From an uncultured Bacteroidota bacterium (GTDB taxonomy: Bacteria > Bacteroidota > Bacteroidia > Bacteroidales > GCA-2748055), in contig CAKZNC010000217.1 in the NCBI GenBank assembly GCA_937129385.1, forward strand, positions 1 to 48,006: DNA of 48,006 bases. The letters run 5' to 3'. The notes under the pieces were generated by a model that made no database searches, was not told the origin of the DNA, and saw nothing but the letters and a program-made list of their open reading frames with translations. Below, one piece after another: positions 1-48,006 of the stretch. The position numbers were made by a program, and so were the translations under genes. The stretch's first letter is position 1; each line of letters opens with the position of its first letter.

Positions 1-261
1 ATTTGAAAAAATGATGGCATCGAAATTATTCAACCCTCGTCCTTCAAAAATCTCCGGGTTATCTGTATGTGTAGTTTTCACACCCAACCCATCACACAGC
101 TCTTCAAGCGCTTTTACGCTTGCCTCAATATTGTCATGTACGTACCCCTCACCGTTACGGGTATAGATAAGTACCGATTTCCCTTTCAGCTGATTTTCCT
201 GGGCTTTCACACCACCTGCCCCTATAAGTAAAACAACAATAAGAATAACAAGCTTCTTCAT
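1..261 (-). CDS. ThuA-like domain protein, secreted, C-terminus cut by window edge
   Basis: The reading frame starts at an ATG complementary to 259-261 and runs off the left edge, so only the first 87 residues are visible. They begin MKKLVILIVVLLIGAGGVKAQ, a typical SPI signal peptide. The mature part then shows the strand-loop KGKSVLIYTRNGEGYVHDNI and the helix SVKALEELCDGLG, followed by the NFDAIIFSN strand. This matches the start of the ThuA/trehalose-utilisation fold (class I glutamine amidotransferase-like), where a conserved G-x-x-H segment follows the first strand. ThuA-like proteins are common next to Gfo/Idh/MocA and DUF6807 genes in sugar-degrading Bacteroidota and Planctomycetes, and both occur nearby here. 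The function of the family is poorly known and no substrate can be assigned. Confidence 0.65.
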   Translation of the reverse strand, partial: MKKLVILIVVLLIGAGGVKAQENQLKGKSVLIYTRNGEGYVHDNIEASVKALEELCDGLGVKTTHTDNPEIFEGRGLNNFDAIIFSN

Positions 262-291
262 ACTACTTTTATTTATTTCTGGTTCAATGTC

Positions 292-312
292 ATGCTGAAC
301 TTGATTCAGCAT
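292..312. repeat. REP-like palindrome in the intergenic gap
   Basis: Two perfect 8-nt arms, ATGCTGAA (292-299) and TTCAGCAT (305-312), enclose the 5-nt loop CTTGA. The element lies in the 101-bp gap between the 3' end of the DUF6807 gene and the start of the ThuA-like gene, so a transcript in either direction would form the hairpin. From memory, similar TGCTGAA-loop-TTCAGCA palindromes recur between genes in many Bacteroidota genomes; only one copy with this loop is present here. No T-tract follows, so it is not a standard terminator. Confidence 0.5.
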
Positions 313-362
313 CAGAATTGCGTTTCGTCTTTATTTAATCGGCGCCGCCGCTATTTTTACAA

Positions 363-1634
363 TCACTCTCTGACGGCTGACGGCTGGAGACTGACCTCCG
401 GCCCATTAACAAAACTGTTCCAGTACATCTTTGCCTCTTCCGCTGTCATCGACCCATCGAAGACGATCATTCTGTATTGCAAAACATTGTCGACTCCTGG
501 AAGGATCAGCCATTCCCTCTGCCTGATGGGACAAAACTCAAAGAACAATTCACCGTTGTTGATCTCAGCTGGCCAGACCCGCATGGGTTCAGGGTGCTCC
601 CGATTATCAGGGTGACTCAGGAAGAGAATGCCTGATCTTCCCTCTTCAGTATCCGACACCCCCTCAACGATACACCACCTTGCACGGGTCCCGTCTGCCC
701 CGGCTCGTTCAATTCCTTCTGAAGTCAGCACTGTACTGTTCTCTTCGTTCCATTTCCCGGTTGCCCTGTATCCAAGTCCGCCTCCATACCTGTAGGCATC
801 AAATAGAATGGTATCCCTGAGCACATTTCGGAAAGTGGTTTTCATATCCAACAAATAGCGCTGGCCATTCGGTCCTGCGGGCGTGCAACACACCTCCCAG
901 AACTCCTCCATAGTGACCCGCTCTCCCCCTTCATAACCGAAATCCACATGCTCCTGCAATGTTGTGAACGTAGCCTGAACAGGGCCCTCAAATGCATCCA
1001 GGATGGCCTTCGCCCTCACGGTTCCCTCACCTTTGGCCAGGTTCCAGTAGTCGATCTCCCGCCCGTTGATATGGGTCAGGGTCCAGGGATTCCAGATTCC
1101 GTAATGGTGATAGTGATCAGGAGGCTGTACCCGGGTAAGCACCTCACCGCCTGGTGAAACGAGCGGATGTATATAGGCCGATCTCCGGTAAAGAGAATCA
1201 ATTCCCGGAGGAGGCATGGTCTCAGAAATATGGTATGTCAGTACCTCGGATTCATTGTTCAGGATCACCAGTTTATCTTCATCCTGCTGAATCAGGGCTG
1301 GAGTTTCCTGTTCCACTCCCCGCTTACCTGTCTCCTGGAAAAAATAGGACCTGGAATCTCCCTTATCCAGTTTTCCTTCAATCATGAAGATCACTGTATA
1401 ACCAGGCATGGTCAGATCGGCCTGGTATGCAATCTGCTCCACCACCTTTTCCTGTTCAAGAAACAGGCCGGGGTTCTCGGGCACATCCGATCCATACAGG
1501 GCCTCCAGGTCTATGCGCACCAGGCAATCGATGTAACTTCGCTCTTCGGCAACAACTGAAAAATACTTTTTCTCAGCGTTTGAACAGCTGTTAAATGCCA
1601 GGCAAATAATGATCAAAACAGAACCTATTCTCAT
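363..1634 (-). CDS. DUF6807 (PmoA family) lipoprotein
   Basis: The 423-residue protein has a lipoprotein signal (hydrophobic IIICLAFN then SCS, lipidation Cys about residue 17). The body carries the DUF6807/PmoA signature: PDHYHHYGIWNPWTLTHING near the middle (His-rich, probably a ligand site), EGPVQATFTT, a YRYGGGLGYR segment and a C-terminal FCPIRQREW. Family members are secreted proteins of carbohydrate-using bacteria; the PmoA label (methane oxygenase) is historical and no enzymatic role is established. The start codon overlaps the stop of the upstream UROD-like gene by 4 nt (ATGA), so the two are translationally coupled. The last eleven residues (EVSLQPSAVRE) are encoded by a 7-bp repeat array, so the C-terminal tail looks like a recent addition. 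Confidence 0.8.
   Translation of the reverse strand: MRIGSVLIIICLAFNSCSNAEKKYFSVVAEERSYIDCLVRIDLEALYGSDVPENPGLFLEQEKVVEQIAYQADLTMPGYTVIFMIEGKLDKGDSRSYFFQETGKRGVEQETPALIQQDEDKLVILNNESEVLTYHISETMPPPGIDSLYRRSAYIHPLVSPGGEVLTRVQPPDHYHHYGIWNPWTLTHINGREIDYWNLAKGEGTVRAKAILDAFEGPVQATFTTLQEHVDFGYEGGERVTMEEFWEVCCTPAGPNGQRYLLDMKTTFRNVLRDTILFDAYRYGGGLGYRATGKWNEENSTVLTSEGIERAGADGTRARWCIVEGVSDTEEGRSGILFLSHPDNREHPEPMRVWPAEINNGELFFEFCPIRQREWLILPGVDNVLQYRMIVFDGSMTAEEAKMYWNSFVNGPEVSLQPSAVRE
365..399 (-). repeat. Heptanucleotide repeat array A (inside 3' end of the DUF6807 gene)
   Basis: On the plus strand the units are GACGGCT (372-378), GACGGCT (379-385) and GGAGACT (386-392), followed by GACCTCC (393-399) and preceded by a degenerate ACTCTCT (365-371). 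Read on the minus strand this is GGAGGTC then AGTCTCC, AGCCGTC, AGCCGTC. The GACCTCC border and the preceding ACT are identical to the border of array B at 12933-12942, in the same reading frame relative to the host gene. Confidence 0.7.
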
Positions 1635-2668
1635 ATAGCAGTTTTTTGAATGGTGTCAATGAAAGCCCTGATGTTTTCAGTGCTAACCCCAGGTGGCATG
1701 CCTCCCCCGCATGACCAGACAATGCGGCTCCGGTCCCTGGTCTCTTCGACCATTTTCCTGGTCTCCGCAATAACATCTTCAGGTGATTTCGCAGCCAGCA
1801 CATCGCGGGGAGGAAGATTTCCCAGGAGGGCGACATCCTCACCTGCAAGCTCCCTGATCTCATTCAGGCTGTGCTCAAAGCTGAAGTTGTAAAGATTTAC
1901 ACCCATCTCACTAATAAATGGGGTGCTGACCAGTCCGTTTGCATCATTATGAAAAAGACGGATTTCTGCATTAAATGAACCAAAGATCTCCTTGATATAA
2001 GGAACCGCAAAGGCTTTCACTTCGGGCTCTCCAATAAAACCGACAATGTCGTCCAACAGGATGATCCCGTCAATGGTTTCGAATACATCCTTCTGGTGAC
2101 GAATCCAGTTCACAGAAAAATCGGTAATGATACGGAGCAACTGGTGGGTCTCTTCTGGCTGCAGCATCATGGCCATCATCAGCTCTGAAGTACCCATCAG
2201 GAAAGATGCAATGTTCAACGGCCCCCTGGCAACAGCAAATTTAATCTCATGTCCCATCTCCCTGATCTCAGGCTGCATACTCTTCAATCGCTGTATCATA
2301 AACGGAAGAAGTCCGTCAGACGCCGGGTCAGGCACCTTCAGGTCACCAATTTTTGAAAGATCCGACATGATCGTCCCGGCGTGCGGCATCTGGTCCTTCA
2401 GCCACCGGAATTTAGCTCCAAATGCCGAGGGCTCGGTGCACATTCCGTATTCCGACCAGAAGCCGGGAATAAACATCGTACCGGGGAATGTCTCCTCCAC
2501 CTTCTTATTGGCATCCATCCAAATCCGGTCCGACCCATAAAATTCAATGTGGTTTACCCCGTACCAGCCGGGGATCCAGGGACTGTCAATGATAAATCCG
2601 GTCACGGGCGGACCGTTGTAGTTACCCTGGACAATGCTGTTGAGCGTACTCCATTGTTCGTTGGTCAT
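1631..2668 (-). CDS. Uroporphyrinogen decarboxylase-like (UROD superfamily) protein
   Basis: The 345-residue protein is a full-length UROD/MtaA/CmuA-type TIM barrel without a signal peptide, so it is cytoplasmic. Visible elements are the central GTSELMMAMMLQPEETHQLL helix region, DGIILLDDIVGFIGEPE, the LFHNDANG segment and the C-terminal SCGGGMPPGVSTENIRAFI loop. Corrinoid methyltransferases of this superfamily bind zinc with a His-x-Cys and a distal Cys. Here the His (FHND) and the distal Cys (SCGGG) are present but the paired Cys is Asp. True HemE N-terminal Arg motifs are absent, so haem synthesis is unlikely; a methyltransferase or sugar-catabolic role is more plausible. It is coupled to the DUF6807 gene by a 4-nt overlap. 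No regulation is visible. Confidence 0.75.
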   Translation of the reverse strand: MTNEQWSTLNSIVQGNYNGPPVTGFIIDSPWIPGWYGVNHIEFYGSDRIWMDANKKVEETFPGTMFIPGFWSEYGMCTEPSAFGAKFRWLKDQMPHAGTIMSDLSKIGDLKVPDPASDGLLPFMIQRLKSMQPEIREMGHEIKFAVARGPLNIASFLMGTSELMMAMMLQPEETHQLLRIITDFSVNWIRHQKDVFETIDGIILLDDIVGFIGEPEVKAFAVPYIKEIFGSFNAEIRLFHNDANGLVSTPFISEMGVNLYNFSFEHSLNEIRELAGEDVALLGNLPPRDVLAAKSPEDVIAETRKMVEETRDRSRIVWSCGGGMPPGVSTENIRAFIDTIQKTAI

Positions 2669-2739
2669 CGTAATATCGGTAGGTTGTAGTTGAAGCGGTT
2701 AAAATAAGTAAAATAGGCGGGACCGTCAAAATTTACCTC

Positions 2740-2904
2740 TCAGGCTTCAAATTGCTTCAGGCAGTCAGGACAGAGACAATCGGTATAGGTCTCCATGATC
2801 TCGATCATCTCCTTGCGGTTGATCTCTAATTTCTCGCACCAGCAATCCTTGTCACCTTCACAGGAGAACGAAGCACCACATTTCTGACATTTTTTAACCG
2901 CCAT
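2740..2904 (-). CDS. Cysteine-rich CWC family mini-protein (54 aa)
   Basis: An ATG complementary to 2902-2904 opens a 54-codon frame. The product carries CQKCGASFSC near the N-terminus, the diagnostic DCWCEK motif at about residues 20-25 and CLCPDC near the C-terminus: eight Cys in all, consistent with two metal-binding knuckles. This is the Cys_rich_CWC family, of unknown function and probably zinc binding. The start lies 2 nt beyond the folB stop, so the two genes are co-transcribed and probably translationally coupled. Confidence 0.8.
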   Translation of the reverse strand: MAVKKCQKCGASFSCEGDKDCWCEKLEINRKEMIEIMETYTDCLCPDCLKQFEA

Positions 2905-2906
2905 AA

Positions 2907-3260
2907 TTACCGGGTCATGGTTACACTCACATTCCTGATGGGACCACCCATCGGGGGATTCATCTTTCGTATGGTTACGGTGACTGAAGTAACGCCGTCA
3001 AGCTCCCGGTAAATTGCATCCAGGATGCGTTTCCCGATATGCTCCAGCAGGTTGGAGGTATGTTTCTTCATTTCATCACGCACCACACGGTATGCCACCT
3101 GGTAGTTCACGGCATCCTCGAGGGAATCACTGACGGATGGCGCTTCCAGATCGGCTTCAAGCTCCAGGTCGACCAGGAACCTGTTTCCGACGATCTGTTC
3201 CTCCTTGTAATGACCATGGAATGCATAAAATTCCATCTCTTCAATTCTGATCAGTCCCAT
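2907..3260 (-). CDS. folB: Dihydroneopterin aldolase
   Basis: FolB converts 7,8-dihydroneopterin to 6-hydroxymethyl-7,8-dihydropterin and glycolaldehyde in folate synthesis, in the cytoplasm. The 117-residue protein has the family length and motifs: IRIEEMEFYAFHGHYKEEQ at the N-terminus, the NYQVAYRVV helix with the substrate-stacking Tyr, LLEHIGKRILDAI (the Glu that anchors the pterin) and a C-terminal strand with the catalytic Lys region VTIRKMNPP. I place the start at 3260 rather than at an ATG 24 codons upstream because the extra residues are not family-like and a TAnnTTTG promoter box (3286-3293) lies inside that extension. The CWC mini-protein gene follows 2 nt downstream. Confidence 0.9.
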   Translation of the reverse strand: MGLIRIEEMEFYAFHGHYKEEQIVGNRFLVDLELEADLEAPSVSDSLEDAVNYQVAYRVVRDEMKKHTSNLLEHIGKRILDAIYRELDGVTSVTVTIRKMNPPMGGPIRNVSVTMTR

Positions 3261-3285
3261 CGTGCCATCAGGTTTTTTGTATGAG

Positions 3286-3293
3286 CAAAGATA
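3286..3293 (-). promoter_or_regulatory. Bacteroidota -7 box for folB
   Basis: On the minus strand the sequence is TATCTTTG, an exact TAnnTTTG match, about 25 nt upstream of the folB ATG. The -33 region is weak. Its position supports the shorter folB start. Confidence 0.55.
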
Positions 3294-3429
3294 AGTTAAT
3301 TCGACGATCCACCGGTAAATTGGCCCTGCCAAATGAAACTGCCGGTAAAATACGGTGAGCTAAACCATGGGGGGCGATCTGTTTACAGACCGATTTTTTC
3401 TACCTGCTGACTTCCTCACCAAATATTGC

Positions 3430-3437
3430 TATTTTTG
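3430..3437 (+). promoter_or_regulatory. Bacteroidota -7 box for glnS
   Basis: TATTTTTG, an exact TAnnTTTG match, ends 21 nt before the glnS ATG at 3459. No clear TTG is found at the -33 position. The box lies inside a longer open frame beginning at 3426, which argues that translation starts at 3459. Confidence 0.5.
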
Positions 3438-3458
3438 TATCCTAATTCAGCAGGTACC

Positions 3459-5147
3459 ATGACAGATCATCAAGAAGATAAAAAAGAAAAAAGATCGTTA
3501 AACTTCATTCACGCGTTCGTGGAGGAAGACCTTCGGGAAGGCAGGAATGATGGGAGAGTGCATACACGGTTTCCTCCCGAGCCCAATGGTTACCTTCATA
3601 TCGGCCATGCCAAGGCTATTCATATCGATTTTGGGACCGCAGAAAAATATGGCGGCAAATGCAACCTGAGGTTTGATGATACAAACCCTGTGAAGGAAGA
3701 TGTAGAATATATCGATTCCATCAGGGAGGACATCCACTGGCTGGGGTATGACTGGGGTGACAGGGAATACTTTGCCTCTGATTATTTCGACAACCTGTAC
3801 GAATTTGCTACGGATCTCATCAGGAAGGATCTGGCATACGTGGATGAACAGTCCTCCGAACAGATTGCCTCACAAAAAGGAACGCCTTCAGATGCCGGAA
3901 AGGAGAGCCCTTTCAGGAACCGTCCTGCTGAAGAAAGTCTTGACCTGTTTAAAAGGATGAACAGCGGTGAATTTGAGGAAGGCAAATGTGTGCTCAGGGC
4001 AAAAATCGATATGACCGCTTCAAATATGCATATGCGTGACCCCGTAATCTACAGGATCATCCATCACCCACACCACCGTACCGGTTCCAAATGGAAAGTC
4101 TACCCGATGTATGACTTTGCGCACGGTCAATGTGATTACTATGAAGGCATCACCCACTCTTTGTGTACACTTGAATTCGAAGTACACAGACCCCTCTACG
4201 ATTGGTTTGTTGATCAATTAAAGAAGGATGACTACAGGCCGAGACAGATCGAATTCAACAGGCTCAATATCACCTATATGGTAATGAGCAAAAGGAAGCT
4301 TTTGCAGATGGTGAAAGAGGGGGTGGTCGATGGCTGGGACGATCCGCGAATGCCAACACTCAGTGGCCTGAGAAGACGTGGTTACACCCCGGAATCGGTC
4401 AAGAATTTCATCAACAGTATCGGGTATACCAAGGTGGAAGCACTCAATGATTTTTCACTGCTGGAATTTGCAGTCAGGGAGGACCTGAATAAGAAAGCGC
4501 CCAGGGTCATGGCCGTGCTGGACCCGTTGAAAGTTACCATAACCAATTATCCTGAAGGAAAAACCGAAGAACTGGAGACCATCAATAATCCGGAAGATGA
4601 AACCATGGGGAGTCGAAATATTCCGTTCTCACGTGAAATCTACATCGAGCGTTCCGACTTTATGGAAGATCCGCCAAGGAAATTCTTCAGGCTCGGTCCT
4701 GGAAGGGAGGTCCGCCTGAAATCAGCCTATGTGATCAGGTGTGATGATTTCAAAAAGGATGAAAATGGCAATGTTACCGAGCTGCTTTGCACCTACGATG
4801 AAACAACAAAAAGCGGCGCCGATACTTCAGGCAAGAAAGTGAAAGGCACACTCCACTGGGTGAGTGCACTTCATGCAGTGAAAGCAGAGGTGAGGTTATA
4901 CGACAGGCTGTTCAATGATCCGGATCCTGACGGTCACAAGGACCGGGATTTCATGGATTTCCTCAATCCTGATTCATTGAAAGTTGTTACCGGGTATGTT
5001 GAACCGGGACTTGCTGCAGCAAAGGTATTGGACCACTTCCAGTTCCAGCGGATCGGTTATTTCAACCTGGATCCAGACAGTAAACCCGGAGCCCTGGTAT
5101 TTAACCGAACCGTCCCCTTGCGCGACAACTGGAGTAAGAAAGGATAA
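3459..5147 (+). CDS. glnS: Glutaminyl-tRNA synthetase
   Basis: The 562-residue class I synthetase charges tRNA-Gln. The Rossmann nucleotide-binding motif appears as PPEPNGYLHIGHAKAIHIDF (HIGH) about 40 residues in, followed by LRFDDTNPVKEDVEYI. The second signature MSKS appears as VMSKRKL near residue 280, and the C-terminal anticodon-binding beta-barrel domain includes FFRLGPGREVRLKSAYVI and ALHAVKAEVRLYDRLF. Length is normal. The start chosen is the ATG after the putative promoter box. It stands alone, divergent from folB and convergent with the lipoprotein gene downstream. Presence of GlnRS means direct charging rather than the GatCAB route for Gln. Confidence 0.95.
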   Translation: MTDHQEDKKEKRSLNFIHAFVEEDLREGRNDGRVHTRFPPEPNGYLHIGHAKAIHIDFGTAEKYGGKCNLRFDDTNPVKEDVEYIDSIREDIHWLGYDWGDREYFASDYFDNLYEFATDLIRKDLAYVDEQSSEQIASQKGTPSDAGKESPFRNRPAEESLDLFKRMNSGEFEEGKCVLRAKIDMTASNMHMRDPVIYRIIHHPHHRTGSKWKVYPMYDFAHGQCDYYEGITHSLCTLEFEVHRPLYDWFVDQLKKDDYRPRQIEFNRLNITYMVMSKRKLLQMVKEGVVDGWDDPRMPTLSGLRRRGYTPESVKNFINSIGYTKVEALNDFSLLEFAVREDLNKKAPRVMAVLDPLKVTITNYPEGKTEELETINNPEDETMGSRNIPFSREIYIERSDFMEDPPRKFFRLGPGREVRLKSAYVIRCDDFKKDENGNVTELLCTYDETTKSGADTSGKKVKGTLHWVSALHAVKAEVRLYDRLFNDPDPDGHKDRDFMDFLNPDSLKVVTGYVEPGLAAAKVLDHFQFQRIGYFNLDPDSKPGALVFNRTVPLRDNWSKKG

Positions 5148-5162
5148 AAGCGTACTTTCGCT

Positions 5163-5939
5163 CTAGTCACACAGGTAATCTATACGTATCACCTCGGTCA
5201 AATATGATTCCTGCTTGATATTCAACTGCTCAGGATAGTCCGAAGGTGTATAAATGACCTGGTGGAAATATACATCTCCGCTGACCAGGTCGGTCCGTTC
5301 ATGAACATTGTTGATATGCGATTCGCCTTCAAATGGCAATTCCAGCCCATTGAACGGATGCTTTTTATTGTCATAGGTAAAACTGGAAGCTGAGAGGGTA
5401 TCTCCTCCCCTGGCTGTGAGAGAGACAGCGCGGGTAATATTTCCAACAGCATCATAGGTGTACATATTATAGGCCGCCAGGTCTGCCCCGGTGTTCTCTT
5501 CGTTATTACTGTACACCTCTTCCAGAACGATATGACCATCTTCGTAGGTGAACAGATGATACCCAGTGAATGTGGTATCCAGATTCTCCTGAGTGAAACG
5601 GTCAAGTGAGATGCTGTATTTATTCGTCCGGCTTACCCTGCCTTCATCATATACCATCACGGATTCCCTGGTGCGGAAGGTCTGAACGTTCTTTTTCGCT
5701 ACAGATCGCAGGTTCCCATCTTCCAGGTAGCTGAAATAGTGGGTCTGAAAATTGCTCCATATTATGTGATCCAGCCTGTTATCCTCGTAATTGAAGTCCG
5801 CCGTCACCTGGGTGGTTTCCGATCCCTCCGGGATGGTTTGTGTGATGCGCTGCGGATAGCAATAGGACTCCTCCTGATCAGTTTCACATCCTGCCATGAG
5901 CAGCATTGACAAGGATAGCAAAAGGGCAAGTCGTACCAT
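5163..5939 (-). CDS. YD-repeat-like lipoprotein of unknown function
   Basis: The 258-residue protein starts with a lipoprotein signal ending LLMAGC (Cys about residue 18), so it is membrane anchored outside the cytoplasm. The rest consists of short beta-strand repeats with an aromatic-acidic core: ADFNYEDNRLDHI, YFSYLEDGNLRSV, VMVYDEGRVSRT, LFTYEDGHIVLEE, MYTYDAVGNITRAV and SFTYDNKKHPF. These resemble single YD/RHS-type or DUF4595-type strands, which probably form a small wound beta-sheet. No catalytic motif is seen. It is monocistronic and convergent with glnS. Confidence 0.6.
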   Translation of the reverse strand: MVRLALLLSLSMLLMAGCETDQEESYCYPQRITQTIPEGSETTQVTADFNYEDNRLDHIIWSNFQTHYFSYLEDGNLRSVAKKNVQTFRTRESVMVYDEGRVSRTNKYSISLDRFTQENLDTTFTGYHLFTYEDGHIVLEEVYSNNEENTGADLAAYNMYTYDAVGNITRAVSLTARGGDTLSASSFTYDNKKHPFNGLELPFEGESHINNVHERTDLVSGDVYFHQVIYTPSDYPEQLNIKQESYLTEVIRIDYLCD

Positions 5940-6065
5940 GGTGATGAATTGTCAGTATAAAATTAACAATAGTACACCTACCAACGTTAAATTGTTCGGC
6001 AATTTCCACCAAGGACTCCAACAAACAGTTTAGCTGTAAAGAATGAATGACAGAGCGAATGTAGC

Positions 6066-7388
6066 TTAGACCTTAGGCTCCCATCCTTTCTCGTATTCCC
6101 TGCCCCAGAATTCCTTCATATGTTTCCTGTTCAGCATATGTCCGTTCGAAGGATCCAACTCAAGTGTCTCACCTGTTTTCCAGGCAATATTTGAAAGCAG
6201 GAGTATCTGCACGCTTTTATAGGCATCATCAATTGGAGAATTAAGTTTTGCCCCCGTACGGATTCCGTCGACCAGGTTGCTGAAATGCACATCTGTCATC
6301 GCTCCGCCTCCCACAAGACCCATGGAAGCATTTTCCTGTCCGGATTTATACTCTTCGATCACCTCACCACCGAGACCCATATGCACAAAGCCGTCCCGGT
6401 CCACGATCACTGAACCTTCCGTTCCGATGATCTGGGAACCGCGTCCCCTGTTGTAAAATTTCGCAGCATTGCAGCTCTTTCCCTCCCAGCTGATCATCTT
6501 GTCGCCGTAATCAAAGTTGGTAATGAGGGTGTCATAGAATTCCCAGTCATCCTGGTAATGATACCTGCCTCCATCGGCTGAGATCGCTTTTGGAAAATCA
6601 ACGCCCAGTGCCCAGCGGCAGACATCCACCTCGTGGGTTCCGTTATTGAGTGTTTCACCGGTACCCCAGTCCCAGAACCAATGCCAGTTATAGGGATGTA
6701 CATTGTCTTTATATGCCCTCCTGGGAGCAGGTCCCTGCCACAGCTCCCAATCAAGATAATCAGGAACCGGCACCTCTTTGCCTGTCCCGATAGGTCCACG
6801 TTTGTTGCTGTACCATGCTTTCGCATAATATGGATCACCAATCAGCCCTTCCCTGATCTTTTTAATAATGTACATGGTATGATCGGATGAACGCTGCTGG
6901 TTACCCATTTGCACCAGCTTTCCGTATTTCTTCTGTGCCTCAACCAGCATTTCACCTTCGGCCGGATTATGTGCACAGGGCTTTTCCACATATACATGCT
7001 TGCCTGCCTGCAGTGCAGCGAGCGCCATGGGAGCATGCCAGTGTTCCGGTGTCGCAATGGTAATCACATCGATATCCTTGTCCTCAAGGATTCTCCTGAA
7101 ATCCTTTTCCCATTTCGGCTTCTTGCCAAATTGCTCCTCAACTTTCGACGAAAACTCTGGGAAGTACCTGTCATCAACATCGCAGATCGTTTTTACATGC
7201 GCATTATCGCATGATGCGATAGAGTCCCTGTGTGCATTTCCCCGACTCCGAATCCCGAGCACCGCAAAATTAACCCGGTCGTTGGCCCCGAGGATGGAGT
7301 TTTTCCCATAGGAGATCATGGGTGCAGCTGCAATTGCTCCCGCAGCCAGGGAGGTCTTCTTTATAAAGTTCCGTCTTGAATCTTGCAT
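6066..7388 (-). CDS. Gfo/Idh/MocA family oxidoreductase with twin-arginine signal
   Basis: The 440-residue protein begins MQDSRRNFIKKTSLAAGAIAAAP, a Tat signal (SRRNFIKK), so it is exported folded. An NAD(P)-binding Rossmann fold follows (NFAVLGIRSRGNAHRDSI, CDVDDRYFPEF, DVITIATPEHWHAPMALAAL), then the family hallmark EKP (YVEKPCAHNPAEGEML). The C-terminal half contains WHWFWDWGTGETLNNGTHEVDVCRWAL with the His-Asp pair expected near the active site. Exported members of this family occur in large paralogue sets in polysaccharide-degrading Bacteroidota and act on sugars or sugar derivatives; the substrate here cannot be told. It is transcribed alone from a probable promoter at 7448-7455. Confidence 0.85.
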   Translation of the reverse strand: MQDSRRNFIKKTSLAAGAIAAAPMISYGKNSILGANDRVNFAVLGIRSRGNAHRDSIASCDNAHVKTICDVDDRYFPEFSSKVEEQFGKKPKWEKDFRRILEDKDIDVITIATPEHWHAPMALAALQAGKHVYVEKPCAHNPAEGEMLVEAQKKYGKLVQMGNQQRSSDHTMYIIKKIREGLIGDPYYAKAWYSNKRGPIGTGKEVPVPDYLDWELWQGPAPRRAYKDNVHPYNWHWFWDWGTGETLNNGTHEVDVCRWALGVDFPKAISADGGRYHYQDDWEFYDTLITNFDYGDKMISWEGKSCNAAKFYNRGRGSQIIGTEGSVIVDRDGFVHMGLGGEVIEEYKSGQENASMGLVGGGAMTDVHFSNLVDGIRTGAKLNSPIDDAYKSVQILLLSNIAWKTGETLELDPSNGHMLNRKHMKEFWGREYEKGWEPKV

Positions 7389-7447
7389 GGTATTTTGTTA
7401 GGTTGGTTATAGATTTTGGTAAAAATAGCAGAAACCCTTAAAAGCAC

Positions 7448-7455
7448 AAAAATAA
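7448..7455 (-). promoter_or_regulatory. Bacteroidota -7 box upstream of the Gfo/Idh/MocA gene
   Basis: The minus strand reads TATTTTTG, an exact TAnnTTTG, about 60 nt upstream of the start codon. A second, weaker box (TATTTTTA) lies nearer the gene. Confidence 0.4.
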
Positions 7456-7481
7456 AGTTTAGACACCATAAACCATTCTCG

Positions 7482-8321
7482 TTAGTTATCGATCACCACC
7501 TCCACGAGAACAGGCAGATGATCCGAAAAAAATTTCCTGTCCCTGGAATCTGCTAGTGCAGCATAACGCAGGACCCTGAAGTCTTCTGAAACAAATACAT
7601 AATCGATTCTGTCACCTTTTTTATCGTCATATGAAAACCCTGCCCAGGTTCCTGTGGCACCGTGGGGAGGAAGTTCAGTTACCCTGTACGCATCTGAAAA
7701 ATGTGACGAAAGCTTTTTAACGGGCACTGATGCGGGTGGAAGATTAAAATCGCCGCACAGGATCACCGGGTGCTTTCCGGCGATCTTCCTGGTCTTCCTG
7801 ATGATCAGGTCTGCAGCATTTTTCCTTGCACTCACTCCCACATGATCAAAGTGCGTATTGAATACCAGGAAAACCTCCCCGCTTTCCAGGTCTTTCAGCT
7901 CCACCCATGAACAGATCCGGATACAGGCTGCATCCCAGCCAAGTGCCGGTTCAGACGGATCTTCTGCCAGCCAGAAATGACCGGACCGGTTCTTCTCAAA
8001 CCTCAGGCTATTATAAAACACAGGGGAATACTCTCCCTTGATCTTACCATCATCCCTGCCAACTCCCACAAAATCATAGGCCGGAAATGCATCGTCGACA
8101 TATGAAACCTGTTCATGAAGGGCCTCCTGCAAACAAAAAATATCGGCCTTGTGAAATTTTAAAAGGTTCACAACATCCTGTTTCCTGTGGGGCCAGGCAT
8201 TCTCTCCGTCACCAGCAGTGTTGAGCCTGATGTTATAAGTGATCACATTCATCTGACCGCTGATGTTCACAAAAACGAAAATGAAAATCAGTGAAATTCC
8301 GGTTTTAAGTAATGCTTTCAT
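7482..8321 (-). CDS. Secreted endonuclease/exonuclease/phosphatase (EEP) family hydrolase
   Basis: The 279-residue product starts at MKALLKTGISLIFIFVFVNISGQ, a signal peptide; the frame extends upstream but the extension has no signal-like or conserved sequence. The EEP fold motifs appear in order: MNVITYNIRLNT, DIFCLQEAL (metal-binding Glu), VFNTHFDH, ILCGDFNLPP (catalytic Asp-Asn), DRIDYVFVS and the terminal SDHLPVLVEV (catalytic His). Relatives include secreted nucleases, sphingomyelinase-like phosphodiesterases and sugar-phosphate hydrolases, so the substrate remains open. It diverges from the membrane-protein gene at 8416. Confidence 0.85.
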   Translation of the reverse strand: MKALLKTGISLIFIFVFVNISGQMNVITYNIRLNTAGDGENAWPHRKQDVVNLLKFHKADIFCLQEALHEQVSYVDDAFPAYDFVGVGRDDGKIKGEYSPVFYNSLRFEKNRSGHFWLAEDPSEPALGWDAACIRICSWVELKDLESGEVFLVFNTHFDHVGVSARKNAADLIIRKTRKIAGKHPVILCGDFNLPPASVPVKKLSSHFSDAYRVTELPPHGATGTWAGFSYDDKKGDRIDYVFVSEDFRVLRYAALADSRDRKFFSDHLPVLVEVVIDN

Positions 8322-8415
8322 GATGACTTCAATATGTTTGCAATGTGACCTTACCTGGAGTGATTCCTTTCTGCAAAATACATGAAATTCCTTTAAGAAA
8401 CCACTATATTGCAAT

Positions 8416-8898
8416 ATGTACACCTACGAAAGATTCAATGTCAGGTTTTTTCCATGGTTCCTGGTCCTCCTGGCCATCATATTCAGCGTTTCGGGGATGT
8501 ACATCGAATCTGCCATATTCGGTATTCCGGGTGCTGTCACATCATTTTCATGGACCGGTTTTAACATTGACCCGGAAAAAAGACTCATTCGCCAGTACGA
8601 CAGGTTCATGTGGTTTTATATCGGCAACTGGAAGCCCATCCCCCAACCCATGTATGTCACCGTCGTCAGGGTCAGGGTCAGCAGCTCCAGGACCCTGCCG
8701 ATCCCAATGCCCTCAACTGAAGAAGGAAGCTCATCAAGATCATATAAGATGAACCTTGTGATCAACTCCCGCGACCGTTTCATTCCGCTTACCTATGGAA
8801 AGCGAATGGAGTTGCTGGAGGAGGGTCTGAAAATTGCCCGGCTACTTGATATCAGGTTGCTCGATTACTCCACGAGCGAAAAAAGATGGCTGGTATGA
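8416..8898 (+). CDS. Membrane protein of unknown function (PH-like layout)
   Basis: The 160-residue protein has two adjacent hydrophobic helices near the N-terminus (FFPWFLVLLAIIFSVSGMYI and a shorter IESAIFGIPGAVTSF). A soluble beta-rich part follows: TGFNIDPEKRLIRQYDRF, then RSYKMNLVINSRDRFIPL and a terminal helix RMELLEEGLKIARLLDIRLLDY. The arrangement of two TM helices followed by a domain beginning with a converted internal residue pattern (DPEKRLIRQY) resembles small bacterial PH-like membrane proteins, but I do not recognise the family with certainty. A probable AT-rich promoter (TATATTGC at about 8408) precedes it. Confidence 0.6.
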   Translation: MYTYERFNVRFFPWFLVLLAIIFSVSGMYIESAIFGIPGAVTSFSWTGFNIDPEKRLIRQYDRFMWFYIGNWKPIPQPMYVTVVRVRVSSSRTLPIPMPSTEEGSSSRSYKMNLVINSRDRFIPLTYGKRMELLEEGLKIARLLDIRLLDYSTSEKRWLV

Positions 8899-8902
8899 AA
8901 AA

Positions 8903-8935
8903 CCCCCTGATCATCCGGACCGGATCACCAGGGGG
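8903..8935 (-). terminator. Rho-independent terminator between convergent genes
   Basis: CCCCCTG (8903-8909) pairs with CAGGGGG (8929-8935), with an inner ATCCGG/CCGGAT extension. On the minus strand the stem is followed at once by TTTTT, which makes it a standard terminator for the OMP gene that ends at 8962. It may also stop plus-strand transcription from the membrane-protein gene. Confidence 0.75.
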
Positions 8936-8961
8936 CTGAATATTCTTGTCGTACTGGCGTG

Positions 8962-9597
8962 TTAGAACCAGTATCCTACTGTTACGATCCACTGACTGGG
9001 CCTGGCGTCCAGCGTGTGATCCATTCCGCCTACAGTAAATGAATCGCCATACTGTGAAAGCGATCCTTCATAACGGGCATCAATGGCAAGTTTCTTGAAC
9101 AAATCCACTCCAATGCCTGCCTGGAATCCCCAGGTCAAACCTCCTGTGAGTGTTTCAAGATCCTGCGAAACTTCCACCAGCTCATTCACAGAACTGATCA
9201 CCATGGAACCAACGGGTCCTGCATTGACCCTCGCCGGACCAAGCTTAACTCCAACCAGCAATGGGATGTCAAACCGGTTGAATTTTACATCAAGGAGCTC
9301 TTTTGTCCCGCTCTCATATACCTGCTCAACCACGCCTCCTGTGGTAGTGAAATAGAGTTCCGGCTGCACAAACAACATGGCAATGTTGACGCGGGTCATC
9401 AATCCAGCCTGGTAGCCGGCAACAGATTCCCCTGTAACAAGATCGTACACCTGTGAACCGTCTGTGATACCGGTGACCTCATCCATCGAAATGGAAGAGA
9501 AATTGATCCCTGCCTTCAGGCCATACTGGAATAGCTGAGCGTTTGCAGATACCGAAATAAAGAGAACTGCTATTGAAATAAATGCAAGTTTTTTCAT
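8962..9597 (-). CDS. Outer-membrane beta-barrel protein (porin-like, OMP_b-brl family)
   Basis: The 211-residue protein starts MKKLAFISIAVLFISVSANAQ, an SPI signal peptide; an ATG two codons upstream is also possible. The mature part alternates amphipathic strands: FQYGLKAGINFSSIS, SVAGYQAGLMTRVNIAMLFVQPELYFTT, VKFNRFDIPLLVGVKLGPARVNAGPVGSM, GLTWGFQAGIGVDLFKKLAIDARYEGSL and a C-terminal strand ending in aromatic Phe (WIVTVGYWF), the barrel-assembly signature. It is probably an eight-stranded barrel of the family common in Bacteroidota, with a structural or unknown role. A conserved inverted repeat lies upstream (9628-9661). Confidence 0.85.
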   Translation of the reverse strand: MKKLAFISIAVLFISVSANAQLFQYGLKAGINFSSISMDEVTGITDGSQVYDLVTGESVAGYQAGLMTRVNIAMLFVQPELYFTTTGGVVEQVYESGTKELLDVKFNRFDIPLLVGVKLGPARVNAGPVGSMVISSVNELVEVSQDLETLTGGLTWGFQAGIGVDLFKKLAIDARYEGSLSQYGDSFTVGGMDHTLDARPSQWIVTVGYWF

Positions 9598-9627
9598 GAT
9601 CATTCGTTTTAGTGTGGGTTAAATTTA

Positions 9628-9661
9628 CAACTATTAAACGGGAAATCTCCTCCAATAGTTG
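9628..9661. promoter_or_regulatory. Inverted repeat upstream of the OMP gene
   Basis: CAACTATT (9628-9635) and AATAGTTG (9654-9661) are perfect 8-nt arms with an 18-nt spacer, between the tcdA stop and the OMP start. A -7-like TAAATTTA (minus strand, about 9620-9627) lies right beside the proximal arm, so the repeat would bracket the -33 to -10 region of the OMP promoter. This fits an operator. Confidence 0.4.
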
Positions 9662-9687
9662 CACAATTCGGCCGATTTTTCCACAAT

Positions 9688-10446
9688 TCACGGGCGATCT
9701 ACCCTGCAAAGATCATCCACAACCACCGATGCCAGCATGCACCCGAAAATGGCCGGGATATACGAAACTGTGCCCGGAATGGACTTTTTATTCGGTTCAT
9801 TCTCTGCAAGCTGAAGGGTTTTCTTGTCCACAAGTTCAGTGGAAAAAACAACTTTGAACCCCCCGGAAATACCCATCTTTCTGAGCTTCTTCCTCAACAG
9901 GTAAGCGAGCTTGCAGTTGTAGGTCTTTTTGAAATCAGTAATACCAATTTTGGTAGGGTCCGTTTTTCCCCCGGAGCCCATTGAGCTTGCCAGCGGAATG
10001 TTTCGTCGAATGACCTTCTCAATCAGGAGTATCTTTGGTGTAAGTGTATCGATTGCATCCACCACAAAATCCGGGGGTTGTGAAAGAATACTGTCCAGGT
10101 TTGATTCATTGATGTAGGAATTCAAGCAGGTGATCTGCAGGTCCGGATTGATATCCTTCAATCTCATCTCCATCACTTTCACCTTGGGAAGTCCGATGGT
10201 GGAGTGCAATGCGGGAACCTGCCTGTTAATATTGGAGGCATTCACACTGTCACTGTCCACAAGTGTCATTCGGCCGATACCGGCCCTGGCCAGCATCTCT
10301 GCTGCCATTGCACCTACACCTCCTAAACCTGCAATGAGCACATGAGACCTTTGAAGTAAGGCTGCATGCTCCTCCCCGATCAGTTGTACCGTCCTGGTCA
10401 TCCATTCGGGGAAGGATTGCTGGTGATGTGATGCTTTTTCTTCCAA
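9688..10446 (-). CDS. tcdA: tRNA threonylcarbamoyladenosine dehydratase (ThiF/E1 superfamily)
   Basis: TcdA (CsdL) uses ATP to cyclise t6A37 in tRNA to ct6A. The 252-residue protein carries the nucleotide-binding loop LIAGLGGVGAMAAEMLARAGIG, the SDSVNASNINRQ Arg/Asn adenylation motif and DFVVDAIDTLTPKILLI. The C-terminal half has the TcdA-specific KKTYNCKLAYLLRKKLRKMGI and KVVFSTE. It starts with TTG: the family N-terminus (FPEWMTRTVQLIGEE) requires a start upstream of the first ATG, and an AGGAAA site sits 6 nt before the TTG. It is 2 nt downstream of tatD, forming a gltX-tatD-tcdA operon. tsaE, which makes the t6A precursor, is also in this window. Confidence 0.88.
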   Translation of the reverse strand: MEEKASHHQQSFPEWMTRTVQLIGEEHAALLQRSHVLIAGLGGVGAMAAEMLARAGIGRMTLVDSDSVNASNINRQVPALHSTIGLPKVKVMEMRLKDINPDLQITCLNSYINESNLDSILSQPPDFVVDAIDTLTPKILLIEKVIRRNIPLASSMGSGGKTDPTKIGITDFKKTYNCKLAYLLRKKLRKMGISGGFKVVFSTELVDKKTLQLAENEPNKKSIPGTVSYIPAIFGCMLASVVVDDLCRVDRP

Positions 10447-10448
10447 TG

Positions 10449-11123
10449 CTATTTCCTGATGAACAACTGATGTGTTTTTTCCGAGATCTGAGCCGCCAGC
10501 TTGCCGGTCTGCATGCTTTTTAACTCCGATGCCCTGACATAGATATCATTGACCGGCAGCTCTGATTCATCGGTCTCTAGAAATATTTTATCCACCGGAA
10601 GGGACGCGAACGCCTTTGCTGTTTTCTCTGAATTGAGCAACGATGAGCCGAACGAAAGGTAATATCCAAATTTTACCAGGTCTTTCGCAATCTGCTCACC
10701 TCCAATGAAACCGTGAATGATCAATGGCACCCCGGATTTCCTGGATTTGGCAAAAGAGACAAGACGCTCGTTTGCCTTCACTGCATGTATGATGACGGGC
10801 AAGCCGGCGAATTCAGCAATTTCTACCTGTGCTTCAAATACCTTGCTCTGCAGATCCATATCAATCCCGGTAGTTCCGTCCAGTCCCGCTTCACCGATGG
10901 CCAGCACCTGGCAATTCTCGGTGGCAAGCTGCACCTTTTTTAGTGCATCTACAAGGTTTAGTTTCCCGATATCCCATGGATGAACGCCTACCGAATAGAC
11001 CCCATCCGGATCCGGATCAGGCGGATAATCCTGTGCACGGATACTCCGGATCACCCACTCCTTTGTACCTATTGAGGACCGGTGTGTATGTATATTTATA
11101 AGTTGTTCGGATGAAGGCATCAT
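10449..11123 (-). CDS. TatD family metal-dependent hydrolase
   Basis: The 224-residue protein is a short TatD-type TIM-barrel nuclease. Metal ligands can be followed along it: INIHTHRSS (HxH), [18 protein letters not shown] (Glu), PVIIHAVKA (His), [10 protein letters not shown] (His) and FLETDESEL (Asp). Relatives are 3'-5' DNases or D-aminoacyl-tRNA-related hydrolases; the physiological substrate is uncertain. It is about 35 residues shorter than the usual 260, mainly because several loops are reduced. Its start overlaps the gltX stop by 4 nt and its stop is 2 nt before tcdA, so it sits in a tRNA-related operon. Confidence 0.85.
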
Positions 11124-12649
11124 AACTGACTGAGTTCTTCAATTCCTGTCCGGATCCTGGAGAGGACCTCATCCTTGCCAAGGATCTCTGCCAAAATAAA
11201 CAAAGAAGGCCCCCTGGATGTTCCCACAAGCAATAATCGCCACGCATTCATGACGGCCCCCATCCCCCATCCGCGCTCTGTGATCACAGATTTCACAATC
11301 TCTTCAATCCTGTCAGCTGAAAAATCCTCAATCCCGGCAAGTACCTCGTTCAATGCCTGCATCAATTCAGGGGTGTCCTCTTTCCACCGCTTCTTTACCA
11401 CCTTCTCATCATATGAATCCGGTGCCTGGAAGAAAAAATCGGATTGCTCCCAGAAATCTGATACAAAATCTGCACGCTCACGGATCGCCTCCACAACACG
11501 TTCAATGAAGGATGGTTCAGCATCAATTCCTTTCTCATTCAATACAGGGGTAAACAGTCCTGCGAGCTCTGCGACAGACCGCTCCTGCAGATAATGATGA
11601 TTGAACCAACGGGCCTTTTCAGGATCGAACTTGGCCCCCGAGCGACCCACTTTACCCAGGTCAAAATCGGTGATCAGCTCTTCATGCGAGTAGATCTCTT
11701 TTTCCGTCCCCGGGTTCCATCCAAGGAAGGCCAGGATATTGATGCAGGCTTCCGGGAAATAACCTGCTTCACGGTATCCCGGTGATACATCCCCGCTTAC
11801 AGGATCCTTCCACTCAAGCGGAAAGACCGGGAAACCACCCCTGTCTCCATCCCGCTTGCTCAGTTTCCCTTTTCCGTCGGGTTTCAGGATAAGTGGCAAG
11901 TGTGCAAATTCCGGCATCGTTGCATCCCATCCCAATGCCTTGTAAAGAGATACATGCAGGGGTAAAGATGGCAACCACTCCTCTCCGCGGATCACATGGG
12001 TGATCTCCATCAGGTGATCATCCACTACATTGGCAAGATGATAGGTGGGCATGCCGTCCGACTTGAACAGGATCTTGTCGTCCAGGTTGGTGGTCTCCAT
12101 GCTGACCTTCCCCCTTACGATGTCCTCCATCTTTACTTCTGCTTCTTCAGCAAACTTAAACCTGACAACGTAGGGGCTCCCCTGATCGCGCAACTCTTTC
12201 ACCTCGTTTTCAGAAAGTGTAAGCGAATTCCGCATCTGCTTGCGGGTAGCTGCATCATATGTAAATGTCTGTCCCTCTTGATCATGCTCCTTCCTGGCCT
12301 TATCAAGCTCGTCGGGCGTGTCAAAAGCATAATAGGCATTCCCTGAACTGATCAGCTGATCGGCATATTCTTCATATTTTTCACGGCGTTCGGATTGACG
12401 GTAAGGACCAAGTGCCCCGCCGGCCTTTCCGCCTTCGTCTGGCGAGATCCCACACCATTCAAGCGATTCCAGGATGTATGCTTCGGCTCCTTCCACGTAC
12501 CTGTTCTGGTCGGTATCCTCGATCCTGAGAATGAACGTTCCTCCATGCTTCTTCGCAAACAGGTAATTGAACAACGCCGTTCTTAATCCTCCTATGTGTA
12601 ATGGTCCGGTCGGACTGGGCGCAAAGCGCACCCTTACTTTATTTGTCAT
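11120..12649 (-). CDS. gltX: Glutamyl-tRNA synthetase
   Basis: The 509-residue class I synthetase charges tRNA-Glu. The HIGH motif is [17 protein letters not shown] and the KMSKS motif is GKLSKRDGD. The connective [19 protein letters not shown] region and a C-terminal helical anticodon-binding domain are normal. I start at [15 protein letters not shown] (12649), with a TATCTTTG box 18 nt upstream; the six-codon extension to 12667 crosses this box. It leads the gltX-tatD-tcdA operon. The promoter's -33 side lies in heptanucleotide array B2. Confidence 0.95.
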
Positions 12650-12666
12650 GCTGAAATAATTTGGCA

Positions 12667-12699
12667 CAAAGATAATGAATTAAAGGAGCAAAGGGCAAA
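12667..12699 (-). promoter_or_regulatory. gltX promoter, -33 side supplied by repeat DNA
   Basis: The minus strand has TATCTTTG (12667-12674), an exact TAnnTTTG. TTTG appears at 12689-12692 and 12696-12699, 14 and 21 nt upstream; the second fits the usual spacing. Both TTTG copies are parts of repeat units of array B2. Confidence 0.5.
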
Positions 12700-12733
12700 G
12701 CCAGTCGGCAGTGGGCAGCCGTCAGCCGTCAGC
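12685..12733 (+). repeat. Heptanucleotide repeat array B2
   Basis: Seven consecutive 7-nt units: GGAGCAA, AGGGCAA, AGCCAGT, CGGCAGT, GGGCAGC, CGTCAGC, CGTCAGC, then a degenerate CAGACGA. The units drift from the AAGGGCA type (as in array C) to the CAGYCGK type (as in arrays A and B) inside one array, which links the two sub-types. Orientation is opposite to array B. Confidence 0.75.
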
Positions 12734-12783
12734 CAGACGATGCCTGAATAAGGTAGACTGATTTGTAAACATATTATAATCCT

Positions 12784-12879
12784 GGATGCGATCCCGCTGG
12801 GATCAGGCCTCCGTTGGTCCTGTTGGTCCATGGGGTACCCTGCATCCAAACCTGCCCCGCAGCCCTGGCTGCACAGGGG
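12784..12879. repeat. Palindrome-rich core between inverted repeat arrays
   Basis: This stretch has nested perfect palindromes. GATCCC-GCT-GGGATC (12790-12804) lies inside a GGATGC/GCATCC pair (12784-12789 with 12842-12847). CCCC-GCAGCC-CT-GGCTGC-ACA-GGGG (12855-12879) forms a 10-bp stem with a 3-nt bulge. TTGGTCC occurs twice near 12815-12829. No credible gene is present. On the minus strand the second hairpin is the first structure after the TPR gene stop and may act as a terminator or mRNA 3' end. Confidence 0.55.
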
Positions 12880-12890
12880 ACCCACGACCG

Positions 12891-13784
12891 TCACACGGCT
12901 GCCGACTGCCGACTGCCGACTGCCGGCTGCCGACTGACCTCCCCTCCATACTTCTCCAAAAACTCCGGATAATCCCTTTCCCTTATCCAGCTCAACCCAG
13001 GCTCAACCCGGAGGATCTTCCGATAGGTTTCGTCGGCTTTGTAATAGGCCCCGTAATCTATATAGGCATCCGCCAGGTTCCGCAGGGTGTTCAGGTACAA
13101 CCAGTTTTTAACGGTGTCTTTCGGGTTGGATTCAAATAACTCTACAGCCTTCCGATAATGTCGGGCAGCCTCCCTGCTGTCTGGTCCGAATAGATCAGGC
13201 TTGAAAAATTGAATGTTGCCCTTTTCCATCCAGATCTGCGGATCATCCGGATCCAGCTCCATCGACCGGGCATTTTCCTTAATGGCCCTGGTGCCAAATA
13301 CCACCGCCTTTATCGGATTCAGTCCGACCTTGAATCCATATATGGCCCCAAGTAATGCATGGGCACGCGCCATTTCGGGAAATTGATCGAGCAGGATTTC
13401 CAGGTTATCTTCTGCTTCACGCACATATTCCCTGGCAACACGATCATGCCCGGCAGCAATTGAAAATGCAATGTATCCATATTGCGCGACAACCAGGTCA
13501 TACAACATATCATAACTCCCCGTGATCTCCCAGACGGACTGCATCTCTGTCATGGTGTTAAACCATTCATCCATCTCAGCGGAAATATATGCATGATAAA
13601 TCCGGTCATTCAATGACTGACTGTAAACCTGTGATAAAGCCATCACGACAAAGAGAAGAAGCAGAACAATACGTATAGATACAGGGGAACGATGTATGAA
13701 TTCCCGTTCTGATTTCAATTGAACAGTCTCCTCCCGGTGATCGACCCCAGCATGCAAACGGCGGAGCATAAACTCTTCTATCAT
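12891..13784 (-). CDS. Tetratricopeptide-repeat protein, membrane-anchored or secreted
   Basis: The 297-residue protein has a hydrophobic segment (VSIRIVLLLLFVVMALSQVYSQ) about 45 residues in, then helical TPR-like repeats, clearest in ARSMELDPDDPQIWMEKGN, EAARHYRKAVELFESNPKD and ADAYIDYGAYYKADETYRKIL. I chose 13784 because an AGGAG site precedes that ATG and the upstream crtW stop is 1 nt away. An ATG 6 codons earlier would overlap crtW. The last 15-16 residues (EVSRQPAVG SRQSAAV) are encoded by repeat array B. Role unknown; the location suggests co-transcription with crtW, without evidence for a carotenoid function. Confidence 0.7.
   Translation of the reverse strand: MIEEFMLRRLHAGVDHREETVQLKSEREFIHRSPVSIRIVLLLLFVVMALSQVYSQSLNDRIYHAYISAEMDEWFNTMTEMQSVWEITGSYDMLYDLVVAQYGYIAFSIAAGHDRVAREYVREAEDNLEILLDQFPEMARAHALLGAIYGFKVGLNPIKAVVFGTRAIKENARSMELDPDDPQIWMEKGNIQFFKPDLFGPDSREAARHYRKAVELFESNPKDTVKNWLYLNTLRNLADAYIDYGAYYKADETYRKILRVEPGLSWIRERDYPEFLEKYGGEVSRQPAVGSRQSAAV
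12894..12942 (-). repeat. Heptanucleotide repeat array B (inside 3' end of the TPR gene)
   Basis: Plus-strand units are CACGGCT (12894), GCCGACT (12901), GCCGACT (12908), GCCGACT (12915), GCCGGCT (12922), GCCGACT (12929), then the border GACCTCC (12936-12942). On the minus strand the unit is AGTCGGC. Since 3 x 7 = 21 nt, the array encodes a 7-residue period (SRQPAVG, SRQSAAV). The border is identical to that of array A and lies in the same frame. Confidence 0.8.
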
Positions 13785-13785
13785 A

Positions 13786-14526
13786 TCACTCCTGATGTTC
13801 ATGTCTTTGCCTACTCGCGGATACCCTTTCCTCCTTTACCTTATACAACTGCCACCATGGGGTGCCCGGAGATGCATGGTGCTCAAAATGATACCCGAAA
13901 AAATAACATGACAACATTGCCCAGAGATGATTGCTTCGCTGGGTCCTCGCCCTGTGCTTACCCATCTCATCTGTATGGGGGGTCCTGTGTGGCAGGAAAG
14001 TACCGAAAAAGAAGAGCTGGAAAGTGCTTAAAAAGGCAGGTGCGATCCATAGTACCAGTAATGAGGGTACCGGCACACCAACCAACCTGTATAGGACATT
14101 GAATATCACGGCCATCGCTATCAGCTGCCAGATGGTGGTATACCTGACCATGAACATGAACCACCATGCAAAGAAGTTTTGTGATTTGGTGTAATAATCA
14201 GGATCTTTCCCTGTTCCGGGAAACCGGTGATGGTCCCAGTGGTTCTTAATAAGTCGCTTGTAGGACATCCCCGCAAACATGAATACAGCCATGTAACCAA
14301 TCAGGTTGTTGATCCGCATATTCTTCGAAACCTGCCGGTGCATCGCATCATGACCAGTAATAAAAAGTCCGGTATACAAATATGTCTGTAAAGCAATATG
14401 CAGGTACATCCAGGGGTTGTCCCAGGATACTTCAACGAACTGTAATATATAGACCAGGTGACCCAACCACAGGATCATGATCGTCATTGCAATGATTATA
14501 CCCAAACCTCTTTTATCCACATCCAC
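13786..14526 (-). CDS. crtW: Beta-carotene ketolase, CrtW type
   Basis: The 246-residue membrane-bound di-iron oxygenase has the CrtW histidine boxes: TGHDAMH, NHWDHHRFPGTGKDPDYY, FFFGTFLPHRTPHTD and FFGYHFEHHASPGTPWWQLY. Hydrophobic helices surround them. CrtW introduces a keto group at C-4 of beta-ionone rings. The start is a GTG inside the end of cruF (31-nt overlap); an ATG 13 codons later would avoid the overlap but drop part of the first helix. It is the last pigment gene of the minus-strand arm crtD-cruF-crtW. A generic fatty acid hydroxylase/desaturase is less likely given the exact C-terminal EHH-PWWQLY motif. Confidence 0.88.
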   Translation of the reverse strand: MDVDKRGLGIIIAMTIMILWLGHLVYILQFVEVSWDNPWMYLHIALQTYLYTGLFITGHDAMHRQVSKNMRINNLIGYMAVFMFAGMSYKRLIKNHWDHHRFPGTGKDPDYYTKSQNFFAWWFMFMVRYTTIWQLIAMAVIFNVLYRLVGVPVPSLLVLWIAPAFLSTFQLFFFGTFLPHRTPHTDEMGKHRARTQRSNHLWAMLSCYFFGYHFEHHASPGTPWWQLYKVKEERVSASRQRHEHQE

Positions 14527-15161
14527 AAATCTAAAATGACAAAAAAACCTAACTGTATAAAAAACAGCGGAGCGGCAATTTTGTTTGACCGGTTCACCAT
14601 CCCGGTAATATCAGCAAACCATGCCAGTATGAAGGAGATTACAAACCAACCAATATAATTTTGAAAGGGTACAGGTCCGCCCCAGTCCCACATATCCAAA
14701 TCGATGGCGGCAGGCTCAAGGGCAAAATCATACACCACCATCAGTACTGCCGCGATCAATACCCGGAAATACCTGGAATCCAGGAACCTTGAAGAGATCA
14801 CCAGGCTGCCATATACAAGCATCAGCCAATTGACCCCGATCATCAGGGGTGTATGAAAAATCCGGGGACCCAGTGTCGAACCATATGCATAAGCTCCGAA
14901 GATCACCCCGGTCTCCACACCGATCACTTCAACAAAAAAACCGGCCAGGTAAATCACCACGGCGGGCCAGATGAAACGGGGAGTGATCTTCCCATGGTAA
15001 AAGAGGAGCAACAGGATGTTCATCAAAAGGTTGAATGGCACCAGCAGAATGAAAAAATCCCTGGTCTGGGGAAGGATCAAACCAACAATTCCCACAGTAT
15101 AAAAGATGAACAAGTAAGGAACAATGTTGAATTCCCTTATTTTTTCAATTGTTGCGTTCAT
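14496..15161 (-). CDS. cruF: Carotenoid 1',2'-hydratase, CruF type (DUF422)
   Basis: The 221-residue integral membrane protein has about seven hydrophobic segments and the DUF422/CruF pattern: GVETGVIFGAYAYG, GVNWLMLVYGSL, VYDFALEPAAIDLDMWDW and QNYIGWFVISFILAWF. CruF homologues add water to the psi-end of gamma-carotene-type pigments to give a tertiary 1'-hydroxyl. The conserved acidic and Trp residues of ALEPAAIDLDMWDW are retained. It starts 3 nt after the crtD stop and overlaps crtW. Pairing with a CrtD-type desaturase supports a monocyclic pigment pathway. A lycopene-cyclase role is less likely because a CrtYcd-type cyclase exists in the plus-strand arm. Confidence 0.85.
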   Translation of the reverse strand: MNATIEKIREFNIVPYLFIFYTVGIVGLILPQTRDFFILLVPFNLLMNILLLLFYHGKITPRFIWPAVVIYLAGFFVEVIGVETGVIFGAYAYGSTLGPRIFHTPLMIGVNWLMLVYGSLVISSRFLDSRYFRVLIAAVLMVVYDFALEPAAIDLDMWDWGGPVPFQNYIGWFVISFILAWFADITGMVNRSNKIAAPLFFIQLGFFVILDLWMWIKEVWV

Positions 15162-15164
15162 GGT

Positions 15165-16640
15165 CTAATAATAATGATGACTGATCTGCTGATCAACAAT
15201 TTTTGATGAAGCAAGGCACAATGGTATGCCCCCGCCCGGGTGAACACTTCCTCCCACGAAGTATAAACCGTGAATGTCATTCCTGTGGTTCGGATGCCGG
15301 TTGAAAGCCGAAAATGTACTGTTGCTGCTGTTTCCATACAGACTTCCATGATAGGAATATGTTTCTGTTTCAATGTTCCGGGGATCCCTCACCACCTCAT
15401 TTATAATGTGCTTGTCTACGTCCGTTCCCAGGATCCTGTTGAGTTTGTTGCGTATGCTCTGCCTGGTCCTTTTGATCTCACTGTCCCAGTCCTGTCCCAC
15501 ATTCTCAGGTACATTGATCATTACAAACCAGTTCTCACCGCCTTCAGGTGCATCCCTGGTAACCACCTTTGAACTGATAAACAAATAGACGGTAGGATCC
15601 TCGCTGATCCCCTTCAGTTCGAAAAGCTGCCTGAATTCCTCCCTGTAATTACTGCTGAAGAATACGTTGTGGAGTTCCAGTTCCGGGAATGTGCGGTCCA
15701 TGGCCCAGTAAAAAATCATTGCCGAAGTGGAACGTTCCTGTTTAAAGTACTTTTTCGGAAACGGTATGTCGGTAAGCAAGTCACGGTAAAGGTAATAGAT
15801 ATCCACATCACTGATCACAAGGTCGGATTTCCGGGTTTCACCCTTTACCCGGACCCCTTTCACGACACCTTCATTCAATAATATCTTCTCCACGGGTGTT
15901 TCGAACTCAAAAGTAACACCAACCCGCCTGGCCAGTTCATATAGTTCATCGGCCAGTTTGTACATTCCCTTCTCCGGGAAATAGGCCCCGAGGTTGTGTT
16001 CAAGGTGCGATATTACATTCAGTGTTCCCGGAGCCTTGTATGGATTGCTGCCATTATAGGTGGCATACCGGTCAAACAGCTGCACGAGATGATCCGATCT
16101 GAACCTCCTCCTGTTGGCGCCATGCATCGTGGAAAACACCTCCAGGCGATAGATCTGCAATGCTGCTTTAAGAAACCTGGAGGATATAAATGTACTCAGA
16201 CTGTTGAACACACCGAAAATAAATACATCCCTTGTGAGATCATACATTCTTTTTGACTTCCGTAGGAACCTCCTGACCCGCCCGGCACGCTCTCCTGTTT
16301 TCTCCGCAACTTCATGGATAAACTCCTCGGGATCTCCGTATGCATTAATGACCATTCCGTCTTCATAAAAATATTTGGTAATGATTTCCAGTGGCTCGTA
16401 CCTTGCCGAAACCTTCATCTCCTCATCTGCCAGTATAAAAAGCTCTTCCATCAGGTCTGGTAAAGTAAAAAGCGAAGGGCCGGTATCCCAGCGGTAGTCC
16501 TTCCACCTCAGTTCACCCATTTTCCCACCCGGCTTTCCGGACTGCTCAAAAACCGTAACAGCATGACCCCTGACTGCCAGGCGTATGGCGCTGGCCAGAC
16601 CTCCAATCCCGGCACCGATGATAGAAACATTTAATTTCAT
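15165..16640 (-). CDS. crtD: Hydroxycarotenoid 3,4-desaturase, CrtD type
   Basis: The 491-residue flavoprotein has the FAD dinucleotide-binding loop VSIIGAGIGGLASAIRLAVRGH, the second motif GKPGGKMGELRWKDYRWDTGPS and the C-terminal FAD motif GLYFVGGSVHPGGGIPL. These place it in the CrtI/CrtD/CrtN family. Two such genes occur here. This one is grouped with cruF and crtW, while the other is followed by crtB. By family knowledge, a CrtI-like gene next to cruF is usually the desaturase that makes the 3',4' double bond after hydration. The assignment between CrtD and CrtI rests on context and should be treated as probable. It diverges from crtI over a 50-bp region with an inverted repeat. Confidence 0.8.
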   Translation of the reverse strand: MKLNVSIIGAGIGGLASAIRLAVRGHAVTVFEQSGKPGGKMGELRWKDYRWDTGPSLFTLPDLMEELFILADEEMKVSARYEPLEIITKYFYEDGMVINAYGDPEEFIHEVAEKTGERAGRVRRFLRKSKRMYDLTRDVFIFGVFNSLSTFISSRFLKAALQIYRLEVFSTMHGANRRRFRSDHLVQLFDRYATYNGSNPYKAPGTLNVISHLEHNLGAYFPEKGMYKLADELYELARRVGVTFEFETPVEKILLNEGVVKGVRVKGETRKSDLVISDVDIYYLYRDLLTDIPFPKKYFKQERSTSAMIFYWAMDRTFPELELHNVFFSSNYREEFRQLFELKGISEDPTVYLFISSKVVTRDAPEGGENWFVMINVPENVGQDWDSEIKRTRQSIRNKLNRILGTDVDKHIINEVVRDPRNIETETYSYHGSLYGNSSNSTFSAFNRHPNHRNDIHGLYFVGGSVHPGGGIPLCLASSKIVDQQISHHYY

Positions 16641-16650
16641 TACAGCAATA

Positions 16651-16677
16651 TAAACAATTTAGGAAAACTATTGTTTA
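16651..16677. promoter_or_regulatory. Candidate operator between crtD and crtI
   Basis: TAAACAAT (16651-16658) and ATTGTTTA (16670-16677) are perfect 8-nt inverted arms with an 11-nt spacer, in the only 50 bp that separate the two divergent pigment arms. Any protein bound here would affect both promoters. MerR-type regulators (for example the B12-dependent light sensors of the CarH/LitR group) often control carotenoid genes and bind dyads of this size, but no such gene is in the window. Confidence 0.5.
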
Positions 16678-16690
16678 ACATTTGCTTTAG

Positions 16691-18208
16691 ATGGCTGAAC
16701 AAAAATTAAACAGAACAACAGTGAACAGGAAAGCACTTATTGTAGGCACCGGTTTGGGCGGACTCACAACTGCCATGCGACTGGCCCACCAGGGTTATAA
16801 GGTTGAAATGGTGGAAAAATACCACCAGGCCGGGGGAAGATTGAACCAGCTCAAAAAAGATGGTTTTACCTGGGACCTGGGCCCCTCGTTCTTCAGTATG
16901 AGCTATGAATTCGACAATTTTTTCAAAGATATCGGGATCAAAGCACCTTTTGAATTTGTGGAGCTCGATCCGCTTTACACGGTAAATATCAGGAATGATG
17001 ATCGGCGGTATACAATATATAAGGACCTGGATCGACTGGCGGAAGAGTTTCGGGAGATTGAGCCGGATTTCAAAAAGAACATGGAAAAACTGCTGAAATC
17101 GTCCGGTAAATTCTTTCACGACACTGAGGAACTGGTGATTAAGCAGAATTTTAACTCATTGATGCAATACCTGCTCACCCTGGCAAGGGTCCCATGGCAT
17201 CACAGTCCCAAAATGATACGTACCGTCTGGAAAGAGCTGGAAAGACATTTCTCCTCGGAACAGGTGAAACAAATATTTTCACTGGTGGCGTTCTTCCTGG
17301 GAGCCACACCGTATGATACGCCCGCAGTCTATACCCTCCTCACCTATACCGAACTGGTACATGACGGCTATTACAACGTAAGGGGAGGAATGTACAAGAT
17401 CGTGGAAGGACTGCTGGATGAGATGAAGAAAATGGGAATTGAAATAAACTATAACACAGAAATTACAGGATATGAAACCAAAAATGGACAGGTATCAGCA
17501 CTTGTTGATGCTCAAGGTAAGAAATGGGAGGCCGATACATACATTATCAACGGTGATGCAGCAGGATTCCGCCACCAGGTCTTCAACAGGAAGCGCTATA
17601 CCGAAGAAAAGCTAGACAAAATGAAATGGACCCTTGCACCATTTACCATGTACCTTGGTGTTAAGGGAAAGATCGATAACCTGGAACACCACAACTATTT
17701 TCTGGGCGACAACTTCGAGGATTACGCGAACAAGATCTTCAAAAACAGCATCAACCTCGATAAACCTTATTACTATGTGAATGTGAATTCGAAATTCAAC
17801 GAGGAGATGGCACCTCCGGGCCATGAAAACCTGTTTATTCTCTGCCCGGTGCCTGACCTGAGGTACAAGCCAGACTGGAGCGACCGGGATAAACTCGCAG
17901 ATGATATAATGAGTGACCTTTCCGAACGTTCAGGCTTTGATGTGAAAGAGAATCTTGTCACCAAAACCATTTACGACCCGGTCGACTGGCGTGATGCATT
18001 CAATCTCTACCGGGGCAGCGGTCTCGGATTGGCACATGACCTGAACCAGATCGGTTATTTCCGTCCGAAAAATAATGATGAAGAGTTTGACAATGTATAC
18101 TATGTGGGAGCTTCAACAATACCGGGCACCGGTTTGCCCATGACAGTGATCAGTTCTAAACTTGTAACAGAAAGAATACTTGCAGAACATGGACCTGTAC
18201 ACGCATAA
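16691..18208 (+). CDS. crtI: Phytoene desaturase, CrtI type
   Basis: The 505-residue FAD enzyme desaturates phytoene to lycopene. It has the N-terminal motif ALIVGTGLGGLTTAMRLAHQGY, the GRLNQLKKDGFTWDLGPSFF region and the C-terminal signature YYVGASTIPGTGLPMTVISSKL. The middle includes GATPYDTPAVYTLLTYTEL and RGGMYKIVEGLL. It is directly followed by an overlapping crtB, the usual crtI-crtB arrangement in Bacteroidota. The AACATTTG just upstream of the ATG is close to a -7 box (one extra base), which would give a very short leader. Confidence 0.9.
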   Translation: MAEQKLNRTTVNRKALIVGTGLGGLTTAMRLAHQGYKVEMVEKYHQAGGRLNQLKKDGFTWDLGPSFFSMSYEFDNFFKDIGIKAPFEFVELDPLYTVNIRNDDRRYTIYKDLDRLAEEFREIEPDFKKNMEKLLKSSGKFFHDTEELVIKQNFNSLMQYLLTLARVPWHHSPKMIRTVWKELERHFSSEQVKQIFSLVAFFLGATPYDTPAVYTLLTYTELVHDGYYNVRGGMYKIVEGLLDEMKKMGIEINYNTEITGYETKNGQVSALVDAQGKKWEADTYIINGDAAGFRHQVFNRKRYTEEKLDKMKWTLAPFTMYLGVKGKIDNLEHHNYFLGDNFEDYANKIFKNSINLDKPYYYVNVNSKFNEEMAPPGHENLFILCPVPDLRYKPDWSDRDKLADDIMSDLSERSGFDVKENLVTKTIYDPVDWRDAFNLYRGSGLGLAHDLNQIGYFRPKNNDEEFDNVYYVGASTIPGTGLPMTVISSKLVTERILAEHGPVHA

Positions 18209-19022
18209 TGCACTGCACCTCAGTAAGCTGACAACCAAAAATTACAGCACATCATTTTCACTGGGAGTCAGCCTGCTTCAAAAAGAATACAGACTGCCAA
18301 TTTACGGCATCTATGGTTTCGTAAGGGTAGCCGATGAGATCGTCGATACCTTTCATGACCAGAACAAGGAACGAAAGCTCGCCGAATTCCGGAAGGACAC
18401 CTTCCAGAGCATTGAGGATGGCATGAGCACAAATCCCATTCTGCATGCGTTCCAGTGGGTAGTGAATGAATACGGTATCGATGCACGACTGATCGACGCA
18501 TTCCTGGTCAGCATGGAGATGGACCTCAGCAAAAAAGAATATACACCTGAAGAATTCAAACAGTATGTGTATGGTTCGGCCGAAGTTGTTGGCCTGATGT
18601 GCCTGCGCGTATTTTACAAGGGCCAGGATGAAGCTTATGAGGCGCTGATCCCCCCTGCAAGAAAACTCGGGGAAGCATTCCAGAAGATCAACTTCCTAAG
18701 GGACATTCAGTCCGACTATGAAGAAAGAGGCAGATTTTATTTCCCTGGTGTGGAAATGCACACATTCAATAACACAACCAAAAATCTTATTGAGCAGGAC
18801 ATACAGAAGGATTTCGATGAAGCCTATTCAGGAGTTAAAAAACTGAATAACGCCTCAAGGCTGGGAGTGCTGGTTTCATATACATATTACAGGAGGTTGT
18901 TTGATAAGATCAGGAAGACAGATGCCTCGAATATTTTCAAGAAAAGATACCGGATCTCGAATGTGCGTAAGATATGGATCCTGGTGCAAAGCGCAATTGC
19001 CGTAAAACTTGGAATCAAATAA
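18189..19022 (+). CDS. crtB: Phytoene synthase
   Basis: CrtB condenses two geranylgeranyl diphosphates to phytoene. The 277-residue protein has both aspartate-rich motifs: VRVADEIVDTFHD and INFLRDIQSDYEERGRFYFP, plus the GSAEVVGLMCLRVF segment. I start at the ATG 18189 (MDLYTHNALHLSKLTTKNYS), since an in-frame TTG three codons earlier adds nothing conserved. The start lies 20 nt inside the end of crtI, giving strong translational coupling. The stop TAA overlaps the ATG of the cyclase by 1 nt. Confidence 0.92.
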   Translation: MDLYTHNALHLSKLTTKNYSTSFSLGVSLLQKEYRLPIYGIYGFVRVADEIVDTFHDQNKERKLAEFRKDTFQSIEDGMSTNPILHAFQWVVNEYGIDARLIDAFLVSMEMDLSKKEYTPEEFKQYVYGSAEVVGLMCLRVFYKGQDEAYEALIPPARKLGEAFQKINFLRDIQSDYEERGRFYFPGVEMHTFNNTTKNLIEQDIQKDFDEAYSGVKKLNNASRLGVLVSYTYYRRLFDKIRKTDASNIFKKRYRISNVRKIWILVQSAIAVKLGIK

Positions 19023-19756
19023 TGGAAAAAAGTACCTGGACATATTTCCTGATCCTTGGGCTCTCAATTCTTTATCCCCTGGCACAGAGCTTTGAAAAAC
19101 GAGTCTTTATGTACCGTAAGATGAAATTCATCTTCCCTGGAATATTTTTCACTGCTTTGCTATTCATCATCTGGGATGTGATCTTCACCGAAAACAGGAT
19201 ATGGGGGTTCAATCACTCCTATACGAAGGATTGGTACATCCTGGGGCTGCCACTGGAAGAATGGTTGTTCTTCCTTGTCATTCCATACTGTATCTTCTTC
19301 CTCCACGAGGTATTGCGGTTCTTTGTGAAAAAATTCTATATTCCCCTGTTTGCAAAATATGCCACCTGGGTGATGGTCATTGCAGCTTTGGTTGCACTCC
19401 CACTGACATGGGGGAAGACATACACCTTCACAACCATCGCATTTGTGCTGCCCTTCCTGGCACTTCAACTGGTGTTGAAAACATGGAAAACATGGTTCTC
19501 GGGGTTCTTGCTGACCTACCTGGTCTCTTTCATCCCGTTTATCATCGTCAATGGCATTCTTACCCGCATCCCGGTCGTCTGGTACAACAATGCGGAAAAC
19601 CTTTCAACCAGGATCACCACCATCCCCGTGGAAGATTTTATCTATCTCCTGGGAATGCTGCTCCCTGCATTTACCATCTACCAGTGGCTGCTCCATAAAT
19701 ATGGGTCTGAAAAACTCAAAGTCCGCATGAAACTGGAACAGGTTTCCGGCTTCTAA
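19022..19756 (+). CDS. crtYcd: Lycopene cyclase, fused CrtYc-CrtYd type
   Basis: The 244-residue protein has six to seven hydrophobic helices and two tandem copies of the lycopene-cyclase domain pattern. The first copy includes KFIFPGIFFTALLFIIWDVIF and GLPLEEWLFFLVIPYC; the second includes VSFIPFIIVNGIL and RITTIPVEDFIYLLGM. The paired PxEE/E-W and PVEDFIY segments match the acidic motif PxE(E/D) of the c and d subunits of heterodimeric cyclases. A fusion of this kind was described for a Bacteroidota member (Algoriphagus) and makes beta-rings. Start taken at MEKSTWTYFL because its ATG overlaps the crtB stop (TAATG). Confidence 0.88.
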   Translation: MEKSTWTYFLILGLSILYPLAQSFEKRVFMYRKMKFIFPGIFFTALLFIIWDVIFTENRIWGFNHSYTKDWYILGLPLEEWLFFLVIPYCIFFLHEVLRFFVKKFYIPLFAKYATWVMVIAALVALPLTWGKTYTFTTIAFVLPFLALQLVLKTWKTWFSGFLLTYLVSFIPFIIVNGILTRIPVVWYNNAENLSTRITTIPVEDFIYLLGMLLPAFTIYQWLLHKYGSEKLKVRMKLEQVSGF

Positions 19757-19881
19757 GAGGTACAGTTTGCATTATGTCTGATAAGATGTGTCCAGCGATA
19801 TCAGGAGGCTGGTGCAGATAGCCGACAACTGAAGGCATACCAAGATGCACAGAATCACATGTGGATATTGTTCAATCAATA

Positions 19882-19916
19882 GCCCTTTGCCCTTTGCTCA
19901 TTGCCCATTGCCAACT
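19882..19916 (-). repeat. Heptanucleotide repeat array C (at 3' end of the NmrA-like gene)
   Basis: Five units on the plus strand: GCCCTTT, GCCCTTT, GCTCATT, GCCCATT, GCCAACT. The last unit overlaps the stop codon of the NmrA-like gene (complement of 19915-19917). On the minus strand the array reads AGTTGGC, AATGGGC, AATGAGC, AAAGGGC, AAAGGGC. Confidence 0.75.
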
Positions 19917-20748
19917 AAACAAACTCCTCCCGATTTTCCTCCACATACTCCTTCAGTGTTGCCGGCTTTCTCCCGGTTATATTCTCAAAACCATCTGAAT
20001 AACTTGCAACCTGACCTTTCTTTATTTTCCCGAAAACAGCAATCATGGCTTCGATATATTCTTCCGAATACCCGCGAGCCTCCATCTCCTTCCGGTATTC
20101 ATCGTCATCCGGATCCTGGTAACTGATCTTCCGACCAAGCACATCTGAAAAGATATCTGCCGCCCTGAAATGATCCATGGATTCCGGTCCGGTAAGATAG
20201 ATGGTCTCACCTTCATATGCACCCGGATTCTCCATCACCACCGCCGCAGCTTCGCCAATATCCCTTGTATGGATAAAAGGTGCTTTCCCAGCTCCGGTTG
20301 GCAAAAATATCTGATCCCTCTCCCTGATGTCTTCGGCCTGGTACATCTCGAAGTTCTGCATGAAGAAATTTGCTTTCAGGAAGGTAAAGTTCATATCACT
20401 CTTTTCGATCAACTCCATCAATCCGGGATATGAGGCAACAAACACAACATGCTTTACATCCCCTGCAATTGCCTCCTCCACCAGCGGCTTCAGAAGCTCC
20501 TGGGCACCTGGTGTTGCAGAGGGTCCGCACAGGAATAGAAGTTCCTTTCCCTCCAGGGCCGGACCAAATCCCGACGGATCCTTGAAATCCAGGTGTACCG
20601 TATCTGTATCAAATCCGAATTCCTTTTTCGCCCTGTCTGCATCTCGCGTAGCTGCAGTAAAATGAATTCCTCTCCTTTGAAGTGCCTTCGAAAGGGGCAA
20701 TCCGATATTCCCCGTTGACGCTGTAACAAGAATTTTTGATTGTGCCAT
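19915..20748 (-). CDS. NmrA-like / atypical SDR NAD(P)-binding protein
   Basis: The 277-residue protein begins KILVTASTGNIGLPLSKALQRRGIHFTAATRD, a TGxxGxxxxxxL nucleotide-binding loop of the atypical SDR/NmrA type. It continues with LLFLCGPSATPG, VKHVVFVASYPGLMEL, FTLFLKAN-like residues (FTFLKANFFMQNF) and EGETIYLTGPESMDHFRAAD. The catalytic Tyr-Lys pair of classical SDRs is not evident. Relatives are NAD(P)H-sensing regulators and quinone reductases (QOR2-like). A GGAGG site sits 4 nt before the chosen ATG; the adjacent ATG one codon upstream is too close to it. Single gene, convergent with the carotenoid arm. Confidence 0.8.
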   Translation of the reverse strand: MAQSKILVTASTGNIGLPLSKALQRRGIHFTAATRDADRAKKEFGFDTDTVHLDFKDPSGFGPALEGKELLFLCGPSATPGAQELLKPLVEEAIAGDVKHVVFVASYPGLMELIEKSDMNFTFLKANFFMQNFEMYQAEDIRERDQIFLPTGAGKAPFIHTRDIGEAAAVVMENPGAYEGETIYLTGPESMDHFRAADIFSDVLGRKISYQDPDDDEYRKEMEARGYSEEYIEAMIAVFGKIKKGQVASYSDGFENITGRKPATLKEYVEENREEFV

Positions 20749-20859
20749 CATTCCTCCAATTTCTTTTAATTCCCGGGATCGCTCCCTGAAAGTCCAACAC
20801 AACAGTGACCTATTGGTTCAAAGAATTTCGATCATTTCCCCTATCTTTAATGCACACCA

Positions 20860-22539
20860 ATGTCAATAACCATGAGAACCCTTCCCGGCATACTTGCAGT
20901 GATCGCGATACTGACAACCACATGTTCATCACCCCTGAAAAATTCATCTTCTGATCAACCCCCCAACATCATCGTCATCCTTGCCGACGACATGGGGTAC
21001 TCCGATATCGGATGTTTTGGCGGGGAAATAGAGACACCCAACATCGACCGCCTGGCAGCCGAAGGGCTGAAGATGACCAATTTCTACAATGCCGCCCGTT
21101 GTTGTCCGTCCAGGGCCGCCCTGCTTACCGGACTCTATCCCCACCAGGCTGGTGTGGGGGACATGAGTTCCGATGACAGTCTGCCCTCATACCGCGGATT
21201 CCTCAACAAGGAGTGCATCACGCTGGCCGAACTGCTGGGTGAAAACGGTTACCATTGCATGATCTCCGGGAAATGGCATGTGGGATACCCCAGGAACACC
21301 TGGCCCATGAAAAGGGGCTTCGACCGCCAGTATTGCAGCAATGGCACCACCGGTCATTACTTCGGCGTCGCGGAGGGAAGGGATTACATCATAGAAGATA
21401 CCCTGCGGGAGATCCCGGGAGAATGGGTCGACACCGGTCAGACCCGGTACAAACCGCTCAAAAACGAAGACGGAAGCCAATGGTATGCCACCGACGCGTA
21501 TGCCGACCGTGCCATTAAGTACATCCGGGAGCTCCGGGAGAAGAATTCCGAACAGCCGTTCTTCCTCTACCTCCCCTTTACCGCCCCACACTGGCCGCTG
21601 CATGCCTTCGAGGAAGATATTCAGAAATACCAGGGGAAATACATGGCCGGCTGGGACGTCATGCGGAAGCAACGTTACCAGCGCATGAAAGAGCTGGGAA
21701 TCATCTCTGCCGAATGGGAGCTTTCACCAAGGAACATGTATGCAAAAGACTGGGCCCAACTCGACGACAGCACGCGCAGGTATTACGACCGACTGATGGC
21801 CGTGTATGCCGCAATGGTCGACCGGATGGACCAGAACATCGGAAAGGTCATGCAAGCCCTGGAGGAGATGGGTGACAGTGACAACACGCTGGTCCTTTTC
21901 CTCTCCGACAACGGGGGTTGCCACGAAGCCCCGCACAGGGGCAAACCGGGTGCATTGCCCGGAACACCGGAATCATTCGACGGCTATGAACACTCCTGGG
22001 CCAACGTCAGCAATACCCCGTTCAGCTGGTTCAAACACTGGACCCACGAAGGCGGCAGCTCCACACCTCTAATCGCTTGGTATCCAAAAATGATCGAGGG
22101 CGGGCGAACCGACAGGCAGGTGGCGCACATCATCGATATCATGCCCACCATTGCAGATATCTCGGGATCGGTGTATCCTGAACAGTACGCCGGTCACCCA
22201 ATCCTGCCAACCGAAGGTATAAGCCTCCTTCCCATTTTCAGGGGTGAAAAGCGAAAAGGCCATGATCTCCTCTATTGGCAACATGAAGGAAACCGGGCCG
22301 TCAGGAAAGGCGACTGGAAGATCGTAAGTCGTTATGATTATGACAACATGAAATACTTTCCATGGGAACTCTACAACATTGTCAAAGACAGGAGCGAGAC
22401 AAATGACCTGGCCGCTGTGCACCCTGAAATGGTCGTACAGATGACCGGTCTGTATGACCAATGGGCCGACCGTGTCGGGGTGGTCCCATACGGCGAGCTC
22501 CGGGAATGGAGATGGGAAAACTGGCAGAGGAAATGGTAA
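20860..22539 (+). CDS. Secreted sulfatase (type I, formylglycine-dependent)
   Basis: The 559-residue protein begins with a lipoprotein-like signal (LAVIAILTTTCSS); an ATG four codons later is an equally possible start. The catalytic N-terminal domain has NIIVILADDMGYSDIGCFGG (metal-binding Asp-Asp), then the formylglycine motif CCPSRAALLTG, where the first Cys is the converted residue. It continues with GKWHVGY, APHWPLHA and LFLSDNGGCHE (metal Asp-Asn). A C-terminal subdomain ends GELREWRWENWQRKW. Type I sulfatases desulfate algal or host glycans. An anaerobic- or FGE-type maturase would be needed and is not in the window. A TATCTTTA box at 20842 lies just upstream. Confidence 0.9.
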   Translation: MSITMRTLPGILAVIAILTTTCSSPLKNSSSDQPPNIIVILADDMGYSDIGCFGGEIETPNIDRLAAEGLKMTNFYNAARCCPSRAALLTGLYPHQAGVGDMSSDDSLPSYRGFLNKECITLAELLGENGYHCMISGKWHVGYPRNTWPMKRGFDRQYCSNGTTGHYFGVAEGRDYIIEDTLREIPGEWVDTGQTRYKPLKNEDGSQWYATDAYADRAIKYIRELREKNSEQPFFLYLPFTAPHWPLHAFEEDIQKYQGKYMAGWDVMRKQRYQRMKELGIISAEWELSPRNMYAKDWAQLDDSTRRYYDRLMAVYAAMVDRMDQNIGKVMQALEEMGDSDNTLVLFLSDNGGCHEAPHRGKPGALPGTPESFDGYEHSWANVSNTPFSWFKHWTHEGGSSTPLIAWYPKMIEGGRTDRQVAHIIDIMPTIADISGSVYPEQYAGHPILPTEGISLLPIFRGEKRKGHDLLYWQHEGNRAVRKGDWKIVSRYDYDNMKYFPWELYNIVKDRSETNDLAAVHPEMVVQMTGLYDQWADRVGVVPYGELREWRWENWQRKW

Positions 22540-22618
22540 CCCGTCCATTGACAGGTCTCTTAACGACAATCAGCAGCCTCCATCGCAACGTCACTGCTTC
22601 TTTTGGCGCCTGGTCACC

Positions 22619-22657
22619 ATGTTCAACATCATTTTACTATGTTCAACATCATTTTTT
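22619..22657 (+). promoter_or_regulatory. Tandem palindromic operator candidate upstream of tdh-kbl
   Basis: ATGTTCAACATCATTTT occurs at 22619-22635 and again at 22639-22655. The core ATGTTCAACAT is an 11-nt perfect palindrome, and the repeat period is 20 bp, about two helical turns, so both sites face the same side of the DNA. A weak TAATTTCG (-7-like) follows at 22676-22683. This fits a regulator binding cooperatively upstream of, or over, the -33 region of the tdh-kbl promoter. Confidence 0.6.
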
Positions 22658-22709
22658 TTGAATCCCCGAATCTCCTAATTTCGCAGTGAAACAAAACGCT
22701 CTGAAACTG

Positions 22710-23663
22710 ATGGAAAAAATCATGGTGATCGGTGCCTCCGGTCAGATCGGCTCTGAACTGGTAGTCGAGTTAAGAAAGATATACGGACAAGACAATGTGT
22801 GGGGTACCGACATCAAGACCCCCCCCGCAGATGTTGCAAATGAGGGACCCTTCCAGGTGATGGATGTGATGGACGACAAGCAGCTGATCCATTTCGTGAT
22901 CCGCCACAAGATCACCCAGATCTACCACCTCGCAGCAGTGCTTTCCGGGAATGCAGAAAAGCTGCCCATCCAGGCATGGAACATCAACATGGACAGCCTG
23001 ATGAATATCCTTGAAGTGGCACGCATGGTTGAAGATGTGAAGAAAGTGTTCTGGCCCAGCTCCATCGCTGTGTTTGGTCCAACGACACCCCGCATTTCAA
23101 CACCCCAGCTGACGACCATGGAGCCCATTACCGTATACGGGATATCCAAACTCGCCGGGGAGCGATGGTGTGATTATTATTACAATAAATACGGAGTGGA
23201 TGTCCGCAGCATCAGGTATCCCGGTCTGATCAGCTACAAAACGGAAGCGGGTGGGGGAACCACCGATTATGCAGTTGAGATCTTTTACGAAGCCATTCGA
23301 AACGGATCATATGCATCATTCCTGAAGGAGGGGACCGCTTTGCCCATGCTGTTTATGCCCGATGCCATCAAAGCCACCATCGACCTCATGGAAGCAGAAA
23401 GGTCCAGGCTTACCATCCACAGCAGTTACAACCTGGGCGGTTTCAGCACAACACCGGAAGAGATGGCTGAAAAGATCAAAAAACATATTCCCGAATTCAC
23501 CATCAGCTATCAACCCGACTTCAGGCAGGAGATCGCCGAATCCTGGCCCAAAAGCGTTGATGATACCATCGCACGAATGGACTGGGGATATGAAACTCAG
23601 TACGACCTCGAAAAAATGACAAGGATCATGATCAGTGAGGTCAGGAAAAAAATCAACCCTTAA
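22710..23663 (+). CDS. L-threonine 3-dehydrogenase, SDR (NAD-epimerase-like) type
   Basis: The 317-residue protein has an extended-SDR fold: [22 protein letters not shown], then [24 protein letters not shown], the catalytic [15 protein letters not shown] (Tyr-x3-Lys), RSIRYPGLI and [15 protein letters not shown]. This matches the SDR-type threonine dehydrogenases that replace the zinc enzyme in Bacteroidota. Threonine is oxidised with NAD to 2-amino-3-ketobutyrate. kbl follows 11 nt downstream and encodes the next step, which strongly supports the call. A GTG at 22686 would also open the frame but lies at the probable transcription start, so I prefer 22710. Confidence 0.87.
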
Positions 23664-23674
23664 AATTCGAAAAT

Positions 23675-24865
23675 ATGTACGGTAAGATCAAAGAACACCT
23701 TCAAAAAGAGATCAGCGAGATCAGGGAAGCAGGATTGTACAAGGATGAACGTATCATCACCTCGCCACAGGATGCAGAGATCACGATCAGCACAGGGGAG
23801 AAGGTGCTGAATTTCTGTGCCAACAACTACCTGGGATTGTCGAACCATCCCGAGCTGGTGAAAGCTGCCAGGGATGCATTGGATACGCACGGCTTTGGAA
23901 TGTCCTCCGTACGTTTTATCTGCGGAACCCAGGATATTCACAAAGCGCTTGAGAAAAAGATCTCTGAATTCTTCGGTACAGAGGATACAATTCTCTATGC
24001 CGCATGCTTCGACGCTAACGGGGGGATCTTTGAACCACTGCTCACCGCGGAGGATGCCATCATCTCCGACAGTCTGAATCATGCCTCCATTATCGACGGT
24101 GTACGTCTCTGCAAGGCGCAACGCTATCGTTACAAAAACGCAGATATGCAGGACCTGGAAGAGCAGCTGAAACAGGCCCGGGAGCAGCGCTTCCGGATCA
24201 TTGTGACCGATGGGGTGTTCTCCATGGACGGAAATGTTGCCCCGGTGGATAAAATGGTCGAACTGGCTGAAAAATACGATGCCATGGTCATGGTGGATGA
24301 GTGTCATTCTGCCGGCGTGGTCGGCAAAACGGGCAGGGGTGTGACCGAACTCTTCGACATCAGGGGCAAGGTCGATCTCATTACCGGGACACTCGGCAAA
24401 GCATTCGGGGGTGCCATTGGCGGATTTACCACCGGGAAGAAAGAGATCATCGAGATGCTGCGACAGCGATCCCGCCCCTACCTCTTTTCAAACTCCCTGC
24501 CCCCTGTGGTGGTCGGCGCCGGGATCCGGATGTTCGACATGATGTCGGAAACCACCGAGCTGCAGGACAGGCTGCATGAAAATACGGCATTCTTTATCAG
24601 GGAGATGAGGGAGGCCGGGTTCGATATCAAACCCACCGAATCTGCCATCTGCGCAGTCATGCTCTATGATGCAAAACTTTCACAGGATTTCGCAACGAAA
24701 CTGCTGGAGCAGGGAATCTATGTGATCGGATTCTATTACCCGGTTGTACCAAAAGGAGAGGCCCGTATCAGGGTCCAGCTCTCAGCGGCGCACAGCAGGG
24801 CTCACCTGGAAAAGGCACTGCAAGCTTTTAAAAAAGTGGGCAGGGAACTGGATGTGATCAGGTAG
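23675..24865 (+). CDS. kbl: Glycine C-acetyltransferase (2-amino-3-ketobutyrate CoA ligase)
   Basis: Kbl is a PLP enzyme of the alpha-oxoamine synthase family that splits 2-amino-3-ketobutyrate with CoA into glycine and acetyl-CoA. The 396-residue protein has [68 protein letters not shown] (PLP Asp and His) and the Schiff-base Lys in [13 protein letters not shown]. Length is typical. With tdh it forms a threonine catabolism/glycine supply operon, ending at a clear terminator. Confidence 0.95.
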
Positions 24866-24908
24866 ATCATGCCTCCAGGCCAGTAGTTCTTTCCTGAATT
24901 GAATGATC

Positions 24909-24938
24909 AAAAAAGCCGGCAGATTTTGCCGGCTTTTT
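24909..24938. terminator. Bidirectional Rho-independent terminator
   Basis: GCCGGCA (24915-24921), loop GATTT, TGCCGGC (24927-24933), with A-tract before and T-tract after (AAAAAA ... TTTTT). It lies between the convergent kbl and nrdJ genes and can end transcription from both sides. Confidence 0.92.
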
Positions 24939-24964
24939 ATTAGGAGTATATTGCTAGCTACAGC

Positions 24965-27574
24965 TTACCCACATTTCGAAGAACCGCAATCTGTGCAGAT
25001 CAGACAGCCCTCCTGATATATTAAATGTCCCGACCCGCAGTCTTCACAGGCTTTCCCCTTGACTTCGGTTCCGTTGGGAATGTATTTTTTCAGTGCCCTG
25101 GCCACTCCGGCAGTCCAGTTGTTGATATTGTCATCATCCAGCCTGAGCGAGGTGATCAGATCCACGCTATCCACAACGGGCATCCCATGTCTCAATACCC
25201 CGGAAATAAGCTTCGCGTAGTTCCAGAACTCTTTGTGAAACTGGTGGGAAAGGCCCCCCATGGTTACTTTGTACCCGTATTTGTTTGTATACTGAAAATC
25301 ATAGCGGGTCTCTCCGTCGTCCTGCTTCGTCTTAATGATCTTCCCGGTACGTATCGATTTCGGGATCGGGAAGCCATCGTCCTCCTTCTTACCGGTAAAA
25401 ATCTCGTAGGGACGCTCGTCGATCAGCCCGATAAATGCGATCCACTCCTCCTTGTTGTTTCTGAAACGAAGGATATCGGCGTCCAGTACCTGTGGACGTT
25501 TCTTGGGAAACGGGGAATCTGTCTTCTTATCCTTCTCGCTGGCTGATATCAGCACACCCGTTCTTGACCCGTCCCTGTAAACGGTCACCCCTTTACAACC
25601 ATTTTTCCACGCCTCTACGTAGAGCTCTCCGACGAGCTCCTCATTTACATCGGATGGCAGATTGATCGTTACACTGATGGAGTGATCGACCCACTTCTGC
25701 ACTCGTCCCTGCATCCTTACCTTGGATACCCAGTCCACATCGTTGGAGGTGGCCTTGTAATAGGGAGAATCTTTAACGAGCGCTTCTACGGCTTCGTCGT
25801 CATATCTTTTTACCTCTTCAGGATTGTGACCGTTGATCTTTAACCAGTTCATGAAATTATGATGGAACACATTGTATTCTTCCCAGCTGTCTCCCACTTC
25901 GTCTACAAATGTTACGGTTGCATCTTTGTCATTTGGATTCACCTTCCTCCTGCGTTTGTAAGCGGGAAGGAATACCGGCTCGATCCCTGAGGTGGTCTGT
26001 GTCATCAGGCTGGTTGTCCCCGTAGGTGCGATGGTCAGCAGGGAGATATTGCGTCTGCCGTACTTCTTGATGTCCTCGATCAGCTGGGGGTCTTCCTTGC
26101 CCAATCGCTGGATAAAAGGATTGTTCTCCTCTTTTGCAGCATCAAAAACACCAAAGGCTCCGCGCTCTTTTGCCATGTTCATACTGGATCTGTATGCCTC
26201 CAGGGCGATGGTTTTGTGCACCTCTTCTGAAAAATCAACCGCATCTTCACTGCCGTACCTGAGTCCGAGTGCCGCCAGCATATCACCCTCCGCAGTAATT
26301 CCCACACCTGTCCTGCGACCCTCCAGGGCCTTGCTCCTTATATTCTCCCATAGATTGATCTCGACACGCTTGATCTCTTCATCTTCCGGATCGGATTTGA
26401 TCTTATGCAGGATCGCATCGATCTTTTCAAGTTCAAGGTCAATGATGTCATCCATCATCCGCTGGGCAAGACCAATATGCTTTTTGAATTTTTTCCAGTT
26501 GAATACCGATTTGTCTGTGAACGGCTGGTCAACATAACTGAACAGGTTGATGGCCAGCAGACGGCAACTGTCATATGGACACAGCGGAATCTCGCCGCAG
26601 GGGTTGGTTGACACAGTCCGGAATCCCTCTTCTGCATAACAGTCTGCCACCGATTCTGAGGCAATGGTATCCCAGAACAGGATGCCGGGTTCAGCTGATT
26701 TCCATGCATTATGAACGATCTTTGTCCAGAGTTGCCTGGCATCTATCTCCTTGGTGTAGTCCGGTTCATCAGAATGGATCGGATACTTCTGCGTATAGGT
26801 ACTGCCATCCACCACTGATTTCATGAATTCATGATCGATCCGCACTGATACATTGGCTCCGGTTACTTTGCCCGACTCCATCTTCGCATCGATGAAGTGT
26901 TCCGCATCTGGGTGCTTAATTGAGATACTCAGCATCAGTGCGCCACGCCGGCCATCCTGCGCCACTTCCCTGGTGGAGTTGGAGTAGCGCTCCATGAAGG
27001 GAACTACTCCTGTAGATGTGAGTGCGCTATTGAGCACCGGGCTCCCGCTGGGGCGAATGTGAGAAAGGTCGTGCCCGACCCCCCCGCGCCGCTTCATCAA
27101 TTGCACCTGCTCCTGGTCAATCTTCATGATCCCTCCATATGAATCTGAAGGTCCCTGGTGCCCGATCACGAAACAATTGGACAAACTGGCGATCTGGAAA
27201 TCATTCCCAATGCCGGTCATAGGAGACCCCTGGGGCACAATGTACCTGAAATTCTTCATCAGGTCATACAACGTATCGTGGGAGAGGGGATTCGGATATT
27301 TCTTTTCTATCCTGGCGATCTCACTTGCCAGCCTGTGATGCATGTCATCAGGATTTTTTTCGTAGAGACGTCCGTATGAATCCTTCAGGGCATATTTATT
27401 CACCCATACGCGGGCCGCCAACTCATCCCCCTTGAAATATTTCAGTGACGATTCAAAAGCCTCTTCATTGGAGTAGGTCTTCCTCTTCCCGGTCTCTTGC
27501 CTCACCTCTTTTGCCTCATTTACATCTTTTTCCAGGACTACCTGTCCCTTTTGTGTTGCTCCCTGATCTGACAT
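24965..27574 (-). CDS. nrdJ: Class II (adenosylcobalamin-dependent) ribonucleotide reductase
   Basis: The 869-residue enzyme reduces ribonucleotides using a cobalamin-derived thiyl radical, so it works with or without oxygen. The barrel motifs include SLSNCFVIG (first redox Cys), the loop NPCGEIPLCPYDSCRLLAINLFSYV with the radical Cys region, and LLTIAPTGTTSLMTQTTSGIEPVF. The C-terminal tail has KACEDCGSGHLIYQEGCLICTDCGSSKCG-type Cys pairs, giving a zinc-ribbon-like end and the shuttle Cys. Start at MSDQGATQ; an ATG three codons upstream is possible. B12 is therefore needed or salvaged by this organism. No NrdR box or B12 riboswitch is visible upstream. Confidence 0.95.
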   Translation of the reverse strand: MSDQGATQKGQVVLEKDVNEAKEVRQETGKRKTYSNEEAFESSLKYFKGDELAARVWVNKYALKDSYGRLYEKNPDDMHHRLASEIARIEKKYPNPLSHDTLYDLMKNFRYIVPQGSPMTGIGNDFQIASLSNCFVIGHQGPSDSYGGIMKIDQEQVQLMKRRGGVGHDLSHIRPSGSPVLNSALTSTGVVPFMERYSNSTREVAQDGRRGALMLSISIKHPDAEHFIDAKMESGKVTGANVSVRIDHEFMKSVVDGSTYTQKYPIHSDEPDYTKEIDARQLWTKIVHNAWKSAEPGILFWDTIASESVADCYAEEGFRTVSTNPCGEIPLCPYDSCRLLAINLFSYVDQPFTDKSVFNWKKFKKHIGLAQRMMDDIIDLELEKIDAILHKIKSDPEDEEIKRVEINLWENIRSKALEGRRTGVGITAEGDMLAALGLRYGSEDAVDFSEEVHKTIALEAYRSSMNMAKERGAFGVFDAAKEENNPFIQRLGKEDPQLIEDIKKYGRRNISLLTIAPTGTTSLMTQTTSGIEPVFLPAYKRRRKVNPNDKDATVTFVDEVGDSWEEYNVFHHNFMNWLKINGHNPEEVKRYDDEAVEALVKDSPYYKATSNDVDWVSKVRMQGRVQKWVDHSISVTINLPSDVNEELVGELYVEAWKNGCKGVTVYRDGSRTGVLISASEKDKKTDSPFPKKRPQVLDADILRFRNNKEEWIAFIGLIDERPYEIFTGKKEDDGFPIPKSIRTGKIIKTKQDDGETRYDFQYTNKYGYKVTMGGLSHQFHKEFWNYAKLISGVLRHGMPVVDSVDLITSLRLDDDNINNWTAGVARALKKYIPNGTEVKGKACEDCGSGHLIYQEGCLICTDCGSSKCG

Positions 27575-27583
27575 ACAGTTCAA

Positions 27584-28095
27584 TTTAATAAAGTGGTTAA
27601 TATCATCCCGGCTTCTGCCCCGATTGTAACAAGCAATTTAGTAATCCTGTTCCCTCGCCCCTTTTTGAGTTATTAACGAATCGGATATCTTTTTCAACAC
27701 CCCTTTAACTCATTGACCTACTTCACTTTAACACATAGCTCCCCGTTCGCTTGATATAATAAGGTCCCGTAATCCGCTGCACTCCTCAACCGATCTTTCA
27801 AAAAAATGGGATTCTGATGGACCTTCGGTGAAACCGAAATTGGGAAATGAAATTAGGAAGAAATCATATACTGATGATCAAAATCCGTTTCGTTTTTATT
27901 AACAAGAAATCAACTTCCCGGCTAACTGTATCAGCATCAATCAAATGCTGTACAGCAGATAATCTCGATTTGGGTCGTGATTGTAACTACCTTATTACGT
28001 GATGGTTACAAAACCACCTTTGACAAACAGTGAGTTCTGTATCTTGAAAGCTGTATATGAAAAGATGAAAAACATTTTGGTGATCGCCGCCTACT
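27584..28095. other. Gene-poor 0.5-kb gap between nrdJ and waaA
   Basis: No convincing gene is found. A plus-strand frame of 52 codons starts at 27847, but it has no recognisable similarity. Structured elements present: a CAGCAT-N7-ATGCTG hairpin with flanking GTA/TAC (27929-27953), a TTCGGT-GAA-ACCGAA hairpin (27823-27837) and the spaced inverted repeat GAGTTA/TAACTC (27667-27711). None matches a known riboswitch. The region is more AT-rich than its neighbours and lies upstream of nrdJ and downstream of waaA. Confidence 0.5.
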
Positions 28096-29325
28096 TCAGC
28101 TGTGAAATATTTCATTCACGATCCGGTCGGTTGCACCTGTTTTTTGAGCCGTATAACGGGAAGCCTGGGCAGACCTCCGTTCAAGTTCACTGCGATCGGC
28201 GAGCAGTTCCATGATCCTTTCCCCTGCACCGCGAGGGTCGGTCACAGGCACTGCACAGCCCAGGTGAACCAGTTCCCTGGCCTCGTGAAAACCTTTATAA
28301 TTGGGACCGAAAAAGACAGGTAAACCAGCAGCTGTTGCCTCCAGGACATTGTGGATCCCTTTGCCGAAACCTCCACCAATGACCGCAACTGTACCATAAT
28401 GATAGAGGGAGGAAAGATGACCGATCGTATCAACAATGATCACGCGAACATCCCGGACAGTATCCTGATCAATCTGTGAGAAAAGCAGGTGATCAGGAAA
28501 CATCTCCCTTAACCTGTCGATCGTCTTCCGGGTAGGTTCATGCGGTGCGATGATCAGCCGTAGAGAACTGTCACTCATTATATAAACCTCCCTGAGGACT
28601 TGCTCATCATCTTCCCAGGCACTTCCTCCAACAACAATGTCGCCTGCGGCACCAAATTTTTCGAGGAGCGGCACCTGCTGTTTGTTTTCGGCGATCTGCA
28701 TAACCCTGTCAAAACGCGTATCACCAGCCACCATAGCACCATTGATCCCGATGCTGTCCAGTAAATCACGTGAAGATTGGTCCTGCACAAATATCTGTGT
28801 GTAAAACCCCAGCATTTTACGGTACCATCCCCCGTACCATTTGAAGAATAATTGTGTGCTTCTGAAATAACCAGAGATGAGGAACGTGGGGATCTCTCTT
28901 TTCCTGAGTTCGTCGAGGTGGAAGTACCAGAATTCATATTTGATGAACAGGGCCATACTGACCGGAACCAGGTCGAGCATGTCGCCTGCGTTTTTCGGGC
29001 TGTCAGGAGGCAGATACATGACCACGTCTGCAGCAGGGTATCCCTTCCGCTTCTCATAACCCGAGGGTGAGAAGAAAGTCAGCAATAACTTTTCATCAGG
29101 ATGATTTTGTTTGATCCAGTCGATCACCGGGCGTCCCTGTTCGAACTCGCCAAGGGAAGCACAATGTACCCATATCACATTCTCATTGCCGGAAAATGAG
29201 TCCGACATCCTCTCTCTCCAGCCTTTTCTGCCGGCCACCCATTTTGAGGCTTTTGGATTCCATGCGGCTGCAAAGCGGATTGTCAGGTAATATAGTCCCG
29301 TAACCAGTGAGTAAATGACACGCAT
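28096..29325 (-). CDS. waaA: 3-deoxy-D-manno-octulosonic acid (Kdo) transferase
   Basis: WaaA (KdtA) adds Kdo to lipid A at the inner membrane. The 409-residue protein has an N-terminal membrane helix (MRVIYSLVTGLYYLTIRFAAAW), then WVHCASLGEFEQGRPVI (with catalytic Glu), LLTFFSPSGYEKRK, YLPPDSPKNA, ALFIKYEFWYFHLDEL and SGYFRSTQLFF. The C-terminal GT-B half has VVGGSAWEDDE, IIAPHEPTRKTI and AVIGGGFGKGIHNVLEATAAGLPVFFGP. Start placed at 29325, where the membrane helix begins. Its presence indicates a lipid A with Kdo. Confidence 0.93.
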   Translation of the reverse strand: MRVIYSLVTGLYYLTIRFAAAWNPKASKWVAGRKGWRERMSDSFSGNENVIWVHCASLGEFEQGRPVIDWIKQNHPDEKLLLTFFSPSGYEKRKGYPAADVVMYLPPDSPKNAGDMLDLVPVSMALFIKYEFWYFHLDELRKREIPTFLISGYFRSTQLFFKWYGGWYRKMLGFYTQIFVQDQSSRDLLDSIGINGAMVAGDTRFDRVMQIAENKQQVPLLEKFGAAGDIVVGGSAWEDDEQVLREVYIMSDSSLRLIIAPHEPTRKTIDRLREMFPDHLLFSQIDQDTVRDVRVIIVDTIGHLSSLYHYGTVAVIGGGFGKGIHNVLEATAAGLPVFFGPNYKGFHEARELVHLGCAVPVTDPRGAGERIMELLADRSELERRSAQASRYTAQKTGATDRIVNEIFHS

Positions 29326-29412
29326 TGATACAATTAGTTTATTTGAATGATCCAGTGACCGTATGCAAGGCAAATGCCTTCAATGGCTGAGTTTTTTTTT
29401 CCGATTGATTCA

Positions 29413-30864
29413 TCATCTCTTCTGAAGGTCCTTTTTGTCCTGTGTGGCCAGGCTCACGATCCATACCGCTAAAAATGCAAGTACAAAGGAAACAAACCTC
29501 ACGCTCAATGCATCATCAAGGACCGCTATTTCTGACCAGACAACCGTCGTGACAAAGCCGGTAATCATTCCGCCTAAAGCCCCTTGCCACGTTACCTTTC
29601 TCCACTTGAGCATCAGGAGCAGCAATGGTCCAAATGAAGAACCGAGCCCGGCCCATGCATAAGAAACCATTGCAAATATCAGTTTATCAGACCAGATGGC
29701 GATCCCAAGGCCTACGACCCCGATCAGAACAGTGATGATCCTGCTTGCACGCAACATGAACCGGTCTGTCACCTCTTTGCCAAAGGTTTGATGGTACAGA
29801 TCCTCGATCACGGAAGAGCTGATCAGCAGCAGCTGACTGTCGGCTGTGGACATCATCGCGGCGATGGCTCCGCTGATCAGGATGCCTGCAAGCCATGCAG
29901 GCAGAAGGGTGGTGGCAAGGTGTGGCATGATCTGTTCTATATCCTCAAAATACCCTTGTCCGTGCATGGCCACACCGACTACGCCGATCAGCATCGCTCC
30001 TGTAAATGCCGGTATTGCCCAGGTAATGGCAATACGTCTTGAGACCCGGATCTTGTCTGAACTCCGGATCGACATGAAACGGGTCAGCAAATGAGGCTGC
30101 CCCATGTAGCCAAACGCCCAGCTGAGTCCGCTGATGACCAATGCTGCTGCTGCCCATCCTGTCTTTCCCCCTGTTAATGAAAACAGGGAAAGGCCATCGG
30201 CCGACTGCATTCCCTGCATCTCCCCGGAAAGACTGACCCCGCGCTCCGCAAGCTCGATAAATCCGGCTATGGGCAGGATCACCAGGGTGCCTACCATGAT
30301 GATCCCCTGCACAAGGTCGGTCCAGGCAACAGCAAAAAAACCACCCATCATTGTATAAAAAATGATGACCAGGGCGCCAAGCAACATGCCATGTACATTA
30401 TTGATCCCGAAGGTTGCATTCAGGATCTTCCCTGCACCATTGATCTGGGCAGAGAGGTAGAAGATGAAAAAGAAAATAATGATCCCTGTGGCCAGGATCC
30501 GGATGGCAGACTGGCCTCTTTTATGACGGGCTGCAAAAAAGGTGGGTAAGGTAATCGCCTCCACCTTTTCCGATTCATCCCGGAGGTCTTTGGCAATGAC
30601 AAACCAGTAAAAGATAATTCCCAGCACACAGCCAAGGGCTGTCCATATCTCCAGGAAACCCAATGCGTACGCGGCTCCGGGAAGCCCAAGCAGAAGCCAT
30701 GCACTCTCCCCGCTGGCGCGCTCTGAAAATGCCACCACCCATGGATTCAGCTTTCTTCCGGCCACAAAGAAGTCACTGTGATTCTTGTTGCTCTTAAAGG
30801 TCAGGAAACCAATAACCAGGATCATTGCCAGGTAGAAAATGAAACCGATCAGAATATAATTCAT
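29413..30864 (-). CDS. putP: Sodium/proline symporter (SSS family)
   Basis: The 483-residue transporter has about 13 hydrophobic helices. The N-terminal YILIGFIFYLAMILVIGFLTF and NPWVVAFSERASGESAWLLLGLPG segments match PutP, including the SGESAWL Na+/proline region. Later parts include GGFFAVAWTDLVQGIIMV, GYMGQPHLLTRFM and AIAAMMSTADSQLLLISSSVIEDLY, which form the conserved substrate/Na+ site of the solute:sodium symporters. Imports proline for osmotic balance or as a carbon source; no put catabolic genes are nearby. It stands alone on the minus strand. Confidence 0.92.
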   Translation of the reverse strand: MNYILIGFIFYLAMILVIGFLTFKSNKNHSDFFVAGRKLNPWVVAFSERASGESAWLLLGLPGAAYALGFLEIWTALGCVLGIIFYWFVIAKDLRDESEKVEAITLPTFFAARHKRGQSAIRILATGIIIFFFIFYLSAQINGAGKILNATFGINNVHGMLLGALVIIFYTMMGGFFAVAWTDLVQGIIMVGTLVILPIAGFIELAERGVSLSGEMQGMQSADGLSLFSLTGGKTGWAAAALVISGLSWAFGYMGQPHLLTRFMSIRSSDKIRVSRRIAITWAIPAFTGAMLIGVVGVAMHGQGYFEDIEQIMPHLATTLLPAWLAGILISGAIAAMMSTADSQLLLISSSVIEDLYHQTFGKEVTDRFMLRASRIITVLIGVVGLGIAIWSDKLIFAMVSYAWAGLGSSFGPLLLLMLKWRKVTWQGALGGMITGFVTTVVWSEIAVLDDALSVRFVSFVLAFLAVWIVSLATQDKKDLQKR

Positions 30865-30925
30865 TCGAAATGCAGAAAGTTTGAGTGACGAACAGTTGCC
30901 AAGATAAGAAAATCAATTCAAAAAA

Positions 30926-31519
30926 TTACTGCGTAAATGTGGCGGATCCGTCGGGCTGATAATAATAGTCAAACAGCACCTCCACGTGTTCACCAGCGGG
31001 ATCTTTCACAACAGAGGTCTCCTTTACATGTAGTTTCACAAATTTGTTCAGGGAGGTTTTCAGTACCCATACCTGGTATTCCCTGACGGTGTCGCTGGAG
31101 GGATTGAATGAAGCTGTTGTGTCAATGGCGGTCAGCTCATTCTCAAAAAAATCACGCGATTCCCCCATGCTTTCAAAGGCACCTGCCAGTGAGAACCCAT
31201 GAGGGTTTGAAGGGGAAGTGAAGCCAGGCCTGACCGTTCCATCCACCCGCCTGAACATGTCGGCAATCACATCGGGGAGTGGCTCCCCCGTTGAGGGATA
31301 GCGTGTACGTTTGCCGGTTTCGAAATTGAATCCATTGACCGATGCAGTCTCAAAATCAAACTCCGAGCTGAGCAATATTTCCCCCTGGTTTACATCCCCT
31401 GTCTCCTGGCAGGCAGTGACCGCCAGCAACACCAAAATTGTCAGCAACATCCATTCACGTATCCCATGATGCACGGAAAAACGTCTTTCTGAACAGTATA
31501 AATTACATGGATCACTCAT
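30926..31519 (-). CDS. Lipoprotein of unknown function
   Basis: The 197-residue frame contains a lipoprotein signal LLTILVLLAVTAC. Translation may begin at MLLTILV (31450) rather than 31519, where a 23-residue charged leader would precede the signal. The mature part has a strand-rich pattern: SSEFDFETASVNGFNFETGKRTRYP, GFTSPSNPHGFSLAGAF, YQVWVLKTSLNKFVKLHVKET and HVEVLFDYYYQPDGSATF. I do not recognise the family. HmuY-type haem-binding lipoproteins share the layout of an N-terminal lipidation site and a beta-rich body, but no motif proves this. It lies 15 nt downstream of ald and may be co-transcribed. Confidence 0.55.
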   Translation of the reverse strand: MSDPCNLYCSERRFSVHHGIREWMLLTILVLLAVTACQETGDVNQGEILLSSEFDFETASVNGFNFETGKRTRYPSTGEPLPDVIADMFRRVDGTVRPGFTSPSNPHGFSLAGAFESMGESRDFFENELTAIDTTASFNPSSDTVREYQVWVLKTSLNKFVKLHVKETSVVKDPAGEHVEVLFDYYYQPDGSATFTQ

Positions 31520-31534
31520 AAGAAATATTTTCTT

Positions 31535-32755
31535 TCAGAATGCTGCCATCAACAGGTCAATGTCTTTAGACGGAATGCCATATCGTTTTCCAATCGAACT
31601 GCTGGTAAGGATCCCGTTGTAAATGTAAACCCCGTGTCTGAGTCCGTCATCCTCCTTCAGGTGCATGGTCATCCCTCCAAGTATGCCCATACTCTTCAAC
31701 ATCGGGGTAACAACGTTACTGATAGCAATGGAGGCCGTACGTGCCACCCTGGAAGGGATGTTCGGCACACAATAGTGGATCACCCCATGCTTTGTAAAAA
31801 CCGGGTCTTTCTCTGACCTCACCTCAGATGTTGCCACACACCCACCATGATCGATGCTGATATCCACGATGACAGATCCCTTTTTCATGCCCATGACCAT
31901 CTCTTCGGTAATAAAAAAAGCGGAGTTGTCATCATCATTCCTGACGGCGCCGATGACTACATCGGCTGATTTCAGTGCCTTCTCAATGACCTTTGGGTGG
32001 AAGATCGAGGTGGGAATGTCGTGCCCGACTGCAGACTGTAAGCGCCTGAGCCTGTGGACAGATTCATCGAAGACCTTCACAACGGCCCCCATCCCTTTAG
32101 CTGCCCTGACTGCAAATTCAGCGGCGGTACCGGCTCCGAGTATTACGACTTCGGTCGGGGTGATCCCGGTGAGACCACCCAGCATAACCCCTTTGCCTCC
32201 CCGGGCATTGCTCAGGTACTCTCCGGCGATCAGGACAGCCGTATTACCGGCGATTCCGCTCATGCTTCTTATCAACGGATAACATTCATGTTCATCCCGT
32301 ATCCTCTCCATGGAAATAGCGGTGATCCTTTTCTGCATCAGCTTGTCAATATACTCCCTGCTGACATGTATTCTTGCCTGGAAAGAGGAGAGCAACATCA
32401 GGCGCTCTTTCATGCGATCAATGTCTTTCAGGCTTGGAGGATTGATCTTCAAAGCAATATCGGCCCTAAAAACATCATCGCGGCTCTCCGTGATCAGGGC
32501 GCCCGATTCGGCATACTGGTTGTCGGGATAATTTGCCGCATCGCCGGCGCCGGACTCGATAATGACCTGGTGACCATGACCAGTAAGTATTTCAACCGCC
32601 TCCGGGGTCAGTGGTACACGACTCTCCACTTCTGTGTCTTCTTTTGGAATCCCGATGACCATCTGTTGTTTGATGGTCTCCACCTCAAGCATCTCTTCCT
32701 GGGGCAGCAACGCTTCCTTCCTGAGGTCCAGGGGCTTCCCTCCTTTTTTGTTCAT
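31535..32755 (-). CDS. ald: Alanine dehydrogenase
   Basis: Ald interconverts L-alanine and pyruvate plus ammonia with NAD. The 406-residue protein has the N-terminal MVIGIPKEDTEVESRVPLTPEAVEIL (Ald/PNT N-domain, substrate Arg), IALKINPPSLKDIDRM, SGIAGNTAVLIAGEYL, the NAD loop VVILGAGTAAEFAVRAAKGMGA and VIVDISIDHGGCVATSE, PNIPSRVARTASIAISN. It is 35 residues longer than usual at the N-terminus, with the extra part EALLPQEEMLEVETIKQQ. This longer form is common in Bacteroidota Ald. Start at 32755 rather than 32788. A TATTTTAG box lies near 32779 on the minus strand. Confidence 0.92.
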   Translation of the reverse strand: MNKKGGKPLDLRKEALLPQEEMLEVETIKQQMVIGIPKEDTEVESRVPLTPEAVEILTGHGHQVIIESGAGDAANYPDNQYAESGALITESRDDVFRADIALKINPPSLKDIDRMKERLMLLSSFQARIHVSREYIDKLMQKRITAISMERIRDEHECYPLIRSMSGIAGNTAVLIAGEYLSNARGGKGVMLGGLTGITPTEVVILGAGTAAEFAVRAAKGMGAVVKVFDESVHRLRRLQSAVGHDIPTSIFHPKVIEKALKSADVVIGAVRNDDDNSAFFITEEMVMGMKKGSVIVDISIDHGGCVATSEVRSEKDPVFTKHGVIHYCVPNIPSRVARTASIAISNVVTPMLKSMGILGGMTMHLKEDDGLRHGVYIYNGILTSSSIGKRYGIPSKDIDLLMAAF

Positions 32756-32894
32756 TGGGTCAGTTTTAGCGAACCTAAAATAGCACAATTATGGGGGATT
32801 GTCAAGTAAACTGCAGTTTACAGGGCCATTCACCAGGATTTCCGCAATTTCGCTCAAAAGGTCAGGAAACCTGGCAGAAAGATCAATGAAAAAA

Positions 32895-33320
32895 TTACCG
32901 CTTTACCGGTCCGCTTACTGTCCTGCTTCCATCATCGTTCACATGAATCTCAAGCAGCAGCAGATCTTCCGGCATTAGTTCCATTGCCTTTTCCGGCCAT
33001 TCGATCAGGCACACCTGGTCGGAATAGAAATAATCTTCGTACCCGAAATCATACAGCTCCGTGATGTCATCGATGCGATACAGGTCGAAATGATACACCG
33101 ATGCTCCTGACCTGGTAAAATATTCATTGATCAGGGCGAAAGTCGGACTGTTGACCACGTCCTCAACACCAAGTGCACGGCAGAGCGCCTGTATAAGCGT
33201 GGTTTTACCTGCACCCATCTCGCCTGAAAAGGCGATCTTCGTATGGGTGCCAATGGCCAAAAGCAGCTCCTCTGCAGCACTGTCTATCTCTCGTATGGAT
33301 GGAATATCGATCCTGATCAT
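32895..33320 (-). CDS. tsaE: tRNA t6A synthesis ATPase TsaE
   Basis: TsaE works with TsaB and TsaD in threonylcarbamoyl transfer to A37 of tRNA. The 141-residue protein has the Walker A GEMGAGKTTLIQALCRALG, then SPTFALINEYF (typical P-T-F/Y region), VYHFDLYRI and VCLIEWPEK. Length and order are normal. It lies 4 nt after porX and is the last gene of the porW-porX-tsaE operon. TcdA, which modifies t6A further, is encoded at 9.7-10.4 kb. Confidence 0.93.
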   Translation of the reverse strand: MIRIDIPSIREIDSAAEELLLAIGTHTKIAFSGEMGAGKTTLIQALCRALGVEDVVNSPTFALINEYFTRSGASVYHFDLYRIDDITELYDFGYEDYFYSDQVCLIEWPEKAMELMPEDLLLLEIHVNDDGSRTVSGPVKR

Positions 33321-33324
33321 GGCA

Positions 33325-34878
33325 TCAACGTGGCATCAATACAGCGCAAGGGATCACCATCTCCTCAAGGGAGATTCCTCCATGCTGGAATGTGTTCCTG
33401 TAATGGTTTACATAATGGTTGTAATTGTTCGGATAGACCATGTAATCGTCCGAACCTGCAAAAATATATGAGGTACTTACATTGGTCATCGGGAGGTGTA
33501 CCTTGTCGGGCTGATCGATCTCGAAGACCTCACCCTTTTTAAAACTCAGGTTCCGACCCTGCTTGTAACGCAGATTGGCCGAGGTGTGCCTGTCGCCAAC
33601 CACTTTTACCGGGCGTTGTACCCTCACTGCTCCGTGATCGGTGGTCAATACAAGCTGAACATTGTTCTCAGAGAGCAGCCTGATAAAATCGAGCAGGTAA
33701 GAGTTATTAAACCATGTGAGTGTAAGTGCCCTGTATGATTTATCGTCATATGCAAGCTCCCTGATCACATCCATCTCTGTGCGGGCGTGTGACAACATAT
33801 CCACGAAATTGTATACGAGTACATTCAGGTCATAATTCATGAGATCACTGAAATTGTCAACCACCTTTTTCCCGTGTTTTAGGTTGCTGATCTTTTCATA
33901 ATGCATGGTATGACCCAGCCCTTTCCGTTTCATCTGGTACTTCAGTAACTCTTCTTCGTAGAGATTCTTACCACGGTCTTCCTCTTCGCTGATCCAGTAT
34001 TCCGGTTTCAGTTTACTGATCTCAGCCGGCATCAGCCCGGAAAACATTGCATTCCTGGCATATTGCGTTGCCGTCGGAAGGATACTGCAGTAGATCATTT
34101 CATCTTCAACCCTGAAAAGCTCATTGATCTGGTTCTCTATCAACTTCCACTGATCATACCGCAGGTTATCGATTACCAGGACAGCCACCTTGCCTTTGTC
34201 CAGCAATGGAAATACCGCCTCTGTAAATACCTGTGGTGAGAGTATTGGTTTGTTCTCCGAAGACCCGGAAAACCAATCGACGTAATTTGATTTTATAAAG
34301 CGGGTGAATTCACTGTTTGCCTCAGACCACTGCATGGCGAGGACTTCATTCATGCCTGACTCTTCAGACGACTCAAGCTCCTGTTCCCAGAACACAAGTT
34401 TCTGGTACACTGATACCCAATCCTCAAAGGAACGGGCTTCATTGATCAGTGAACCGATCTGGCTGAACTGTACCTGGTAAGCAGAAGTTGTCTTCTGTGT
34501 AACCAGTCGTTTTGAGTCAATGTGTTTTTTAATGGTAAGCAGAATCTGCTTCGGATTCACTGGTTTGATGAGGTAGTCGGCGATCTTGCTTCCGATCGCC
34601 TCATCCATGATGTCCTCCTCCTCCGATTTGGTGATCATGATGACCGGAACGGAAGGCACCAGGTTCTTGATCCTCTCCAGCGTCTCCAGTCCGCTCAAAC
34701 CGGGCATATTCTCATCCAGGAAGATCAGGTTGTAGGTCTCATTACCGACCTTTTCAATTGCCTCCTCGCCATTGCTGGAAGTGTCAACCGAATATCCCTT
34801 TTCTTCGAGAAAAAGGATATAGGGTTTGAGCAGGTCAATTTCATCATCTGTCCAGAGTATGCGGATCGGTTTTGTCAT
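33325..34878 (-). CDS. porX: PorX: response regulator with PglZ (alkaline phosphatase-like) domain
   Basis: PorX is the cytoplasmic response regulator for the type IX secretion system. The 517-residue protein has an N-terminal receiver domain: acidic pair WTDDEID, phospho-acceptor in LIFLDENMPG (about Asp-55), MITKSE and DYLIKPVNP. A helical linker follows (residues about 125-215). The PglZ/alkaline phosphatase-superfamily domain begins KVAVLVIDNLRYDQW, with the nucleophile region LPTATQYARNAMFSG, NFVDMLSHART and the metal ligands LTTDHGAVRV. Purified PorX of Porphyromonas hydrolyses (oligo)nucleotides in a zinc-dependent way. The start overlaps the porW stop by 4 nt, so secretion core component and regulator are co-translated. 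Confidence 0.93.
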   Translation of the reverse strand: MTKPIRILWTDDEIDLLKPYILFLEEKGYSVDTSSNGEEAIEKVGNETYNLIFLDENMPGLSGLETLERIKNLVPSVPVIMITKSEEEDIMDEAIGSKIADYLIKPVNPKQILLTIKKHIDSKRLVTQKTTSAYQVQFSQIGSLINEARSFEDWVSVYQKLVFWEQELESSEESGMNEVLAMQWSEANSEFTRFIKSNYVDWFSGSSENKPILSPQVFTEAVFPLLDKGKVAVLVIDNLRYDQWKLIENQINELFRVEDEMIYCSILPTATQYARNAMFSGLMPAEISKLKPEYWISEEEDRGKNLYEEELLKYQMKRKGLGHTMHYEKISNLKHGKKVVDNFSDLMNYDLNVLVYNFVDMLSHARTEMDVIRELAYDDKSYRALTLTWFNNSYLLDFIRLLSENNVQLVLTTDHGAVRVQRPVKVVGDRHTSANLRYKQGRNLSFKKGEVFEIDQPDKVHLPMTNVSTSYIFAGSDDYMVYPNNYNHYVNHYRNTFQHGGISLEEMVIPCAVLMPR

Positions 34879-37553
34879 TGTTGACCATAATTTTTCCTGT
34901 GGAACAACAGGTAGGGGGTCACCTCTTTTTCCTCCAGCAGTTTGTTGTAGTTATCAACGGAGATCAACAGCACTTCGTAATTGTCGGCGGGAATATCCCC
35001 CATGATCTGGTCAATATCATACTGTACGCGATCGGCGTACCTTTTAACTCCGTCGTAGCTTCCAAAATCACCCACCTCAAGCAGGTTGTAGTCAACCCCG
35101 AGTCTCTGCAGTCGAATGGTGAGATCGTAAGCACTGAAATTATCCAGGTTGTAGTTGAGGAGATTGAAATTCACCATGTTCAGGTTTTCAGATTTCCTGA
35201 GGGCAAGGACAAATTTGTGCTCTGCATCCGGATCGTAACTATACAGGGCGATCGCCTCTCTTTCCTGTTCAGCCTCCTTGATCACCGGGAATGCAACATA
35301 CATATAATCGATGATTTCCTGTGCTTCTCCGGCAATTTCGGTTCCGGGGTACCTCGCCAACAGGGTATCCAGCTCCGTCTTCATGGCCTCTTTGCCCCTT
35401 ACCGCACCCACCGATAAAGCCTTAAGATAGGAAAGCCGCATGGACATATCCTCATTTTCACTGTAGATCATCATTCCCTCATCCGCTTTACGGATCACCG
35501 TGCTGAATGCTTCGTTCTTATATGCTGTATAGACCTCTTCATAGAATCGTTCCTCTTTGGCCTGCTCCTCCTCCAATTCCCTGATATAGTCCGGATTTGT
35601 AAGCAACATGGCCATATGGCTGTCGGGATATTTCCTGCTGAGCAGGTCTTTGTAGTAATTTGCTTTCTGGGGCTGCTGTACAGTATTGTAAAGGTCGTGC
35701 AGGTAGTAGTAGGAAGCCATTGTATAATTGCCGTCGGGATATCTGCTGATCAGCTCTTCCAGTGACTCAATGGCCCTGTCGTAATCCAGAAGGTCATTCC
35801 TGTAGATCATTCCCATGTTGTAAAGGGCTTCCTCGAGTTTCACATCTGAAACCTCTATGGCAGAATCGGTGAGCGGTATATCCCTGAGGTAATACTCCCG
35901 TGACTTATTATCGATGATCTGTACCGCCACTCCATCACCATCCTCTGCTGCCTGCTCTCCTTCCTCATCGAGCAGGTCGGTAACCGACTGCCTGTTGTTT
36001 CTTCTCCAGTTGTCCTCCAGTTTACGCTCTCCCCATTTCATCCTGAATTCAGGTTGTCCGAAACTTTTTGCATTGAGGTTATAGAAATACCACTTCCCCC
36101 CTTGCCGGGTGGTTCCGGAGTTTGCCGACTGGTTGTCGAACATACCGGACTGAGAATACTGCATATCCTGCATCGCCTGCTGTTCCCTTAAACGGGCCTG
36201 CTCCTCCTCTTCGATCACCTGTGCAATGATCTTGTCAATTGCAGCGATACGGTCAGCTTCTGGCATGGATGCCAGTACCTGCACGCTATCCTGTAATTCA
36301 TAGGTATTGAGATTACCAACAAGATTGTTCAGACTCATGGAACGGGTCTGTAATCCGGCATATCCCGGGTAATCACTCTGCAACAGGTTTACTGCTGTAT
36401 CGTAATAGGCAGCCGAGAGCGTATAAACAGGTTCATTATAATAGATCTTCGCAAGCGTGAGGCAGGACTCTCCCTTCTGATAATTGTTCTGTACACTTGC
36501 ATTCACAGAAAGGTGGTAATACTCGATGGCCTTTTCACGTTCCCCCTCTTCCATATAGATGTTTCCAAGGGCATAATAGATCTGGTCCTTGAACTCCTCG
36601 TTCTTCGAGTCCCTGAGCATCTTGTTCAGGATCTTCTTGATCTCATCACTATTGGATGCTCCCGCCTGGAAGGCTTCGGCCATACTGACCTTGGCATTGA
36701 ATGCCATCACATATGGAGGATTCATCCTGATAACCTTCTTGTAATTGGCAATGGACTGTTCACCGTTTCCTGCCCGGCTGTGCAACTGGGCCAGGATGTA
36801 CGTATATCGAATCCTCTTTTGTTTCTTCGGCCTGGTATCGAGGGCCTTCTCCAGGAAATCAGATGCCTTTGCATGATCCTCCTGCCGCATGTAATGATCG
36901 GCAAGTGTTGTGTAGAGCTGTTCTTCGTACTTCTCAGGAAACTCATCAACATCCTGGAGCACCACGATCAGCTCTTCGGCCCGGTCCGGATCCCCGATTA
37001 CATTGTAGGCCCTTACCAGCCAGGTCATCGCAAGGTGGTAGGTCTCCAACTCGGGAAAGGTCTTTAATACATGCTTGAAGGATTCGATCGCCTTGAAAAA
37101 TTCTCCCTGGTGCATGTAGGCTTTTCCAACGAGCAGGTAACAATCATCCACCCATTTGTTGTATTCTTCCTTTTCGTAGAAGGCCTTGTCCTTTTCCGAC
37201 TGCTTTCCCTTTTTCACCTTTGGCTTTGCAGTGATCGAATGGAATGTGATCACCTTGGTGCACTTGTCAATTGCACGCTTCATCGGAGAACTCACCGACT
37301 GCTGAACAGATTCACTCTCATAATAGAACAGGGGAAGAATGGATGTGAAATCATCGGAGAATGACTCAGCGGCACGTTCCAGACCCTGCTTGTAACTCTC
37401 ACTTGCATTGAAATAGATGTTGTAATGAGAGGTGAGATTGTGGAAATTACGCGTTGCTGCAGTATTCTTCTCAACACTGCATGAAACGATCAATCCTGCA
37501 ATCAATGCCAGGAAGATGTATATATGTGGTATTCGGCGCCGACGCAAGTTCAC
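34875..37553 (-). CDS. porW: PorW/SprE-like TPR lipoprotein of the type IX secretion system
   Basis: The 892-residue protein has a lipoprotein signal (IFLALIAGLIVSCS) and the family-specific NTAATRNFHNLTSHYNIYFNASES segment just after it. Tandem TPR-like helices fill the middle (VGKAYMHQGEFFKAIESFKHV, LADHYMRQEDHAKASDFLEKAL, ALGNIYMEEGEREKAIEYYHLS and others). A central low-complexity Gln/Ser stretch precedes GKWYFYNLNAKSFGQPEFRMKWG and RRNNRQSV, also diagnostic. SprE/PorW proteins are needed for T9SS secretion and gliding and act at the periplasmic side of the outer membrane. Starts with GTG. A promoter lies at 37611-37641. Confidence 0.9.
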   Translation of the reverse strand: MNLRRRRIPHIYIFLALIAGLIVSCSVEKNTAATRNFHNLTSHYNIYFNASESYKQGLERAAESFSDDFTSILPLFYYESESVQQSVSSPMKRAIDKCTKVITFHSITAKPKVKKGKQSEKDKAFYEKEEYNKWVDDCYLLVGKAYMHQGEFFKAIESFKHVLKTFPELETYHLAMTWLVRAYNVIGDPDRAEELIVVLQDVDEFPEKYEEQLYTTLADHYMRQEDHAKASDFLEKALDTRPKKQKRIRYTYILAQLHSRAGNGEQSIANYKKVIRMNPPYVMAFNAKVSMAEAFQAGASNSDEIKKILNKMLRDSKNEEFKDQIYYALGNIYMEEGEREKAIEYYHLSVNASVQNNYQKGESCLTLAKIYYNEPVYTLSAAYYDTAVNLLQSDYPGYAGLQTRSMSLNNLVGNLNTYELQDSVQVLASMPEADRIAAIDKIIAQVIEEEEQARLREQQAMQDMQYSQSGMFDNQSANSGTTRQGGKWYFYNLNAKSFGQPEFRMKWGERKLEDNWRRNNRQSVTDLLDEEGEQAAEDGDGVAVQIIDNKSREYYLRDIPLTDSAIEVSDVKLEEALYNMGMIYRNDLLDYDRAIESLEELISRYPDGNYTMASYYYLHDLYNTVQQPQKANYYKDLLSRKYPDSHMAMLLTNPDYIRELEEEQAKEERFYEEVYTAYKNEAFSTVIRKADEGMMIYSENEDMSMRLSYLKALSVGAVRGKEAMKTELDTLLARYPGTEIAGEAQEIIDYMYVAFPVIKEAEQEREAIALYSYDPDAEHKFVLALRKSENLNMVNFNLLNYNLDNFSAYDLTIRLQRLGVDYNLLEVGDFGSYDGVKRYADRVQYDIDQIMGDIPADNYEVLLISVDNYNKLLEEKEVTPYLLFHRKNYGQQ

Positions 37554-37610
37554 AAAAGGTTTATCCTAGTATACTAACTAAGTTTAAGTGCAGATATTTT
37601 ACCCGGGATA

Positions 37611-37641
37611 CAAAAATATGATCCCGCCGGGAGAACAACAA
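37611..37641 (-). promoter_or_regulatory. Promoter of the porW-porX-tsaE operon
   Basis: On the minus strand TTG (37639-37641), 20 nt, then TATTTTTG (37611-37618): a full Bacteroidota-type promoter. It would give a leader of about 50 nt before the porW GTG. It lies just past the nifU stop, so the operon has its own promoter. Confidence 0.6.
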
Positions 37642-37661
37642 CTAATATACGTTGGAATTGA

Positions 37662-37901
37662 CTACTGTGTGCTGATATCGATCACTTCAACGATCTCCGG
37701 GACCTCTTTTTTCACGGCCATTTCAACTCCCGCCTTCAGGGTCTGCATACTGAATGGACAACCATGGCACGCCCCGGTAAGCTGTACTTTTACGATGTTG
37801 TCTTCTGTCACCTCAACCAGCTCTATATCTCCCCCGTCGGCTACAAGGTAGGGTCTTACCTTCTCCAGTGCAGCTTCAACTCGATTTCTGATATCTTCCA
37901 T
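37662..37901 (-). CDS. NifU-like C-terminal domain protein (Fe-S scaffold/carrier)
   Basis: This 79-residue protein is a stand-alone NifU C-terminal (Nfu-type) domain. It has RPYLVADGGDIELVEV and the cluster-binding CxxC in LTGACHGCPFSMQTLK. Nfu proteins carry 4Fe-4S clusters to target enzymes in the cytoplasm. The gene is 22 nt downstream of mrp, which encodes another Fe-S-related ATPase, so the two likely act together. Confidence 0.92.
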   Translation of the reverse strand: MEDIRNRVEAALEKVRPYLVADGGDIELVEVTEDNIVKVQLTGACHGCPFSMQTLKAGVEMAVKKEVPEIVEVIDISTQ

Positions 37902-37923
37902 TGGTCTTTATTCCTTACGAAAG

Positions 37924-39027
37924 TTACTTGTCTGTAATCTCAACTTTACGGGTGGGATCCAGCTCCCTGTTCCGTTTTTCTGTCACCTCAGCCACCTTTT
38001 CTGCAAGCTCTCCAAATGCCTTGCCCATAGAAGAGGTTTCATCACTGGCAACCGGCACTCCCTGGTCACCCGACTCACATATTCCCTGCACGATCGGTAT
38101 CTGGCCCAGTAATTCGATGCCAAGCTTTTCTGCCAGTTGCCTGCACCCTTCCTTCCCGAAAATATAATAGCGGTTTTCGGGGAGTTCTTCCGGGGTAAAC
38201 CATGCCATATTCTCCACAAGTCCCAGTACCGGGACATTAACTTTGTCGCCGGTAAACATATTAATTCCTTTTATTACATCCGCCAGGGCAACTTCCTGCG
38301 GGGTACTCACGATCACTGCCCCGGTGACAGGCACCTCCTGGACAATGGTCAGATGCACATCCCCCGTACCGGGCGGCATATCAAGGATCAGGTAGTCCAA
38401 CTCTCCCCAGTCACCCTGGGTGATCAACTGCTTAAGCGCGCTTGTTGCCATCGGACCCCGCCATACCAGCGCATCTTCAGGCTTTACAAAAAATCCGACG
38501 GAGAGCAGCTTGATCCCGCGTTTTTCTATGGGAATGATCCACTCAGTCCCATCTTCTTTCTTCCCGGTGGGGGTTGCTCCCTCCAGGTCGAACATCTTTG
38601 GAATTGACGGTCCATAAACATCTGCATCCAACAATCCAACTGAATAGCCTTTGTTTTTTAGACCGACTGCCAGGTTCACGGCGATAGTTGATTTACCAAC
38701 CCCCCCCTTGCCGGAAGCAACAGCAATGATATTCTTCACTCCCGGCAAAACCTGGCGCTCCTTATCCTTCCTTTCCGGGACAATGGTGCCGATATTTCCC
38801 CGTACCTTCACATCCTCGCCGAGCTGTGATTCAATCGCAGCCACACATGACTTTTTCATTGATTCTATGAATGGATCATTGGGTCGGTTGAATTTAAGGG
38901 CAAACCGCACCTCCCTGCCCGAAACCGAAAGGTTTTCCACCATCTCAAGTTCAACAATGTTTTTTCGCGATTCGGGATGAACAACCCGCTTTAATGCTTG
39001 CAATACCTGCTCATTGGTTAAACTCAT
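37924..39027 (-). CDS. Mrp/NBP35-family P-loop ATPase with DUF59 domain
   Basis: The 367-residue protein has an N-terminal MIP18/DUF59 domain (LTNEQVLQALKRVVHPES), then the deviant Walker A of ApbC proteins (IAVASGKGGVGKSTIAVNLA), LLDADVYGPSIPKMF, WRGPMATSALKQLITQGDWGELDYLILDMPPGTGD and VTGAVIVSTPQEVAL. Relatives load Fe-S clusters onto apoproteins. The CxxC usual before the C-terminus of NBP35/ApbC is missing: the matching loop reads ENMAWFTPEELPENRYYIFG. A GGAGGAG site precedes the ATG at 39027, which fixes the start seven codons inside the open frame. nifU follows directly. Confidence 0.9.
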   Translation of the reverse strand: MSLTNEQVLQALKRVVHPESRKNIVELEMVENLSVSGREVRFALKFNRPNDPFIESMKKSCVAAIESQLGEDVKVRGNIGTIVPERKDKERQVLPGVKNIIAVASGKGGVGKSTIAVNLAVGLKNKGYSVGLLDADVYGPSIPKMFDLEGATPTGKKEDGTEWIIPIEKRGIKLLSVGFFVKPEDALVWRGPMATSALKQLITQGDWGELDYLILDMPPGTGDVHLTIVQEVPVTGAVIVSTPQEVALADVIKGINMFTGDKVNVPVLGLVENMAWFTPEELPENRYYIFGKEGCRQLAEKLGIELLGQIPIVQGICESGDQGVPVASDETSSMGKAFGELAEKVAEVTEKRNRELDPTRKVEITDK

Positions 39028-39080
39028 ATCTCCTCCTTTGAACTGCAAAGATAGCCAAATTTTTTATTTAGATTTAATCT

Positions 39081-39422
39081 TTATAAATCTGTGTCCGGGA
39101 CCGGATTCCAGAATTTTTCCTGGAAATCCAGGACACGGTCATCCTCAACCCTGACACCCTCATTCCGTAGCAATGAAGCCATCACCTCCGGTCCGTCAAA
39201 ATGGTGCTTCCCCGTGAGCATCCCGTTGCGGTTCACCACCCTGTGCGCCGGGACATATTCCCCGCATGTATGGGAATTATTCATGGCCCAACCTACCATT
39301 CGTGAGGCCTGTGGCGATCCGACGCAACGGGCAATGGCACCATAAGTGGTCACCCTGCCGGGAGGAATTTTCCTGACCGCCGCGTACACACGTTCAAAAA
39401 AGCCGTCGTCATGTTTTTTCAT
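39081..39422 (-). CDS. Alkyltransferase-like (MGMT-fold) protein without active-site Cys
   Basis: The 113-residue protein has the DNA-binding domain of O6-alkylguanine transferases: FFERVYAAVRKIPPGRVTTYGAIARCVGSPQASRMVGWAMNN, with Tyr and Arg for base flipping. The family PCHR active site is replaced by PAHR (YVPAHRVVNRNG), so it cannot transfer alkyl groups. Such ATL proteins mark alkylated guanine for excision repair. The start is the ATG at 39422, inside the end of trmB (14-nt overlap); the open frame further upstream lies within trmB and is not used. Last gene of ricT-gldH-trmB-atl. Confidence 0.87.
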   Translation of the reverse strand: MKKHDDGFFERVYAAVRKIPPGRVTTYGAIARCVGSPQASRMVGWAMNNSHTCGEYVPAHRVVNRNGMLTGKHHFDGPEVMASLLRNEGVRVEDDRVLDFQEKFWNPVPDTDL

Positions 39423-40116
39423 CAGGAAATTCTTTGATCTCCTCTCCCGATGGGAGCCTGAAGGAGATATAATTGATGTTTGATCCCTCGTTGAGGAACT
39501 GCTTCTCATAATAGGTCCTGATCGAAAGCACCTCGTCCGCCAGCTTCGAATGATAAAGATCCCCTGTTGCATTAACGATCTCCAGTCCGTTGAATTCAGC
39601 AATGGACCTGGTATATGCATACATGATGTCGTTATCGGTCTTCAAATGAACCACCCCCTGGTCCACCAGGAATTGCCGGTAATGGTTCAGGAACCTGGAG
39701 CCTGTCAACCTCTTCTTGTTCCTGCGCTTTTTGAGTTGCGGATCGGGAAAGGTGATCCATATCTCATCCACTTCGTCAGGACCAAAGAACGATTCAATAA
39801 ATTCGATCCGTGTCCGTACAAATGCGACATTCTGAATGTTGTTTTCATTGGCGTTCCTGGCACCTTTCCATATCCTGGCACCTTTTATGTCCACTCCAAT
39901 GAAATTCTTCTCGGGGTGGAGCTGCGACAGCCCGATGGTATATTCTCCCTTTCCACAACCCAGTTCCAGGACAACCGGGTTGTTATTCTTAAAAACCCGT
40001 TCTGCCCAGTTCCCTTTCAGGTAATGATCCTTTCTGAAAACCTCTTCGAAATCGGGCTGAAATACGCGCTCAAAGGTCTCCATCTCAGAAAATTTCTGAA
40101 GCTTATTTTTGCTCAC
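39409..40116 (-). CDS. trmB: tRNA (guanine-46-N7-)-methyltransferase
   Basis: TrmB makes m7G46 in tRNA with S-adenosylmethionine. The 235-residue protein has the SAM-binding motif PVVLELGCGKGEYTIGLSQL, NFIGVDIKGARIWKGA, and the catalytic DEIWITFPDPQLKKRRNKKRLT (Asp-Pro of the family). Length is normal. Translation appears to start at GTG, since no ATG lies near. It is 13 nt after gldH in the ricT operon. Confidence 0.93.
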   Translation of the reverse strand: MSKNKLQKFSEMETFERVFQPDFEEVFRKDHYLKGNWAERVFKNNNPVVLELGCGKGEYTIGLSQLHPEKNFIGVDIKGARIWKGARNANENNIQNVAFVRTRIEFIESFFGPDEVDEIWITFPDPQLKKRRNKKRLTGSRFLNHYRQFLVDQGVVHLKTDNDIMYAYTRSIAEFNGLEIVNATGDLYHSKLADEVLSIRTYYEKQFLNEGSNINYISFRLPSGEEIKEFPDEKT

Positions 40117-40129
40117 AACAGGTTGGATT

Positions 40130-40603
40130 TTAGGAGTTGCTGGGTTTGATCCGGAGGCCTACCTCGGTCACCGGCACCTCCTCCAGGCGCATCGCCTGCT
40201 CAATTGTAAACCGGTAGATACCGCTCTCGGGAAAGCGGGCCTCCCGCTTGTAGAGATAGCCGATCTCCTTCAGGTGACCGACTCCCTTCCCGATCCATTC
40301 ACCGCTCTTTCTTGCAAGGATGAAATTGATGGTATCGGTCATACGCTGACCCGACGGCCCGTCAACATGAACGAACATGTACAGGTTACTGAGCGGATAG
40401 GAGGTGGTGTGCCTGAGCTGGATCAGGATGTCATGGTTCTGCAGTGTGTCATCGATCCCTGCCTCGAAAATGACAGGTTCATCCCAACCCCAGTTTCCAT
40501 CCTCGATCTTGCTGAAGGAGTCGTACACCTGGTCCCGGTCACACGACCCGGTAAGCAAACCGCCAATGAACAGGATGAAGACCAGGTTTCCGAGTTGTTT
40601 CAT
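40130..40603 (-). CDS. gldH: Gliding motility lipoprotein GldH
   Basis: The 157-residue protein has a lipoprotein signal ending LLTGSC, then the GldH pattern: VYDSFSKIEDGNWGWDEPVIFEA, LLIQLRHTTSYPLSNLYMFVHV-like (ILIQLRHTTSYPLSNLYMFV), MTDTINFILARKSGEWIGKGVGHLKEIGYLYK and FPESGIYRFTIEQAMR. GldH is required for gliding motility in Flavobacterium and is widespread, also in non-gliders; its molecular role is unclear. It overlaps ricT by 4 nt. Confidence 0.9.
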   Translation of the reverse strand: MKQLGNLVFILFIGGLLTGSCDRDQVYDSFSKIEDGNWGWDEPVIFEAGIDDTLQNHDILIQLRHTTSYPLSNLYMFVHVDGPSGQRMTDTINFILARKSGEWIGKGVGHLKEIGYLYKREARFPESGIYRFTIEQAMRLEEVPVTEVGLRIKPSNS

Positions 40604-41763
40604 CTTTTTCTTCGTTGTTGTGGCCTGGATTTGCGTCTCCCCTTGCCACGGCCTTTGTTCTTCTTCTCAAAACGGGTAATGCTCTCCTGTCCGACCACAT
40701 CGGTATATGAAGATGCCTTTTCAGTTCCCTGTTGAATATAGGCTTCGATCAGGGTATCAGGAAACACCTCTTTCCGGTTCAGCCTGATGATCTCCCTTGC
40801 CCGCTCCACCGGCACGGGAATGAGCGTGGAAACACCCTGATCGGCATCGACCGAATACCACATCACCCCCCTGTATACGTCTGTCTTCTGGTGTATGGCC
40901 CTTCCCCCTTTGATTTTCAGATGAATGTTCCTGTCAGGAAAATCCTTCCTTGCGTCTGCATAACAATCCACCTCGTAATTGAGGCAGCATTTCAGTTTTC
41001 CACACTGACCTGCAAGCTTGGTTGGATTCAGGGCCACCTCCTGTACTCTCGCTGCCTGCGTGGATACGGAAACAAAATTCGTGATGAAAGTTGAGCAGCA
41101 AAGCTCGCGTCCGCAGGTTCCGATCCCGCCGATCCTCCCCGCTTCCTGCCGGGCCCCGATCTGCCGCATCTCGATCCTGATCCTGAAGGTCTCGGCAAGG
41201 ACCTTGATCAACTCCCTGAAGTCCACCCGCTCATCAGCAATGTAATAAAAGATAGCCTTCGTGCGGTCCCCCTGAAACTCCACATCTCCGATCTTCATAT
41301 TCAGTCCGAGATCTTCCGCAATGCTTCGCGCTTTGAGCATGATTTCATTCTCCTGTTGCAGCGCATCCTCCCACTTTTCCAGGTCGTTCTGCTTCGCCTT
41401 GCGGTATACTTTCTTGAGTTCATCAATCCGCGGATCATACTTGGTCTTGTCGAGCTGCTTCTGTACAATTGCCCCCGCAAGGGTGATGATCCCGATGTCA
41501 TGACCCGGAGAGGCTTCAACGGCAACAAAATCACCGCGCTTCAGTCGCAATCCGTTCACGTTCCGATAGATCTCCTTCCGGGTGTTCTTGAAACGTACCT
41601 CGACAATATCGGGAATGTCAAAATCATCGGTCAGCTCCCTCAACCAGTTGAAGGAATCAAGTTTAGCGCACTTGTCGAAATAGTACGCGAGCCGGTCGAC
41701 ATTGTCACTGGACTCCTCGGGCTTCTGGCCCGAACAACATCCCCTTGCAATCAGACTGTCCAT
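40600..41763 (-). CDS. ricT: RicT/PSP1-domain protein (YaaT-like)
   Basis: The 387-residue protein has the PSP1 domain with VEVRFKNTRKEIYRN, DFVAVEASPGHDIGIITLAG and KAIFYYIADERVDFRELIKVLA. Its two Cys clusters, GTCGRELCCSTF and CGKLKCCLNYEVDCY, are diagnostic. In Bacillus RicT belongs to an Fe-S complex (RicA/F/T) that supports RNase Y-dependent mRNA maturation. The C-terminal end is strongly basic (RGKGRRKSRPQQRRKR), suggesting RNA binding. The N-terminus includes GCCSGQKPEE, an additional Cys pair. It starts the ricT-gldH-trmB-atl operon from the promoter at 41803-41810. Confidence 0.88.
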   Translation of the reverse strand: MDSLIARGCCSGQKPEESSDNVDRLAYYFDKCAKLDSFNWLRELTDDFDIPDIVEVRFKNTRKEIYRNVNGLRLKRGDFVAVEASPGHDIGIITLAGAIVQKQLDKTKYDPRIDELKKVYRKAKQNDLEKWEDALQQENEIMLKARSIAEDLGLNMKIGDVEFQGDRTKAIFYYIADERVDFRELIKVLAETFRIRIEMRQIGARQEAGRIGGIGTCGRELCCSTFITNFVSVSTQAARVQEVALNPTKLAGQCGKLKCCLNYEVDCYADARKDFPDRNIHLKIKGGRAIHQKTDVYRGVMWYSVDADQGVSTLIPVPVERAREIIRLNRKEVFPDTLIEAYIQQGTEKASSYTDVVGQESITRFEKKNKGRGKGRRKSRPQQRRKR

Positions 41764-41782
41764 ATACGCAGGTTAATTACTT

Positions 41783-41810
41783 TTGCCATTCTGGCAACCG
41801 TGCAAAGGTA
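41783..41810 (-). promoter_or_regulatory. Promoter and leader hairpin of the ricT operon
   Basis: TACCTTTG (41803-41810 on the minus strand) is an exact TAnnTTTG. Just downstream, in the expected leader, TTGCCA-GAA-TGGCAA (41783-41797) is a perfect 6-bp hairpin that ends 19 nt before the start codon. Confidence 0.5.
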
Positions 41811-41956
41811 GTGATTAATGGCGAAAATATAAAGAGCATCCTGTCACCGCTTCACAACAGAAATTACGCTGTAGCAGCCTGGCCAATCAGATCTGGATTC
41901 AGATCAACGAACCGTTGCAGGAGCATGTGAGACCTGAATCTGAAGATTTAAAAGCG

Positions 41957-43099
41957 TCAGTCCGCCGGAGACTTCTGTTTCAGTAGAAAAATGTTTTTAA
42001 TGGCAAGGTCCAGCAGGATGATCCTGGGCTGCCCGTTTGCCTCAATGTGATCGATCGCCTTTTCAAATTCTTCTGCCATTGCGAAAACATTCCCTTCGTG
42101 GATAAAACGGGCAAACCGTTTTGAGAATTCATCTTCCTGACCTGACAGAAAACTAATCTCCGACTGGCGAAGGTTCAGGATGAAATTCTCCCTGATCATA
42201 CGCAGACAATAGGTGAGGAACAGCTTCAGGCGTTCCCTTCCCAGTCTCGCCATTTTGTCTGCCCACCTGTGAATATCAACGATCTCCCTCCCGTAGCACT
42301 TCCGCATCAGGAAGACAAATTCATCGAAATTTTCCTGCTCCTGCTCCCCGGATTCCATGAGCTCAACTGCAGTGCTGAAATTACCATTGGAGCGCCGGAT
42401 CACATCAGCTGCAATTGTCTCTTTCCCCGGAAAACGCTCAGAAAGTCCGGCACGAATGCTCTCTGCCTCAAGCGGGGGGATGCGGATCATCTGCGTCCGG
42501 CTCAGGATGGTGGGCAGAATGTGGTCTGTATGCTCTGATATCAGCAGGAATACTGTCTTTTGAGGTGGTTCCTCGATGAGTTTAAGCAGACTGTTTGCTG
42601 CCGGGGCATTCATCTTTTCTGCCAGCCAGATGATGAGTACTTTGTATTCCGACTCATAAGACTTCATGCTTAGTTTACGCATTACCTCGTTGCTCTCCTG
42701 CCGGCTGATGAACCCCTGCTTATTCTCTGCGCCTATCGCATCATACCACTGGTTTTCTGAAAGATAGGGGTTTGCGACGACCGCCTCCCGCCATTTTTCA
42801 ATGTAGTGGTCACTTACCGCCTTGACCGATCCCTGCTTTGGATTTACCACCGGAAAAACAAAATGCAGATCGGGATGCACTAGTTTCGCAATCTTGGCAC
42901 AGGAGGGACAAACACCACATGCATCATCTTCCGCTGGATCTGTGCAACAAATATACCTGGCATAGGCAATGGCCAACGGAAGCTTGCCTGTTCCGGGAGG
43001 TCCGAAAAACAATTGGGCATGACTGATCCGTGCTTCCCTGGCCGATTTGATCAGCCGGGCCTTTACCTGCGCATGTCCAAGTACATCCCTGAATTGCAT
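41957..43099 (-). CDS. holB: DNA polymerase III delta prime subunit
   Basis: The 380-residue clamp-loader subunit begins FRDVLGHAQVKARLIKSARE, then the P-loop-like LFFGPPGTGKLPLAIAYARYI and a zinc-binding set ICCTDPAEDDACGVCPSCAKI. It continues YESEYKVLIIWLAEKMNAPAANSLLKLIEEPP and LPTILSRTQMIRIPPL (arginine-finger SRT/SRC motif). The GTGK loop lacks the second Lys/Thr (GKLP), as expected for a non-ATPase delta prime. The 3' half is helical. It has its own TAAATTTG box at 43122-43129. Confidence 0.93.
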   Translation of the reverse strand: MQFRDVLGHAQVKARLIKSAREARISHAQLFFGPPGTGKLPLAIAYARYICCTDPAEDDACGVCPSCAKIAKLVHPDLHFVFPVVNPKQGSVKAVSDHYIEKWREAVVANPYLSENQWYDAIGAENKQGFISRQESNEVMRKLSMKSYESEYKVLIIWLAEKMNAPAANSLLKLIEEPPQKTVFLLISEHTDHILPTILSRTQMIRIPPLEAESIRAGLSERFPGKETIAADVIRRSNGNFSTAVELMESGEQEQENFDEFVFLMRKCYGREIVDIHRWADKMARLGRERLKLFLTYCLRMIRENFILNLRQSEISFLSGQEDEFSKRFARFIHEGNVFAMAEEFEKAIDHIEANGQPRIILLDLAIKNIFLLKQKSPAD

Positions 43100-43121
43100 C
43101 TGCTGCGATTTTTGAACCCAA

Positions 43122-43129
43122 CAAATTTA
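43122..43129 (-). promoter_or_regulatory. Bacteroidota -7 box for holB
   Basis: TAAATTTG on the minus strand, an exact TAnnTTTG, 22 nt before the holB ATG. A TTTG lies 15 nt further upstream, closer than the usual 19-21. Confidence 0.45.
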
Positions 43130-43214
43130 GTAAAATTCCACCGACAAAGGCGGGAATCTCCGTAACAATCTCTCCGTAAATCCCACCTTAACTGTATTCG
43201 GGTGTCTGTGTGTA

Positions 43215-43245
43215 TTTGAACTTTAAGGCAGATGTGTTACATTTG
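43215..43245 (+). promoter_or_regulatory. Canonical promoter of pgk
   Basis: TTTG (43215-43218), 19 nt, then TACATTTG (43238-43245): a complete match to the Bacteroidota sigma-ABfr consensus. The leader would be about 40 nt. The best promoter in the window. Confidence 0.8.
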
Positions 43246-43289
43246 CATCTCCTGCTGGAAATCTTCATCTATCACATAAATATAATATT

Positions 43290-44507
43290 ATGCAAACCAT
43301 TGACAATTATAACTTTAAAGGAAAAAGGGCAATCGTAAGGGTCGACTTTAACGTTCCGCTTGACGAAAATTTTAATGTAACCGATGACAACCGCATCCGC
43401 GGAGCACTGCCCACCATCAAAAAGATCATCGGTGACGGCGGTTCTGCCATCCTGATGTCTCACCTGGGCAGGCCAAAATCAGGACCCGAGGAGAAATTCT
43501 CTCTCAAACATGTCATCCCCACCCTTTCTGATCACATCGGAACAGATGTTCAGTTTGCCGATGATTGCATCGGTGCACAGGCAGAGGATAAATCTGCAGC
43601 ATTGCAGGCGGGTGAAGTGCTTCTACTGGAAAACCTGCGTTTCTACAGTGCGGAAAACAAGGTAAAAACCCCGGAAGAGCAGGAGGCAACCAGGGAGTTT
43701 GCAAAAAAACTTTCCACCTATGCAGATGTATATGTCAACGATGCATTCGGAACAGCACACCGTGCACACGCATCGACAGCAGTGATCGCAGATTATTTTG
43801 AGGAAGACGACAGGATGTTTGGCTTCCTGATTAACAAGGAGCTGGACGCCATGGACAAAGTGCTCAGGCAAACCGAGAAACCATTTACAGCGATCATGGG
43901 TGGTGCAAAGGTCTCCGACAAGATCGAGGTCATCGAAAATCTCCTGGACAAAGTTGACAACCTGGTCATCGCCGGTGGAATGACCTACACCTTTATTAAA
44001 GCCAAGGGAGGGAAGATCGGGAACTCGATCTGCGAAGAGGACAAACTCGACCTGGCCCTGGAGGTGGTAAAAAAAGCGGAAGCCAGGGGCGTTGAACTGG
44101 TGCTCCCCGTTGACCAGGTGCTCGCCGATGATTTCAATAACGATGCCAATACGGAGACTGCATCGATCATGGACGGAAAAGAGGGATTCATGGGACTGGA
44201 TATCGGTGACCAGACCATCGAGCGTTTTTCAGAGGTGATCATGAATTCCAAAACCATCCTCTGGAACGGACCTGCCGGCGTCTTTGAAATGAGCAATTTC
44301 CAGAAAGGAACTGTCAGCATAGCAAAGGCGATCGCAGCATCCACATCGAAGGGCGCTTACAGCCTTGTGGGTGGAGGTGATTCTGTGGCAGCAGTGAATA
44401 AGTTCGGACTGGCCGACCAGGTGAGCTATGTTTCAACAGGCGGTGGTGCCATGCTCGAATATATCGAAGGGAAAGAGCTTCCCGGGATCAAAGCCATACG
44501 CGGATAA
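43290..44507 (+). CDS. pgk: Phosphoglycerate kinase
   Basis: Pgk transfers phosphate from 1,3-bisphosphoglycerate to ADP in glycolysis. The 405-residue monomer has [72 protein letters not shown] and [17 protein letters not shown]. The C-domain has [13 protein letters not shown] and [15 protein letters not shown]. Slightly longer than the usual 390-400. Strong promoter at 43215; no gene follows closely in the same transcript except possibly the LuxE-like gene. Confidence 0.96.
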
Positions 44508-44546
44508 CCCAATCAGCTGGTTTATCCATGATGCATCCTAAATGCC

Positions 44547-44554
44547 TATCTTTG
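44547..44554 (+). promoter_or_regulatory. -7 box four nt upstream of a GTG start
   Basis: TATCTTTG, an exact TAnnTTTG, ends at 44554; the GTG start is at 44559. Transcription from this box would begin within a few nucleotides of the start codon, predicting a leaderless or near-leaderless mRNA. Confidence 0.45.
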
Positions 44555-44558
44555 TGGT

Positions 44559-45548
44559 GTGAGGGATAAAGGAGAACATATTTTCAGCATCCGGAACGAG
44601 GAGGAGTTTAACGGGTCCTGCCTGGAGATATTTCAACTGCAGGCCGATCAAAACCCGGTTTATGCAGAATATCTCTCCCTCCTGAAGGTGGATCCCCGTG
44701 CGGTCAACACCCCCGATCAGATCCCTTTTCTCCCGATCGAATTTTTCAAATCCCACCGGGTGATCACCGGGACGAAGTCACCCCAGGTGGTATTTGAAAG
44801 CAGCGGCACAACAGGTCAGCAGCCTTCAAAACACTTTGTCATCTCAACAAAACGCTACCGGCAAAGCATGGTGGAGAATTTCAGGAACAGCTATGGCGAT
44901 CCGGCGAAATTGTGCATCCTGGCATTGCTGCCATCATACCTGGAACGAAAAAATGCTTCGCTGGTCTATATGATGGACCACCTTGTGAACCTGAGCGGAC
45001 ATCCCGACAGCGGGTTTTACCTGGACGACCTGCAAGGACTGTCACAGGTACTCAACAAAAGAAATAAAGACGGTCATCCCACCCTCCTTCTGGGGGTGAG
45101 CTTCGCGCTGCTGGACCTGGCCGAAAAACACCCGGCTCCACTCAACGACAATGTCACTGTGATGGAGACAGGAGGGATGAAGGGACGACGCAAAGAGATG
45201 ATACGCGAAGAATTACACTCCGCTCTGGGAAAAGCATTCAGCAAAAATGCGATCCATTCTGAATATGGCATGACAGAGCTCCTGTCCCAGGCCTATTCAA
45301 CCGGAAAGGGCGTCTATACACCCCCCCCGTGGATGAAGGTGCTGACCAGGGACCTTTATGATCCGAATGCCCTGCTCCCACCAGGAAGATCAGGCGGGAT
45401 CAATATCATAGACCTTGCCAACAGGTGGTCGTGCAGCTTCATCGCTACCGCGGATGTGGGGAAAGCATACAAAGACGGATCCTTCGAGATCACCGGGCGT
45501 TTCGACCAGGCAGAAATACGTGGTTGCAACCTCATGGTGGCGCAGTAG
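44559..45548 (+). CDS. LuxE/acyl-protein synthetase-like (AMP-binding) protein
   Basis: The 329-residue protein belongs to the LuxE/ANL-like acyl-activating group. The nucleotide-binding motif is VVFESSGTTGQQPSKHFVIS (Ser/Thr/Gly-rich), followed by LALLPSYLERKNASLVYMMDHL, TVMETGGMKGRRKEM and HSEYGMTELLSQAYS (Y-G-M-T-E, adenylate-binding). It is shorter than full ANL synthetases and has no C-terminal swivelling domain beyond EITGRFDQAEIRGCNLMV. It starts with GTG next to a promoter box; no other start fits the conserved IFSIRNEEEF N-terminus. It probably activates a fatty or aromatic acid; the acceptor is unknown. Confidence 0.8.
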   Translation: MRDKGEHIFSIRNEEEFNGSCLEIFQLQADQNPVYAEYLSLLKVDPRAVNTPDQIPFLPIEFFKSHRVITGTKSPQVVFESSGTTGQQPSKHFVISTKRYRQSMVENFRNSYGDPAKLCILALLPSYLERKNASLVYMMDHLVNLSGHPDSGFYLDDLQGLSQVLNKRNKDGHPTLLLGVSFALLDLAEKHPAPLNDNVTVMETGGMKGRRKEMIREELHSALGKAFSKNAIHSEYGMTELLSQAYSTGKGVYTPPPWMKVLTRDLYDPNALLPPGRSGGINIIDLANRWSCSFIATADVGKAYKDGSFEITGRFDQAEIRGCNLMVAQ

Positions 45549-45677
45549 TGAACTACGTAGTTTATTAGGTATTTAGTTACGTAATTCACCTGGTCTAAAC
45601 AGCTGTTCAGCTGCAACAAACACGATCAATGTTAGTGAATAATAAATCTATAACAGGCGCTGTCCCCACCATGGAAT

Positions 45678-46043
45678 CTAAGGTGATTCGTACCTATCCA
45701 GTTCCTCTTTTTGCTTTTTAGAGAGGGACTTCACCACCAATGCATAGGAATGGTCGATCCACTCCCTCAACTGGTCATCCCCGACACTTCCGTAAATGTC
45801 AATTCCGTTCCAGTGCACCTTGTTGAAATGCCAGGCGGGCGTCACCTCTTCATAATGCTCCCGCAATTCAAGTGCCAGTTCCGGGTCACATTTTAGCGTG
45901 ATCCCACGCTTATCCTCAGACAGATCAAGCACCGCAAACATCTTTCCGGCAACCTTGAAAACCAATGCGGTATCGTTGAAGGGCAGGCTCTCGGAAGCTG
46001 CAGCCAGGGAAAGACAATGGTTTCGTATCTCCTCGATATTCAT
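45678..46043 (-). CDS. MmcQ/YjbR family protein
   Basis: The 121-residue protein has the family pattern ESLPFNDTALVFKVAGKMFAVLDL, ITLKCDPELALELREHY and TPAWHFNKVHWNGIDIYG, SYALVVKSL. The fold is a double-wing DNA-binding-like structure with unknown function. Its start overlaps the response-regulator stop by 4 nt, so it is the last gene of a histidine kinase-LytTR-mmcQ operon. Confidence 0.9.
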   Translation of the reverse strand: MNIEEIRNHCLSLAAASESLPFNDTALVFKVAGKMFAVLDLSEDKRGITLKCDPELALELREHYEEVTPAWHFNKVHWNGIDIYGSVGDDQLREWIDHSYALVVKSLSKKQKEELDRYESP

Positions 46044-46810
46044 AAAACCCCTTTTTGAATGGAAAAATGATGCTCACAGGCACTCTCTAATCCCTTCAGA
46101 CAGCCATTTGAAACTTTCAGGTGAGCGGCAACAGGAACAGTTAAGGTACAGCACATCATTTTCCTGTCCACCTCGGCAAGATAACTCAGGTTGATGACTG
46201 CCGATCTGCTGATCCTGGCAAAGCTGTCTTCCGGGAGCAACTGCTCCACCTTGCCCAGGTTCATTGAAACAGTTAGCTTTTTTCCCGATTCCAGCATGAG
46301 TTCAGTATAATTCGAATCTGCAAGGCAGCAGAGGATCTCATCCGGGGCGACCAACGTAAAACCGGTGCGATTCCTGAGCTTGATCTTGCTATTGCCCAAC
46401 TGTCGGATCAGCTGTCTGAACTGTCCCTCCACCTTTTCAGAAGATTTCTTTTGGGTAAATTTTTCCAGCGCGCTGATCAGTTCACTCCGTTTTACAGGCT
46501 TAAGTAAATAATCAAATGCCGAGGCCCTGAGTGCCCGGATCGCATAACGGGCATATGCAGTAATGAAAATCACACCGACGTTGAGTTCCTGCTGTACCAG
46601 CTGCTCTATCAATGCAAACCCATCCTGACCCGGCATCTGGATATCCAACAATAGAAGGTCCGGCCTGACATTGATGATCAGCCTTAAAGCTTCATCGACA
46701 TCGCCGGCCTCTCCGAGTACCTCCACCCATCCGAGGTCTGCAACCAGCTCCCTGATCAGCTCCCTGGCCGAACGTTCATCATCGATGATTACTATCCCGA
46801 GTTTCTCCAT
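46040..46810 (-). CDS. LytTR-family response regulator
   Basis: The 256-residue protein has a receiver domain (VIIDDERSARELIRELV, LLLLDIQMPGQDGFALI with the phospho-Asp, VIFITAYARYAIRAL, DYLLKPVKRSELI). A Lys/Ser-rich linker precedes the C-terminal LytTR DNA-binding domain (IKLRNRTGFTLVAPDEILCCLADSNYTELML, VSMNLGKVEQLLPEDSFARISRSAVINLSYL). It acts with the kinase gene 3 nt upstream. LytTR regulators usually bind pairs of imperfect direct repeats; a target is not seen here. Confidence 0.93.
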   Translation of the reverse strand: MEKLGIVIIDDERSARELIRELVADLGWVEVLGEAGDVDEALRLIINVRPDLLLLDIQMPGQDGFALIEQLVQQELNVGVIFITAYARYAIRALRASAFDYLLKPVKRSELISALEKFTQKKSSEKVEGQFRQLIRQLGNSKIKLRNRTGFTLVAPDEILCCLADSNYTELMLESGKKLTVSMNLGKVEQLLPEDSFARISRSAVINLSYLAEVDRKMMCCTLTVPVAAHLKVSNGCLKGLESACEHHFSIQKGVL

Positions 46811-46813
46811 GGT

Positions 46814-48006
46814 TTACTTTGTTTCAACAGTATAATCCCGGGGAATCATCAGGGTCACACGCGTACCCGAAGCCTCTCCTTCCGGATCTTTCAGGTCCTC
46901 AATATACAAATCAAATTTCACCTTGTGTAACTTGTTGTATACTGCCAGGTACTCCTGAAGGATCAGGTTCCCCATGCCGCCACTTTCTCGCTGAAGCTTT
47001 GATGCTGCATCCCTGCCGATCCCATTGTCTTCCACCACACACTTCACATGCGCCTGCTCCCCTTCTAAGATCACCATGAGTCTGCAAAAACCTTTTTTGT
47101 GCATCAGTCCATGCCTGATCGAATTCTCAGCAAAGGATTGTATCAACATCTTCGGCACAAGCAGCATCAGGTCAACTCCTTCCCCAATCTTCCGGGAGTA
47201 GGCAAACCTGTTGTCAAAACGAAGATTCTCCATCTCCATGTATGTGTCGATAAAATTCAACTCCTCCCCGATCTGCCATTCTGAACCTGACCTGCTGAGA
47301 AGGGTACTCCGGAGCATATCAGAAAAATAATTCAGGTACTCATAGGCTTTCTCCTTATTGTCCTTATAGATCATCGACCCGATGGTATTGAGTACGTTGA
47401 AGGTGAAATGAGGCTGCAGCTGGTTTTGTATCGATTGCAGCTGCAGGGCCGTGATTCGCTGTCTTGCCTGGTTTCGCCGGTCATAATAGTAATTCTGCAG
47501 TCTGAAAAGGAGGAAAAAGAAATAATAGCTCACCAGGAACACGGCCAGGTAAAGGAACCCCCGAAAAACATAGATTTTATTCTTATTAAATGAAAAATGC
47601 AGGATCTCCTGTTTCGATTTAAAAGCAATGACCATATTCTCAGGATCAACTGCAGACTTCAACATAAACCTGTCTGTATACATCAGTCCGGTATTCTCAA
47701 TGTTGGTCCTTGACAGGAGATTCAACTCGGGGTCCCTAAATTCAAGTTTGTTATTACTGATGAAAGGAATCAGCATCGTTTTTTTTATCTGTTCCCGCGT
47801 GAACCAGGATTCCCTGCCTATCATATGGCCGGCACCTGGCTCAGTCCGGAGCAGCTTCAGTTCTTCATTATAAAACATGAGCGAACCATTAAACTTGACC
47901 ACAATCTCTTCAAGTCCGGGCAACAGCATATTCATCAGTCTGTATCTTCTTAGCCCCTCACCCAGAAGGATCTCATTGACCCTTCTGCCTGTGGTATCCA
48001 TCTTGA
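46814..48006 (-). CDS. LytS/YehU-type sensor histidine kinase, N-terminus beyond window
   Basis: At least 395 residues are visible. The frame stays open to the right edge, and the first visible ATG (48001) need not be the true start. An extracytoplasmic part (about residues 1-140) precedes a membrane helix (YVFRGFLYLAVFLVSYYFFFLLF), then a coiled segment and the His_kinase domain: LQSIQNQLQPHFTFNVLNTIGSMI with the phospho-His, MLIQSFAENSIRHGL (N-box) and CVVEDNGIGRDAA (G1-box). Because only one TM helix is visible, a second is expected at the missing N-terminus. Partner LytTR gene is 3 nt downstream. Confidence 0.9.
   Translation of the reverse strand, partial: KMDTTGRRVNEILLGEGLRRYRLMNMLLPGLEEIVVKFNGSLMFYNEELKLLRTEPGAGHMIGRESWFTREQIKKTMLIPFISNNKLEFRDPELNLLSRTNIENTGLMYTDRFMLKSAVDPENMVIAFKSKQEILHFSFNKNKIYVFRGFLYLAVFLVSYYFFFLLFRLQNYYYDRRNQARQRITALQLQSIQNQLQPHFTFNVLNTIGSMIYKDNKEKAYEYLNYFSDMLRSTLLSRSGSEWQIGEELNFIDTYMEMENLRFDNRFAYSRKIGEGVDLMLLVPKMLIQSFAENSIRHGLMHKKGFCRLMVILEGEQAHVKCVVEDNGIGRDAASKLQRESGGMGNLILQEYLAVYNKLHKVKFDLYIEDLKDPEGEASGTRVTLMIPRDYTVETK

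Follow-up and report, generated by a model that had tools for sequence, protein, structure and literature searches.

The window, by which the whole 48,006-nt stretch of DNA analysed here is meant, carries four arrays of tandem 7-bp units, designated A, B2, B and C. Arrays A, B and C lie at the 3' ends of minus-strand genes, and B2 lies instead upstream of a tRNA synthetase gene. The features concerned are:

363-1634, minus strand: ORF with a DUF6807 domain (Pfam PF14100); array A is read as its last codons
370..399, minus strand: array A, CTGACGG/CTGGAGA units, AGT-type on the minus strand, in the last codons of the DUF6807 ORF
11120..12649, minus strand: glutamyl/glutaminyl-tRNA synthetase gene (PF00749, PF19269), with its ATG at 12649
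12683..12734, plus strand: array B2, a mosaic of AGT-type (F) units, left member of an inward-facing pair
12735..12895, no strand: spacer between B2 and B, with the palindrome GATCCCGCTGGGATC at 12790-12804
12891..13574, minus strand: TPR-repeat protein gene, its 3' end overrun by array B; longest ORF to 13802
12896..12936, minus strand: array B, AGTCGGC on the minus strand (GCCGACT on the plus strand), right member of the pair
19882..19912, minus strand: array C, AATGGGC/AAAGGGC/AATGAGC units on the minus strand
19915..20751, minus strand: NmrA-like NAD(P)-binding protein gene, ending at array C

The window was scanned for period-7 runs with a score of at least 14, using 60 order-2 Markov shuffles of the window as the control. 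Exactly three runs were found, at 12702-12734 (the core of B2), 12899-12936 (B) and 19882-19912 (C), and no period-7 run of this score occurred in any of the shuffles. Among the other periods from 4 to 15 there was a single run, of period 14, which is a harmonic of array B. TRF agreed with the scan and added positions 370-386 of array A (2.4 copies, score 34), which by itself is no better than the other short TRF matches of the window. Arrays B2, B and C are real; A is too short to be accepted alone and owes its credibility solely to other arrays of the genome that use its unit, CTGACGG. With a laxer extension B2 covers 12683-12734 and changes its units without a shift of register, in the order AAAGGGC, AGTCGGC, AGTGGGC, AGCCGTC. 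The original prediction, made from the letters of the window, had described four period-7 arrays, three of them at 3' ends of minus-strand genes, and units interconverting within B2; it was upheld in each of these points, with the reservation given for A.

B2 and B share one intergenic gap, where they are inverted and face inward. B2 is located approximately 33 nt upstream of the start of the minus-strand synthetase gene. Array B is translated as the C-terminal tail of the TPR protein, giving 14 residues more than in the ortholog of genome G003, which is without this tail. The gap holding B2 and B measures 307 bp in the window versus 141 bp, free of arrays, in the G003 ortholog (166 bp more). 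Array C lies 2 nt from the TAG of the NmrA-like ORF; at the junction, TAG followed directly by TTGGCAATGGGC, the AG of the stop codon is the start of the first unit. Neither a terminator or promoter consensus nor a terminator-like hairpin with a T tract was found around B2 and B, and the window gave no Rfam match at the gathering threshold. The original prediction had noted neither that arrays point inward nor that B2 and B form an inverted pair, and it had made no connection with stop codons.

Heptamer arrays in the source genome and its relatives

The source genome (G000; 4.28 Mb, 99.7% complete) was searched for three successive units of each type, with the reversed unit as the control. TTAACTC (two or fewer mismatches) gave 221 matches against 0 for its control, TGCCGAC 180 against 117, and AGTNNGC (exact) 212 against 50. 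The TGCCGAC and AGTNNGC controls gave matches because G000 also uses the reversed unit, CAGCCGT, in its arrays; the reversed TGCCGAC control was 0 in all 40 relatives screened. The figures 221, 180 and 212 count units rather than arrays, because neighbouring matches overlap. The arrays of the window are not the only ones in the genome, and the suggestion that one interconverting family extends beyond the window loci was borne out.

In all, 677 kb of G000 were read, comprising 20 blind stretches, 40 stretches picked for arrays, and the window. Genes were called with a purpose-made codon model, which misses some genes and gives approximate gene starts. Across the 677 kb, in stretches partly chosen for arrays, 74 runs of period 7 were found versus 0-4 for periods 5, 6 and 8-12. 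The blind 257 kb held three period-7 runs, with at most two for any other period of 3-21, and five arrays at a laxer cut, about one per 50 kb. Densities were taken from the blind stretches (L031-L050) only, since L061-L100 and the stretches of other genomes had been chosen for holding arrays. A run was present within 250 nt of 2 of 37 contig ends in the blind sample versus about 0.45 expected, at most a hint of an excess. Six of the 85 sampled arrays lay within called genes and the rest outside them.

Taken from one strand, the units mostly begin with A[AG] (AGTCGGC, AGTGGGC, AGTTAAG, AGTTCGC, AATGGGC, AGCCGTC and others). AGTCGGC was the commonest, with 150 of 855 units; AGTGGGC was counted 51 times, AGTTAAG 45, AATGGGC 20 and AAGGGGC 18. 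Thirty unit types occurred at no fewer than three loci and made up 58% of the 855 units. The 85 arrays use 32 distinct main units, where local seeding would lead one to expect a mean of 81.6 and a minimum of 76 (500 draws), in a sample partly biased by loci that had been picked by TGCCGAC. The four arrays of the window belong to a single family, spread over the genome, whose mosaic arrays of 7-bp units occupy the gaps between genes.

Three successive TGCCGAC units were found in only 2 of 40 relatives (G004 and G035). They were absent from all three congeners, one of which is only 68% complete, and this absence shows an apparently lineage-specific expansion. The congener G001 has heptamers of its own, of the CTGGCCC, GGTTGCT and TTCGACA types, and no heptamers were found in the 71.5 kb of G003 that were read. 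The position orthologous to the G000 array L069:5405 is occupied by a GCCAAAA array in G001 and by a 12-mer repeat in G003. The AGTNNGC class is patchy, being present in 34 of 149 genomes of the order and 33 of 133 genera (source genome included, the three congeners excluded from the draw), and is abundant in G464, G506, G491, G552, G439 and G534. TTAACTC arrays occurred in 28 of 395 genomes of the phylum, again including the source genome, and AATTGAG arrays in the family f34, which belongs to another class. A scan of genome contigs gave, among the matches listed, hits in many phyla; these were kept out of the counts.

Polarity of arrays and their position at gene ends

An assignment of orientation by G versus C content, under which 40 of 60 arrays pointed away from the nearest gene, proved too coarse, and unit motifs were used in its place. 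AGT-type units were scored as F and ACT-type units as R, and gaps with fewer than three lexicon units were dropped in G000, f34, G001 and three other genera. The sampled stretches of G000 held 48 gaps with three or more lexicon units, 35 with one orientation and 13 with both. All 13 ran F then R, and 0 of 665 unit pairs were inverted. This order was seen in all four gene arrangements, the arrays of a pair being 13-288 bp apart; divergent gaps were F then R in four cases, F only in two and R only in none.

Two-orientation gaps also ran F then R in 6 of 6 cases in G491, G506 and G499, which represent three other genera, and in 6 of 6 cases in f34 (G433 and G362), the latter figure resting on a stricter motif list revised after the first count and on larger stretches of G433 and G362, with G122 left out. 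The first f34 count, made on 3-kb loci with a loose list in which AATT palindromes can match both strands, had given seven gaps, five of them with two orientations (two F-R, one R-F and two mixed); the R-F gap, L315, fell below the count under the stricter list. G001 gave one F-R and one R-F gap, a weak result with two units per side in both, and the contrary gap, 2 kb long, contains two loose motif pairs separated by 1.1 kb. At 3-kb loci of G001, a first look had found 11 gaps and none with both orientations.

The position of array ends relative to genes was also tabulated. Forty-six array ends of G000 lay within 20 nt of a gene 3' end, of which 42 read away from the gene and three toward it, with one tie; in the stretches sampled, where gene starts are approximate, no array end came this close to a gene 5' end. 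These counts support the preference for gene 3' ends that had been proposed from the window alone. The corresponding ratios of away to toward were 10:0 in f34, 6:0 in G491, G506 and G499, and 5:2 in G001. At 21-100 nt from a 5' end in G000, 16 array ends read away and six toward. At the same distance from a 3' end two read away and 10 toward, and some of these ends are the far side of an array whose anchor is the opposite gene. Beyond 100 nt, array ends reading toward a gene outnumbered those reading away for either kind of gene end (15:7 and 23:10), as is expected if many of these are likewise far sides. Of 26 array groups in G491, G506 and G499, 20 pointed away from whichever gene edge was nearer. 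Single-orientation gaps of G000 were less regular, 3 of 8 '++' and 3 of 11 '--' gaps being oriented to the gene that faces them with its 5' end, and some single-orientation arrays read toward the nearest gene. Taken together, the counts for two-orientation gaps show that paired arrays read inward from the flanking genes.

TAG was the stop codon of 32 of the 45 genes ending within 20 nt of an array, versus 118 of 480 called genes (Fisher P = 4e-12); one of the 46 array-adjacent genes ran to a contig edge and was left unscored. The first unit was in register with the A of the stop codon at 13 of 40 G000 junctions (1/7 expected, P = 0.003), register 0 having been picked after inspection of the junctions. 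Examples are window position 19915, where TAG precedes TTGGCAATGGGC, and L094, where it precedes TTAAGAG. Offsets of 4-6 accounted for 21 of the 40 junctions, such as TAG followed by GTCAGTCGGC. In f34, where units start with AA, 5 of 10 junctions were in register and 9 of 10 stops were TAA, an enrichment that was not significant (P = 0.20).

The C-terminal length differed from that of the G003 ortholog in 7 of 8 array-adjacent genes versus 9 of 35 others (P = 0.002), as counted from the listing for the window, L080, L065 and L069. Four of the seven shifted stops differ by just 1-2 residues, and for two rows, L069:5401 and window 7482, the alignment to G003 is broken; against G001, L069:5401 stands at -12. 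One gene in L080 is 11 residues shorter than in G003 and four shorter than in G001. On this evidence gene ends are overrun by arrays, the new stop often being composed of a T and the first AG. At gene 3' ends the arrays lie on or beside the stop codon, which is mostly TAG.

Comparison with described repeats

The heptameric STRR sequences of heterocystous cyanobacteria are dispersed tandem heptamers. The G000 arrays resemble them in this but belong to a different phylum. As general dispersed heptamers (STRR-like repeats or heptameric SSRs) the G000 arrays qualify by an excess of period 7 and many intergenic copies. Calothrix heptanucleotides are mentioned in PMC4692102.

According to that paper, heptamer arrays are over-represented in bacteria without an accepted cause (PMC4692102). 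In two Xanthomonas genomes GGGAATC arrays make up 186 and 183 patterns, which are dispersed and for the most part intergenic, with 70 convergent pairs in Xcc and 75 in Xac. The ORF lying 5' of the G-rich strand is the nearer one (28 versus 160 nt); the units of these arrays are heterogeneous, and array length and sequence differ between related species (PMC4692102). The GGGGA(C/T)T arrays of Nostoc include few convergent pairs and are only 68% intergenic. Both repeats have one G-rich consensus per genome and are discussed as G-quadruplexes (PMC4692102). The G000 arrays share with GGGAATC the heptamer period, the dispersion, the convergent pairs and a very similar polar geometry, with the strand reading away from the nearer gene, single-orientation arrays being less regular. 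They differ in having many mosaic unit types, of which the commonest is without GGG, so that GGG or GGGG is not present in every unit, and in being coupled to TAG stops; no such coupling was seen for GGGAATC or GGGGA(C/T)T arrays in the available part of PMC4692102.

TAACTGA direct repeats are reported from Beggiatoaceae, Cyanobacteria and five Bacteroidetes, some of them beside other heptamers (PMC4679880). The original prediction had noted no description of such repeats for Bacteroidota, and these five cases run against it. Like the G000 arrays the TAACTGA repeats are 7-bp, intergenic and patchy; 7-nt indels between strains and, in Elizabethkingia, contigs ending in arrays are described (PMC4679880). 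They consist of a single unit and, in the Beggiatoaceae genome examined, usually stand immediately before start codons, whereas G000 has many units located mostly at stop codons, with no array end within 20 nt of a 5' end versus 46 within 20 nt of a 3' end. Thirteen TAACTGA sets in one genome overlap stop codons because the unit itself encodes stops (PMC4679880); the commonest G000 unit, AGTCGGC, encodes none, and TAACTGA is absent in any form from the 40 commonest units of G000. A partial literature search of open-licence papers gave no mosaic polar heptamer arrays of Bacteroidota, and no match between stop type and unit was recognised. To judge by that search, mosaic polar arrays in Bacteroidota with coupling to stop codons appear to be new; heptamer arrays and the Xanthomonas-like geometry were known before.

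Origin of the arrays

Our tentative preference, which falls short of being probable, is for a mechanism in which 3' ends at gene edges prime the copying of arrays already present, with slippage and purifying selection at genes acting as well. Within this mechanism we infer the copying and priming steps. Loss of intergenic sequence, after a break or fork collapse, would leave a DNA 3' end back at a gene edge. The purines at the tip of this end (A or AG, from a stop codon) could pair with the pyrimidine-rich strand of an existing array, and the paired end would be extended by copying of the array and then rejoined. Repeated copying with 7-nt slippage would give rise to common units, mosaics and inward polarity from both sides. 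Selection would just halt encroachment into genes, and the arrays would mostly be neutral or selfish filler and not regulators.

End-primed copying is supported by the unit sharing, the polarity, the stop-codon link, the C-terminal encroachment and the differing repeats in an orthologous gap. It is weakened by the unclean polarity in G001 and the mixed loose count in f34, by single-orientation arrays that read toward the nearest gene, and by the 2:10 ratio at 21-100 nt from 3' ends. Offsets of 4-6 at 21 of 40 junctions are not predicted by simple AG priming, and priming at stop codons alone leaves the inward polarity of divergent gaps unexplained. The stop shifts that are small or rest on broken alignments, and the P of 0.20 for TAA in f34, weaken it further. 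The polarity could equally reflect selection for a directional function.

The main rival of end-primed copying, which we consider somewhat unlikely, is that the arrays act as directional boundaries of transcription. A polymerase entering a gene from the gap would read the pyrimidine-rich ACT strand, which could recruit Rho or halt antisense and read-through transcription, the AGT strand being placed in 3' UTRs; polarity and position would then be set by selection. The F-R order in all four gene arrangements of G000, its recurrence in several genera and a second class, and inward reading near both edges (42:3 for array ends no more than 20 nt from a 3' end and 16:6 for those 21-100 nt from a 5' end) agree with such a role, and the lack of a terminator-like hairpin with a T tract around B2 and B suggests that some other way of ending transcripts may be needed there. 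However, just 48 of 329 gaps of 30 bp or more hold a counted array, even in a sample enriched for arrays. The TGCCGAC type is absent from the congeners, the units of G001 are quite different, and some of these, like GGTTGCT, are G-rich on the strand that a boundary would want C-rich. Arrays also stand at sites where genes gain or lose C-terminal residues.

It is decidedly improbable that the arrays are remains of a fold-back mobile element with terminal arrays, in which an AGT array, filler and an ACT array would move together and decay to one-sided remnants. The spacing of inward pairs (13-288 bp) and the 166 bp by which the window gap exceeds that of G003 would suit such an element, as would the 10-mer AGACGATGCC (AGACGATACC in L071) that comes after the left array in three places (the window, L071 and L081) and, in reverse orientation, ahead of an array in L095. 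A count of 14-mers over the sampled loci, however, found no recurring filler beyond that 10-mer and short palindromes, and a common filler element between paired arrays was rejected. No array adjoins the Y1 transposase gene of G000.

REP elements are dispersed intergenic palindromes mobilised by RAYT transposases. The G000 arrays are likewise dispersed and intergenic, but they are not palindromic and none is a neighbour of the G000 gene for a Y1 transposase, which adjoins two GCGGAATKAATTCCGC palindromes in a 3.3-kb locus without a period-7 run scoring 11 or more. Y1 transposase matches were obtained in 6 of 7 genomes tried, and 7 of 8 Y1 loci were without a period-7 run scoring at least 11, L391 being marginal; mobilisation of the RAYT/IS200 kind was rejected. 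G003 was the only one of the seven to give no Y1 match, and it was also the one in which 71.5 kb of sequence yielded no heptamers; seven genomes are too few to give this any weight.

Addition templated by a reverse transcriptase, in the manner of telomerase or DRT10, by which tandem-repeat DNA would be made from an RNA template, is very unlikely. The single polarity on both sides of a gap does resemble a head-to-head fusion of two extended ends, and DRT10 shows that bacterial enzymes can make short tandem-repeat DNA, with 9-nt repeats in one system (PMC12632851). No RVT_1 (PF00078) match was found in G000, G001 or G003 by a search whose control was positive in 3 of 14 genomes and which could miss very divergent enzymes, and reverse transcriptase was rejected on this basis. 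Thirty unit types at three or more loci of one genome also ill suit a single template.

Selection for RNA or DNA hairpins formed by paired arrays is just as improbable. Inward pairs are inverted repeats, and some pairs in f34 abut and are near-complementary by eye (L340). In G000, however, the mean duplex energy with the own partner was -26.8 versus -28.5 with permuted partners from other gaps (P = 0.71), and hairpin selection was rejected there for want of excess complementarity. Moreover, 35 of the 48 counted G000 gaps have a single orientation, and the ACT-AGT order, which is hairpin-capable too, occurs in none.

Independent replication slippage of local heptamers at each locus has little to recommend it as the whole explanation. 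The dominance of period 7 (74 runs versus 0-4) fits the polymerase-footprint idea quoted in PMC4692102; slippage at each locus is contradicted by the common units, and leaves the sharing of units across loci, the polarity and the stop-codon link unexplained. Slippage probably does contribute to change in array length. Formation of G-quadruplexes, as proposed for GGGAATC and GGGGA(C/T)T arrays of equal unit length and like geometry (PMC4692102), is hardly credible here, since AGTCGGC, AGTTAAG and the AATTGAG of f34 contain no GGG, which is present just in some units (AGTGGGC, AATGGGC, AAGGGGC), and yet form polar arrays. As this geometry is found in several Bacteroidota genera with commonest units lacking GGG, its cause probably lies elsewhere than in GGG or G-quadruplexes.

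Extending end-primed copying beyond this genome is speculative, and we regard it as unlikely that the heptamer arrays of several phyla are all scars of one general DNA-end process. In such a process, a template of single polarity would supply A[AG]-initial heptamers to extend the 3' ends that intergenic loss leaves at gene edges (often a stop codon), and the extended ends would be joined head to head. If true, there would be telomere-like end additions in bacterial genomes, with lineage-specific units and a polarity independent of unit sequence.

The direction rule and the stop-codon link make the origin of heptamer arrays testable, and the stop-codon link together with the differing repeats in one gap of three species leads to concrete predictions on the birth of arrays. 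The arrays may also explain some of the differences at gene ends between close species that annotation reads as protein evolution.

Repeats of other periods in congeners

G001 and G003 are two congeners of the genome under study (G000). No heptamer runs were found in the 71.5 kb read from G003; 12-mer and longer repeats were found in three of its sampled stretches (L249, L252 and L254), in gaps orthologous to array sites of G000, and one of these repeats (CAGGAACCTGAA units) is apparently coding. The sampled stretches of G001 contained 22 period-8 runs alongside 22 period-7 runs, as against a single period-8 run in 677 kb of G000 (the window, 20 blind stretches and 40 chosen for arrays).

Contig ends and words outside the arrays

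In seven G000 contigs (C9, C12, C22, C71, C132, C181 and C202), arrays were located no more than about 60 nt from where the contig stops. The short-read assembly may therefore be broken by arrays, and long arrays may be under-counted.

The 10-mer AGACGATGCC immediately follows the left arrays at three loci, the window (12735-12744), L071 (6208, with one change) and L081 (9144), and it precedes an array in reversed form at L095 3957-3966. The 14-mer GTATGCTGAATGTT was present at seven sampled G000 loci, at all of them outside arrays.

Dispersed palindromes and gene ends

The following features were recorded in G000:

C164, about 9008-9343 (L392, about 1400-1860): IS200/RAYT-like Y1 transposase gene
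Window 12790-12804; L065, about 430-530; L080, about 12755-12835: further short dispersed intergenic palindromes (GATCCCGSCGGGATC-like, CCCTTCGACARGCTCAGGG and a GGTGCCCTTCGGTTACCCGGGGCTAC-like element)

Two GCGGAATKAATTCCGC palindromes flank the Y1 transposase gene, both on one side, and the palindrome was found again, as GCTGCGGAATTCAT, in at least four sampled G000 loci, L080 among its sites. From this position and recurrence, GCGGAATKAATTCCGC is probably the REP of the species. A stretch of about 212 bp in L069 (9584-9795; contig C70), which matches many G003 sites at 72-88% identity, is possibly a MITE or an RNA element.

One gene in L069 has the C-terminus GPSTGSGHD, which is the translated CCCTTCGACAGGCTCAGGGC palindrome (about 8120-8148), and is three residues longer than in G003. 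Gene ends may accordingly be encroached upon by palindromes as well as by arrays.
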